This document shows, in pieces, positions 1 to 64,000 of a DNA stretch of 64,000 nt (positions are counted from its first letter, which is position 1; each line of letters starts with the position of its first letter). Origin of the DNA: Termitomyces sp. T153 (Eukaryota > Basidiomycota > Agaricomycetes > Agaricales > Lyophyllaceae); the NCBI GenBank assembly GCA_018296165.2, contig JACKQL020000001.1:434001-498000 (forward strand), read 5' to 3'. The notes under the pieces are model-generated. The model was given only the letters and a program-made list of their open reading frames with translations, was not told where the DNA came from and ran no database searches. A program made the position numbers and the translations under genes.

Positions 1-297
1 CGCGTTCAAGGCGAAACGAGCTCTATACTGGGAAAGATGATCGATGGAAGGACCATGTCATTCTTTTAGGTCTCGTAGCTGTGAGCTTCATCTTTTCTCC
101 TAATGTGTTGTTTCTCATGCCTCCTGTGCTCTCAGACTGTTGCAATCCTTGTGGCACAGGTACTTTCTACTCGACAGCAAGCTCTTTCTGAAGCCGTAGC
201 GCGCACCCGACACCCAAGCATGCCTCAAAGGCAAAGAGCGCCCATCAGTATAACCACGCTGGACGCTGACAATCCAGATCGACATTTGGGAGAATGA
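1..297 (+). CDS. 3' end of an unrecognised membrane protein gene
   Basis: Two exons read together as the C-terminus of a gene that starts before the window. Exon 3-80 (frame 3) encodes a charged stretch (DDRWKDH) and then the start of a hydrophobic run. A 55-nt GTGAGC...CTCAG intron (81-135, phase 0) joins it to 136-297, which ends in TGA. The junction gives HVILLGLVA + TVAILVAQVLS, a convincing membrane helix, followed by a polar 45-residue tail rich in Arg, Ser and Thr that ends DRHLGE. The join across the intron supports a real gene. The family is not recognisable from about 80 residues. The gene converges tail to tail with the minus-strand gene that ends at 381. Confidence 0.5.
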
Positions 298-380
298 TAG
301 AATACTTTCTTAGTAAGTTGACGCCATGTTATTAAATTGTATGATGTGTAGTGAAGAGTACATGGATTCCAAGGTCTCCA

Positions 381-1651
381 TTAGAAATACAGTCCACTCC
401 ATCCCCTTGAACGCACAAGTATTTGATCGGCACCCTCTTTGTCACCTGCCCAGTGAGTCCATGTCTGACCACCGGACACATCTTCGAAGCGGTGGAGTCC
501 AACGGCCGTGAATGACTTGGAGTTCAACTCGACTCGACCACTAAAATCGGCCTCTTTGTAAGTGAGGTACACGTCTCCGTTGCGCGAAGACAGGTGGACG
601 TTATCAATTTGACGCTTCAAGGCCTTGGAACCAATGTAGAAAATGTCCGTACGTCCCGCACCAGTCGTTGTTCTGAAGGACACAGGTAACAGATGTTCAG
701 GATCTAAAGGGGCAGTCGGATGGGCGCGGATGTTGGTAATGCCATCACCGCGTTGAGTAGTGATGCTGGTGCTATTGAGGATTGCAACATCACCCACAAT
801 CCAACCACGAATGAGCTCAAGGGCCATGTGGTTACCGCGAATGGTTTGACTAGGGATGATGAGGTTGTTCTTATCCATGGCAAACAGCGTAACGAAGAAG
901 GATTCCAACTCTACATTGGCGTCGGGAGCAAATTGGATGTGCGTGGTAGCATGCGAGACGACATGAAGCTTCTTGAGGGTTGAAGGGATATACATAACAA
1001 TATCAAAACGCATACACTCGGCTTGGAGATCTGCGCCGGGAGTAGATATGACCAGACGGCTGCTCCTTATCGAGCCATCCTCATTAAAGTCAGGATAGAT
1101 GACGTTGATGTACTTGAGCAGTGTCTCGTTGCTTGTACGAAGAGTCATTTCGTATTCAACGTCTTTCGAGTCAGGGGCACCTTGGGCGATTACGAAAGTG
1201 CCGACAATGCTCCCACGAAACTCGAAAGAGTGGTCATTCTCTAGGCCCACTGGAGTCGTCATGACCACCTTGGTGTTGTTATATACATGGGGAGCGGCGA
1301 GACAACCAAGCGAACTGCTAAATGTAGGCATAAGCTCTAGACCAGTAGGCGCATCCTATTAGTGTGATATATCAATAAGCTATTCATGGGGCAAGGATGG
1401 GTCACATACAGATACAGCCCATATAATAAGCTTGACAGAATTCCAAATGGCAATGCCAACAACAACAATACCGAATGCTTTCCAAAAGAGAGAACAACTA
1501 AGTAACTGTAAGATAGTCTTTCTTGGATGAACAGTATTGGGCGCACGTACTCAAGTCCGCAACAAACGCAACAACCGCTCTTACGCTTCCGCCTAGGTCG
1601 TGTCTCCGAATCAAGAAGGCCAACGCTCGCTTCATCGCCTTCACGATCCAT
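381..1651 (-). CDS. Single-pass membrane protein with beta-rich adhesin-like ectodomain
   Basis: Three exons (1651-1551, 1497-1410, 1355-381) give about 387 residues. Intron junctions GTACGT...TTAG and GTATGT...ATAG keep frame. Residues 1-34 are a short cytosolic tail with a basic patch (RPRRKRK) and a cysteine cluster (GCCVCCGLDC). A membrane anchor follows at about 38-62 (FWKAFGIVVVGIAIWNSVK). Residues from about 75 to the end form a beta-rich region ending GWSGLYF with repeated strand motifs such as SRNGDVYLTY, resembling the DUF4097-type putative adhesin fold. Positive-inside charge suggests the large C-terminal part is extracellular or lumenal. The start is uncertain: ATG 1651 is used, but in-frame codons continue upstream to an ATG at 1876, possibly through another intron. 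The function is unknown. Confidence 0.72.
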
Positions 1652-2229
1652 ATACGGAAGGGGATGGTCGAGAGGTGCACTCGTTAGAGCGACTCTGCCT
1701 TCATCCGACGTGAGAGGGTTATCTGTGGTAGAAGCCGTCAATAACAAGATCGAAAAAACATCGGAAAACCACAGCGAACAGTGTTTGTCCCAATGTTGCT
1801 TGAGTTTGAGAGCACCCATGACACCACCAATCATGGTGAAAAATGAAAGGCCACGACGAGCAGGTCGCTGGTTCATGATGGGAAGAGAAAAATGGGAAGA
1901 CCGGGAGTGTAAGGAAGGCACCTACAAGAAAGGGTGTTCATCAATTAATCGACATCAGTTGGCGCGTCAGCCGTGCAAGGCCGCGAGGCCGCGCAGGATG
2001 GCGGCCGTAATTATTTATTTAGATAAAAAAAATACAGTCACGGTATAACATTCAGTGGCTAATACGGAGGACTCATTTTTCATTCAATCATCTCTTTGAT
2101 CCAATACATTACATAGCTCTTCAAAGGAACGGTACACCATGCTAGTGCGTGTCATGATTATAATCTTGTCTACTGATAATAAACGCGTAGAAACATCAGA
2201 TATACATACCTATGTAGCCCAACAACTGC
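1652..2229. other. Intergenic region between two minus-strand genes
   Basis: It holds the possible upstream extension of the membrane-protein gene (open on the minus strand to about 1921), a GC-rich patch near 1960-2010 and an AT-rich stretch near 2015-2060. The last part is probably the 3' untranslated region of the peptidase gene that ends at 2230. I see no other gene. Confidence 0.5.
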
Positions 2230-3985
2230 TTAGGCAAGAGTACCCTGATTCGTCTTTTAGTTGCAGATCTACCAGAAACATAGACCGACGTACCATGGGG
2301 TCCCATGGCGGGAGCACGACCTTCTCTCCAGACTCATAGACTTCGACAAGGACCTTGGGAATGTACGCTTTGGGTGCGACGACCTGATAGACAAACCTAT
2401 TCGCTTCCACGTGAGAAGGAACGAAAGCGGAAATTGTGTGCTAGCTCACTGCTCAAACCACGCATCGGTCATGATGAAATACCCTTTGTCACCATTCGCG
2501 TCACCCCAAGAGTTCTCAACTTTGTAACGGACAGGCTTGCCGCTGTCGTCCAAGTGGACGCCCGATATGACCATGGCATGCGTCATGGCGGATTCATTGA
2601 CCTGAAGGCGCTCAGCTTTGGTCAGACCCAAAGTAATGTCAAATGCGAGCTCGTATTGGAACAGTGCAGGATCCATGATGCCGCCAGCCGTGTCTGAAAA
2701 TTTGCCGACATCACAGCCAAAGAAGACGGGCTGACCGGCCTTGATCATCTGTGAGAAAAACATTATTTATTATTACCAAGACAAAACAAGGAATGAAATG
2801 ACCTTGACTATAACAGCCTTAAGATTTTCAATCTCAGTATTGACATCTAGAACACGTATGAGTTATGAAACGCGCTGATTCAGCGAAACTCACAAAGGAC
2901 GGGACGAGCTCCCCAGATGTTTCCAAGTTGGTTGACGGTGTAAAGCTTGGTGTACGAATTACGGGGATCGTTAATGAGAGACAATGACTCGGAGACGGGA
3001 TAAGGCTTGGACACAAATGCCTTGGCGAACTCAAGAGGAGTGCCATTCCATTTACCAAATTTCCCATCGGCATCTGTGTACTCCCAGGTAAATGTCTCAT
3101 CAGCGGTAGGAGGAACACCCAGAGTCGCGGTAAGGATGATATAGATTTCCTTGACAAGATCCTCTTTCTTGGCACGGAGAGTGGAGACAAGGACGTCCTC
3201 AGGGACAAAAGAAGCACGTAATGAAGAAGAGAGACGGCGTAAGATGAGAGCATGCTCGCGAAGTTTGGTCTTGACAAGATTATTCAGAGGGCCAGAGAGA
3301 GATGAATGAGTAGATTCAGGGAAAACAGCCTGAGGAACCAAACCGTAGCGCTCAACAAGATTGACGATCATGTCCCATTGACCACCATCGCTGATGAGGT
3401 CAGCAGACAGGTGGCTAACGAGACGGTCGTCGATGGGGAGATTAGCGTTTTGTATGGAGAGCTCAAGATAGTAGTTGGCCTTGTTGAGTTTATCCCAGAA
3501 GAAGAGATAAGACTATACACAGCATGCGGTTAGGAGAACGTTCTGTGTTTTGAAGTAGCGTGGCTTACTTGAGATAATTCAAAGTCACTAATCTTAAGAG
3601 CCTTCATGATGGAGTAGCGGAAGACATTAGTAGAGGCAAATATCCAGCAGCGGCCACTGCTCTTCTGGTTAGTGATGGGACCAGTCTTGAAGTCAATGAC
3701 ATTGTTGAAGACATGAACATCGGAAGTACGGGCGGTACGAGATGTGAGAGCAGTGGAAAGATTGGAGTGCTGGAGGACTGTGCGAGCCAGAATAACCTTG
3801 GGATCACTGGCTGCATCAGACTCCCAAGAGGCAATGGTGGACTTTGTAAGAGAGCCGTCTGAGGACGAGGGTGAGACGACATGGAGGGAATCCATGCCGG
3901 CCACAAGATCTGGGGACAAGATGCGCTTCTCATCGTGCGCGATGGGGATGGGGGAAGGCTGCTGCTTGGAAGGAGCAGACCCCAT
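2230..3985 (-). CDS. LAP3: Bleomycin hydrolase / cysteine aminopeptidase (peptidase C1B)
   Basis: Six exons (3985-3569, 3512-2894, 2846-2803, 2748-2450, 2396-2294, 2244-2230) splice to 498 residues, a little longer than the family norm. The papain-type triad is visible: Cys113 in QKSSGRCWIFAS, His417 in MTHAMVISG and Asn439 in KVENSWGD. The family forms a cytosolic self-compartmentalised hexamer with aminopeptidase and homocysteine-thiolactonase/bleomycin-inactivating activity. The last exon is only 15 nt and supplies GTLA-stop after LPPWDPM. This matches the conserved family C-terminus, whose terminal residues trim into the active site. ATG 3985 is preferred over the in-frame ATG at 4009 because it gives MGSAPSK, a textbook N-myristoylation signal (Gly2, Ser6, Lys7). 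Introns are 47-56 nt. The gene is divergent from the arylesterase gene at 4064. Confidence 0.95.
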
Positions 3986-4063
3986 GGTGGAATGAGGCGA
4001 AAGGACCAATCGATCAACACTGTCTTATTCGGGTCACGTCACGAGGGGTTGCCATCTGCGGTC
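3986..4063. promoter_or_regulatory. Shared divergent promoter gap (78 bp)
   Basis: Only 78 bp separate the start codons of the minus-strand peptidase and the plus-strand arylesterase. Both genes must therefore use overlapping core promoters, or start transcription inside each other's coding region. I see no TATA box. Confidence 0.55.
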
Positions 4064-5481
4064 ATGTCGCGTCTCGTCGCTCTTCTCGTCGCTCTCCTTG
4101 CCGCTGCCGCCGCCTTTTATCAACTCACTCTCAAGCCCATTCTCACAACAGCTGGCCTCTGGCGCAGAGTCGAGTCTCTCGCCAATGACCGCTGCACTTC
4201 AGTCCCTAAGCTTCAAGCCTGTGAAAGTATTTTGGCATTTACCTCATGTTCCCGTCTTCTACTGACCATACCACAGAGATCGTTCTGCACCAACCTACAG
4301 GTATCTTGTACCTCGCATGTTCTCTGCCATCCAGTAGGACATTTTGGTCCCCTGCCGTGAACCGCCTCGATGCAGAACATGCATCTTTTGACGACTACGT
4401 TGCCACTTACGATCCAGCCTCGAACCGCGTCACCCGCCTCAAATTCCTGAATTTCAACAGTACACGAGGTTTCTCATCCCATGGCATGGACATCGTCCAG
4501 TCTTCCTCAAACTCTGATGAACTGTTCGTCTATCTCATCAACCACCGTGCACCCCTTGTCCATCAGTCCGCCCGCGAAGTGGGTGCGGACTCCACTGTCG
4601 AAATTTTTAGAACGGTAATAGACAGCGACTCCCTGATCCATATCCGTACTGTCCAAGACCCTATCATTATCTGTCCCAACGACGTTGTAGGGTACCCGGA
4701 TGGTCAGAGCTTCTATTTCACTAATGACCACGGCGAAAAAGTCGGCCTTGTGCGTCTCACTCATTCCGGGTATCATCGGTAGATGGTAACTAAGTATGTT
4801 AACAGGTACGTGGACTCGAATACTTTGGCCGAAAATCGTCTTCTGTTGGGTATTGTCATGCACAGACCGGATGCAAACACGCAATCACCAATATGCAAGG
4901 AAATAACGGGATTGCAAGAGCCCAAAATGACAGTTTGTATGTTGTCAATTCTCTGGCCGGTGTGATCAACATCCTCGAGAGACAGTCAGACGATACGCTT
5001 GTCATATCAGATACTATCCCGACAGGTGAGCATTACTTAAGGAGGTGCGAGTCTTGACTCGGCCGAACTTAGGCCATATATGTACCTAGATCGAAGCCTG
5101 GACAATGCTTCCATAGACTCGGACGGTGCTCTCTGGATTGCAGGTGAGCCTGCTTCTTCATTGACAGCCGGTAAACTCGATTGACTTCTGCTTAGGCTTT
5201 CCTGACGCCTTGACTTTCTTGTTCAAGCATTTCCCAAACCCTTCCATACCAGCACCATCCTCCGCATTACGTATGACCCTAAACACAGGCTCATCTTCTT
5301 TTTTCGGAGAGAAGTACAAGTTGGAGAAGGTATTTTCGAGCTGACTGCGGAAAAAGTTCGGGGTTGATGTGATGTGTATGTATTGCAGGTTTTTGAGGAC
5401 AGCGGAAGTATAGCATCAGGCACGACCTCTGTAGTACATGACGCCCAGAGACATCGCCTGTTCTTGCATGGTATGTTTTAA
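4064..5481 (+). CDS. Paraoxonase-like arylesterase (calcium-dependent beta-propeller)
   Basis: Exons 4064-4226, 4277-4749, 4806-5025, 5090-5143, 5196-5329 and 5389-5481 give about 378 residues, usual for this family. Residues 5-20 are a hydrophobic N-terminal anchor/signal (ALLVALLAAAAAFYQL). Key paraoxonase positions are recognisable: the His pair (His123 in SSHGMD, His144 in YLINHRAP) and calcium ligands Asn204 (FTNDH), Asn246 (GNNGIA) and Asp290-Asn291 (LDNASIDSDG). The family hydrolyses lactones and aryl esters on a six-bladed propeller, usually at a membrane or secreted. The 3' end is uncertain. Reading on gives LHGMF-stop at 5479-5481. A last intron from 5471 to an acceptor near 5566-5571 would add about 40 residues ending near 5690, but with no family resemblance I could see. 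Confidence 0.88.
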
Positions 5482-5937
5482 TTTCCAGGTTTGCACGAAC
5501 AAGGCGTTGAAGCTATCCTTGAAAAGGTCCATTAGCACCTCATTTAAGCATATGTTTGACTTAGCACTAGCTGGACTTACGTACGTAAGAATCCAAAGCC
5601 GTGTTTTGCCGAGATGTCGGCCGATGGCGCCTTCCTACGAAAATGAGTTTACCGTGGCGTACAGTATTCTTGTCTATTTTTTGTTGTAGAGGGAGATATC
5701 ATAATAGTGACACATTGTTCCCGACATGATTATGCTCTTGATTGTGCTAACAATATCAGATACAAGTCAGACCCAGTTGACTACTCAAGGACTCGGGAGA
5801 CCCGCGACAAGAATAGAATATTCAACATGAAATCGTACAATGTGTATTATGTACGCATGTACATGTACATCTGTCGACAGTCCTCTGCCAATCGTCTGAT
5901 TCACCGTATGTAAATAGTCAGAAAGCAAGAGCTAATT
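5482..5937. other. 3' flank of the arylesterase gene; boundary of island 1
   Basis: It holds the possible alternative last exon (about 5567-5690) and then AT-rich sequence without coding signal. Repeat DNA begins close to 5938. Confidence 0.45.
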
Positions 5938-6488
5938 GACATAAAGGAAATGAGGAGTGAAGTGAAAAATGTCACTATTGCTAGCCTAACTTGCTAGATA
6001 GTAACAGAAGGTTGCTGGGTAATAGAAGGAGAAAGGGACAGAGACAAAAGAGTCACTAGAAAAGGGGAACTAAGTGATAGAAAGGGAGTAGGGAACAAGA
6101 AAGGAATGAAAGTTTATGTGAACTGGGGGACAAATGCAAACTAGTCACTAGCTATAGTCACTAGCATTGCTAAGTTGTAATAACCTAAGGGCACCTGCAG
6201 TTGGCAACCATGCTAGATTGAGTATGAAGTCATCAAGACTTGTTGCTAAGTCATTGGCAATGACAAAAGAGAGCAATGGATATATGAAGCTGGTAAGCTG
6301 AGAGCTAACAGGGAGAATGATACTCTGTTGGTTAGTTGCTTTTGTCTCTCTGTACAGGCAGTATTTATACTGTTCATAGGTATAGTATTTAGAAAGGAAA
6401 TATTAGTTGCCACCAGCAATGGTGTCTGCCAAAGTGTTTATGTTACATACATATTGGATGTCAGTATAGTAACCAAGTATATGTATGC
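5938..6488 (+). repeat. Diverged LTR-B fragment
   Basis: The sequence follows the LTR-B consensus from the GTCACTATTGCTAG region through GGCACCTGCAGTTGGCA to the ACAGGCAGTATTTATACTGT region. It lacks both LTR ends. It directly abuts the next LTR-B copy at 6489. Confidence 0.65.
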
Positions 6489-7205
6489 TAATGTGCTCTT
6501 ATGCTGCCTAGTGCCATGCAGGAAACCTAAAAGGAGGACCTAACACTAGTCACTAGATAGGGTAGCTGGCAGTAGGAAGTTAATAGTTGAGGGCAAGTCA
6601 GTAACCATCCCAGAGAACTAGAGTGAAAGTTGTGTTGTGGAGTGAAGTCGAAAGAAGTCGCTATTGCTAGCGGAAGTCGCTAGTGACGATAAGGAGAGAA
6701 AAAGAGTAAAGACCAGTAACATCGCTAAGACAAAGTGCCCTCTTAATGGAGGTAGTGGAGAGTGAGGGAATAGGGTAGAGACAGGGAAAGGCAGTAACAG
6801 GAAGACTAAAATCAAGGGACAAACATAAACTGGTCGCTAGCCATAATTGCTAGCATTGCTAAGTCGGATTAACTAAAATAGGCACCTGCAGTTGGCACCA
6901 CACTAAGTCGAGGTTGAAGTTGAGAAGGCTTATCATTAAGCCTGGGTCAAAGGCAATAGAGGAGCGAAAGAAGCAAAGTGAAATCTCTTGCTGGTAAGCT
7001 CAAAGATAGCAGTTCTCTGATTGTTCCCCCTTTCTTTAATGTCTATGTACAGTCACTATTTATACATTTGAAAGTATAGTATGGGAAAGTAAACAAATAG
7101 GCACCACTAGTGATGGCATCTGTCACTGTGTTTAGGGTGCATACAAGGCATCAGTCTGTAACTAAGTGAAAAATCATAGGTGAAGTCTTGGCAGCACCTA
7201 ATTGC

Positions 7206-8394
7206 TGTCATGACCCGTACCCTGGACCCCCACACATTGTCCAGCAACCTCCCATTCCCCAAAGCCCCCAATGCTCCACCAAACTTCTGCCCATGCCCCA
7301 TGCCTATTTTGATTAGCCCCAATGCACCCTTGGCTAACTCCAACGCCTCCCTGGCTAACTCTGATGGCCCCCTGGCCAACTTTGACGCCTTCCCTGCAGC
7401 CACTGACACTTACCCTGGATCTCCCAAACCCCGAGAACCACCCCCACTGTTCCTGATCTTCACCACCCATCATCAACTCAACACCCTGGCTCCTCCGACC
7501 CATTCCGAAGTATCACAACAACCTTGGGGCGACCTGTGTTCCCAAATGATCCCATCAACATATCAACGTGGCCCAACCCTTGATTGCAACTGACACCCAC
7601 CAACTCCGTCGAGCTCCGCCAAGCCCCGCCGCCACAGCCGATGTACTCTGAAGTTCTCCAGTAGTCAGTATATAAGATGTCGAGTAGCTCTTTGTATGCT
7701 AGTCTTGATGTTACCTACCTATTGTTAATGTTACCTATGGTCTGATTGTTTTCTTTCTCGTGTTCTGTGTTCCGTGTCTTGTTTTCCTTACTCTCAGTCT
7801 CCTGGTCTTATCTCAGTCTCCTGGTCCTATCTCAGTCTCCCGGTCTTGTCTTGTCTCCATTTTGTTATCATTCTCATTATCATTTCGTATCTCCACTCGA
7901 ATCTATTCTTGTTCCATCTTGACCCCATTTCATTTTGTCCGACGCTGTCTTGGTGACTCTGTCCGGCCATTGTGCCCAAGTCTTCCTCAACCTTAACGAC
8001 CTCATGAACTCCATGATTACGATTATGAACCCTGACACTCTTCCACCAGATCCAAACCTCACTCTTCGCTTGGTTCCGGACTCCATCAACCCCAATTGAT
8101 CTTCCATCAAACCCCAACTCCGCTCCCATTGATTGCGTAGCCTCCTACCCCTTCGCGTCTGTGAATCTCCCATACAGTCTTCTGCCTGAACCCTGCCAAG
8201 CCCATCCCGTTTCCTCGCAATCCGACTTCTCCGGACCTCCCCGGACCTGTTCAGATCACACTCCACCAACTATCCGCGCAAGCAACCAGTGTCCAGAACA
8301 CTTTTGAGTGTCCGGTTGCCAGTGCAAGGGGATCATGCCTGCCTAGTAAGGACTTGCCAGTGTACTGAGCCCCCATCGTCAGCGGAACCTGACA
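7206..8394 (+). mobile_element. Solo LTR-A with 5-bp target-site duplication
   Basis: This 1,189-bp LTR starts TGTCATGACC and ends CCTGACA. ATTGC lies directly before it (7201-7205) and directly after it (8395-8399). It sits inside an LTR-B copy. Two other LTR-B copies, at 51989 and 58058, show the same flanking sequence with a single ATTGC and no insert. Confidence 0.95.
7669..7676 (+). promoter_or_regulatory. TATA box of LTR-A
   Basis: TATATAAG follows a conserved CCAGTAGTCAG in the solo LTR. The same site occurs in the other LTR-A copies (22382-22389, near 28157 and near 61360). It probably marks the start of the R region of this family's transcript. Confidence 0.6.
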
Positions 8395-8790
8395 ATTGCA
8401 AATGAAACCAAAAAGTAACAAGTCCGATGTCAATACCTGAAGTGTAGATGCTGTTCAAGTATGTTGGTAAGCTTGGCAAAAGAAATGATAGTAAAAAGGT
8501 ATGCATCTGATAATTTGTCCATATATAGTAAGAGAACGCTGTTTTGTTGCTAGAGTTGCTAGGGTCACTAATAATTGTCACTAGGGAGGGCCTAGGCCTT
8601 GATAATTTAGGCCCAAGTTCCAGACTCCACGTGATGTTTCTCGTGATTGGTAAGTCTCATGCTTTGGTCCAATCCTTGGGCTAGGTCTTGTGTGCTGAGT
8701 GTTGTGACTTGTGCTGGATTCAAGATAGTCAGCTGCCGCTAAGTCCAAAATGCCAAAAAAATGGTGCTCAGCGATAACTGGGGCTCATTA

Positions 8791-9229
8791 ATGCATTGTC
8801 AATATAATGTGTAAAAATTGTCAATCACAAGAAAAGAGCATTTCCAACATCAATATCTGAAGTGTAAATGCTATTCAAGTATGTTTATAAGCAAGACAAG
8901 AAGAATGATAAGTAAGAAGTCACACAGCTTTCAATATATCCCTTTTGGAGAGGAGGCAGTATTGTTGCTAGGTAAGATCACTGGCAATCATCACTAAGAA
9001 AGGCCTTGGCTTTATCATTCTAGACCCAAAGTCCAGACTCCACATGATGAGGCTTGTGATCCAGAAGTCCTGTAGTTGCTAAAATCTTGTGCAAAGGCTA
9101 CATTGTTCCAGGCTTTGGGGCTAGACATCATGTGACTTTTGCATGGTCATGTGGAATCTAGTCAGATGCTGTCCAATCAGAAATGCCAAAAATGGTGCTC
9201 AGCAACAATTGAGTCTTATCACTGGTAAG
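8791..9229 (+). repeat. Diverged partial LTR-B copy
   Basis: From about 8850 the sequence follows the 3' half of LTR-B (CTGAAGTGTAAATGCTATTC, then CAAGTATGTTTATAAGC, ending AATGGTGCTCAGCAACAATTG...CTTATCA at about 9220). It has many C-to-T type differences. The 5' half is missing. Confidence 0.65.
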
Positions 9230-9365
9230 ACTAAGACTCACTGGATCTTAGCATTGAATTGACAAAATACAAAGACCTAACTGAATGTAGTGAGGTTGGG
9301 TCTGGATCTCAGCATTGAGTTAGAATATGAAGGACCTAATCAAATGAAATGAGGTTGGGTCTGAG
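9230..9365 (+). repeat. Minisatellite, about 59-bp unit
   Basis: At least two imperfect units share the core GAGGTTGGGTCTGGATCTCA then GCATTGAGTT and a spacer with AAGGACCTAA. The same unit recurs, with more copies, at 11955-12180. Confidence 0.7.
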
Positions 9366-9550
9366 ACTTAACAAGAGTTACAGGCCCATGCTAAAGACAT
9401 GGACCATAGCTTGAAATCCAATAACATAGAGAACATTTAGTAGCTCTGGTGCCATTTTGTAGGTGGGATGCCATGTCCCACCCCCTTTCTCTTATTTTTG
9501 GCCTTCAGCCTACCCATATGTGAGGCCATTAACAGTCTCAAAGGGGGATA

Positions 9551-9709
9551 TGTAATGGAGCATCTAGCAGACCTCCTTGTCACTAACAAATTATATATCT
9601 TTATTTTGCCAGTTTTACTGTTATATACATATTAACTTGGCAGCATCACTTGATGCTGCCCTTATCACAGAGTATTTGTAATCACATAAGGCAGTGTCTT
9701 ACATCAACA
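9551..9709 (+). mobile_element. Possible small LTR
   Basis: The 159-bp stretch TGTAATGGAG...ACATCAACA begins with TG and ends with CA. It is preceded by a purine-rich AAAGGGGGATA that could be a polypurine tract. No second copy is in the window, so the call rests on end structure alone. Confidence 0.3.
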
Positions 9710-9809
9710 GAATCATGACTGGTTTTGACTTACAAGGTATGAATTGTAAGCTGTGCAACCTGTAATGAAAACATTACATCTTTACAGTGGCATCAACAGA
9801 GGCTGAAGC

Positions 9810-10206
9810 TGTCAGAATTGCTTATTGCATTCTACTTAGATGATCAGCATTCATTTATCTATGTGTATTCTGCTTTCTTCATTTCTATCATGTGTCTTCC
9901 ATGTGACTTCTTCTATTCAATTCAATTCCTTCTATTCTGTTTCTGACTCTGGACTTCAGGTTAGTATGTCACTCTTCAATACACTCAGTTTCTGACTCTG
10001 GACTTCAGCTTTAGTAACTATTCAGTCCCCTGTACTTTGCCTGTCTTCAACAGGTTATGGGCCACAGCCTCTAAAGCTTGAGTCCGAAGTTTTTATCATT
10101 TTGATTGCTTTGTGTCTGTGCTATAGTGGTTGCAGCTCTCTCTAGATACATATATGAACTATTTGGTAGTGACCCTTAAGTGGGGCTGCTTTATCTTGCC
10201 AGCACA
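9810..10206 (+). mobile_element. Copia LTR (family C) with leader, truncated
   Basis: The LTR starts TGTCAGAATTGCTTATTGCA and ends TGCCTGTCTTCAACA (9810-10052). The copia leader follows directly: GGTTATGGGCCACAGCC, then AGTCCGAAGTTTTTATC and GACCCTTAAGTGGGG, as after the LTR of the copia element at 43515. The element breaks off near 10206 and no gag follows. Confidence 0.78.
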
Positions 10207-11015
10207 CAGTCAGTAGGTACAGTGAAGGAAGTGAACTCTGCAGGTAGACCCAACTAGAGTGGATACAGAGTTGCAAGCATAAGCAGCATGGTGGAGGGAG
10301 ACTATAGAGAGAGAGATGCTAGGTAATAGCAAAAGCATTAGCAAAGAGGATGAGAAAGAACTGAAAGTAGCTGTAAGTGCTAGCTCCAAACATAGACTTG
10401 ATGAAATAGTATTCAAAAGGTGGTATTAGTAAAACAAAACAATGAAAACACTTAACTCAATCAAGAGAGTGCTAGGGCCAAAGAAGAAGCTTCAAAGTTG
10501 CAAGACTTAGATCTGAAGTCTGTGGCTAAGAACAAGGTACAATTCTTCAATGCTAGTATAGAAAACATGATGACAGTATATATATAGTAAGTAGAACTAA
10601 TGAAACCAAAAGAAAGCAGTGACAGTGAACTGGTTGCTAGCAACCTAGGCAAGTCAGAAAGAATGGCATGTGAAGATAAGTAACCCAAAGGATAGCTAAA
10701 GCTGACACCTGGAATGACAGTCAGTATGCCAGTTACTAAGGTGTTGTGTAGTAAGTAAATAAAACTAAATGAAGTGGCAAGGAAACCATGTTAATAATTC
10801 CAAGAAAAGGAATAGAATTGGTGACTTTGCTAAGAGGTTGCTAGAGGTTGCTAGTTATAAAAAAGGGAAAGTCATCCAATGGGCTGAGAGTCTAGATTAC
10901 ACATGATAAAGTCATGTGACCATTACATTTGCATAGAAACCAGAAAATATGGAAGTCACCAAAAACATAGGAAATAGCAGAAATTGGCACTTGGCAAGAA
11001 TAGAGTGTTATCATC
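10207..11015 (+). repeat. Strongly diverged LTR-B-type sequence
   Basis: The sequence is rich in GTTGCTAG and CTAGCAACC words typical of LTR-B. It ends TTATCA immediately before a block (TCCTCCCCTGGACTGAAACT) that matches the sequence next to the 3' LTR of the B element at 52408. The first half is barely alignable by eye. No genes are seen. Confidence 0.4.
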
Positions 11016-11930
11016 CTCCCCTGGACTGAAACTTTGACTGTTCCCAGTCAACTGTCAAAAGTCCATGATTTGCTGGATGGTCCATGCACTATTTATAAGG
11101 GTTTAAATAGTCCTGGCATCAGCATCAAACTTTGTCAAATCCCCCACCCATCTAGCTTGCTATATCAAGGAGTTGTGAGTGGCACCCTTTGCTACAAACT
11201 TTGTGAGTTGCTTTACTTCCATTGTTGGTGCCTGCTAATAACATTGTTGCTAGGCTCCTCTTCAGTCACTAGATTATGAGATTGACTATCTCTTCACAGA
11301 GGAAATGATGGTTGGCTTGGAGCATTGCTATGGACTAGCAATGTCATTAATGTTTTTCTGGCTTGTGGAGGACTTGATGCCTAATGACTTGTTTTTCTTT
11401 TAGCACCCCTCTTGCAATCAGGCAGTTTCTAGTGGCTTAGGTGCCAGGAAGAGAGTTGGTTTCACACTGGATGGTAGTGATGAAGAGGTGGAGGGACAAG
11501 GCAATGTTGCTAGGAGCCTGGCAGTGTTGCCAAGGCAGGCAGGAGGTTCAGGGTTCAGGGTAAGGGAAAAGCAAAGGCAATCAAATCGGAGGTAAGATCT
11601 TCCCATCTTGTCACTAGCACTTGTGTTGCTAACATAGCATATAGGATTCTGAAGATGACAGCAATGTTGCTACAAGTCTGGCAGCATCACCAAAGAAGTG
11701 TAAGGATTCAAAGAAGGGTAAGGAAAAGGTGCATGAAGACAAGGACTTGGAAGTAAGTTTTTTTGGTGATGCTTTCTGTAGTGACAGTTGCTAATGCTAG
11801 CATTTGAAATATAATTGAAATCATAGTAAGGACTTACATTTACTTACATTGACAATGACAGGACTATCAACACATTGATTAGTGAAAGAGATGAGTAGGA
11901 AAGCTCCATTTATATGACAATCTTGAATAC
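11016..11930 (+). pseudogene. Decayed copy of the B-element antisense gene
   Basis: The start (TCCTCCCC, then TTTGACTGTTCCCAGTCAAC) matches 52408-52447 of the B element, which lies just upstream of its antisense gene. A TATA-like TATTTATAAG follows at about 11090. Further on, 11350-11406 encodes a counterpart of the B exon-3 motif LFEDLLPNDQLFFQHP: VEDLMPNDLFFF, a stop, then HP. GTAAGA and GTAAGT donors near 11592 and 11753 suggest an exon/intron layout similar to 52581-54585. Stops and frameshifts make it a relic. The corresponding LTR and pol are not preserved. Confidence 0.6.
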
Positions 11931-11954
11931 TTTATTGAAAAACTCTTATCAATA

Positions 11955-12180
11955 ACATGAAAGACCCAAGTGACAAACTGAGGTTGGGTCTAGATCTCAG
12001 CATTGAGTTGAAAAAAATACAAAGACCTAACCAAACATAGTGAGGTTGGGTCTGGATATCAGCATTGAGTTGACAAAATACAAAGGCCTAACCAAATGTA
12101 ATGAGGTTGGGTCTGGATCTCAGCATTGAGTTAGAATATCAAGGACCTAACTGAATGAAGTGAGTTGGATCTGGGACTTA
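11955..12180 (+). repeat. Minisatellite, about 59-bp unit, roughly four copies
   Basis: Imperfect head-to-tail units contain TGAGGTTGGGTCTGGATCTC, GCATTGAGTTGACAAAATAC and AAGACCTAACC. It is the same unit as at 9230-9365, which links these two stretches as parts of one repeat family. Confidence 0.75.
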
Positions 12181-13989
12181 GCAAGAGCTACAGACCCAGG
12201 TACAGACCATAGCTTGTCCAACAATATAGCTGGAGCTTGTCTTCATATTTTGCTCCCTTCTGCTTACCTCCCCACTAACTGCTTTCTATATTTTATTTTT
12301 TGCATACCCCTCACAGCAACATGGTATATAGTAGGTGTACAATCTTTCCAACAGCTCCATAAGGCAGAGGCAAGATTATGCTTCAAAGTTCATGGAATTC
12401 AGAAATTTCTGCAATTGGGTGATTAAAATCACTTAATAAGCCAATGATCAGCTTGTCCATGCCAAGCAAAGCCAAAGTCACATATCATGCTTTGTAATCT
12501 CTTGCTCCAGTGACTGTATTGGTAATTATGATTGTATTGCTATCACATATGAAACTATAATCATGTTTGCTCTCAAAAATATGTAATTGATACCTTATTC
12601 AGGCAAATGAATAACAGGACTCTTATTCTCAGGGCCATGAAACATTGTATTTGTTGTGCTTAGATGTATCAGCATGATGTGAACATATGGATTGTAATGT
12701 TGATGTCTTTTTCTTCTTGGCCTACATATGTGTCCTGCCATCATTCAAGAACATTGCTGAGCTGGTGTGCTGGTATGTCTTGTTTCCTCTTGATTTTACT
12801 TGTTATATTTAGCTCTGACACTAATTTCAACCCAAACACCTGCCACCTCATGTCGAAGGGCTTTGATTGGGTCAACTGCTTGGTCACTGCATTTCACGCA
12901 CACTCAGATGATGCACATCAATAACTCAATGAGGTGTTCACTTACAGTTACTTCTGGTAGGGCTTACAGCTCAAGGGAACATCAAATCATTGTCTGACAT
13001 GCTTTTCCAAACCAAACAACAAACAAACATGTTTTCAATCCTCAGTATAAATACATTGTGAGTTTTGCTGTCCTTTTGTTTTTTCTACTGATTTTTTACA
13101 TTTTTTTTTATTTTTTTATTTCATTTTTTTGTTCTATACAATGCTATTCCACTACCCTATTTTATTTCAATGTAGCTTTGACATTGGCATGTGCTACTTG
13201 GCTGCTGGCAACATTTTCTTCAAATCATAATGTTTTGCATCCTTTTACCAAATTAGTGTATGAAAAACGTTTTTATTAAGAAGTCTAATGTATTTTTTAC
13301 ATATACAATCATTATACTGCTCTTGGTCCTCACTAAGTGATCAGTGGCCTGTCATAGACCTTGGACCTGCCATGTGCCACAACAGCCCATCCTCAACAGT
13401 TACTGATGGGATGGACGGATAGTAGGGTTAATGTTTAAGTATGCACTTTCTTTAGTATAGTAAGAATCAGGTGTAAGTCTTCTTTCAAAAAAATCATGAG
13501 GAAATAACCATTGGAGAAAGTATACTAATAAAGAAATCTCCAATGGTGGGCCAGTGGACTTTGCAGTCACATGTTGTTTAGATAGAGACACATTGACATA
13601 GCACTTACTCTTCTTCCTTCACTGTGACAGACACTGAGGAGTAAGTTCACTGTCTTCTTTCTTTCATTCATTCATCTGATATCCTATGCATAGTCATTAT
13701 CCTGTCATGTAGGTAAGACCAATATAGTTGTTCTTCCTTCACTGCAACAGACACTGAGGATCATTATCCTGTCATGTAGGCTCTCAGATCAGGTCTGGCA
13801 CTTGTCAAACAGCTTGTTGGAAAAACATACATATAATTTCCTGCTCTCTTGTTGATCAAAATGCAACAAGTAGTATAACCCGTCTGATGGATAGATAGAA
13901 TAGAAATATACTCTATACTAGGGGGAAGGCCACCTCACAAAGAATAATAGAACATAGGATAATTAAGGCAACGATTAGCTCAAGAAATG
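12181..13989. other. AT-rich repeat-derived region without recognisable genes
   Basis: Short open frames here are not conserved in composition or motif. A T-rich low-complexity stretch lies at 13076-13135. A direct duplication (core CTTCCTTCACTG, then CAACAGACACTGAGGA and ATTATCCTGTCATGTAGG) occurs at about 13611-13715 and 13731-13781. I cannot assign the rest. Confidence 0.4.
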
Positions 13990-14400
13990 CACGAGATTGC
14001 GCCAACACACATCTCGAGAACTAGTAAAACGACAAAAGCTTACAGCGAGAGTACTAAGCTTTCAGGACCTGTGTTTGATAAGCTAAATGAAATTGTCAAG
14101 TCACCAAAATCATCAGAGAATAGTGCTACATAATCAGTCGTCGAGGGAGTTGAAGACATCAACATTACAATCCATATGTATTACAAAGGCCAGGCGCCGA
14201 TGTCTATGAAGAAAGCACAATCTAAAAAAGGTCAATGAATGGTTGCTGAACTCCTCATCCCGCCAAATGGCACTCCCTACATATTTTTCAGGTCGACCAT
14301 AAGGCTGCAATAAACTAGAAGTGCTAAACGAGCTAATATTTAGCTGCTGTAGTAGGGCCGACTTCCGTCGTTCTTTCCACAAGACAATAACGATGCGTGT
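13990..14400. repeat. Segment duplicated at 20930-21390
   Basis: Blocks such as GCTTACAGCGAGAGTACTAAGC, ATGGCACTCCCTACAT and the GAAAGCACAATCTAAA region recur in the same order and strand about 7 kb away. This copy is less AT-shifted and lies between the 3' end of the SH3-SAM-PH gene and the repeats. An 89-codon minus-strand frame (14134-14403) covers it, but I saw no matching frame in the other copy. Confidence 0.55.
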
Positions 14401-14616
14401 CATCCTCGCGAGTTATGCGAGTTATGAAGATATTGTACGTATTCCACGATCGCGGGTCCAATATATAAATTGAGTTAACGTATATAGTTCCCTGGAATTA
14501 TGATTCCGCTCAATGAGTTGGCAATGTAGTCATCGTAGCCGAGAGTAGATGTTGATGGAGAGTATGATAAAATTTGACGGTTACATCTGAGTATGTACCA
14601 ATTTGTACTTGTCCTT

Positions 14617-17600
14617 TCATGTATCGCTCTGAATCAATTCCAAGCCCCCTCCCCTCGTGGTCGACGTAAACGCGGGTACCGGCACTATAAAACCTCCAGA
14701 TGATACCGGGCTCACCGACCCAATCGATGTTGCCAGAGCCCTTCGTTTGTCCTCCCACGCCTTCAATGCCCTCAGAAGCTGGACAATCTTATCGCGCTTC
14801 CCCTGGCGCACATCATTGATGCTCACGCTCCCCATCTTGACGTCGTTGTCTAGAAGGAAATCAAACAGTTGGAATAGCCCGTCAAGTTTATCATCCGTTG
14901 GGCTTTGTGGAAATGCGGAGTCAGGCACGGGAGGAGAAGTTGGTTTACCTTTAATGGATTCAGCAATGCGTAGAAGGTGGAGGCCACCGCAGATCGGGCC
15001 AGTCGGATCCCTTATTCGGAGTAAGAGAGAGAGATGAGAATTGGCCCATTCGACGAGAGCGGATTCCTCTGCCGATACGACAACGGGCTAGAAGAAATCG
15101 TTCAGATGGGTAACTGAGAAGTAAAATGATAAACATACAGTATGATTGGTGCTAACCCTCCTCATCTCCCTGGAAGGCCTCGCAGGCGCAGATGCAGACG
15201 ACCCCTGCTGCGGAGTCGATGGGGAGACCACATTCTCGTTCGTGGAAAACAAATTCAGTCTCGCGCGTTCATCAGTCCCCTCCTCAGCCGACGGAAGACC
15301 CATCAAGACTCGTGCATCCCTTGTCGAGAGTTGGTTTGTGTTTTCACGGCGCATTGCCTTCTGCGTGGCGGCGCGTGCACTGGGCGAGGGCGGCCTAGGT
15401 GCAGGATTCATCGCCTGTGCCACCATCAAAGGGATAGTGGGTATATTGCAGGACGAGATAACAGGTTCTGAAGGTGAATGTCAGTCCTTGGACGGAATAA
15501 GAAAAGAAAAGACATACTCGTATAATCCCGTCCAATAGTAGCCTTCATAATCGCCTTCATCCAATCTCGGATTGTCGACTTCTCATCTGAGCTGAAGTAA
15601 TGAGTCTTATCATGCTCATGATCAATCCTAAACCCATATCGTCCCGGATTCACATTCTCATCAACCGTGACCTTGTACCCAAGAATGTTTACATATCCTT
15701 TGATTTTCGTCTCCTACACCCCCACAATCAAGCCATTAGCAACCAAAGTCTGGAAAAAGTACCAGGAACATACCGCGGGACTATTGCTTCTCAAACAATA
15801 TAAATCCGGTCCCTTGAGTACAAAATACCTCATCTTCCAAGTATTATATCTATCCCCCTTCTTTCTCATCCACCCTTTATGATCCGCCTCGCCAATCTGC
15901 TCCAGTATACTCATTCCCTGTTTGAGCGAACCCACAGGAATAGTGATTGGCGGCGCAGGCGCAGACGCTGTGCGTTTTCTGAGTAGCGCGGGGTCCCGAG
16001 GCTCTTTTCCGGAATTCTTGAACGCAGGTGGTTTGGGCGTGCCAGCTTTTGGAATGGCAGTAGCTGAAGATGTAGTAGGATGTTTTTTTTCCTTGTCTGG
16101 GTATGTAACGGCGTCAGGGACTTTGCGTGAGCTGCTCGAAAGGCCGAAAAACGAAAGTGGGGAGTGGTCCGAGCTCGCTTCATTAATCGCACTATACACA
16201 TGAATATATCAGCTCAATCTACCTAACCAAAGAGGCAGAAGGAACAAACTTAGGATACTTCGGCGGGGGCTTCCTCCCCTTCCCTAATGTCCCTCCGAAC
16301 GTACTCCCAAAAATACTCAACCGATCCCCGGTGTTCTTCCCCGTCGCACTATCACCACTCCTCTTCGACTTCTTCTCCCTCTCCTTTTCTTTATCCTTCC
16401 CCTTCCCATTCTCAAGCGCGGTCGGTGACGTCCTAATGCTGAAGGAACCTTTGCCGCTGATTGAACCATCCCTCGAATGTCGAGAGGAAGAATCGAGTTT
16501 CGAGCTATTGTTAGAGTCGTATGAACGCCCAAAGAGACGGCGGCGCATACTACTCGTGGTGTGTGTTTCACCCTGGAAAGCTGTAAGGACAATTAACATG
16601 ACAAGTAAAAGCGACTAACTTCACTAGCAGCCCCACGATCCTCTTCCTGGACATCTGACACAGCAATCACAGTTGTCTTCAATACCCCATCACTCGGCGA
16701 GAGCATCAGATTGACAGGACGGCCCTTTTTAATGATTAGTCCATATCAGCACCATTCTCGCTCATAGAAGACGAAAAAAGATCACATTGATCTTCCCATT
16801 CTCAGCCGCCATTGCAGGCGCCGACGCTGACATTCCCATTCCCACTGACTCAACCTGTCCCTGCACCTGCTCGCCCGGCGGAACATGATATATCGTCTCC
16901 TCCGGACTCTCAACATGGCCTCCATTGCCATTGCCATAGACCATTGAACTCCCCTGGACCGACGCATAATTATACACCTGTCCCACACCCATCACGCCAA
17001 TAGACCCCGAACCAGGGAACGAACGAGTCGAATATGTTTGACTCTGACCCCTGGAATGCCCTTGTCCTTGTCCCTGCCCCTGTCCAGCTGCACTCTGAGA
17101 ATGTACGACACTCATTGGCGAATGCGGTACCATCAACGATGGGGACCGCTGCAGGGACGCCGAGCCCGGACCTCCACCCCCGGTAGCGGATTCAGAGTAG
17201 ATGAAGGAGGGAGGTCGACGAAGGTCAGTGATGGCGTTCGCGATACGCATGCGTTTTCCGAATGCCATTATACCTAGTTCGGTCTTGAGGAGGTTGACAT
17301 CGAGTTCGAGTAAGACGTCGCCTGTTATTTCTTGTTCTATTTAGCAAAGTATAGATAAGAAATATTCAGTAGTGATTGCTATTGGTTAGAGTGAACGAAG
17401 AACTGTACCAGTAAATTTCTCACAAACATCCTGATCGAACCCTCGTCCCTTTAGCCACTCAACGACTTCACCGATATCCCACTCTGTGGGATGCTTCTTC
17501 TCTTTTTCTGCTTCCTTGACAGCAGTGTATAGACCATCAACCTGATTCTCAACTAGCGTCGTCTGGATCGACGAAGCCGTGAGCGGCAATGGTGACAACT

Positions 17601-18915
17601 CCGAGGCTGAGGGACGCGCAGAAGCAGCGGAAGCAACGCTACTATGTTTGGAATGTTGTGCAGGGGTCGACGAGTTGGAAGAAGGAAGCATGACGAGGGA
17701 CTCGGGGTACCGTTCCTGGTCGTTATCGCTGCTCCTCTTCGACCCGGCCGGTTCGTGTTGGGTTTGAAGCCCAGGTTTGAGAGAGGGCGAATGAGGCGGG
17801 TGGAACACAGGGAACGATGTCTGTGTTGCCGTAGCAGTTTTGGCTTCATAATTCAACCACTCCGATCCAAGCGTGCTCGTCTCCTGCGCGGTTGTCCCCG
17901 TCTTGACCGACAGACTATCCTTCGAATTCGACTTCTGCTCCTCCAACCCAGGCGACTGCTCTAACTTATCCAGTGCCCTCTCGTCTTCCTCTTCCTCCTC
18001 TGGTATATGTGGATGGTCCCTCGAAAACACACCCGAGTGCGTCGTATACTCTTCCTCACCCTCGCTCTCATCGCTCATCTCAACATCAATCGGCGGCGCC
18101 CCGCGACTTGAAGCGCCATTCATCATTGCCTCAAGCTTCTCGGCCTCCTCCACAGCCCTCTTCGCGCGTTCTGCAAGCTTCGTACGAGCACCCTTATGCC
18201 AGGTCTCTCCGCCTGCAGTGCTCGGTCCAACATCAACATCAGACATATCATACTCGGTGTCAGTGTCCCCCTCCGTGACGTCCCCTGTCGAGCTAGCGAA
18301 ACTGAAGCTCCGAGCCTCATCGCCTGCAGCATTAGACCGCCCAAGCTGTTCGATGGCTTCTTGGACGTCCGTCATGGTGGCTTTCATGACTCCTTCGCTG
18401 CTGGAGGCGGTGCGTTGGTGCGATGTTATGGATGCTGAGGTCTCATCATTTTCGGGCTCATGTCCTATGTCCTGCTGACTGTTGAGAAAGATGGCGGGGG
18501 CGCGAGATTGAGGTACAGGAACAACAATGCTGGTAGAAGCTGCGACGGGAGGTTCGGCTTCTTCCTCCTCCCGGAGATCCTGGGGGGTTGGCAGAGTGAG
18601 AGAGTCGGTTAGTTGGACCTCCATGGCTGTTGAAGGAGTAGATGTAGACGGCGCGATAGGTTCAGGCGGGGCGCTTGTGGTATAGCTCTGTGGGAATAGA
18701 CCGACTTGACCTGCGAGGTTGCGACCCTGTTGTACTGGATTAAATCTGACAGAATCTCCACGACAGTGGAAATGAGTAGCAAAACATACCTGCCACCACC
18801 CATCGCTGTATTGCTCGTCCTTCTCGATAACCTCTATACGCTCGCCGGCATGGAAGGACACTTCGTCTTCATGTTCGGGCGTAAAGTCGTGCAGTGCATA
18901 CACATATTCAGGCAT
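14617..18915 (-). CDS. BOI1: Boi1/Boi2/Pob1-type polarity scaffold (SH3-SAM-PH)
   Basis: Nine exons (18915-18790, 18726-17409, 17336-16786, 16724-16620, 16572-16250, 16191-15774, 15713-15518, 15467-15139, 15087-14617) give about 1,278 residues. Domains in order: SH3 at about 4-60 (ALHDF, YSDGWWQ, GLFPQSYT); a long acidic/Ser-rich linker; SAM at about 454-520 (EWDIGEVVEWLKGRGFD, LLKTELGIMAFGKR); a Gln/Gly-rich linker (GQGQGQGQGH); PH at about 915-1012 (GWMRKKGDRYNTWKMRYFVL, GFRIDHEHDKTHYFS, IRDWMKAI); and a helical CH-like segment from about 1122. Yeast and fission-yeast relatives bind Bem1/Cdc42, formins and phospholipids at growing tips. The exon-5 end is uncertain: a GTTTGT donor gives a 58-nt intron, while GTAGAT would give one of only 31 nt. 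Confidence 0.9.
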
Positions 18916-19765
18916 GGTTTGTCAGTAATGTCTGTGACCAGACGTCGTCAGCAGAGCACAAGATAAGCTAGCGCAAGGTAAGCTTAGCACAAGGATAAGT
19001 ACTACGGATGAGAGGCCTGCTGATGACTCAGCAGCTCGGTCAAGGACAAATCATTCGTTCTGGCTTATGTCTATATGTGCGTAGCTCACGAGCAACTCAC
19101 CATATCATGATTCAAGGATACTAGTGGTTGAATTGACACCAAACCGCGAAGGTCTCGAGTGGCGGACGTCAGTTACACTCTGTGAAGCAGTCTGAAATTA
19201 GGCTGTATAAACAAAGAAGTATATACTGTATTATACAGTTGACCCACTGGTCCATAATAGAAGTCTATCTCTAGCTGTGTATGTGCTCCTTCAAGGCATG
19301 GCCTAGATCAGTTCCACTCCAAACTTCGAAGAATGTTCCTATTTTACGCAGACTTCCTCTGGCGTGGACTCTGTCCATGAATGGTTAGCACGGAGAAGCC
19401 CTGGGCTCCGATTAAGATCATTTCGATCCTAAATTATAGTATGACAAAGAATAGAAAACACCACTTCTCTCAAGGGCGATCTTCTAGAAATAGTTGTATG
19501 CAAGAAACCTTGGAAAAGAGAAAGCTTCCAAAAATCAAAGTCAAAAACACTATCAAAAAGAACATTATCAATGGAATACCAGTGGCTGACATCAGAGCTT
19601 CACTCGACTAAATACTTATAAAGATACAGTGGATGATTCCCTGTCTTCTCCAGACTCCAGAGGTGAAAACTTGATGATTGAACATAGCTAATTGACAACC
19701 ACAATGTCAATAGTACACCTCCAATCAACTCCCAAGAAGAGTGAATAATGATATTCTTGTGATCC
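18916..19765. other. Upstream region of the SH3-SAM-PH gene and unassigned DNA
   Basis: The first 250 bp are the likely promoter of the minus-strand gene. An open frame at 19381-19611 (+) is Lys/Ile-rich with no recognisable motif and is probably not a gene. The solo LTR follows at 19766. Confidence 0.4.
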
Positions 19766-20323
19766 TGTCAGGGGATGTCCCATTCCCCCTTTGTCCTGTT
19801 CTCCCTCCTTATGGTTTTCCTTTATTCTCCTTTGCTTGCCCTATCTGCTGGTTCCAGTTCTAGCCCTCAGGCTGCACCAGTTCTCTGTCCATAATTCTGA
19901 CAAGTGTTGCCCCTTCCACATGGCCTCTTACCAGACCCCTGGATTGTTTCCTGTATTCCAGGCATACCGCTGATTGTAGGCCTCCCATCTTTGGACCACA
20001 AGTACTTTTGACCAAGGGCTATCTTTTGGTTCTATCAGTAGGTGGTCATGTGCCAGGAGTCTGGAGATCAAGGCCATTTATGATGGATCTCCACTTTTTG
20101 ATCAGACTCCAGGTTTGGTTGTTGTTGGGTGTTTTTTTCCAGAAGCTCTAGAGTAAATTTTCCAAACACTGGCATTGGAGATCCTTAGACTTGTTCTCTT
20201 TGGATCTCCCTCTGCCAGGTGAGTAGCTAGAACTCTAGAACTTCTTGTAGATGCTGAATAGACTTTGAATCTCCCTCTGCTAATTGTGTGATTGAGCCAC
20301 AGCCTCCAGAGGTCACCTTTACA
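19766..20323 (+). mobile_element. Solo gypsy-type LTR with target-site duplication GATCC
   Basis: The LTR starts TGTCAGGGGATGTCCC and ends GGTCACCTTTACA. GATCC flanks it exactly (19761-19765 and 20324-20328). Its 3' part, with ACTTGTTCTCTTTGGATCTC and GAGCCACAGCCTCCAGAGGT, closely matches the G2 LTR at the right edge of the window (minus strand). It is therefore the same chromovirus family. Confidence 0.9.
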
Positions 20324-20929
20324 GATCCAGTTGAGTGGGAATAGGTACATGGTCTAGAGCATCATTGTCTCACACCTTTGCAATACTTGACTAGAAAACC
20401 CATGTATGTTATTCTGTAATAGCAATTTGAGAACAACAGTGTCTGACCTCACAGCTGTGGAAGCCTGTATTTTTGGTGTGATAGGAAAGAACCATTTTGG
20501 CAACCTCAATACCAATTGAAGCAACCCTAGTTTCATCCTAGAGCTGTTGTTCCTCCAGTAAATGGAACTTTCAATGTGCTGCAGATGTAGTCTGGCTGAC
20601 AGATGCAAGGCCAATGGGCAGGTTTGCTGGCTCAGAGGTGTGTTGGACTCTTGTTATCCAGTCAGGAGTCATGCTTGTAAGTGTTGTAGTCAGAGAAAGC
20701 ATAACCCCGCCAAGCAAAAAAAGGAGATTGATAGCCCATCTGAAAAATTGGCAAGATCAGCAACAATGTGCTATGTAGGAGAAAAGTTACTTACAAATGG
20801 CAATAGAGCAATAAAGGTGACTATTGGCTCAAGAGATGCTGCCAATAATTCCTGCTCATTTTGAAGAGGGTTGTGAGCAACCAGTAGCTTGAGTAGAGCT
20901 AGAGAAGAGACCAATCTGGAGGACTCATA
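20324..20929. other. Unassigned AT-rich DNA
   Basis: No convincing open frame or LTR is seen. The short plus-strand frame at 20562-20864 has no recognisable domain. Confidence 0.35.
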
Positions 20930-21390
20930 AGACAACAAAGACTTACAGTGAAAGTGCTAAGCTTACAGGACCTGGTAGATGAGTTCAGCTATCACTTCTC
21001 ACAAAATGATCATTGACCTCACCAAAATGACCTGAGAACAGTGCTTCACACCAAATCTGGATCTCTGAGATCATATCATTATAACTGGTATACATCAAGG
21101 GGCAAGTATTCTGAGAAAGAGGAAAATCAGTCACCAAAAACTGTTTTCAAGTTCAGGGAAATTGAAAATTCAAATGGAAGCCAAGTGCCAATGTATATGA
21201 AACAAGCACAATTAAGAATGAGGTCAATGATAAATATGAACACTTCAGTATGACTCATCCCCATCCCATGAGATGGCACTCCCTGCATGATTTTTTAAGT
21301 TAGTCATGAGGGCTCTGTATTATGAGGCATAAGGATATTACCTACTGTAAAAGCAGCTAGAAAGTCATCACTACCAACTGTAACTCACAA
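20930..21390. repeat. Diverged copy of 13990-14400
   Basis: It contains ACTTACAGTGAAAGTGCTAAGC, ATGGCACTCCCTGCATGA and ATGAAACAAGCACAAT in the same order as 13990-14400. Most differences go towards A and T (for example CG to CA or TG). It also holds about 100 bp of extra sequence in the middle. Confidence 0.5.
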
Positions 21391-21488
21391 TTCCTGTAAT
21401 AAGAATGACAAGAGCAAGATACTGTGCAACATAAGGTTCACAATCAATAAATCCATGTTGATGAGAGAATTTCATCAAGCAAGAGATA

Positions 21489-21578
21489 ATGATGATGATG
21501 ATGATGAACTCTGTTGAACTCTTGTAAGCTACAATACATGATGATGAACTCTGTTGAACTCTTGTAAGCTACAATACA
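21489..21578 (+). repeat. ATG microsatellite and exact 40-bp tandem duplication
   Basis: A short (GAT)n run leads into a 38-nt stretch beginning ATGATGAACTCTGTTGAACT. The stretch is repeated exactly at 21501-21538 and 21541-21578. Confidence 0.85.
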
Positions 21579-21599
21579 GAGCTAAGAGGTGGGCTCATA

Positions 21600-21709
21600 C
21601 TTCCATAGCACCCACTGATGCCCCCTGACCTGCCCCAAACTTTGTTCAACCCCAGTGCCTGCTCCAGCTAACTCCAACACTTTTTCAGCTGACTCTGATG
21701 CTTCCTCAG
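21600..21709 (+). repeat. Left part of an old LTR-A copy (A2)
   Basis: GCTCCAGCTAACTCCAACAC and GCTGACTCTGATGCTTCCTC follow the LTR-A 5' region (CTAACTCCGACGCCTCCCTG) with many substitutions. The copy resumes at 35634 after the nested insertions. The LTR tip is not clearly preserved. Confidence 0.6.
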
Positions 21710-21917
21710 TGATGTGCTCCTATGCCACCTAGTGCTGTGCAGAAAACCTAAAAAGAGAACCTAACACTAGCCACTAGATAGGGTAGCTGGCAGTAGGAAG
21801 TTAATAGTGGCAAGTCAGTAACTGTCCCAGAGAATGAGAGCAAATGTGGGTGTGAAGTGTGTATTTGGAAGGATCACTAGTGCTAGCCTAAGTCACTAGA
21901 TGGTAACAGAGAGTTGC

Positions 21918-23105
21918 TGTCACGACCCATCCCTTGGACCCCCGCACATTGTCCAGCAACCTCCCGATTCCCCAAAACCCCCAACACTCCGCTGAACTTC
22001 CACCCATGCCCTGCACCTATTTTGGTTAGCCCCGACGCAACCTTGGCTAACTCCGATGCCTCCCTGGCTAACTCCGACGGCCCCCTGGCCAACTTTGACG
22101 CCTTTCCTGCAGCCACTGACACTTACCCTGGATCTCCCAAACCCCAAGAACCACCCCTGCTGTTCCCGATCTTTGCTACCCATCATCAACTCAACACCCT
22201 GGTTCCTCCAACCCATTCCAGAGTATCACAACAACCTCGGGGTGACCCGCGTTCCCAAATGATCCCATCAACATATCAGCATGGCCCAACCCTCGATCGC
22301 AACTGACACCCACCCACTCCGTTGAGCTCTGCCAAGCCCCACCGCCACAGCCGACGTACCCCAAAGTTCTCCGGTAGTCAGTATATAAGACGTCGAGTAG
22401 CTCTTCGTACTCTAGTCTTGATATTGCTTAACGTTACCTATGGTCTGATTGTTTCCTTCTTGTGTTTTGTGTTTTGTGTTTTGTGTTTCGTTTTCCTTAC
22501 TCTCAGTCTCCCGGTCTTATTTCAGTCTCCCAGTCTTATCTCAGTCTCCCAGTCTTGTCTTGTCTCCATTTCGTTATCATTCTTGTTATTGTTTTGTATC
22601 TCCACTCAAATCTACTCTTGTTCCATATCGACTCCATTTCATTTTGTCCAACGTTGTCTCAGTGACTCCGTCCGGCCATTGTGCCCAAGCCTTCCTCAAA
22701 CTTAACGACCTCACAAACTCCGCGATTACGATTACAAATCCCGACACTCTTTCACTAGGTCTGAACCTTGCTCTTCGCTTGGTTCCGGACTCCATCAACT
22801 CCAATTGATCTTCCATCAAACCCCAACTCCGCTCCCATTGATTGCGTAGCCGCCTACTCCTTTGTGTCTGCAAATCTCCCATATGGTCTTCTGCCTGAAC
22901 CCCACCAAGCCTGTCCTGTTTCCTCGCAATCCAACTTCTCCAGACCTCCCCGGACCTGTCCGGATCACATCCCACCAACTATCTGCACAAGCCATCAGTG
23001 CCCAGAATGCTTTCAAGTATTCAGTTGTCAGTGCAAGGGGATCACGCCCGCCTAGTAAGGACTCGCCCAGTGCAGCTGAGCCCCCGGGGTCAGCAGAACC
23101 TGACA
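21918..23105 (+). repeat. 5' LTR of A1
   Basis: TGTCACGACC...CCTGACA. TATATAAG lies at 22382-22389. The internal region starts TAATATCAAGACTC; the older copy A2 has TGATATCAAGACTC at the same place (36437), which makes this conserved block the likely primer-binding site. Confidence 0.93.
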
Positions 23106-26100
23106 TAATATCAAGACTCTACCTTACCCCGTCCGTGATGCCCGCACTATCTCCGCACACATGATCAAATAACTCCGATGTCTATGGTCTACTCATGCCT
23201 AGAAACCCTTATGATTCATACGGCCCTGCCCAATTTGCCAAGGCACATTGAGTCACAGATCCAACACCAAACGTCCTCTCCACTCCGGTTACATCCATAC
23301 AATGGCTCCTCCCACGGACACCCTCCCCAACCCACACCCAACCTTGAACCCCTTGCGCAAATTGTCAAATCATCTCCCACCCCACCCTTACCCTCTCTGC
23401 CAACTCCGTTCCCTCACACAAAGTTGACCCTGACGTCACCCAAAGAACAGCATTCTAAAACCTGGCAACCATCCAACCAAATGAGCGACAATGTCTCCGG
23501 CACCATGCCAACCCTCCAACAAACAATAATGCCAACCCGCCATGAAACTGTCACCTATTGCATGAAGGATCGCCAGCCATGATGAGACCACTGAGAATGC
23601 ACTTCCCCAAAGCCCGCCTGTGGATCCACTGACCCACTAGCAACCCCACAGACTGACAAATGCGATTAATCACCAACAACATCACCAAACCCTACTATCG
23701 ACCACCCGACCCTCACTCCGATCATCCCCAAGGAACTACGCCCTCCAACAACTAGCCCTGAAACCACCGAAATCAAGCTCAAACCCCACAACCCCAACAA
23801 CAGAGCAAGAACCCTAGACCTAGGCTACGCTCCAACCCCAGAACCTGATTCCGGACCTCGGTCGATTTGGCCATCACCTCCACCCAACAAATAAAGGGGC
23901 CCCGACACCTCTGACCTGACCCTGACAACCCCAGAACAAGACCAAGACATCCCCAAGCCTCTAAACGGTCAGGAAAAGAATGGCTACGCACCCTCCACCC
24001 TGCCGCCTAAAGCACAGCCCCAAAGTTAACAAGGAGAACCACGGCACCCCACTCTCGACAAGGGACAACTCCGGACTGTGCTGCTATTTCACCACCTTCT
24101 CCACACAATCTGGAACCCCTAACAATGAGGACCCTGGATGCCAAACCTCCCCGCATGCCACCCCTGAACCTAAACTCCACCACCAGACTCCACCACCTCC
24201 CACAAAGGAACCCCCAGCACAGGAGCCACCCTGAACTAACTATAGGAAAAAGGATCCTACACAAAGTAGTTCCCCTAAGTACTCTAAATTTGCTGACATG
24301 TTCATATAAGGGAGGGAGAAGCCCCACTATCACCCAGAGAACGTCAATCAGCCATTTAAGCAACCTGACAACCTAAAGGGCAGATGCTCTGATATCCTTA
24401 AAGGACCTCCCCCACCTGGCTTGCTGACCCAAACAACCCCACGCCAGCCCAAAACTGCCCGACCCACCTCTCTAACCCCCTCTGAACCCCTTGACACAGC
24501 TCCGGACCCTAGCATCACAACTCCAGGGCCTCTGCTCCGACTACGACATTTCATCAAGAGGACTTATGGCGCCAACCCAACAACAATGCCCTGGTAGCCC
24601 CAACTCCGCAACATAAATCACCACCCGCTCTGAATCCTGCCCCTATGCCGGAATATGTCCATCAAACAGGAACCACATCCTCGGAGCACTCAGAAGCAAG
24701 CCACATACGAAGTATCCTCTTTGGAGTATCCAGAAGCAGGCCATATGCGAAGTAATCTCTTGGAGTACCCTAAAGGTTGCTGATGCCTTTCCCAAGAAGC
24801 AAGCAGTGCTTCTCCCCACTGCCACCCCCGCATTTGCAACAATCTCCAGGCCGCTCCGGAACACAAATGAAGAGTTGCCTCAACCCTGCCGCGACTCCTG
24901 GGGAGTCCCACTCTAGTGCCTCCCCGCGACTGACTTCCCCGCCGCCCCCCAACAATTGTGAACAACCATCTTCCACCATCCAAGCTCAGCTCCAGGAGCC
25001 ATCGCCACTCCTGTGCAACAACTCTGCTGCTCCGCAACAAAAAACCCACTCTGGAGCTCCCCCTCCGATTCACGACACAACCCCACTTGCAAGTTAAGAC
25101 CCAACCCCAAACCCCACATCAGCTCTGGACCCCTGGTACTCGCGCTTGGAACTGCGGACCGACAAAATGCACCTCAGACTCCTTCCTCCGCCTGCACCTC
25201 CCCCAAAGCCAACACAACCAACAAACCCCCACCAAGTGACCCTTGTGTTGACTCCGGGACTGCCCACTTCTTTCCCAATGAAGGAACCACCGACCCCCAG
25301 GAAGGAACAACCCTTGGAACAAGCCCCAAAGCATCTCCGCTGAGGCGAGCTATTCCCCAACCAACCCCCACACTGCCCCTGCCCAAAAGAAACATCCACC
25401 AACATAACTCCAACAGACCTCCAAACTCAAGGGAGTGTCAGAAATATGTAAGACCCCTCTGTCCGTCTCGGGACTTACCTTTGGTCAGGAGAGCAATGTC
25501 ACGTAGATGACCCGGAACCTCAAATTTTGGCTCTGGATCCAAAGGAACTGGTTGGGACTAATCACTCCACAACCTGCCCCCTCGGTCATCGACACTCCGG
25601 AGCACACTAAAGCGCCACTCGAACATGCCCACCCACAGACGCAATACTCCAGAACACGACCTCAACCCGGACCAACTATGCCGTGAGGACGAACCTCGCC
25701 CCACCGACCCCCACCAATGAAGAGGGCCCCACCACCTTTGCCACCAGCGCCGGCATAAGGGCCAGATCATGGGAAGACCTCCGTTCCCCCCCGCCAACCA
25801 CACTGCCAAGAAGACCAAAGCCCTGAACCTGCTGGACACCTGTGAAAGATTTGAAGGCCCACCCTCCGGTACCAACACGGCGCACGTCCCCGCCACAGAT
25901 CAAAGAAAACCCCTACACTCCTGGTCGGAAATTCCAAGAATCGAACTCAATAACACCACTCCGAAATGCCATGGAACTCCACCGGAGAACTCCCACCACC
26001 CCCGCCAAACCTCAGGAGCCCTCCCTGCGATGCCCCGCCCCGTCCTGACAAACCCCGGGACTAGCCAGCACAGACGGCACTAGTGGGCATAACCCCCACC

Positions 26101-26297
26101 TCTGGATTCACTAGGGATTCAACTCTCTCTCACACCCCTGCATGTTTCGCTTACTTCACCCTCATACAAACTAAAACCTCACTTCACACGCCCAGGGACC
26201 AAGAAAAGGACATGTTCATATACAAAAATTACATATACACAAAAGGCAAGGGAGGCAGCAAATCCAAAAGCAACAAGAAACGGGGCCCGCACCCACC
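23106..26297. other. A1 internal region without recognisable retroviral genes
   Basis: Plus-strand frames are Pro/Thr/Ser-rich and minus-strand frames are Gly/Trp/Val-rich, as expected from biased composition. One minus-strand stretch (about 25440-25560) looks coding: DPEPKFEVPGHLRDIALLTK followed by a GTAAGT donor. It may be an exon of another antisense gene. I see no RT or integrase signatures. Confidence 0.5.
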
Positions 26298-27458
26298 TCA
26301 CTCCCTCTCCGGACCCCCCGGCAACCCTATCCCCAGGTCAACTTCCATCTGGGCCCGCACCACCGCTAAGACCTCCGCCAACCCCGGCAATGCCTCCCCC
26401 GCGTCAGCCGCCACCTCCTACCACGACCCTGGGGCCACCACATTGCGTCGCCAATGCCCCGCCAGCAATCTCTCTAATTGCGCTATCCCCTGCTGCAACT
26501 CTGGGGGCTGAACTGCGGACCCCTGCATCAACCCGTCCTGAATTGATGCAAACGCCATGGAGGCACCATCCAAGAGGACCCAATGCTCCCACACCCAGCC
26601 TAACCCCAGAAATTGAACCGTCAGTAATGAACGGAGGAACGGGAGACAACTTACAGAGGATCCCCGCACGCCCCGAAGTGGCCTTGTTGGCCAACCAGTC
26701 CTCCCTCCACCTCACCACCTCCAGCTCCGCCCACAGTGCATCCCCCTTCGGAACTCGTCCCTGCCCCTTCATCTGTGTCAGATGCTCCTGCAAGCCCTGC
26801 ACCTCTAACACTTGCTCCGTCATCATGCGCACCGATGTGTTCCTTTCCCGCTCCATCGCCTCTTTCTCCATCCGCACCATGTCATGATCCTCCCTTGCCC
26901 GTCAGAGCTCACCCTCCCATAATGCCAATGACATCATCAAAGCCTCCACCTGCTTGCGAAGAAAGACCTCCGTGATTGAAGGAATAGGCGTGGGGGGACT
27001 TGACGACCATTTCGAGAGAACACCCGGGGTAGGAGAAAAGAGGAGAGACTCCGGAGGCCCCACTGATGGCTCGCGCCCATGTGGCCTCTTGCTGGGTCCC
27101 ACTCCCGAGGATGGGGAGGCTCGGCGCTTTCCACAAATCACCGCCGAGGATGCCCCCTTTCCCCAACCACCCCGTGAAAGCCCCGCCTTCCCCGCAGACC
27201 GCCCCATGCTCCCCTTCTTTGGCAACACAGGATGAAACTTGGTCCGCTTTGGGACCCCCGGGGAATCCACCACCACCACCATAGACGACTCTACCAAAAC
27301 CCCGTCAGTCATCCCGAGAAGACAAGTTGACACCACTTACGACTCCGGTCCCTGACACTAGCGCGGCGCTGACGCACAAACTCCTCCCCTCCACTGTCAT
27401 ACACCACCACCTCGTCCAAATCAGCGGGAGAGACTACTGGAATGCTGGGGGAAGACAT
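26298..27458 (-). pseudogene. Spliced antisense gene of element A1 (coiled-coil protein)
   Basis: Exons 27458-27341, 27290-26655 and 26599-26298, with GTAAGT...GTAG and GTAAGT...TTAG introns of 50 and 55 nt, make 352 codons in consistent frame. The product starts MSSPSIPVVSPADLDEVVVY. It has a basic/Pro/Gly-rich middle, a coiled coil (MVRMEKEAMERERN, MTEQVLEVQGLQEH), a Trp-rich block (WREDW, CWVWEHWVLLDGASM) and a C-terminus MEVDLGIGLPGGPERE. Two in-frame stops (TGA after WEGEL, TAG after VAPGSW) are single changes from CGA and TGG. A TATA-like ATTAAAAG lies about 35 bp upstream. The function is unknown. It runs opposite to the element's own transcription. Confidence 0.65.
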
Positions 27459-27657
27459 GACAAAATTTAGGAAATCCCGGGGTATGTCCAAGGCTTTTAA
27501 TTGATTGAAGAGAACTCTGACGAAGCGGCGGCCGCGCTTCGACTTCGTCTCCTACGCTGGTATCACTCGCTGTGGACTGATCAATATTGCTTGGCTTCGA
27601 CTCCCACACCCTGCCAATCCCCATCCTGCCCCCTGCGTCTTGAAGAGTCTCAACGCT

Positions 27658-27670
27658 GAAGGGGGGGTGA
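27658..27670 (+). other. Polypurine tract of A1
   Basis: GAAGGGGGGGTGA directly precedes the TGTCACGACC start of the 3' LTR. It sets the element's orientation as plus. Confidence 0.8.
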
Positions 27671-28873
27671 TGTCACGACCTGTCCCCTGGACTCCTGCAC
27701 ATCATCCAGCAACCTCCCGATTCCCCAAAATCCCTGACACTCTGCCGAACTTCTGCCCATGCCCCACGCCTATTTTGGTTAGCCCCGACACAACCTCGGC
27801 TAACTCCGATGCCTCCCTGGCTAACTCCGACGCCTTCCTGGCTAACTCCGACGGCCCCCTGGCCAACTTCGACGCCTTCCCCGCAGCCACTGACACTTAC
27901 CCTGGATCTCCCCAACCCCGAGAACCACCCCTGCTGTTCCCGATCTTTGCCACCCATCATCAACTCAACACCTTGGTTCCTCCGACCCATTTCGGAGTAT
28001 CACAACAACCTTGGGGCGACCCACGTTCCCAAATGATCCCATCAACATATCAGTGCGGCCCAACCCTCAATCGCAACCGACACCTGCCCACTCCATCAAG
28101 CTCTGCCAAGCCCCGCCGCCACAGCCGATGTACCCCAAAGTTCTCCGGTAGCCAGTATATAAGACATTGAGTAGCTCTTTATACTCTAGTCTTGATATTG
28201 CTTAACATTACCTATGGTCTGATTGTTTTCTTTCTTGTGTTCTGTGTTCTGTGTCTTGTTTTCCTTACTCTCAGTCTCCTGGTCTTATCTCAGTTTCCCG
28301 GTCCTATCTCAGTCTCCCGGTCTTGTCTTGTCTCCATTTTGTTATCATTCTCATTATCATTTCGTATCTCCACTCGAATCTACTCTTGTTCCATATCGAC
28401 TCCATTTCATTTTGTCCAACGCTGTCTTGGTGACTCCGTCCGGCCGTTGTGCCCAAGCCTTCCTCAAACTTAACGACCTCACGAACTCCACGATTACAAT
28501 TACAAATCCCGACACTCTTTCACTAGGTCCGACCCTCACTCTTTGCTCGGTCCCAGACTCCATCAACTCCAATTGATCTGCCATCAAACCCCGGCTCTGC
28601 TCCCATTGATCACGTAGCCGCCTACTCCTTTGTGTCCACAAATCTCCCATATGGTCTTCTGCCTGAACCCCGCCAAGCCTGTCCTGTTTCCTCGCAATCC
28701 AACTTCTCCGGACCTCCCCGGACCTGTCCAGATCACATCCCACCAACTATCTGCACAAGCCATCAGTGCCCAGAATGCTTTCAAGTATTCAGTTGCCAGT
28801 GCAAGGGGATCACGCCCGCCTAGTAAGGACTCACCCAGTGCAGCTGAGCCCCCGGGGTCAGCGGAACCTGACA
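27671..28873 (+). repeat. 3' LTR of A1
   Basis: 1,203 bp, closely similar to the 5' LTR but with scattered transitions. It ends CGGAACCTGACA and is followed by the GTTGC duplication. Confidence 0.93.
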
Positions 28874-29029
28874 GTTGCTAGTGCAATAAAACAAATAAAA
28901 ACAAATTTGTTGCTAAGGCGAAGCAAACTTTAACAGTGAAAGAGGAGTTGGGTAGAGAAAAGGATGGAGGAGTGGTAACAAGGAGACTAAATAAAGGACA
29001 AATGCAAACTAATTGCTAGCCATGGTCAC

Positions 29030-29379
29030 TGTCAGGGAACTTCCATCTCCAACCTCTATGACTGGTTCCAGCACCTCCACAGCTTGTTCGACATCTCTGG
29101 GGCTCTTTCCAGAACTCCAGAGTTCTCCATATTACCTTAGCAATCATTGCCCTAGGGTTAGGAGTAACTCCAGTCACCTGTACAGTAGTTCCCACACCTC
29201 TGCCACCTGCTGATGCGCCATGCCAAGCAGTGGGGATCCTTAGACTTGATCTCTTTGGATTCCCCTCTGCTAAGTGATTAGTTACTGAATTGTATTATCA
29301 TCTACCCTACTAATATACTTCAAATTCCCCTCTGCTAGCTATGTAACTTTGATCTGCCACTCTGGAGGTTGCCCTTACA
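29030..29379 (+). repeat. 5' LTR of G1
   Basis: It starts TGTCAGGGAACTTCCATC and ends GGTTGCCCTTACA. It shares the internal duplication GATTCCCCTCTGCTA / AATTCCCCTCTGCTAGC. Confidence 0.9.
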
Positions 29380-29483
29380 GCAGAACAAGTCTCCTAAAAC
29401 TGGTCCAGAAGCCCTGCATAGCTGCAAGGAACCTCCAAGCTGCTACATGTCACCTCCACCAGGATTAAGCACCACAGAGTTCT

Positions 29484-30690
29484 ATGTGTCAGCTTGCCAA
29501 CCCAGACACAGCCTCAGAGGCTGCAGCCCTGCAGGATGAAGCCTGGACTTGTCTGCTCCACCTAGTAACCCAGATGCAATTAATGCAATCATCTCTCACC
29601 CACTATATGACTGAACTCTCTACCCTCCATCAGACAACAGATCTTATCTCCCAATCCCTCCAGGCACTGCTAGAACGCCTAAGCCCTAATTCCACCCCTC
29701 CTACAGTGGCAGAACTAGCTCTACCTGCCACAGCACCTACTCTGGTGGCTCCAGTAACCCTATGGCCATAGATTCCTTGTCTGGCACTGCCAGACACATA
29801 TGACAGTGCCCAATCTGACAGGTAGTGATTCCTATAGTCCTGCCTCACCTACATCCACCTCAGCAGGGACGCTTTTGACTCTGACATGTTGAAAATAGCC
29901 TGGGTGCCGTCATACATGAAGGCCAGACATACCTCCATCTATGCTGCAAGTTTTCTGCTATTCCAGACATGTAGGGAGCTTTCTGGACTAAGCTGCCTTT
30001 GAGAAGGACTTTCATAAGGAGTTTTTATTAGACCCTGCCAAGATGGCGGCACTGACACTGCAGGACAAGAAAAGCATATGTTAGATGAGTACATTAACTC
30101 ATTCTGAGCCCTGGTCAAACAGGCTGCCTACCCCAACAGCCTCCAACTATGCCTCACCTTCCAGAATTGCTTGCACCCTGCCTTGATGGAATGCATTGCC
30201 AATCTGGTGAAGAGTCACTCTGATGAAAAGATTGCATTGTGGTATGAGGTGGCCTGAGACCAACGGCAACTCATGGAAATATGGAGGGAGCTCCACTGCC
30301 CCCATTCTATGCTGTGCCCTGCTCTGGTCAGCAACCTCTGCCACTCTGTGCCTACTCACCCAGTGCCAGCCCTCACTTCAGCTGCCCCTACAGCATGTTC
30401 CCTACCACCAGGGATTCCCATGAATGTGAATGCGGCCTGACAACTCTGTGCTGCCCTATTGTTGTGCTAGAGATGCAAGAAGCCTGGGCACTTTGTGTGG
30501 CACTGTCCCCTGAGCCTGAAAGTACACTACCTCTCCACAGCTGAGCAGGAGGAGCTTCTCCTACAGCTCTTGGCCATAAAAGATGCTGCTGAAGCTCCAT
30601 TGCTGGATGAGCCCACACTGAAGTTGACTCTGAAGGAAGCCAGCATGTGCACCTCACCTTCAAAGTGGGAGGAGGATTTTTAGTTGAGCA
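29484..30690 (+). pseudogene. gag: Gag and zinc-knuckle region of G1
   Basis: The start encodes a counterpart of the G2 Gag N-terminus (DEAWTCLLHLVTQMQLMQSS, then LHQTTDLISQSLQALLERL). Capsid-like pieces follow near 29860-30130 in broken frames. Near 30465 a CCHC-knuckle remnant appears (KKPGHFVWHCPLSLKVHYL) with the AEQEELLLQLLA motif after it. Several stops and frameshifts prevent translation as one protein. Confidence 0.75.
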
Positions 30691-30879
30691 ATGGATGAGG
30701 TGTATGCCTCCGTTGCTAGGTGCTAACAGGTTCTCTTGTCTGTCAATAGAAGATGAAAATGCCTTTTCCAATGCTCTTTATTCTGAGACAGAAGAATCTC
30801 AAAGCCCCTCTTCAGACATACAAACACTAACTCTGGAGCCCCTGTCAAGCTCTCTAACACCTCTGAAGATCTGACAGCA

Positions 30880-31258
30880 TGGCCTCGCTTGAGCGCATTG
30901 AATGCTCCAACAGTATGTGATGGCCTCCAGCTTGTTTGCCCATTCCCTGTGCCTCAATGTGGTGATTGAGATGATGGACACCCAGCAAAACTGCAGAGTC
31001 ACAGCTCTCCTGAACAGCAGAGCAATGAGACTTTTCCTGGACTTGGAGTTTGTCAAATGCCATGGCCTAACCATGCAGCCCCTTCCCAAGCCCATTCCTG
31101 TCTACAATATTGATGGAACACCCAACAAAGCCAGCACAATTAGCTCCATGATTGACCTGGTTCTCCACTATTGGAATCATGTGGAGCACACTGTATTTGC
31201 TGTCACCAGTTCAGGAAGGCAAGATATGATCCTTGGGTTCACATGGAAAGAGAAGTGA
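30880..31258 (+). pseudogene. Aspartic protease of G1, catalytic site destroyed
   Basis: TALLNSRAMRLFLDLEFVK replaces the expected active site. In G2 the same place reads ALLDSGATGLFLD. Asp-to-Asn, Gly-to-Arg and Thr-to-Met each need one G-to-A or C-to-T change. The flap and C-terminal motifs (PVYNIDGTPNKA, DMILGFTW) remain. Confidence 0.82.
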
Positions 31259-31689
31259 CCATGAGTAAATGCCCCAAGAAGTGCTCTGCCTGTGCTGTGG
31301 AGGACAGAGCAAAGTGTCAGACCCAAGTCCAAGAGCATGCAGCTATCTGAGCATGTCACGCTGGCTCTCTCCCCTTTAATCTAGACCTCCTGGACCCTCC
31401 ACCTCTGGCATTCCCTTGTAGAGAGGCCCTCTATGAGGATAATCAGAGCAATGGTGGAGCCCTGGAGGAGGAGTATAGAGGGGAGTTTAGTGGTATATAC
31501 AAACTGGAGCTTCCAGACAAAGCAATAGAAGCAGGGGATTGAATCTATGTTACCACTGTCCACCCACCCTCCATTGTGGAGATCAGGGCTAGCCAGACTA
31601 TGTCCCAGAGGCTGGCCCAGGCCTTTGCTGCCAATGCTGTGCCTCAAGAGTTCTGGGACATGGTACCCCCCTACCTGCATGCATTTGAA

Positions 31690-33010
31690 GATGTGTTCTC
31701 CAAAGCCTTCTTCAACTCATTTCCAAAGTGCAAGAGGTAGGACCACACCATTGAACTGCTGCCTGACTCCACTCCCTCCAGCTGTAAGGTCTACTCCCTC
31801 ATGCCCAGGGAGCAGGACAAGCTCGACACATTCTTACAGGAGAACTTAGACTCTGGTCATATCTGTCCATCTAAGTCCCTAATGGCTTCAATCTTCTTCA
31901 TCAAAAAGAAGGATGGCTCCCTCCAACTGATACAGAACTACAGGGTACTCAATGCCATGATAGTGAAGAACTGTTACCCCCTCCCCCTCATCTCCAAGCT
32001 CATCAACAACTTCTGAGGTGTGCAATACTTCACTAAACTAGACGTCCAGTGGGGTTACAACAATGTGTGCATTCAGGAAGGAGATGAGTGGAAAGTGGCC
32101 TTCCAGACCAACTAGGGATTGTTCGAGCCACTCATCATATTCTTTGGTCTCACCAACAGCCCAGCCACCTTCCAGACCATGATGAATGACATCTTCTGAG
32201 ATGTCATTGTGGAGGGTGTAGTGTGCATGTACCTCAATGACATCCTCATCTACACCAAAATGCTGTAGGAACACTACTGGATCACCTGTCTTGTCCTGAA
32301 ACACCTCTGCCAGCACCAGCTCTACCTCAAAGCCAGAGAAGTGCAAGTTTCAAACCCAGATTGAGTACCTCAGCCTGATCATCTCCCATGGAGCAGTGGA
32401 GATGGACCCAGTGAAGGTAGTAGGTGTGGCAGAGTAGCCAGAGCCCAACAAGAAGGAGGTACAGGTGTTCCTTGGTTTTGCAAACTTCTACCAAAAATTT
32501 ATCCAGGACTTCTCACACCATGCCTGCCCGCTGTTTGACCTCACAGAAAAAGATGTTATGTGGAGCTGGGAACCTTCGGAGCAGATGGCCTTTGACACTC
32601 TCAAGTGCACTGTGACCTCCAGGCCTGTCCTCCTATTTCCAGACAACAACTCTCCCTCCACATAGAGGCTAAGAGCTGTGACTTTGCCATGGGGTGGTAC
32701 TCTCACAGCAATCTCAGGAGGACAGGAAGTGGCATCTGGTGGCCTTTTACTCCAAAAGCCTGAATGCAGTGGAATGGAACTACAAGATCCATGACAAGGA
32801 GATGCTGGTCATCATCCAGTCATTTGAAGAGTGGCAGCACCAAGTTTGAGGTCTGAACAGATCACAAGAACCTTGAATACTTTCAGATAGCCAAGAAGCT
32901 CAATCACCGGCAGGCTGATGGTCCCTCTACCTGGCCAACTTTGACTTCTCCTTGCACCACAAGCTGGGCCAGAGCATGGGGAAACCAGATGCCCTGTCTT
33001 AGAGGGTGAA
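31690..33010 (+). pseudogene. pol: Reverse transcriptase and RNase H of G1
   Basis: RT motifs are clear: [49 protein letters not shown]. The catalytic YLDD box reads YLND in VVCMYLNDILIYT. FLGFANFYQKFIQDF begins the connection. RNase H pieces (VAFYSKS-like, LNAVEWNYKIHDKEM, DHKNLEYF) follow. Stops at several places (for example TAG after FQTN) abolish the reading frame. Confidence 0.88.
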
Positions 33011-33239
33011 CCACAGAATGGGGGAAGGAAATAACAGTAACATAGTGCTTCTCCACCCCAAATTGTTCATGATCCAAGCCATAGAGGGCCTTGCCATCAA
33101 TAGAGCAGAGGCAGACATTCTCCAGGACATACGACAGGGTAATAAGAATGGTCAACAGGAGGAGCTTGTGGCACAGGCTGCTCAGATGCTAAAGTTGGAG
33201 CATACTATTGGTATTAAGGCAGTCCATGCTGACAAATGG

Positions 33240-34150
33240 GCCCTCTGAGATGGAATCCTGACCTTCCGAGACCATATCTATGTCCCCAACATTCCAGAGC
33301 TCCGTCAGAGAATTGTGGATCAACACCGTGACTCCCACATTGCAGGGCACCCCAGGCAGTAGAAGACACTGGAGTGAGTATCATGGAACTACTGGTGGCC
33401 CCAGATGTCTCGGTACATCATACACTAGTACCTGCAATCTCTGCCTCTGGACCAAGCCCTAGTGCCGACTCCCCTATGGACAGTTATATCCACTACTAGT
33501 GCCTGCAGAACAGTGGAGCATAGCATCTGTAGACTTCATCATAAAGCTCCCTGACGTCCATAGTTATGATGTGATCATGGTGGTGGTGGACTTATATGGT
33601 AAGAGAGCACACTTCATTCTAACCCATACCACCTGCTCTGCCATGGGTGCCATGAACCTGTACCGGAGGAATGTCTGGAAGCTCCACAGCCTCTCTGATG
33701 CCTACATCTTGGATCAGGGACCACAATTCATGGCAGAGTTCATCCAGGAGCTCTGCCAACTGCTTGGAGTAAAGCTCCACACTACTACTGCCTACCACTC
33801 ACAGTCCAACAGCTAGACAGAGCATGTAAACCAGGAGCTGGAACAGTATCTCTGCCTCTTCTGCAATGAATGCCAAGATGACTAGGACAAACTCCTCCCC
33901 AATGCTGAATTCTAGTATAACTATGTTTACGCATCCACCCAGTTTTCCCCATTCTTCCTTGATACCAGATGGCACCTGTGCATGGGTTTTGAACCTTGGG
34001 CCCAACCCTTGGAGAATGAGGCACTAAACAAATTTGTGGACCAGATGAAGAGGTTACAGGAGGAGGCCCAAGCTGTGCTGGCAAAAGCAAAAGATGACAT
34101 GGCATGATACTATGACTGCAGGAGGACCTCAGAGCACAGACTCTACCTGA
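33240..34150 (+). pseudogene. Integrase of G1
   Basis: The sequence contains DGILTFRDHIYVPNIPELRQ, the linker to the zinc-binding HHCC domain, then a core with first Asp in SIASVDFIIKLPD, second Asp in ILDQGPQFM and the catalytic Glu in TEHVNQELEQYL. A stop precedes TEHVN and others follow. The conserved GFEPWAQPL-type tail is recognisable in another frame. Confidence 0.8.
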
Positions 34151-34365
34151 ATGCCTCTGACATTACGACTACCTGACCCTCAAAAAAGCTGTCACACCAC
34201 CAATTAGGGTTATTCACAGTAGAATGATAGGTGGAACCCCTGGCCTATTGACTCCAACTCCCCATGGGGATGCGCCAGCTTCATCTGGTGTTCAATGTGG
34301 TCAAACTAACCCTGGCCCCTAAGGATTCTATCCCAGGGTGACCTTCACCACCTCTGCCACCTCCC

Positions 34366-34596
34366 ATGATGGTCAATGACAACAAGGAGTATGAAGTGGA
34401 GGAAATCCCAGATAGCCGTTCATTCCGGAGACAACTACAGTACAAGGTGAAGTGGAAAGGCTATGGAATCAAGGATATCTCCTGGGAGCCATGGGAGAAT
34501 GTACATGCCCCCAGACTTGTCAAGAAGTTCCACCAGAGACATCCAGACACTCCATGCACTATACAAAGAATCTACCCTATCTCGCCAGCAGACTGA
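34366..34596 (+). pseudogene. Chromodomain at the end of G1 Pol
   Basis: EYEVEEIPDSRSFRRQLQY, KVKWKGYGIKDISWEPWENV and the HAPRLVKKFHQRHP helix make a full chromodomain. These domains, fused to gypsy integrases (chromoviruses), read histone methylation and steer insertion to heterochromatin. This piece alone is open, but the upstream frame is broken. Confidence 0.9.
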
Positions 34597-34655
34597 GCAA
34601 TCAGGGACTTCTTTTATCCCACGCATCAAGACACCACATGCTAGAGGAGGGGTGA

Positions 34656-35025
34656 TGTCAGAGGACTTCTATCTCCAACCTCCATGACTGGTTCCAGCAC
34701 TTCTACAGCCTGTTCAACATCTCCAGAGCTCTTTCCAGAACCCTGGAGATCTCTGGAGAACTCCAGAGTTCTCCATATTACCTCAGCAACCATTGTCCTA
34801 GGGTTAGGAGTAACTCCAGTCACCTGTACAGTAGTTCCCATGCCTCCACCACCTGCTGATGCACTGTGCCAAGCAGTGGGGATCCTTAGACTTGTTCTCT
34901 TCAGATTTCCCTCTGCTAGGTGATTAGTTATTGAATTGTATCATCATCTACCCTGCTAATATACTTCAGATTCCCCTCTGCTAGCTGTGTGACTCTGATC
35001 TGCCACTCTGAAGGTTGCCCTTACA
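34656..35025 (+). repeat. 3' LTR of G1
   Basis: It starts TGTCAGAGGACTTCTATC and ends GGTTGCCCTTACA. It carries a 20-bp duplication (GGAGATCTCTGGAGAACTCC region) absent from the 5' LTR, which explains 370 against 350 bp. Confidence 0.9.
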
Positions 35026-35633
35026 TTTGCTAGCATTGAGTTAAGATAATGCTAAGGGCACCCATAGTTGGTACCACATAAAGCCAAAGTTAAAGTTGGC
35101 AAGACTTATTGCTAAGTTGTTGTTTAAGCTTAGAGATAGAAGGATTCAATAGAAGTAGTATTTGATGAGGATGAGGTTTGATGATCAGATGTCTATGTAC
35201 AAGCAGTATTTATACTGTTCAAAGGTATAGTATAGGTGTCAATCTGTAATCAAGTGAAAAATATAAGCAAAGTCTGAAGTGTAGATGCTATTCAAGTATG
35301 TTTGTAAGCTCAACAAGAAAAATAATAAGTTATAAATTACATGACTGGCAATATGTCTATATATGGGGGGTAGAATGCTGTGTTGTTGCCAAGAAGTCAC
35401 TAGTAATTGTTGCTAAGAAAGGTCTTGGCCTTGTTGTTCTAGACCTAAAGTTCAGACTCCAGGCAATGTTTCTGATAAGTCTTATGGTCATTAAAGTCAG
35501 TGCAAAGGCTATCCAGACCTTGGGGCTAGGCCTCACATGCTAAGTGTCATGACTTGTGCCATGTTGAAATAGTCAGCTGCCATTTAGTCCAAAATTGCCA
35601 AAATTGATGCTCAGTGACAAATGGGTCTTATCA

Positions 35634-36437
35634 TTGGACAACTCTGACATCTCCCCTGCAGGCCCTATCACTCTCCTGTTCTCTACTGAGCCCCCAGGTA
35701 TCTCAGGTGCTTCCCCTAAAACTCCAGCATACATGGACCCACACCAATGTGTCACCATGACCTGCCTGATTAGAACCAACACCCACTAAATTTACGTGGC
35801 TCTAATGACTCCCACCATCAGACCCATAATTCTTAAAGGAGGTCCAGTAAGTATACAAGTTGTAGAGTAAATCTGCTATAGTAGTCATGATTATGATTGT
35901 TATGTCTTGATTTCCCAGCTTTATCTCTATCTTTGTTTCTATCTTTAGTCTCATATCTTGTCTCAATCCTATTTTATTCCTTTCTCTATCTTGACTCAAC
36001 ACCATCTTGTCTTGTCTGCTTCAGTTTTCTTCATGTGCCTAATTTCCTTTCAACTCTAACTCTGTTCCAATCTCCATGCATATCTCTATTCATATCTTTA
36101 CAATTTGTACATTCCTATCTAACTCCAGATTTTGTCCTACACTTGGCTAAAACTCATCAACACCATCTGATCACCTATCAAACTCCAGTCCCACTCCTGC
36201 TGATTGCATGATTGATTGCTCCACACTTTCAGTATCTACTCCCAGACTTGTCCCTGACAAAATCCAAGCCTGACCCTTATTTGCACTTTGTCTTAGACTT
36301 CCCTGGACCTCTCCAAACTTGCTCAGACCACTTCCCCAGTCTATCCTTGCAAGTATCTGATCCCTGGAGCACAAGGTTATAAGTGCAGAATGTTGTGTCT
36401 GCCTAGTAAAGAGCCTCCATAATCAGTGGAACCTGAC
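35634..36437 (+). repeat. Right part of the old LTR-A copy (A2)
   Basis: It continues the LTR-A alignment interrupted at 21709 (ACAACTCTGACATCTCCCCT, GTAAGTATACAAG in place of GTATATAAGACG, ...GGAACCTGACA). Divergence is far higher than among the other LTR-A copies and strongly A/T-shifted. Confidence 0.72.
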
Positions 36438-37810
36438 ATGATATCAAGACTCTCTCTGACCCCAGGCTATCTAACTGACATCTATAGTAGGCCAGTAGCT
36501 AAAAATTACTATGTCCCATTCTATTCAGCCCCACCCACAGATTGCTATGCTCCTCAATACTGGGTCCCAGATCAGAGCCAAGTATTCTATGCCCCCTCCA
36601 TCATAGGAAAATTCTTCCAGACTGGTGATTCCCCTTGTTGTACCCCCACTAAAGAGACCTATCCACATGCACTCTGGAGGACTGCATAAAACACTAACAA
36701 TATGGGCACCAGCTCTAGCCAACCCAGTCTTTCTCCTTCCAGCACACTACTATGCCTACCCAAACCCTACTGTGGCCCCAGTCCCTCTGGAACAGTCTGA
36801 TCACTATTTGTCCTCTGAGTCAAAGCCTACATCTAGCAGTGTGACAAAGTCCTCCACTTCCTCCGCCTTTTTCCCATGGAGTTTGCAAGATGCACTTGTA
36901 CTCTTCTCAGCCTTGGATACCACAACACCTCTAAGACTCTGGAAGTATGAGCAAACTTGACTTCTATAAATGCCATCAGCAGAGCACCCTCCCCAAAGAT
37001 ACACAATGTACTCTGCAAATCAATGCCAACTTCCAAAATAAACTCTGCACCTGGTTAAGGAATACCACACTAGCCCAAAACTCCAATTTGAGGACCCATT
37101 GGACTCAGCCCACTCCTTTCATGTGCAACAAGAGGAACCCATGCCCTAGCTCTCATTTCTCTTCAGCAGAAAGAGGTTCATGCTATGTCTGACATCCTGA
37201 GGTTTCTCAATCCTGCTAGAGGACTCTTTGACCAACCTGCCACTCATACACAAGCTCTCTTCACATGCTCCAGAGCAAACTTAATTCCTAGCACCTTCTG
37301 CACCTAGAATCAACCTGCCAAAATTGAGCTGTGTGCCTAGAAACTATCCCAGTCCCTCCCTGCCAATGATGACTTTGTTTCCAACCACACCCTCTCATAC
37401 AATAATGAGCCTGAGAACTCCAGCAGAAAACCTGCTCCCCACAATGGAGCCTCAAAACCTCTCTAGGACAGACCTCCCTATTCAACCCATACCCCCCGTA
37501 GTAATGCCCCCCTGCCCTGCCAAAATGCCCCACCCCCTCCACATCAGCTCATAGGCCCTAAAGCACCCAGACCCCCACTCCCAAATAAGCCCCAACCTCT
37601 GCCAATCTCTCTCTGTAATATCAACGACAATTTTGGACTACTGATTTCCAGAAGACCTCCTCCAGGCAATGCTGGCCCATCCCCAAGTGGCAGACCTAGC
37701 CTCCAGATGGATGGGCCTGGCCATAAACAACTTTCTCTCTCAGCATGGAGGCAGGAATAACTACTATTACAGTGCTAAATCCCCACTTCAAAATTAAAAC
37801 ACCCAGGATA
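36438..37810. other. Internal region of the old A2 element
   Basis: It begins TGATATCAAGACTCTC, matching the start of the A1 internal region. It stays Pro-codon-rich on the plus strand like A1, but contains no long frame and no retroviral motif. It stops where LTR-B-like minus-strand sequence begins. Confidence 0.5.
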
Positions 37811-37879
37811 ACACTTATAACACATTGGCCTAACAAGGCAAGTTTGACATCCAGAAACTGGAGCCCTTCACAAGGTGCA

Positions 37880-38060
37880 ACTTGAGTTGACCAACATACT
37901 TGAATAGCATCTACACATCAGAAACTTTGCTTATAGTTGTTCACTTAGTTACAGACTGATACTTTGTATGGACCATAAACATGTTGACAGACACTGTTGC
38001 TAGTGGCAACTATTTGCTTACTTTCCCATATTATACTCAGAAATGGAGAATCTTCCTAAT
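37880..38060 (-). repeat. LTR-B fragment, inverted
   Basis: The reverse complement reads CTGATGTGTAGATGCTATTC then AAGTATGTTGG, and the TAACTAAGTG and TATAGTATGGGAAAG... blocks of LTR-B. It is truncated at both sides. Confidence 0.6.
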
Positions 38061-39815
38061 GCAATGTCTTACCATGTTCTGAGCTAAGCTGAGCCTTATA
38101 TGGAGATATTGGCTGACACAGCCACTGACTGGGCCATAGCTGTTGCAAGTTGATTCACAGATTGAACAGTAGTCTTGAGGTGGCTGGCAGTGGTTCCCAA
38201 GGCAGAGATGAGGTTGTAAATGGCTTCAAGAATAGAGGTTATACTATTCTGTAGAACATTGACAGAGTTACTCTCATTGATAGATGGGAGTTGACAATTG
38301 AAATTAGCAGTTTTCACTGTTATGCATGTGCAAGTGAGAGCTCAGCTTGACTAACCACCATTGAACAGCATGCAAAGAAAGCAGCTTGGAGTTTTCAGCC
38401 ACAAGTTGATGCACATTTATGCTAATACCAGAGAGCAGTTGTCAAATATCCAGACTCAACAGATTGACCACCACCTTTTGCACTGGTGTGAAAAGCTGGA
38501 GGACACAGACCCAACTATTCAACTCTAAAGAATGCCTCAGAGCAATCTCCTAGTACCTACTGACCTACACTACAGTTAGGTGCATGGAGATTAGACAATA
38601 AATATACTTGTGCCTTTTACACAGTTAGTGCAAAGAGCAAACAAAGATGACAAGAAGAACAAGATGAGGGGAAGAGTGCTGAGTAAACAGCAAGAACACT
38701 TGCTCAAAAGTCAGGGACCTTTGCTGAGTAAGAAACCTTTGAGATAATATTAGGAATCAAAACAAATCAAAAACCAACAATCTCAAAGTTAAGTATATTG
38801 TATGGAACTTATATACCATAGAAGAATAATTATATGCTAGTATAAATTGTATGCCTGTGATGAGAAGCAAGTGAATAAAACATAAATGACTCAGTAAGCT
38901 TAGAGGAGTCTTTATGATAAATAAATAAAAGGGGTTCATATTAGAATTTGACTAGTCTGAACTGAGTCATCATGGGTACATTCTCTGGTCATAAGCTAGT
39001 CCTTTGTGCTCCTAAGTTTGACATTCTCAGTCACATCTGCATGCTACAAAGTTGAGTTCCTTTGAAGAGAGTTGCTTAGTGCTAATTGAGTGCTGGGGAC
39101 TTTGCAAGTCACTATTGGAAGTTCATGCCTGTTGGCATATTTTTGTTAGGATTTTGTGCAACCTGACAAAACTAACATGTGCTGGTCCTTTTTAGTTTGG
39201 CCTTAACCAGATCAATGCTCAGTGCAACTTTGTCCAGGGGCACAGAATGCTAAGCCCCTTGTCCTCATAGATTATGAATCTGCTGACCCAATTAACCTAG
39301 GAGTTGATACTTCATACATAGAAGTTGAGTTCTATCTCTGCCAGTGTTCTAGCAATGATTGCAAACAACATTGCTATAATTGATTTGAGTCCATTACACT
39401 TAACAACAGAAAAGCCTGCTTCAGCCAGCCCAAGCTTGAGCTCTATGGTTTGTTTAAAGCACAGGCATTGCACATGTACCTTGTCAGAGTTCACAACCTT
39501 ATCATCAAAGTCAATGCATGCTACATTAAGGGAATGCTCTAGAACCCTGACATTCAGCCCTCCACTAGTATGAACTGCTGGATCATGACAATCCTGATGA
39601 TCTATTTTGAGTTGGTGCATGTTAAGGGCACTTTCCATTCTAATGGACTTTCACAACATCTCCTACAGCCTAATGACCCAGTGCTTGAGGATTGGGTAGA
39701 CTGCATGCATGGCTTTATGCATGCCATACAGTTGCCAGTACCCCTCCTCTGTATCTCAGTGCCTAACAGTCTGCTGCCCCTAGTCACTTACACTCCACTG
39801 CCATTACCTCCCTCC
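38061..39815. other. Unassigned repeat-rich region
   Basis: Two minus-strand frames stand out but are unassigned: 38096-38317 (amphipathic, ITSILEAIYNLISALGTTAS) and 39312-39638 (108 codons, LKSIIAMLFAIIARTLAEIE). Neither shows a start context, intron pattern or family motif that I recognise. The rest is AT-rich. Confidence 0.35.
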
Positions 39816-40050
39816 TGTTTAAGACAGGCAAAGCACAGGGGACTGAATAATCACTAAAGCTGAAGTCCATGGTCAGAAACTGAGTGTATTGAAGTGTGAC
39901 ACACTAACCTGCAGTCCAGAGTCAGAAACTGAGTGGAGACTTCAGGCTTCTACATTATCTATATATACTATAATGTAACTAAATAGAATGGAGAATCCAT
40001 GTGATTGAACTGGGAATCACATGGAAGATACATGTGATTGAATTGAATAT
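39816..40050 (-). mobile_element. Copia LTR fragment (family C), minus strand
   Basis: The reverse complement follows the 3' two thirds of the copia LTR, ending TGCCTGTCTTAAACA at 39816. The 5' end (TGTTAGAATTGC) is missing. It cuts into the Gln-rich pseudogene. Confidence 0.75.
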
Positions 40051-41470
40051 TTTCCAGTTCAATATCATCTTGGAGAGCAAAACCATTGAAATCTTCTTCT
40101 AAATCAGCTATATGTTGGCCCTCCCATAGTTGTAAAATCCTTTGAGCTAGAACATTATTGAAAGGCCTATGTTCAGGATCTTGCTCTGCTTATATCTGCT
40201 CATGACTCTCTTGTCTCTGTCTTTGCTGAGCAGCAAGTCTTTGTTCCTCTGCTAATCTCTGATTATATTTTTCTTGCCTCTGTCTCATTTGTTGCTCAGT
40301 AACAAACCTCAGTCTTTCTGCAGCTAATCCCTGTTGCTGTTGAGCAGCAAGCCTCTGTCTATTTTGTTCCTGAGCAACATTTCTTTGTCTTTCTTGCTCC
40401 TGAAAAGCTTCCAGTGCTTGTTGCTGTTGATGCATTATAATGAGACATCATTTCTCTATGAGCAATATCTCCTCTTGTCAAGTTATTCAGTGCAGGATCA
40501 GCTTGTCCACTGGAGATATCATGTAGTGGTCCAGGAATCCTTCTGTGTGTTAGAATTGCTTATTGCATTCTACTATGGATGATCAGCATTCACTCCAAGT
40601 TCATTTAACACATGTTTAGTCCGCTTCCTTTCATTTCTATTGAATTCAATCACATGTACCTTCCATGTGATTATCTTTCTATTCAATTCACTTTCATGTG
40701 ATTGTCTTTCTATTCAATTCACTTCCATGTGATTGTCTTTCTATTCAATTCACTTTCATGTGATTGTCTCTCTATTCAATTCAATCACATGGATTCTCTT
40801 CTATTCAGTTACATTACAGTATATATAGATAATGTAGAAGCCTGAAGTCCCCACTCAGTTTCTGACTCTGGACTTCAGGTTAGTGTGTTACACTTCAATA
40901 TACTCAGTTTCTGACTCTGGACTTCAGCTTTAGTGACTATTCAGTCCCCTGTGCTTTGCCTGTCTTCAACACTGTGTCCAGAAGAAGTAGATACAACATT
41001 AACATTAGGAGCAAGAGACATATGTGTTTGTCTGCTATGTCTAGGCTGATTCCTTCTGAAAACAGGTACAGCAGGCACATTTGGAATAGGGGTTTGTAAT
41101 GGAGCATCCCAACCTTGAGGTAAATGTGTTACAGGAGGTATATATATATTCTGGCCCACAGGAGCATTGAAAGAAAGGGATCATCAGCAATAGCTGGTGC
41201 CTCATAGGTCTCTCAGAAGATCCAGAAGCCACATTATTTATAGGAGGGACATTAGTGCTCCTACTCTGTGCCATAGAATCAAAATGCACAGGTGGCACAG
41301 GTGGCATAGCAGCATTGACCTGTTCAACATTATGAGAAGAAGCTCGATTACCTCTGATCATCAGGATCAGTCATTTGTAATTGTTGTAGTCTACTTTGAG
41401 AGCAAGACTGTTGTCTCTGACTCTCAGGAGTACTGGGTAGTTCCTGAGTAGAATGTTGCCTAAACTTTGT
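40051..41470 (-). pseudogene. Gln-rich coiled-coil protein pseudogene split by a copia LTR
   Basis: Minus-strand coding traces run from about 41470 to 40051. They are: STPESQRQQSCSQSRLQQL; VPPVHFDSMAQSRSTNVPP; IYIPPVTHLPQGWDAPLQ; then, beyond the LTR, a segment ending HREMMSHYNAS; a long Gln/Glu/Arg repeat (RQRNVAQEQNRQRLAAQQQQ); and FNNVLAQRILQLWEGQH. Frames change at least twice and a stop breaks the first segment. Removing the solo LTR at 40548-40971 and one CTGTG restores contiguity. It may be an accessory gene of a transposon, but I do not recognise the family. Confidence 0.5.
40548..40971 (+). mobile_element. Solo copia LTR with target-site duplication CTGTG
   Basis: It starts TGTTAGAATTGCTTATTGCA and ends TGCCTGTCTTCAACA. 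CTGTG flanks it (40543-40547 and 40972-40976). An internal array of about 30-bp units (TTCTATTCAATTCACTTTCA then TGTGATTGTC) makes it longer than other family C LTRs. Confidence 0.93.
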
Positions 41471-42341
41471 TGATAAAGAAAGAATAAAAAATAGTTAATA
41501 GATAGATACTCACATGACAGTACCTTTAAAGGAGAATTGATAAGTCCTCAATGAGCAGGGAACATTCCTATCTTACCTGAATGAGAGCCACATATAAAAT
41601 GGCTCAAATATAATCCATCTAATGAAAGAACATGAAGATCAACTTTCAATCAACCCAGAGAAAGAGATCTACCTTGCAGAAAGCCAATAACTGTTTAGAA
41701 AAGAAAATGGACAATACTTGAATTAGTTCTTAGACAAAAATAGAAAAAAAATCAGCTATTGGACAATTAAGCAAAGAAAATAAAGCCCACCTGAAAGAAC
41801 AGAAAGTTACTCAATGCTCAGAAAAAGCCTGAAGAGGGATGCAATAGTGGAAATTGGGTTATCAACTATGATCAATAATTGGAGATGACAAAAAGTAGAG
41901 CATACATGGCCAATTAAGTGTAAAAACCTCCAAAAGAGGGTCAGTAGAGTCTATCAGGCCAATCAAAGCTTCTTCTCACAGTATCAGAGCAGAGAGAATG
42001 GTTGATGCTTCAGATTAGAAAGAGAGGTCAAAAGAAATGATTCGATGCAATGATTGATCTTTGCCACACACCAAAGGAAAAGGCTGAAAATTAGAGGGTT
42101 ATGTAATTTTACATAGCATTACATAAGGAATCTTCCCAGGTTGTTGGAAGATTGAGGCACAGCCACTTTCCCAGAAGTTGTCACATATACTATTCTGGGA
42201 CATGAATAGAAGACTGCCTTCCACACTCACTATGGCCTTTTTGAGTACTTAGTGCTGGCCCCCCCATGGAATGTAAGGAGGTACAGTCCCTTCTGGGATT
42301 TGCTAACTATTGCCAGTTCATTGACAACTACTCTGGAATTG
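41471..42341. other. AT-rich region without recognisable features
   Basis: No long frame, LTR end or repeat that I can name. A purine-rich A-biased stretch lies near 41700-41800. Confidence 0.35.
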
Positions 42342-42708
42342 AGTTAGAAACTGAGTGTATTGAAGAGTGACATACTAATCTGAAGTCCAGTGTCAGAAAC
42401 TGAGTAAGGACTTCAGAAGGAATCACATGGATTCTCCACTCCATGTGATTGAATTGAATAGAAAGGGAATCAAGACTTGAATCAAAAGGAAATCACATGG
42501 AAAATACATGTGATAAACTGAATAGATGTGATAAATGAACTTGGAGTAAATCCTGATCATGTATAGTAGAATGCAATAAGCAATTCTAACACTCCCCCCT
42601 GATCCAGTCAATCTCCAAGCTTGAATAAGCTAGTGAATGCCCATTTCTTGCCTGCAGAATTCCACTTTGGGTAAAGGAAGTGGTTTTGTGAGCTGATCTG
42701 CCACTTGT
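42342..42708 (-). mobile_element. 3' end of a copia element (pol tail, polypurine tract, LTR), minus strand
   Basis: Read on the minus strand, 42708-42601 encodes the normal family C Pol C-terminus (VADQLTKPLPLPKVEFCRQE then MGIH). A GGGGGGAG polypurine tract (42600-42592) and the LTR start TGTTAGAATTGC at 42591 follow. The LTR is cut near 42342. This piece shows the pol end that the copia element at 43.2-47.8 kb lacks. Confidence 0.82.
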
Positions 42709-42905
42709 TGTTAGAATTTATTGCATTCTACTATGGATGATCAGCATTCACTCCAAGTTCATTTATCACATCTATTCAGTTTATCACATGTATTTTCCAT
42801 GTGATTATCTTTCTATTCAATTCAATCACATGTATCTTCCATGTGATTATCTTTCTATTCAATTCAATTACATGTATCTTACATGTATCTTCCATGTGAT
42901 TGCTT
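42709..42905 (+). mobile_element. 5' part of a copia LTR
   Basis: It starts TGTTAGAATTTATTGCATTC inside the minus-strand copia tail and breaks off after several TTCCATGTGATT units. The LTR 3' half is missing. Confidence 0.75.
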
Positions 42906-42911
42906 TCCTCC

Positions 42912-43235
42912 CCTTTAAACTCCAGAGCTGCTGGAGTTGACATCAAGGACATCAGAATTTGAGGGGGGCTGGAGGTGGAGAGGGATGGCAGCTGCAGGCT
43001 TGCATTAGGGCCTGGGAATGATATTAACCCTGTACAATGGTTTTCTCTCTGGACACCCTCCCAGCACACCTCCCCTTGTGCTCCTCTCACCCTCTTCCTC
43101 TGCACTACCCTCTCCTTCTCCACCAGCTCTGAACCCACTTTGGTCAACAATGGTGTGACCAACAACTTCATTGATGAATCTCTGGCAGTGCTTGGTCAGC
43201 AACCCCTCTGGCACCACAAGCTCTTCAATAGCAAT
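42912..43235 (+). pseudogene. Gypsy protease fragment
   Basis: EPTLVNNGVTNNFIDESLAV near 43131-43190 resembles a retroviral-type aspartic protease active site, usually D-[SN]-G-A-T-x-N-F. The catalytic Asp is replaced by Asn and Ala by Val. The fragment lies between two copia LTRs and has no continuation. Confidence 0.55.
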
Positions 43236-43515
43236 TTATTGCTTATTGCATTCTACTATGAATGATCAGCATTCACTCCAAGTTCATTTATCACATGTGT
43301 AGTCCACTTCCTTCATTTCTATTCAGTTCAATCACATGGATTCTCCATTTGATTCCTTCTATTCAGTTACATTATAGTATATATAGATAATGTAGAAGCC
43401 TGAAGTCCCCACTCAGTTTCTGACTCTGGACTTGTCACACTTCAATACACTCAGTTTCTGACTCTGGACTTCAGCTTTAGTGACTCAGTCTCCTGTGCTT
43501 TGCCTGTCTTCAACA
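43236..43515 (+). repeat. 5' LTR of C1
   Basis: It matches the solo LTR at 40548 from TGCTTATTGCATTCTACTAT onwards and ends TGTCTTCAACA. The first bases (TGTTAGAAT) are altered to CAATTTAT, so the left border is approximate. Confidence 0.78.
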
Positions 43516-43527
43516 GGTTATGGGCCC
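43516..43527 (+). other. Primer-binding site of C1, half-tRNA type
   Basis: GGTTATGGGCCC directly follows the LTR. It resembles the complement of the initiator-tRNA anticodon stem-loop rather than of a tRNA 3' CCA end. Several copia elements prime from such a half-tRNA. Confidence 0.55.
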
Positions 43528-43740
43528 CAGCCTCTAAAGCTTTAGTCCGAAGTTTTTATCATTTACTTTGTGTCTGTGCTATAGTCCTTATAGTGGTTGC
43601 AGCTCCCTTTAGATACATAGACTCTGAACTATTGGGTAGTGACCCTTAAGTGGGGCCACTTTATCTTGCCAGTGAAGCCTGACCTACCTAACTGGGAGGT
43701 GTTACAATTGCAGAGTCTGCAGTTAAGTTAGCTTTACTTG

Positions 43741-44220
43741 ATGGTGGATGATGATCAAAGAATCCATCTCAATGATTATAAAGATCAACCAGACAAAATG
43801 TGGGAGGCCTTGAAGCAGATACAAATGCAGCAATGCCCTGGCACATGCTTTCATGCCTATGATGACTTGTTCTCTATTAGAAAAGGAGAGGAGGAGAATT
43901 TGCAGACTCTAATCAACAGAGTTGAGACTGCAATGAAGAAAATCCAGGATTTGTGCCTAAAAGACTTTGATATTGCCAAATTAGACAATGAACTAGTATC
44001 TATGGCATTGAAAAGGGCGCTTCCTGATGATTTCTCAGCATTTGTATCTACTCTCCTTCTCAAAGATGACTTGGACAAGGCCAAATTCCATCAGGCCTTT
44101 GTTACAGAGGAAACACAATGTTGTTGTTGCTCTGATGAGTCTGCTGCTGCTATAATTGCTATGAGTGCTGCTTTAGCTAAATCTGGGGCCAGGAGCAAGC
44201 TAATACAGCTTTCAATTTGA
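43741..44220 (+). pseudogene. gag: Gag polypeptide of C1 (UBN2-like)
   Basis: The region from MVDDDQRIHLNDYKDQPDKM through MWEALKQIQMQQCPG, LFSIRKGEEENLQTLINRVE and ALKRALPDDFSAFVSTLLLK is the standard copia Gag fold (UBN2/retrotran_gag type). It ends with a stop at 44220 after a possible frameshift. The zinc-knuckle region is missing or scrambled. Confidence 0.82.
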
Positions 44221-44536
44221 TGACAAGTCTAAGAAAGATGATGCAGAATTTGTTGGAAATGCAAGTACTTGTTTATTGGATCATTCAGCCTCTCTTCCCA
44301 TACAGCCTGAAGCTGACTTTAATTGGATTGTAGACTCAGGAGCCACTTTCCGCATGACCCCACATCAAAATTGGGTCCAGAATTCTTCTTATTGCACTCT
44401 AGTCAGATTAGCTGATAACAGCATCATTTAGTCAGCTGGGATTGGAACAGTTGTATTTAATCAGTTGTAAATGGGAAGAAAATCCAGTCTTTAGAGTTCC
44501 AGAGTCTTGCATGTTCCATTACTTTAAAATAATCTC
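44221..44536 (+). pseudogene. Protease region of C1
   Basis: FNWIVDSGATFRMTPHQNWV at about 44317-44376 is the copia aspartic protease active site with DSGA intact. A stop (TAG after ADNSII) and two more downstream break the frame before the integrase. Confidence 0.78.
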
Positions 44537-46318
44537 TTGTCCTGTATATATTTGACTAGAAACAAAGGCTACAATATTCATATTGACAAACAAGCCATGC
44601 ACTTTTGGTTAAATGGAAAAGAGTTATTCTGTGCTACAATCAACTCCAATAATTCTGCTTGTTTGGATGGTTGTACTGCACCTATTTCGGAGTCTGCTCA
44701 TCTTACCAGCACATTACCACTTGATCTGACACTTTGGCATTGCAGATTTGCTCATCATAACTATGCTGATGTCAAAAAGATGATCAATAACCAGTTGGTA
44801 GTTGGTTTGGACTTGAATTCTGCTGCAAAGCCTGATCCCATCTGTGAACCTTGTTTGGCTGGCAAAATGCGCTCTAATCCTTTTCCTTCTTCCAGTAGTC
44901 GTGCATCTAAACCATTAGAATTGATCCACAGTGATGTACATGGCCCTCTTCCAGTCACTGCAATGGGGGGCTATCGTTATTGGATCACATTCATTGATGA
45001 TTGCACAAGCTTTAAAGCTGCTATGGCTCTGAAGAAGAAAAGTGAAGCATTCAATGCCTTTAAGACACTCAAAGCTTATGCAGAGAATGCTCTAGATGCC
45101 AAAATCAAGGCTATACAAGATGATAAAGGTGGAGAGTACATGTCAAAGGAGTTTATTGCATACACTGATGCTTGTGGAATCAGAAGGAGGCACACAACTC
45201 ACAACAGACCTCAGCAGAATGGTGTTGCTGAGAGAGCAAATAGAACGCTCTCTGAGGACATCACTGCAATGCTCAATGAATCAGGTCTACCAGCCTCATT
45301 CTGGGCACATTGCCTTCATGCTCAGATTCACATTCTGAATCAACTTCCAACTGCATCTCAGTCAATTACTCCTTATGAGGGATGGTACAAGCATAAACCA
45401 AATGTCTCTTATCTCAGAGTCTGGGGATGTAGAGCATATGTCTATATACAAAGGGATAAGCGCAACTCCTTACAGTCTCACATGGAAAAATGCATCTTCA
45501 TTGGATATCCTCCTGGTTATAAAGCATGGTTATTTTACAATACTGAAACCAAGAAGACTGTAATTTCTGAAAGAGCAGAGTTTGATGAATGCTTATTGCC
45601 TGGTTTGTGCTTAACTAGGCCAGTAATACCTCCTACACCTCCTTTACTACCTGTGGATCTATCAGTCCTACCTGAAAGTGCATCCCCCAATCAAAGTGCA
45701 GTGTTTGAGTTACCTGCTCTTGAAAATGAAGAGGAAGAACGATTTGTTCTCCAAGTGCCAGCTATACCTCCTGCACATCCTAAGCTTCCTATACCTGCAC
45801 GCCCTATAACACCACCACCAGCTGCTCCAGCACCTCCTAGACCTCGCCCAAATCAAGCTAGACACCATTCAGCTCAGCTACCAGATCAACCACCAGCTCA
45901 AATTCCTGCTCCTCCATCACCTCCCTTTGCTCTGAGACGCTCTAAACGCAATGTACAGCCTCCAAGAGATTGGTGGGTAGTACAACATCAGGAACCAGTC
46001 CAGGACAGTTCTGATGAGGAAGAAGAGCAAGTCCAAGCTGAATTGGATCTGGGGTCTGATCTTGAACCTGATCCAGAACCACTTGACCCTGGTTTTGAGG
46101 ATGTTCAATTTGCTGGAATGGCTACTTCTTCAGATCCTAGGACATTCAAGCAAGCTATGAAGTCTGTGGATGCTGAAAAGTGGTATCAAGCTGCAGTTGA
46201 TGAGTATATCTCATTGGTAGCTAATGGGACTTGGGAGGAGTGTGACTTGCCTGAAGGCAAGAAAGCAATTGGCTGTGGATGGGTGTTTCGCATCAAGCGC
46301 AATGCAGATGGCAATTGA
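44537..46318 (+). CDS. Integrase and N-terminal RT of copia element C1
   Basis: This 593-codon open stretch contains the HHCC zinc domain (LWHCRFAHHNYADVKKM ... ICEPCLAGK). The DDE core follows, with Asp in IHSDVHGPL, Asp in IQDDKGGEY and Glu in NGVAERANRT. Then come the copia integrase C-terminal motif (YLRVWGCRAYVYI, CIFIGYPPGYKAW), a Pro-rich linker, and the start of RT (FKQAMKSVDAEKWYQA, GCGWVFRIKRNADG). It stops at 46318 because of a one- or two-base indel; the RT continues in another frame. There is no natural start codon here, since it was part of a polyprotein. Confidence 0.88.
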   Translation: MSCIYLTRNKGYNIHIDKQAMHFWLNGKELFCATINSNNSACLDGCTAPISESAHLTSTLPLDLTLWHCRFAHHNYADVKKMINNQLVVGLDLNSAAKPDPICEPCLAGKMRSNPFPSSSSRASKPLELIHSDVHGPLPVTAMGGYRYWITFIDDCTSFKAAMALKKKSEAFNAFKTLKAYAENALDAKIKAIQDDKGGEYMSKEFIAYTDACGIRRRHTTHNRPQQNGVAERANRTLSEDITAMLNESGLPASFWAHCLHAQIHILNQLPTASQSITPYEGWYKHKPNVSYLRVWGCRAYVYIQRDKRNSLQSHMEKCIFIGYPPGYKAWLFYNTETKKTVISERAEFDECLLPGLCLTRPVIPPTPPLLPVDLSVLPESASPNQSAVFELPALENEEEERFVLQVPAIPPAHPKLPIPARPITPPPAAPAPPRPRPNQARHHSAQLPDQPPAQIPAPPSPPFALRRSKRNVQPPRDWWVVQHQEPVQDSSDEEEEQVQAELDLGSDLEPDPEPLDPGFEDVQFAGMATSSDPRTFKQAMKSVDAEKWYQAAVDEYISLVANGTWEECDLPEGKKAIGCGWVFRIKRNADGN

Positions 46319-47640
46319 GCGCTTTAAAGCTAGACTTGTTGCAAAGGGTTATGCACAACGTCCTGGCATTGATTATAACAAAGTTTTTGCACCAACATTT
46401 CAACCTGCATCTTTGCGCCTCATCCTTGCTATTGCTGGCATAGAGGACATGGAATTGCGCTCTGTGGATGTCACTTCTGCTTTCCCCAATGGAGATCTGG
46501 AAGAAGATATCTATATGCTTCAACCAGAGGGGTTTCAGAATGGAAAGAAGGTACTCAGGCTCAAGAAGTCACTTTATGGTCTAAAACAAGCAGGCAAGCA
46601 GTGGAACAAGAAGCTACATGGAGCATTATCATCAATGGGCTTCAAAAGACTTGAATCTGACCGCTCTATCTATCTCTATATCAGAAGAGAAGTCAAGATC
46701 ATTGTGCCCATCTATATTGATGACATTACACTTGCTTCAAAATCTACTGCTGCACTTGACTCTGCTGTTGATGACCTCAAAAAGCACTTCAAAATCTGTG
46801 ACTTGGGCCCTTCCCACTTCCTTCTAGGTGTTCAGATACACAGAAACCGCTCTAAACGCTCTATTTCACTCTCACAACGTCAATACATTGTTGACATGTT
46901 GGAGCGCTATAAAATGAGTGATTGCAATCCAGTATCTACTCCAATGACACCTGGAATCAAACTCTCTAAAGCCATGACACCACAGAATGAAGCAGAAGAG
47001 GAGGAGATGAGCAATGTGCCTTATTTAAATGCAATTGGTTCACTGCAGTATTTGGCTACTATGACAAGGCCAGATATTGCTTATGCAGTCTCATGCCTTG
47101 GACGCTTCAATTCCTGTCCAGGACCCAAGCATTGGGCTGCAGAGCATTTATTACGCTATTGCAAAGGCACAATGGATTATAGACTCCATTTTAATGCTGA
47201 CACTGGCATTCAACCCTTTACTACATTCTGTGATGCCTCACATGGAGATTGTCCTGATTCCGGCCGCTCTACTGGTGGTTATCTAACTACAATTGGTGGT
47301 GGAGCTATTGGATGGAGTAGCAAGCTTCAATCAGTTGTTGCTTTATCCACAACTGAAGCAGAATACATTGCTGCTGTAGAAGCTGGCAAAGAAATCATCT
47401 GGATGTGGAATATTCTACATGAAATGGGATACTCTTCTACTGCTCCATCTCCCATGCTGATTGACAATCAATCTGCAGCCAGTGTTACCAAGAATCCAGA
47501 ACACCATGGACAAATGAAGCATCTTGACCTCAGCTTCTATTGGCTCAGAGATGCAGTTGATCAGCAGAAACTCATTCCTCAATTTTCCTGGAATCTATTC
47601 CAGATCTGCTCACAAAATCACTTCTTCTACCCAAAGTGGA
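46319..47640 (+). CDS. pol: Reverse transcriptase and RNase H of copia element C1
   Basis: The frame opens at IERFKARLVAKGYAQRPG. RT motifs follow: VFAPTFQPASLRLILAIA, SVDVTSAFPNGDLEEDIYM, LKKSLYGLKQAGKQWNKKL, and the catalytic YIDD in PIYIDDITLAS. RNase H has FCDASHGDCPDSGRSTGGY and ALSTTEAEYIAA. The enzymatic motifs appear intact. The normal C-terminus is replaced after about 47600 because of the deletion into the LTR. Only the frameshift at about 46312 separates it from the integrase part. Confidence 0.9.
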
Positions 47641-47651
47641 ATTCTGCAGGC

Positions 47652-47814
47652 CAGCTCTATTCAGTTCAATCATGGATTCTCCATGTGATTCACTATTCAA
47701 CATTATAGTATATATATGGATAATGTAGAAGCCTGAAGTTCCCACTCAGTTTCTGACTCTGGACTTTCAGCTTTAGTGACTATTCAGTCCCCTGTGCTTT
47801 GCCTGTCTTCAACA
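47652..47814 (+). repeat. Truncated 3' LTR of C1
   Basis: AGCTCTATTCAGTTCAATCA to TGTCTTCAACA matches the 3' half of the 5' LTR. The first 120 bp are deleted. Confidence 0.85.
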
Positions 47815-48535
47815 CAGAACTGTCAGAACCAGTCATGGAGGGGGACTCTTACAGGAGCCAAAATCACCTTGGGGAGGTGATGCCAACAGCAAGTATGTAA
47901 ATAGGGAAAGAAACTAAGAAACTAAGAAATGAGAGTGAGTAATGAATGGAGAGAAGATCAGATAACAACAGAACACAAACAAGATATCAGGTAATGTCAA
48001 GGTTGGGTGTAGCTACAGACTAAGGGACCTTATATAGCTGTAGTATACTGCCAAAAGGAGAAGATGGAAGTGATCTAAGTCAGGTGGGAGTGATCTAACA
48101 TAGGTGGAAGTGATCTAAGTCAAGTGGAAGTGATCTAAGTCAGGTGGAAGTGATCTAAGTCAGGAAGTAATCTGAGTCATGAAGAAGTGATCTAGAACAA
48201 GGGAAGCAATCCTGAAAGTGATCTTGGGCAGATGGAAGTGATCTTGGGCAGGTGAAACTGATCTAAGACAGGTGGAAGTGATCTGGAACCTGTGGAAGTG
48301 ATCTGTACCTGTGGGAATGATCTGGAACAGGAAAAGCAGTCCTAGAGGTGGCTAAAACCTAGATGTGGCTGAAACAGGACTGTGGCTGACATCTGGGGGT
48401 GTGGCTGAGATCTAGAGAGGGACTGTGTAGAATCTGAGGTTGGATAATGGTGAAGAGAAGGGGAGAATGGAATGGGTCATGACAAGGACTACTGACTGCT
48501 AGTCATCAAGCTGCACACCTCCACCTTCTGAGTGC
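47815..48535. other. Leader/spacer between copia C1 and gypsy G3, with a minisatellite
   Basis: It begins near TGTCAGAACCAGTCATGG, which could be an old LTR start. About 13 imperfect 20-bp units (GGAAGTGATCTAAGTCAGGT) fill 48060-48330. No coding region is seen. Confidence 0.4.
48060..48330 (+). repeat. 20-bp minisatellite, about 13 imperfect units
   Basis: Unit GGAAGTGATCTAAGTCAGGT. The first units are nearly regular; later ones have variants (GATCTTGGGCA, GATCTGGAACCTGT). Spacing varies by a few bases. Confidence 0.8.
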
Positions 48536-51500
48536 TTGGCTTCTCTTGGCTCCAAACCCTGCATAGACTGGCCCAGCCTCACTCTCTGCCTTGACTGGGA
48601 TGCTAGCCTGATTCTGGACCAGTCCCCTTCAATATCTCACTCCACCTCAAAAGCCTACTTACATCCCCTCTACAGCTCTGTTTGTCCACACAATTTTCAT
48701 TATCAATGTCTAACTAGGCAACTAACTCTCCTATGGTCCTTTCCACTCTCATCAACAGCAGAGCCTCTAGCACTTTTGCACAATACTCTCAACAAGCCTC
48801 TTGAACTCTAGCTCTTCAATCAAAACCTACCCCAACTACAATCACCCAATACCACAGCAACTTCTTCACACTCAACAATGATGTAAGATTCCAGGTCCAG
48901 CTCCTTGTCACCTAGCTTTTGGACATCAATCCTGACATCAACTGGACGCACCTCACCATATCTTGCTGCAATTACACAAATGCCCCAACCACAAATCCAT
49001 GTCATTGTCAAAATCCATACTTCTTTCTGACAAGTACAAAGGATCAAGGGACAAAGCAGCATATTTCTTATGAGCCTGTAAACAATACTTTGCACAAGCA
49101 GAAGTCATCAGGAATGAGGTCAAAATAGCAATGGCATTGGCATTAATAAAAGGAGACAAAACTAGCAAATGGTCAGAGAATCAGCTAGAGTTGAAGAAAG
49201 ACAGATGCACTCACCAACTAGACACAGTTCCAGCAGAGCTTCAAAGACCAGTTTGGTGACTGCACACCACAGGAAACTGCTACTGCCAAAATTTGAGTTC
49301 TGCAGATGGAAAACAAAACTTCAAAAATGACACTGGATGGAATGAGGTAGCCCTACTTGATCATTACAAACTTAGTCTCAAGAAAAACCTATTGTTGAAG
49401 GTTTATGCCATGTGATCCACTTTCTATTTCCCTACAAGAATGGCAGAATAAGTCAGACCTGCTTGACAGACAGTTGAGGCAGTCAAAAGTGATGGCTGAG
49501 TGTGCAGATGATGAGAGAAGAGAAGCAAAAAAGTGGAGAGAAAGATCAGAAAAATCAGAATCAATATAGGAATACCAGCAGGACAAACTGCAAATACTAG
49601 CTCTGACACACCCACAGAAGACCCAAATGCAATGGACATTGATAAAACTTGGAAATGGGGTCCTCCAACCTATTATAATTGTGGGAAGGTTGGGCATATT
49701 AACTGCCGGTCTCCAAAAGTTATTAAGGTGGTTGAAATTGAAATGATGATAGTAACAATGGGGAGCAAAAAACCTCCACTATGGTTGTTGTAAAACTGTG
49801 GCAGCTTGACAATTTAGAACCCCTGAAAGTAAATGGGTTACTGAACTTGAGTGCCACAAATATGTTTATAAACCAAGAATTTGCTGGAAAGAATAACTTT
49901 TCAATCCAAAAACTGCCATGAGCTATACCAGTCTTCAATATAGATGGATCAAGAAACAAAAATCGCTCTATTGTTGAATATGTTACTCTGTTGATGAGAT
50001 ACAAGAATCATTCTGAGAAGGTACATTTTTATGTAGCAAACATTGGAAAGTCAGATATAATTATGGGGCATAATGGCTTGAAAAACATAACCCAAATATT
50101 GACAGGAGATGTGACATTAAACTATTGTCCAAGTTCATGTAGCAGGGATAGAATTGATAGACTGAAGATGGAGGAAAAAGAATGATTGTGTAAAAAAAAA
50201 GAGTGAACAGTAAACATAGAAAGAACAATAGGGGAAAAGAGACACATCTCAATATATACAATTTTTTGATCCAGAGGTAGGGGTACTTGATCTGCTATTC
50301 CTAGAAAAGAGCTGGATGCCAGCTGCTACAGCATTGCACATCAATGCCAAAACAAACATTTTACAATGAATTACCCAGCATGAAAATAAATAAAAACAAA
50401 AGAAAGCCATTAGTAAGATGATTCCAGAACAATACTACAAGTCCTTCAGATTGGTTTTTGAGAAAGAAAGATTCAATGAATTACCTCCTTAAAGGGCTTG
50501 GGACCACACAATTAATTTAGTACCTGATGCCAAGTTGGCAAAGGCCTCAAAAGTGTATCTCATGGGCCCACAAGAACAACAGGAACTGAATGAGTTTTTA
50601 AACAAACATTTGAAAAGTGGGCCATACAAGAAGCAAAGTTATTTTGGAGAGCAGAGTTTTTTTTGTGAAAAAGAAGGATGGAAAATTAGGACCTGTACAG
50701 GACTATCAAAAACTAAATGCTGTAACAGTGAAAAATGCATATCCACTACTATTGATATTTGAAATCATTGGGAAGCTCTGACATGCTCATATATTCTTCA
50801 AGATGAACATTTGGTGGGGATTCAACAATGTTAGGATTTAGGAAGGAGATGAACATAAAGCCACATTCCTAACCAATCATGGATTGTTCAAACCTATGGT
50901 CATGTTCTGGACTCTGCAACTCAACTGGGATGTTCCAAACTATGATGAACAACCTATTGAGAAAATTATTACTCTGTAGCATGGTGATGGTGTACATAGA
51001 TAACAAGACACTGGCAAAGGTCATGTTGGAAATCCTTGAGATTCTAGAGCAAAATAAGCTACACCTTAAATCAGAAAAGTGTGAGTTTGAAAGGTCAAAG
51101 ATCAAGTATTGGCTGTGGTAATTGGGGAAGGAAAAGTGGAGATGGACCTAGCAAAGCTGGCAGCAATCAAGGAGTGGCCAACCCTAAGAACAGTCAAGCA
51201 AACCCAAACCTTCCTAGGATTTTGTAACTTTTACTGCAAATTCATTGATGGATTTGCAATTGATAAAGCTGACCAGAAAGAATCAGAGCTTTTGTTGGAC
51301 TGAAGACTGTAGTAAATTATTTCACACCTTGAAGAGTAAGCTGACAATGGCACCTGTCCCAATGTTGGCAGAAGATAATGATCCATACAAGATTGAAGTG
51401 GACACATCTGACTACACATCAGAGGCAGTACTGTCACAAAAACAACAAGGAGAATGGCATCTGGTTGGATATTACTCTAAGAGTTTTACAGCAGTGGAAC

Positions 51501-51598
51501 AAAACTATGAAATACACAATAAAAAAATGCTTGCAATCATATGAGCATTAGAAGAGTGGTGTTACCTTAAACATACCATAGAAATTTGGATGGAATAA
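48536..51598 (+). mobile_element. Decayed Ty3/gypsy element G3 (different lineage), 3' truncated
   Basis: Gag traces lie at 49035-49200 (KGSRDKAAYFL, QYFAQAEVIRNEVKIAMALA). A knuckle follows at 49672-49711 (YYNCGKVGHINCRSP, first Cys changed to Tyr). Protease traces run 49800-50185 (FINQEFAGKN, VFNIDGSRNKN, DIIMGHNGLKN). RT traces run 50500-51290 (DHTINLVPDAK, MVMVYIDNKTLAK in place of Y-x-DD, FLGFCNFYCKFIDGF). RNase H traces are at 51330-51550 (VDTSDYTSEAVLSQKQQGEW). Stops and frameshifts are frequent. The element ends abruptly where LTR-B sequence begins, so integrase and 3' LTR are missing. Confidence 0.82.
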
Positions 51599-52407
51599 TA
51601 CAAATGTAAACTGGTCGCTAGCCATAGTTGCTCATGCCACTAAGTTGGAATAATGCAAATAGGTGCCTGCAGTCGGCACCACACTAAGTCGAGGTCAAAG
51701 TTGAGAAGGCTTGTCACAAAGCCAGAGTCAAAGATGAGATAAGGGAAAGAGAGGCAAAGTGAAATCTTTAACTGGTAAGTGCAAAGATGGTGGAGTTGTT
51801 CGATGGGTCAATAATTTGATGACGTAGTGTCTATGTACAGTCAGTATTTATACATTTCAACATATAGTATGTGAAAGTAAACAAATAAGTACCACTAGTG
51901 ACAGCATCTGTCACTGTGTTTATAGTGCATACAAGGCGTCAGTCTGTAACTAAGTGAAAAATCATAGGCGGAGTCTTGGCAATGCCTAATTGCTAATAAA
52001 ACCAAAAAGAAACAAGTCTGATGCCAACACCTGAGGCATAGACACCATTCAAGTATGTTAGTAAGCTTGGCAAAAGAAATGATAGTAAAAAGGTATGCAT
52101 CTGATACTTTGTCCATATATAGTAGGAGAATGCCATTTTGTCACTCAAATCGCTAAGGTCACTAATAATTGTTGCTAAGGAGGGTCTAGGCCTTGATGAT
52201 CTAGGCCCCAGTTCCAAACTTCACGTGATGTTTCTCATGATCAATAAGTCTCATGGTTGCTAAAGTCTCATGCTTCGGTCCAATCCTCTGGCTAGATCTC
52301 CTGTGCTGAGTGTTGTGACTTGTGTCAAATTCAAAGTAGTCAGCTGCTGCTAAGTCTGAAATACCAAAATGCCGAAAATGGTGCTCAGCGGTAACTGGGG
52401 CTCATCA
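51599..52407 (-). repeat. 3' LTR of B1 (truncated)
   Basis: The inner end reads TGATGAGCCCC on the minus strand, as at 58428. The outer part is lost at the junction with G3. It contains an intact, uninserted ATTGC site at 51989-51993. Confidence 0.9.
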
Positions 52408-52418
52408 TCCTCCCCCAT
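52408..52418 (-). other. Polypurine tract of B1
   Basis: The minus strand reads TGGGGGAGGA directly before TGATGAG of the 3' LTR. Confidence 0.75.
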
Positions 52419-52493
52419 ACTGAAATATTGACTGTCCTCAGTCAACCTCAAAGTCACATGCTCGATCGCTTGGTTTGTGCGCCTGAGAGATTC

Positions 52494-52502
52494 AAATAAA
52501 AA
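52494..52502 (+). promoter_or_regulatory. TATA-like box of the antisense gene
   Basis: AAATAAAAA lies about 80 bp before the antisense start codon and about 90 bp from the LTR edge. The decayed copy has TATTTATAAG at the comparable place (about 11090). Confidence 0.35.
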
Positions 52503-52580
52503 CAGCTGGCAGTATCGCTTGAACTTCATCACCCCACTTCCTTACTATCTAATCTCCTCCAATATCTCAATCTTATCGCT

Positions 52581-54585
52581 ATGTCCAATCTTGCGTCTCA
52601 ACTTGAAAAGATAACAATGGCCCATGCTTTTCTTGATCAGGTCGACAGACTGCTCACAGTAGCCTGTGTGTCCTTAGCAAAGGATCCTTGTTTGGCAGTC
52701 ACTGCCATCTTCCAGATGTGGCTGCAATGGTTCAAGACTGCGGGGAGTGGAGTTGAGTGGCCAGAGTTGGCGACTGTCAAGAAGGAGTGTCGCCAACTGT
52801 ACAAGTGGTACAAGGGGGAGGAATGGGTTCACCCATTTGATGTTCATTTTGTAAGTTTCTTCTTTTCTTCTTAGTGACAGTTCTGACAAGATCGCTAGGC
52901 TTCGGTCTATCCTTCCTTGGAGTTCTTAATGGATGACCTTATGGCGGGAATGACGGTAAGTGCCCTGGCTGTCGCTAGCACTAGCAACACCACTAAGGTA
53001 TGTCAGCTTTTTGAAGACTTGTTGCCAAATGACCAGTTGTTCTTCCAGCACCCGGTAGGTGCATTAGCAGTGGCGAGGGGGGAGGGACAGAGTGAGGGTC
53101 ATGAGGGTGAGGAGGCGGCAAATTGTGGGGACATTCAAGAGGCGGGCCCCTTGACTCCCAAGGCTGTGGCTGGTGGCATTGCTAGGGGGTTGGCAACATC
53201 ACCAAGACTGGCGACAACCCCGAGGAGCAAAGGGAAGGGGAAGGGAAAGGCATGGGAAGAGGAGGATGAGGATATTGAGGTGAGTCCCTTTTCTTCTTTT
53301 TTGCTAACTCTTGACAATGATCGCTAACTTTTCTTGCAGGACCAAATTGAAGAAACGTTTACCAACAAGCGCTTGGCAACACTCCTTCATTGGCAAAAGG
53401 CCTCAACAGTGGTGGACACTGGACTGGGAGCCGGGGTGAAGTTAGAGAAGGCCAAGGGGAAGGTAATGGTGCCGCTAGAGAGGCGACAACAATATAAGCA
53501 CATGCAAGGAACGGTAAGCACTCAGTGATTGTTTCATTCTTTTGTTGCTAACAACTTCCTCTAGTGTGACCACTGCTGGGCCAACAACAACCCCAAGGGC
53601 TGCTGGTACCCAATGGGGGTCCAGCCCTGCTATCGTTGTGACAGCACAAGAAAGAGCTGCTCGCACAGCGGACGGTTGTCGAGGAGTACTAGCAGCAAGT
53701 TCGCTAAGAAGATAGCAATGAAGGCGGTGTCGGTAAGGAACACAAGGGCTTTTGTGAAGCAGCAGAGGGAGTTGGTGAGGTGAGGGGAGCCCATCAAGGT
53801 CAAGCATTTGAGCTTGATCCTACCGACGTCGCAGGAGGAGGCTGTAATTGGAGGTGGTGGAGGCGCTAAGGTGAAGAGCAGGGAGATGGTGGAGAGCGAC
53901 AAGGATGGCAGCAAGAATGATAGCGACGGCGATGTGCCCCTGGCACAGAAACAAGCAGCAAGTCCTGTGTTGGTCACTAGCGCTAAGCAATCTCAAACAG
54001 TCGCCAGCGAGGAGGGAGAAGGGGATGTGGAGATGGGGGAAACAACTCCCTTAGCAATGGTTGCTGAGGTGGAGCGGGAGGCAAGCGGCATGGAGATCGA
54101 AGGTGAGGAGGAGCTCAAAGTCATACCAGTCACTGCTGAGGAGGAGGAAAGGGGTGAGGAAGTCGAAGTCCAATGACGGGTAAGTTCTTTCCTTTTGCTA
54201 GCTTCTTGGCCGCTAACTGCTTTGCTAGGGAACCTGGAGCAACATGCCTTTGTGCCAGGTTGGTGACGATGAGCTGGAGTGGCTGGGCAAGGACCTTGGT
54301 TGGCCGACACCACTAACGTCAGCGGCATCGCTAGTGGATTTCGACAAGAGGGCAGTGGGAGTGGAACGGCAGTTCCAGAGGGAGCTGGAGGCTGCCAGGG
54401 AGGAGTTGTTAGCGGTGCGGGCTTGTTACACTGTTGCTAAGCAGACATTGGCGACACTGGCGGGATATCAGTGCAACTGTCAGGCCTTCTTGGCCTGGCA
54501 AGAGGAGAACAACGTCGGAGAGGGAGATTGGGAGGAGGCAGAGGCAATGGAGGTGCCTGACGATGACGCTGACCTTGACGCTTAG
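52581..54585 (+). pseudogene. Antisense gene of B1: cysteine-cluster and coiled-coil protein
   Basis: Seven exons (52581-52850, 52899-52955, 53007-53279, 53340-53513, 53565-53774, 53835-54179, 54229-54585), all joined in phase 0 with GTAAGT/GTGAGT-type donors, make 562 codons. The N-terminal 90 residues are helical (MSNLASQLEKITMAHAFLDQ ... WVHPFDVHF). A basic patch (RSKGKGKGKAWEEEDED) follows. Exon 5 starts with a Zn2Cys6-like cluster, C-x2-C-x8-C-x8-C-x2-C-x6-C (CDHCW, KGCWYP, CYRC, KSC). Then come an acidic stretch and a C-terminal coiled coil (RQFQRELEAAREELLAV). One in-frame TGA (54174-54176), one change from CGA, breaks it. AATAAA follows the stop. A DNA- or chromatin-binding role is an inference from the cluster. 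Confidence 0.72.
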
Positions 54586-54604
54586 CAACAGTCGCCTCTC
54601 TGTA

Positions 54605-54610
54605 AATAAA
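54605..54610 (+). terminator. Polyadenylation signal of the antisense gene
   Basis: AATAAA 20 nt after the TAG stop, in a T-rich context. Confidence 0.45.
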
Positions 54611-54979
54611 TTTTTATTTTTGTTAGTATTCAGACATAGACCAGCCCCCTTAAGGGGCTCCAAAAGAAAATGTATAGTAATCTTAGCAACAATTTCAAAA
54701 CTCAGAGGAAACAGAAAGAAAAAGCAAACAAAATTAATAGGGCGTACTAGCAACTGTTGCCTAACGCTAGCAACGTCTGAAGGCAAACGCTTAGTAGATC
54801 ATCATGGTGAAATACCTCTAGAGGCGTGCCAAGCACTGGTGACAGAATAGCCAAACGCAGCATCAAAACAAGAAAGTAGTAAGGTAGAGTGTCTGTGAAA
54901 CACCTTTTAACTAGAGTAACAAAATGAAAGAATAACAAAAATGAAAGGACTCAATGTTTTTGTAAGCTATTGTTGACTG

Positions 54980-55019
54980 TTTTTTTTTTTTTTTTTTTTT
55001 TTTTTTTTCTTTTTTTTTT
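54980..55019. repeat. Homopolymer T tract (29 T, C, 10 T)
   Basis: It lies between the convergent 3' ends of the antisense gene and the integrase frame. Read on the minus strand it is an A tract about 70 nt after the integrase stop codon. Confidence 0.9.
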
Positions 55020-55089
55020 CTGGATAATAGAGATGGGGATAATAAGAAACAAGGCAGAGTCAAGATAAGTCGCTAAAACTTAGCAACAG

Positions 55090-56325
55090 TTAGATTTCTT
55101 CTTCACTGGTGATGTTGCCGGTATCGTCGTTGTCAACAAGTTCAGTTTGCTCCAGTTCTCGGAGTCGAGAGGTATCGATGTCAAAAGCGTTGCTAGGCAC
55201 TGTTATGTGTTCTCTAGCAAAATAAGGGATTAAGCAAAAGGCGGCAATGGGGCAATGTAGTACTGAGCCATCTAATTCACAAATAATGTAAGCACCTCCA
55301 CAGTTGCAAGAGATTACCACTAGTGGGCCTAGGTAATGAGGCTTCATCTTTTTCTTATGTGTTACCTCAATTTTAGTATTCCTCATCAGTACGAGGTCAC
55401 CTGTTTTAAAGTTGTAATTGCAGATCATAGCGGTGTGTTCTGTCTTGAAGCGAATGGCTGCTAAGTGGTGAGCGCTAAGCACTTGGCTGTGAAGGTGGTC
55501 AAGATCCTCTTGGCAACGCTGAAGATCAATTGCTCGGCAGGCTATGAGGTCAGTTGTCAACAACAGCGAGTTTGGTGGCAGTTGCAGATATGTCACTTCT
55601 ACTATGTTGGCAGGCAGGAGAGGGTGGGTACTGGTTGTCGCAAAGTAAGGGGAGCAACCCATCCGCTTGCATACTGTAACATGTTCTGACCAAAAGACAG
55701 AGTAGGTAGCAGTACTCCACCTAGACTGATCACCATCAACTGCTTTGAAGAGGGCTTGGCAAACATTGAAATAAGGCCGCTTGATTATTCCATTAGTGCG
55801 CTTATTGTAACCAGAGATCCGGATGTGGTGCAAGTTATACTTCTTCGCCAAGTAGGTAACCGCCTTTAGGATTGGGGGTCCATTGTCTGTAACAATTTTG
55901 CTAAGCGCTCCCCAACAACAAATGACATCCTCATACAGCCACTTAGCAATGGCTTCGGTGTTCTCTCTGGCAAGCATACGAAACTCAGGATAATGAGTCA
56001 GTGAACAACGTCCTTGAATGATGTATTTGAACTTATTGGAAGGTGGCATGAACATGGTATCAACATATATCTTGCTGAACAAGGGTGCTGGCATAGCGAC
56101 AGTTGGTGGAATGAGAACCTTGGTCAGCTGATGTATCTGGCAGAGATGGCAAATCCAAAGGTACCACACAATATCAGCGCTAACTTGAGGCCACCAAAAT
56201 TGTTCTAGGAGGGCTGAGCAAGTAGCAAAAAGACCTCTATATTCCAAGTTGTCATGCATAGCCTTCAAGACTCGTAAGCGGCTAGCAGTGGGAACAAACA
56301 GCTTGTGAGTGCCATCTCGATTTCT
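55090..56325 (-). pseudogene. Integrase of B1 with altered catalytic residues
   Basis: The frame starts within THKLFVPTASRLRVLKAMHD. The zinc domain keeps CHLC, but the second His is Tyr (HDNLEYRG for H-x4-H). The core has Asp in KIYVDTMFMPP and Asp in IVTDNGPP. The third catalytic residue is Lys instead of Glu in TNGIIKRPYFN (AAG for GAG). The C-terminal region (MKPHYLGPLVVISCNCGGAY) and an acidic tail are complete. The 390-residue open frame is otherwise intact. Its upstream neighbour is Gag rather than RNase H. Confidence 0.85.
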
Positions 56326-57004
56326 TTAATGACAAATGAATCCCACTGGTGCCATTACTGGTCTTGGTCATAGAGGTGTCCATTCCCTTTAAAACCCACT
56401 TAGCGCCTTCGAAGACTTGATCAACGTCATAAGGGTCCTCAGGATGGTGGTCAGAAAGAGTGATTTTGAGACGGCAAATGATTTTAGACCATAGCAATGT
56501 GGGGATACCTTGTTGGAACAAGCGGCATTCCTCATTACGATAGAGTTTGCTGTTAGCGAGTAACCATCTTGCAATATGTTGGAAGTCCCTGTAGTAGTCT
56601 GAGAACCTTCCCAAAGTCGCTAAGCCACTGTTGAATGTCTGGTTGACCAATCGTTCCAGATCGCCAAGGTTATAACAAGCACTAGCGTCAGCACCAGAGT
56701 ACAACCTAAGCACTGCCGCTTTCCGTTCCTGGTAAGTGTATGGTCGAGGAATGTTGTTGCTGATAATAACATTGTTGCCAAATTCAGGTAAGCCAAGCCA
56801 GGTTTCTGCCATGTCATAAGGGACATATTGAGCCACATATTCTTTCTTCTGCATGTCATCAGCAATGCCGCAGTCAGCAAAGAGATATTCCAGTTCCTTG
56901 AAGTATTGGGGGAGTTCCCTAGGGCGACTCTCATCCCATTTAGGTGCAGTTGTGTCATTGTGTGGTGGCATTCTAGCACACCAAGCGGCGGAGTCATTGT
57001 TCAT
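56282..57004 (-). pseudogene. gag: Gag of B1
   Basis: MNNDSAAWCARMPPHNDTTA, then PRELPQYFKELEYLFADCGI, AETWLGLPEFG, AVLRLYSGADASACYNLGDL and YYRDFQHIARWLL make a typical Agaricomycete gypsy capsid. The frame also continues upstream of this ATG to about 57320 (ARAKHCLENLVESPP) with one stop, so the true start may lie nearer the LTR. At its end Gag runs into the integrase in another frame. The nucleocapsid knuckle is gone. Confidence 0.82.
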
Positions 57005-57334
57005 GTTAGCAATTGATGGATTTAGCAAAAGGAGGGGGTTAGTTGGTGATGAAGGGATAGATTGGGCTTCTGGGAAGAAGATTGAATCTGTTGGGGTCAA
57101 AGGTGAAAGTGGTGCATCGAGGAAACTTTCAATAAAGGTGCCCGGAAAATTGGCAAGGATTTTGCTAACGTCACGAAGTTTTTTAGCAGCTTTGAGTTTG
57201 TTGGCAAGAGGTCAAGGATGGGTTGCTGGCAAAGAATGCTGAGGGGTCAAAAATGAAGGCGGAGGTGATTCAACAAGGTTTTCCAAGCAATGTTTTGCTC
57301 GAGCTCTGGTTTCTGGTGGAATGGTTAACTTCAA

Positions 57335-57355
57335 AGTCCCTCGTGGTGGGCTCCA
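57335..57355 (-). other. Putative primer-binding site of B1
   Basis: The minus strand reads TGGAGCCCACCACGAGGGAC, three or four bases after the inner end of the 5' LTR. It has the TGG start expected of a tRNA 3'-end complement. The tRNA is not identified. Confidence 0.5.
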
Positions 57356-57358
57356 AAA

Positions 57359-58428
57359 TGATGTGCTCCTATGCCACCTAGTGCCATGCAGGAAACCTAA
57401 AAAGAGGACCTAACACTAGTTACTAGATAGGGTAGCTAGCAGTAGGAAGTTAATAGTTGAGGGCGAGTCAGTAACTGTCCCAGAGAACTAGAGCGCAAGT
57501 TGTGTTGTGAAATGAAGTTGAAAGAAGTTACTATTGCTAGCTGAAGTCGCTAGTGACGATAAGAAAGAAAAATGGGTAAAGACAAATGAAGTCGCTAAAA
57601 CAAAGCAAACTTGTGACAGTGGCAGAGAAGGTAAAGGGAAGGTGGTAACAAGGAGACTAAATCAAGGTACAAATGTAAACTGGTTGCTAGCCATAGTCGC
57701 TCATGCCACTAAGTTGGAATAATGCAAATAGGTGCCTGCAGTCGGCACCACACTAAGTCGAGGTCAAAGTTGAGAAGGCTTGTCACAAAGCCAGAGTCAA
57801 AGATGAGATAAGGGAAAGAGAGGCAAAGTGAAATCTTTAACTGGTAAGTGCAAAGATGGTGGAGTTGTTCGATGGGTCAATAATTTGATGACGTAGTGTC
57901 TATGTACAGTCAGTATTTATACATTTCAACATATAGTATGTGAAAGTAAACAAATAAGTACCACTAGTGACAGCATCTGTCACTGTGTTTATAGTGCATA
58001 CAAGGCGTCAGTCTGTAACTAAGTGAAAAATCATAGGTGGAGTCTTGGCGATGCCTAATTGCTAATAAAACCAAAAAGAAACAAGTCTGATGCCAACACC
58101 TGAGGCATAGACACCATTCAAGTATGTTGGTAAGCTTGGCAAAAGAAATGATAGTAAAAAGGTATGCATCTGATACTTTGTCCATATATAGTAAGAGAAT
58201 GCCGTTTTGTCACTCAAATCGCTAAGGTCACTAATAATCGTCGCTAGGAAGGGTCTAGGCCTTGATGATCTAGGCCCCAGTTCCAGACTTCACGTGATGT
58301 CTCTCGTGATCGATAAGTCTCGTGGTCGCTAAAGTCTTGTGCTTTGGTCCAATCCTCTGGCTAGCTGCTGCTAAGTCTGAAATGCCAAAATGCCAAAAAT
58401 GGTGCTCAGCAGTAACTGGGGCTCATCA
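57359..58428 (-). repeat. 5' LTR of B1 (complete, 1,070 bp)
   Basis: On the plus strand it begins TGATGTGCTCC and ends GGGGCTCATCA, with 5-bp inverted tips. It is the reference copy for LTR-B. It has a single ATTGC at 58058-58062 and no LTR-A insert. Confidence 0.93.
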
Positions 58429-59960
58429 GCGCTGGTGAAGTTCTGGAATGTTAGGCACATAAATGCATCCTCTGAAGGTCAGCAGCCCATCCTGAAGATC
58501 TCACTCATCTGCATGCACTGACTTGACTCCACTTGCCCGTCAAGCTTGTAGGGCCTGTGCAGCCTGGGCAACTGCATCCTCCTGTGCACCCTCCCGGTTC
58601 CCTCGTCAGATATCTCTAAGGATGTTTGCCTCATCTCTCTGAGCCACAATTCCTTCTAGCACACAGATGGCAAAGAGCTGTGGCTTGAGGAGGACAATGT
58701 TGTCATTATCTCCTGCTCTAGTGCCATGGTCAGCCCACCCTGGTTTGCCCATGCTCTGTCCTGGTTTGTGGTGCAGTGAGAAGTCAAAGTTGGCCAGATA
58801 CAGAGATCACTGAGCTTGACATCGATTGAGTTTCTTAGCAGAATGGAAGTACTCCAGGTTCTTATGGTCTGTCCAGACTTCAAACTTATGCCATGCACCC
58901 TCAAGAAAATGCCACCATTCTTCAAAGGACCAAATAATTGCCAGCATCTCCTTGTCATGGATCTCATAGTTCTGTTCCACTGCATTAAGGCTCTTAGAGT
59001 AGAAGGCTACTGGATGCCATTTGCCATCCTCTTTTGACTGCTGGGAGAGGACTGCCTCTGTAGCAAAGTCTGAGCTATCTGCTTCCACATGGAATGGAGA
59101 GTCATTGTTGGGGAATAGGAGGACTGGCTTTGAGGTCACAGATTGCTTGAGGGCGTCAAAGGCAGCTTGCTGTGGGGGCTTCCACCACCATGCAGTATCC
59201 TTAACTGTGAGGTTGAAGAGGGGTCATGCATGGTGAGAGAAATCCTGTATGAACCTCTGATAGAAATTGACAAACCCAAGAAAGGCCTGAACTTCCTTCT
59301 TGTTCCTTGGCTCAGGCCACTCTGCTACCCCTGCCACTTTAATGGGGTCCATCTCAGCCATTCCATGTGAAATGATCAAACCCAGGTACTCCACTTTAGT
59401 CTGTTCAAATTCGCACTTCTCAGGCTTTAAATAGAGCTGGTGTTGGCAGAGGCGTTCCAAGACCATGCATGTGACCTGGCAATGCTCCTCCCAAGTTCTT
59501 GTGTAGATGAGGATATCGTCAAGATACATGCAGACAACACCTTCTGCAATCAGATCATGGAAAATGTCATTCATCATAGTCTGAAAGGTGGCTGGGCTAT
59601 TGGTGAGAACCAAAGAACATTACCAGAGGTTCAAAGAGTCTGCAATTAGTTCAGAATGCTGCCTTCCACTCATCCCCTTCTTTGATGCATACATTGTTGT
59701 AGCCCCAGTGGACATCCAACTTAGTGAAATAGCATGCACCTCAAAGGTTGTTGACAAGTTCTGAGATGAGTGGCAAAGGATAGTGGTTCTTCACTGTCAT
59801 CACATTCAGGACATGATAATCCTGAACCAGACAAAGAGACCCATCCTTCTTCTTAATAAAGAAGACTGGGGAGGCCATTGGAGACTTGGAGGGTCATATT
59901 CATCCTGAGCTAAGATTCTCCTGCAGGAAAGCATCTAGCTCATCCTGTTCATGGGGGGTG
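58429..59960 (-). pseudogene. pol: RT, RNase H and integrase start of G2
   Basis: RT motifs: [54 protein letters not shown], and catalytic YLDD in VVCMYLDDILIYT. Connection: FLGFVNFYQRFIQDF. RNase H: VEADSSDFATEAVLSQQS, AFYSKSLNAVEQNYEIHDKE, FEVWTDHKNLEYFHSAKKL. Several stops (for example after KLNRCQAQ) break the frame. It ends in DGLLTFRGCIYVPNIPELHQ at the B1 junction. Confidence 0.88.
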
Positions 59961-60896
59961 CAAGTGGATAGACCTTGCAACTGGAGAGCTCTGCATCTGG
60001 TATCAGCTCAATTGCATGATTCCACTGCTTGTGCTCTGGAAGAGAATCGAAGGAGGCCTTGGAGAATACATCCTCAAAGTTGTGGAGGTGATTGGGAACA
60101 GTGCTATGGAAAGGCTTGGGCTGTGATTCTGCCACAAATGCCTCAGCCAGATGCTGGGAAGTTGTCTGACTGGCCCGAATCTCTGCCACTGTAGGAGGGG
60201 GGCAGAGGGTTGTAGCATAGATCTGATCACCCACCTCTATGGTCTCATCTGGGGACTCTACATCTGGAGTATGGGTCCATTCACCTTCACCTTCCTCTTC
60301 TTCTAGAGATTCACACCCAACACCTCGGACATCCTCATAGAGGGCCTCTCTATGAGGGAATGCCAGAGGGAGGGGACTCAGGAGGTCAAGATCAGCATAA
60401 GGGAAATGCCCAGCACAACAGGCATGCACAGCAGCATGCTTATGAACTTTGGCTCTCTGCTCTTTACAGGCTTCTTCTGCACAGGTAACGCAGCAATGTG
60501 GGCAACAACTCATCTTCACCTCACCCTTAGTCTAGTCAATCTCTGGATTGTGTTCACATAGCCAGGTGAACCCCAAGATCATGTCTTGCTTTCCCAAACC
60601 AGTGACAGCAAAAGCAGCTTGCTCTAAGTGGTCTTGGTAGCAGAGGACCAGGTCCACTACAGAGCAAATAGAGCCAGCTTCATTGAGCGTGCCATCAACA
60701 TTGTATACAGGGATAGGACAAGAAAGGGGGTGAGTGGTCAGGCAGTGTCATTGCATGTAGTCAGTATCAAGGAAGAGGCCTGTTGCACCACTGTCAAGGA
60801 GAGCAACCACACTTTGGATCTGCTGGGTGTCTGTCATCTCAATTTCCACCTGTAGCTTCAGGGAGTTGGTAGAAGGGGTGGAAGCAACAACATAAT
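59935..60896 (-). pseudogene. Protease and spacer region of G2
   Basis: SVVALLDSGATGLFLDTDYM near 60772-60831 is an intact aspartic protease active site. It is followed by PVYNVDGTLNEAGS, AAFAVTGLGKQDMILGFTW, a Cys-rich spacer (CCPHCCVTCAEEACKEQ), an acidic stretch and the pre-RT motif FEDVFSKASFDSLPEHKQWN. Stops interrupt it at two or three sites. The upstream end is cut by the solo LTR-A. Confidence 0.82.
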
Positions 60897-62121
60897 TGTC
60901 ACGACCCATCCTCTGGATCCCCACACATCGTCCAGCAACCTCCTAATTCCCTAAAACCCCCAACACTCCACCGGACTTCTGCCCATGCCCCGCACCTATT
61001 TTGGTTAGCCCCAATGCAACCTCGGCTAACTCCGACACCTCCCCAGCTAACTCCGATGGCCCCCTGGCCAACTTCGATGCCTTCCCCGCAGCCACTGACA
61101 CTTACCCTGGATCTCCCAAACCCCGAGAACTACCCCCGCTGTTCCCAATCTTCGCCACCCATCATCAACTCAACACCCTGGTTCCTCCGACCCATTCCAG
61201 AGTATCATGACACCCTTGGAGTGACCCACATTCCCAAATGATCCCATCAACATATCAGCATGGCCGACCCTTGATCGCTACCAACACCCACCCACTCTGT
61301 CAAGCTCCGCCAAGCCCCGCCACCGCAGCCGACGTACTCTGAAGTTTTCCGGTAGTCAGTATATAAGACGTCGAGTAGCTCTTCGTACTCTAGTCTTGAT
61401 ATTGCTTAACGTTACCTATGGTCTGATTGTTTCCTTCTTGTGTTTTGTGTTTTGTGTTTCATGTTTCGTTTTCCTTACTCTCAGTCTCCCAGTCTTATCT
61501 CAGTCTCCTGGTCTTATCTCAGTCTCCTGGTCTTATCTCAGTCTCCTGGTCTTATCTCAGTCTCCCGGTCTTGTCTTGTCTCCATTTCGTTATCATTCTC
61601 ATTATTGTTTCATATCTCTGCACGAATCTATTCTTGTTCCATCTCGACTCCATTTCATTTCGTCCGATGCTGTCTTGGTGACTCTGTCCGGCCATTGTGC
61701 CCAAGTCTTCCTCAACCTTAACGACCTCACAAACTCTGCAATTACGATTACGAACCCTGACACTCTTTCACCAGATCCGAACCCCGTTCTTTGCTTGGTC
61801 CCGGACTCCATCAACTCCAATTGATCCTCCATCAAACCCCAGCTCCGCTCCCATTGATCGCATAGCCACCTACTCCTTTGCATCTGCAAATCTCCCATAC
61901 AGTCTTCTGCCTGAACTCCACCAAGCCCGTCCTGTTTCCTCGCAATCCGACTTCTCCGGACCTCCCCAGACCTGTCCGGATCACCTCCCACTGACTACCC
62001 GCACAAGCCATCAGTGCCCAGAACGTTTTCGAGTGTCTGGTTGCCAGTGCAAGGGGATCACGCCCGCCTAGTAAGGACTCGCCCAGTGCAGCTGAGCCCC
62101 CGGGGTCAGCATAACCTGACA
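60897..62121 (+). mobile_element. Solo LTR-A with target-site duplication ATAAT
   Basis: TGTCACGACCCATCC...ATAACCTGACA, 1,225 bp. ATAAT flanks it (60892-60896 and 62122-62126). It is longer than other LTR-A copies because of extra CTCAGTCTCCTGGTCTTAT units. It lies opposite to its host element G2. Confidence 0.95.
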
Positions 62122-63653
62122 ATAATGATGAGGAAGGTGGCATTCCCATGCAGGGATCCAAAGGTGTGGGCTGGGGAGTGTGTTTCTGGCTAAGACTTTA
62201 GCCAGAGGGGGAGTTTGTACATCTGAGGAGGGACTTATTGTTTCAGGCATAGTATCAACAATAGCAACAGATATATTGGATTCTATGGACAGGGGAGCAA
62301 AACAATTAGTACTGGGCAATGGGGGTGTACTGGTCATCCACTGCCCTTTTAAAAATCCTCAGACTCTGTAGGAACCTCCTCCAATCCATTGGCCACTTCC
62401 TCAGAATGGACAGCTATAGGTGTGTCCAGAAAGGGAGTTCCTGTGGCATCCTGGGCTGCAAGGAGTTGGATGAGCAGCTCTTCTTGCTCTGATGCTGACA
62501 AGTAGTGAACTTCTAGCCCTTGAGGACAGTAACGGGCAAAATGACCTGTCTTCCTATAGCATCAATACAGCAAGGGGGTGGTGGACTGCTATCAGGAAGC
62601 ATCAACATCCATTGGAACTCCTTGGGGTAGGGAGCACAGGGGAGCAACACAAGGCATGAAGGAAGGAGCTGCACCTGGTTGTGAGGATGCTGGTGCAGGT
62701 GCAGAAGAGGGAGCTCAGGAGGTGAACCCTCAACAAGAAAAGGGGAAGGTTGAGAGTTGCATCCACAGCTCATGTTGCAGTTCCATGAGCTGCCACTGCT
62801 TACGTGCCACCTTGTACCAGGTATTGACATGCTCATCATCTAGGTGCCCCTCTGCCATGCTGTCTATACAATCCCTGAGAGAGGGGTGGAGTCCATCATG
62901 GAAGGTTAGGCAGAGTTGTAGACCATCTGAATATCCAGCTCGTTCAACTAAGGCACAAAAGGAGTCAATGTACTCATCAAGTGACTGCTTTTCTTGACCA
63001 TACTGAATTTGGTCTCAAAGGGAAAGCACTGCAGTTTTGGCAGGAGCAAGGGGGAAGAACTCTGCTTGGAACTCCTTCTCAAACTCTGTCCAGCTAGAGA
63101 AACTCTCCACTCCTCCTGAGCATTGGAAGATATGCAGTGCATAAGTTGAGGCTTGACCAGCCTTCATGTAGGAGAGGACCCAGGCAATTTTTAAGGCATC
63201 TGAGGTAAAGGCTTCACCACTCAGCTGGATATAGGTAATGCAGGACTGGAGGAAATGTTCTCTAGCCTTACGATCTCCATCATATACATCAGGGAGTGCA
63301 GGACAAGGGAGTTTGAAATGAGGAGCTGAAAGGCCTAAGCCAGATGCAGACGCAAACTGTTCTGCAGCAGCTGGAGCCAACAAGCCTGAGCTAGGTGCAG
63401 ACACAAACTGTTCTGCATCTGCTGGGGGCATCAAAGGAGTGGTAGGAGCAAGGGGGAGATGTTTCAGAAGGGCTTGTAGAGAAAGGGACACTGCTTCAGT
63501 AGTTTGATGGAGTCTAGTGAGTTCAGCTGTGTGGGAAGTAAAGGAGGCTTGGGTAAGTTGAACCTGTGTCTCCATGGACAGCAAACAACTCCAGGCATCA
63601 TCCTGAGGGCTTGAAGCATCAGGAGGAGGTGCTGGAGGGGTTGGCTGGGTCAT
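62122..63653 (-). pseudogene. gag: Gag and zinc knuckle of G2
   Basis: ATG at 63653 opens 212 codons: MTQPTPPAPPPDASSPQDDA, RLHQTTEAVSLSLQALLKHL, a duplicated segment (EQFVSAPSSGLLAPAAA / EQFASASGLGLSAP), then the capsid motif PDVYDGDRKAREHFLQSC ... FEKEFQAEFFPLAPAK. A stop after TAVLSL (63015) breaks it. Capsid sequence continues to about 62840. The knuckle (CYRKTGHFARYCPQG, with a stop just before) lies near 62520-62560. Confidence 0.82.
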
Positions 63654-63769
63654 AGGAAGAGCATAGGGGCACTAAGACACTGGTGGGGGAGAGACCTTTT
63701 GAGGAGCCAAGTAGAAGCTCAAGTAACCAAAAAGGGGGCTCCCAGATGGAATCTAGAGACTTGTTCTGC

Positions 63770-64000
63770 TGTAAGGGTGACCTCTGGAGGCTGTGGCTCA
63801 ATCACACAGCTGGCAAAGGGAAATCCAAAGTCTATTCAGTACTGTACAGTATCTACTGAGATAACTACTCACCTGGCAAAGGGAAATCCAAAGAGAACAA
63901 GTCTGGGGATTCCCTAGGCCAGGTGTGATGCTTCAGAGGCTTCAGAAGCATGAGAAACAACTGTACAGTATGACAGAGAAAAAAGACACAAGTGATGTGT
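63770..64000 (-). repeat. 5' LTR of G2, partial at the window edge
   Basis: On the minus strand the LTR ends GAGGTCACCCTTACA. The conserved GCAGAACAAGTCTC follows as the start of the internal region, as in G1. Its sequence matches the solo LTR at 19766-20323. Confidence 0.85.

What the first reader, a model, noticed from the sequence alone, without database searches (positions are those of the whole stretch)
52581..54585. Seven-exon antisense gene carried by an LTR retrotransposon
Between the integrase and the 3' LTR of element B1, a spliced gene runs against the element's own direction. All its introns are in phase 0. It has a Zn2Cys6-like cysteine cluster and a coiled coil, a TATA-like box upstream and an AATAAA downstream. 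Introns show it was not acquired by sense-strand retroposition; an antisense gene keeps its introns during the element's RNA-mediated replication because they are not spliceable in that orientation. It may control the element or compete with its transcript.
Basis: partly seen in the sequence, partly recalled or inferred. Interest (0 to 1): 0.88.

Follow-up and report, generated by a model that had tools for sequence, protein, structure and literature searches.

The report
Intron-bearing backward gene in fungal retrotransposon
A mobile element of an apparently termite-farmed fungus carries, written backwards between its own genes and its end repeat, a gene in six predicted pieces whose protein sequence has been conserved by selection; the protein likely binds a short DNA word that is scattered over the element, which would let the element resist silencing by its host.

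Summary
The antisense gene is real and belongs to the element. The window copy is a decayed member of a Ty3/gypsy-type family. Of 37 aligned copies, 34 keep every exon a multiple of three, 172 of 185 introns keep GT..AG, and nine copies are intact, six of them near-identical. Between subfamilies dN/dS is 0.14-0.17 in the antisense frame; pol gives 0.06. Of 40 integrase copies scored, 39 have the gene adjacent and one a remnant. Every homologue listed is from Termitomyces. New: the element is strewn with TCGCTA, 77 sites against 7.0 expected, in LTRs, introns and coding sequence; three-site clusters lie mostly in this family. The protein likely binds this word and counters CpG methylation, as VANC proteins do in plants; binding, expression and demethylation are untested. 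Antisense genes at this position are known in plants and in Botrytis (Boty brtn), so this is a new variant of a known kind.

The parts
57359..58428 (-). 5' LTR of the element (the element runs on the minus strand); a PBS-like stretch follows internally at 57337-57355
   Evidence: alignment to an LTR of the young element; letters read
51606..52407 (-). 3' LTR, truncated at its outer end
   Evidence: matches part of the LTR only; 97% identity over 697 bp to the 5' LTR
55090..56268 (-). remains of the 3' part of pol with the integrase zinc-binding domain
   Evidence: PF17921 E 3.3e-7; aligns to the pol end of the young element
56329..57100 (-). remains of the 5' part of gag; element positions 3050-7194 between gag and pol are missing in this copy
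   Evidence: no Pfam match
52408..52417 (-). polypurine tract next to the 3' LTR
   Evidence: sequence, conserved in the copies shown
52428..52445 (.). inverted repeat TTGACTG-TCCT-CAGTCAA between LTR and gene; possible control site (inferred)
   Evidence: intact in 31 of 37 copies
52581..52850 (+). exon 1 (start codon; predicted helical N-terminal domain)
52899..52955 (+). exon 2
53007..53279 (+). exon 3 (eight of 12 database rows use an alternative in-frame intron 2)
53340..53513 (+). exon 4
53565..54179 (+). exon 5: cysteine cluster, then charged low-complexity region; premature TGA at 53781-53783 and 54174-54176 in this copy
53565..53660 (+). cysteine cluster C-x2-C-x8-C-x8-C-x2-C-x6-C
54229..54585 (+). 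exon 6 with stop codon; predicted coiled coil about 54319-54510
54605..54610 (+). AATAAA poly(A)-like signal
51606..58428 (.). array of TCGCTA/TAGCGA words (18 in this element) and their CpG-decay form TAGCAA/TTGCTA (30)

Best explanation
The finding is a decayed copy of a conserved gene, predicted to have six exons, that a Ty3/gypsy-type LTR retrotransposon, apparently of Termitomyces, carries antisense between integrase and 3' LTR; its protein likely binds, presumably as a dimer, the word TCGCTA that is spread over the element, and would thereby keep the element's own copies free of CpG methylation and open to transcription. Shown: exon frames and splice sites kept across copies, introns present in recently moved copies, purifying selection on the antisense frame, the gene or a remnant beside each of 40 integrase copies scored, and the motif array with its conservation and its CpG decay in old copies. 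Predicted: gene model and coiled coil. Inferred: expression, zinc binding, nuclear location, DNA binding, the match between protein and motif, and anti-silencing. Because the gene is antisense, its introns should not be spliceable from the genomic RNA, so they survive reverse transcription.
For: Gene: 34 of 37 copies keep every exon a multiple of three while lengths vary, 172 of 185 introns GT..AG, 9 of 37 intact; dN/dS 0.143 (bootstrap 0.098-0.195) against 0.063 for pol of the same pair of elements, 1.1-1.7 in the other two frames of that strand between intact copies of the two young subfamilies; 39 of 40 integrase copies have it 396-824 bp away, the other a remnant. Motif: 77 against 7.0 +/- 2.5 in 200 dinucleotide shuffles, the top hexamer; in LTRs, 5' UTR, gag, pol, exons and introns (31 per kb), above all 300 synonymous-codon shuffles (19 vs mean 3.6, 23 vs 5.2, 8 vs 1.9); unchanged in 32 of 43 sites against 480 of 1020 control CpG hexamers (L026 to C45); 36 of 44 genome-wide three-site clusters lie within 11.5 kb of a gene copy, against 3 matches in all for the reversed pattern (28 of the 44 are in the near-identical young copies). 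Old copies turn TAGCGA into TAGCAA/TAGTGA and lose CpG down to 0.06 of expectation, which suggests that the host methylates these elements.
Against: No binding, expression or methylation data. Pfam finds no known DNA-binding domain; the cysteine region is modelled with low confidence (mostly pLDDT under 50) and no solved fold matches. The motif might serve a host factor. The 248-bp spacer between pol and gene has none. Motif conservation shows no excess for L033 to L043 (8 of 17 against 0.49) and a small one for L026 to L036 (11 of 20 against 0.43), and some other hexamers are as well conserved (CGCCGC 8 of 9). No diverged family with a different motif could be read, so co-evolution of protein and motif is untested. 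VANC motifs sit in noncoding repeats; here they are also in coding sequence.
Confidence: 0.45

Rival explanations
1. The protein is a transcriptional regulator of its own LTR, like HBZ of HTLV-1: made from near the 3' LTR, it binds motif clusters in the LTR and tunes sense transcription, without acting on DNA methylation.
For: Motif clusters in each LTR (11 sites per LTR); inverted repeat beside the gene intact in 31 of 37 copies; predicted coiled coil. HBZ is antisense, spliced and down-regulates the 5' LTR (PMC10186651, passages).
Against: Motif density in 5' UTR, gag and introns is near or above that of the LTR (11.3, 8.1 and 30.9 against 9.7 per kb), which LTR control does not need.
Confidence: 0.25
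2. The protein helps replication itself (nuclear import, integration targeting or packaging), as suggested for plant antisense ORFs, and the motif belongs to another factor, of the host.
For: Conserved between subfamilies and with homologues in several Termitomyces strains; basic and acidic stretches would suit nuclear entry (sequence).
Against: Does not explain why the motif array is largely confined to this family.
Confidence: 0.2
3. Only the antisense RNA matters (competition with, or silencing of, the sense transcript); the ORF is incidental.
For: Antisense RNA effects are discussed for other elements (PMC7264820, passages).
Against: dN/dS 0.14-0.17, in-frame indels, splice sites kept.
Confidence: 0.03
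4. A host gene fragment captured once and carried as a passenger.
For: It has introns.
Against: Beside 39 of 40 integrase copies scored (remnant in the other), under selection between subfamilies, and homologous families in several Termitomyces strains.
Confidence: 0.02

Closest known systems
brtn, the antisense gene of Boty-like retrotransposons of Botrytis cinerea (and Sclerotinia)
   Same: A fungal LTR retrotransposon with an antisense gene between pol and 3' LTR. Seen only as a reference title and short passages in PMC8365987 and PMC7264820; the original paper (Virology 2011) was not available.
   Different: Ascomycete host. Whether brtn has introns, a cysteine cluster or a motif array, or is related to this protein, could not be checked; no brtn sequence was at hand.
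Antisense additional ORFs between pol and 3' LTR of plant elements (Grande gene23, RIRE2, Retand with TRP28)
   Same: Position, orientation, presence in most copies, supposed nuclear or DNA-binding role (PMC7264820, PMC11963269; passages including abstracts).
   Different: No word beginning with 'intron' occurs in either text; here five introns. No TRP28 match; element-wide motif array.
VANC anti-silencing proteins of VANDAL DNA transposons in Arabidopsis
   Same: Element-encoded protein and a short motif at high density in its own element (PMC5735166, passages).
   Different: VANDAL is a DNA transposon (recalled); VANC binding and demethylation are shown there and untested here; motifs there lie in noncoding tandem repeats. 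The proteins were not compared directly.
HBZ / APH-2 antisense genes of HTLV
   Same: Antisense, spliced, expressed from the 3' LTR side (PMC10186651, passages); HBZ has a bZIP, hence a coiled coil.
   Different: No bZIP match here; retrovirus of primates; five introns here.
Fungal Zn2Cys6 transcription factors (Zn_clus; features recalled)
   Same: Six cysteines, and a predicted coiled coil elsewhere in the protein.
   Different: Spacing x2-x8-x8-x2-x6 instead of x2-x6-n-x2-x6-8 (canonical spacing recalled); no Pfam match.

Membership tests
Antisense aORF of LTR retrotransposons (pol-3' LTR) | Lies between pol and 3' LTR, opposite to gag-pol | tested here: met
Antisense aORF of LTR retrotransposons (pol-3' LTR) | Present in most copies and conserved | tested here: met
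   39 of 40 integrase copies scored, remnant in the 40th; dN/dS 0.14-0.17 between subfamilies
Antisense aORF of LTR retrotransposons (pol-3' LTR) | Own transcript | not testable with these tools
   no RNA data
Boty brtn | Sequence homology to the BRTN protein | not tested
   no BRTN sequence at hand; homologue searches listed Termitomyces rows only
Retand TRP28 proteins | TRP28 (PF04195) domain | tested here: not met
   Pfam scan of the intact protein: one weak unrelated family; not among the 25 shown of 28 families for 64 homologues
Zn2Cys6 transcription factors | Zn_clus profile match and canonical cysteine spacing | tested here: not met
   no match for the intact protein, not among the 25 shown of 28 families for 64 homologues; spacing read
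VANC-like anti-silencing system | Short motif dense in the own element, rare elsewhere | tested here: met
   6 in 53.5 kb of window outside the element (CpG-poor), none in two 4-kb stretches (one of them is nearly free of CpG and so uninformative)
VANC-like anti-silencing system | Protein binds the motif and removes methylation | not testable with these tools
   needs EMSA or DAP-seq and methylation data
HBZ | bZIP domain | tested here: not met
   no bZIP match
Ty3/gypsy retrotransposon (carrier) | Protease, RNase H before integrase, two LTRs, PBS | tested here: met
   RNase H 592-695, integrase zinc-binding 875-931, protease in ORF1; LTRs 99.7% identical; PBS-like stretch. No RT or integrase-core profile was listed at E up to 0.1

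The most novel reading that the evidence does not exclude
A retrotransposon encodes, on the opposite strand and with introns that only that strand can splice, its own sequence-specific anti-silencing factor, and has rewritten its body, coding regions included, into an array of that factor's CpG-containing recognition word: a VANC-like system invented independently in a fungal LTR element.
Probability: 0.35. Interest if true: 0.92.

Novelty: new variant of a known kind. Interest (0 to 1): 0.72.

Why it matters
Antisense genes of LTR elements have been reported in plants and in Botrytis, and the review seen here says their function is not known. This family offers a conserved protein, intact young copies and a candidate recognition word in one genome, so a function becomes directly testable by a binding assay and methylation maps. 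If the anti-silencing reading is right, it would bring to an LTR retrotransposon a kind of self-protection that the paper read here describes for a plant DNA transposon, and would give a sequence-addressed tool against methylation in a fungus. It also shows how a gene with introns can travel through an RNA intermediate: by lying on the other strand.

Tried and rejected
Sense-strand ORFs opposite the gene: between subfamilies, sense frames 0 and 2 give 1.0-1.7; frame 1 shows a weaker mirror (0.26-0.32; 0.35-0.43 within the close group), as expected from codon complementarity. Within the close L033/L036/L043 group the antisense frame gives 0.26-0.38 and some wrong frames 0.61-0.74, so the signal there is weaker. 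Antisense-RNA-only and captured-host-gene readings: rejected on selection and on presence beside the integrase copies scored.

Pfam, PDB sequence and fold searches gave no known domain; a weak DUF3716 match in 5 of 64 homologues (best E 0.052) was not seen in ten proteins looked at singly, and a paper search for DUF3716 found nothing. A search for a second element family with a different motif ended at L045, an old relative (gene 48% identical) whose enriched words TAGCAA and TAGTGA fit CpG decay of the same motif. A genome search with the pol protein, to find relatives lacking the gene, did not complete. Homologue searches scored only the candidates sharing most words, so absence outside Termitomyces is not shown.

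Rows dropped: of the places, three fragmented copies (C161, C118, C41) were not aligned; many further copies seen were not fetched. The 37 copies were found by the gene itself, so their carrying it proves nothing; the integrase search is the fair test. Three of 37 copies with frameshifts were left out of the dN/dS set, in which I compared 12 chosen pairs.

Full report
What was checked. The window is G000:C1:434001-498000 of a 72.4 Mb, 307-contig genome. A DNA search with 52581-54585 found about 40 further places at 79-85% identity, most of them near-complete (only 40 of 265 candidates were scored). I aligned 37 copies (36 fetched plus the window). Six of them (L025, L026, L029-L032) are practically identical, and a second young group of nine is 92-98% alike.

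Gene model. In the young copy L026 the gene has six exons (270, 57, 279, 174, 612, 357 nt) and five introns of 49-57 nt, all phase 0, giving 582 residues. In the window the exons are 52581-52850, 52899-52955, 53007-53279, 53340-53513, 53565-54179 and 54229-54585. The window copy has TGA at 53781 and 54174. Across 37 copies, 34 keep every exon a multiple of three although total length varies (1692-1770 nt); intron lengths vary at introns 1, 3 and 4, and in one copy at intron 5; 172 of 185 introns are GT..AG (my tally; ten of the thirteen losses are the donor of intron 1); nine copies have no premature stop. Intron 2 is uncertain: eight of 12 database rows (P0001-P0005, P0011, P0046, P0061) read as if they used another intron 2. 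Both versions are open in 37 of 37 copies; the segment that only my version codes varies mainly at third positions (11, 14, 65 minority letters at the three codon positions), the other less clearly so (44, 21, 52). Alternative splicing is possible.

Selection. Between intact copies of the two young subfamilies dN/dS is 0.14-0.17 in the antisense frame and 1.1-1.7 in the two other frames of that strand; one sense-strand frame shows a weaker mirror (0.26-0.27). A bootstrap for L026-L033 gives 0.098-0.195. Within the closer L033 group it is 0.26-0.38. Pol of the same two elements gives 0.063, both pol frames being open over 1284-1285 codons. Introns differ by 17% for L026-L033 (44 of 257), about as much as third codon positions (118 of 581).

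The element. L026 has LTRs of about 1.13 kb, 99.7% identical, a gag-protease ORF overlapping a pol ORF with RNase H before the integrase zinc-binding domain, and then the antisense gene. So a recently moved copy holds all five introns. The window element has lost element positions 3050-7194 and part of its 3' LTR. Of 40 integrase copies scored, 39 have an antisense-gene match at 396-824 bp on the opposite strand; the fortieth (L046) keeps pieces of it. Only the best 40 of 265 candidates were scored, so this is a sample.

The protein. Three overlapping searches list 69, 25 and 67 proteins; each row names a Termitomyces strain; one J132 fragment is 100% identical over 70% of the query. That is the basis for naming the host. 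Relatives in T32 and T159 share 28-36% identity with P0001. By eye, 7 of 12 rows keep all six cysteines of C-x2-C-x8-C-x8-C-x2-C-x6-C; the others have lost some of them. The AlphaFold2 model of P0001 (64 sequences, mean pLDDT 54.9, pTM 0.28) has a helical N-terminal domain (1-116, moderate confidence) and a long C-terminal helix (493-556, pLDDT mostly above 89) typical of a coiled coil; the cysteine region is not modelled with confidence. No solved structure matches. Pfam gives no DNA-binding family.

The motif. The hexamer TAGCGA/TCGCTA occurs 77 times in L026 with one LTR counted, against 7.0 +/- 2.5 in 200 dinucleotide shuffles, and is the most enriched hexamer (found by scanning, so chosen after the fact, but z is about 27). 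It lies in LTRs (9.7 per kb), 5' UTR (11.3), gag-protease (8.1), pol (6.2), antisense exons (5.1) and introns (30.9), on both strands; none in 1.1 kb of flank and none in the 248-bp spacer between pol and gene. Shuffling synonymous codons gives means of 3.6, 5.2 and 1.9 where 19, 23 and 8 are seen, above the highest of 300 shuffles each, so protein coding does not explain it. Between L026 and the C45 copy (pol plus gene) 32 of 43 motif sites are unchanged against 480 of 1020 other hexamers with CpG at the same offsets (Fisher p 3e-4; in the other direction 32 of 39 against 480 of 959; overlapping hexamers are not independent). The excess is absent for L033 to L043 and small for L026 to L036. 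In old copies the word turns into TAGCAA and TAGTGA as CpG is lost (0.06 of expectation in L045). A genome-wide pattern for three sites at short spacing gives 44 matches against 3 for the reversed pattern; 36 lie within 11.5 kb of a gene copy, 28 of these in the near-identical young copies; five of the other eight resemble the LTR strings by eye. Of two 4-kb control stretches neither has it, but one is nearly free of CpG.

Interpretation. The gene is a selected part of the element, shown by dN/dS and by its presence beside the integrase copies scored. What it does is inferred: a cysteine cluster and a predicted coiled coil, in a protein of an element filled with one short, CpG-containing word, point to a self-encoded DNA-binding protein. 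The CpG decay of old copies suggests that the host methylates these elements, which gives a motive for an anti-silencing function as in VANC of Arabidopsis (PMC5735166, passages). LTR regulation as by HBZ (PMC10186651, passages) and a role in replication are the main rivals. That fungal DNA transposons may carry demethylating enzymes against C-to-T hypermutation is argued in PMC12730594 (passages), where no retrotransposon with such an enzyme was found.

Known or new. [quoted passage not shown] passages) and in a fungus: brtn of Boty in Botrytis and Sclerotinia (passages and a reference title in PMC7264820 and PMC8365987; the original paper was not available). So neither the position nor a fungal host is new. 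The paper searches made listed no paper that I recognised as describing a many-intron antisense gene with an element-wide motif array; I read passages of only a few of the papers listed. I call it a new variant of a known kind.

Noticed in passing
52956-53051: Two alternative in-frame versions of intron 2 are open in all 37 aligned copies; eight of 12 database rows read like the other one. Possible alternative splicing.
   Followed up: partly
52428-52445: Inverted repeat TTGACTG-TCCT-CAGTCAA between polypurine tract and antisense gene, intact in 31 of 37 copies.
   Followed up: partly
6487-8794 and 21710-21840: Further LTR fragments similar to this family in the window.
   Followed up: no
44537-47708: A plus-strand retroelement polyprotein in two overlapping long ORFs (593 and 494 aa), Copia-like to my eye; not searched.
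   Followed up: no
L045, L048: Extreme CpG loss in two stretches (0.06 and 0.01 of expectation), while another 4-kb stretch (L049) has 0.97.
   Followed up: partly
L026:2202-2332: The open frames of gag-protease and pol overlap by 131 nt in different frames, as for programmed frameshifting.
   Followed up: no
Termitomyces T32_za158 proteins P0070-P0135: A large, separate expansion of the same protein family in another Termitomyces strain.
   Followed up: no
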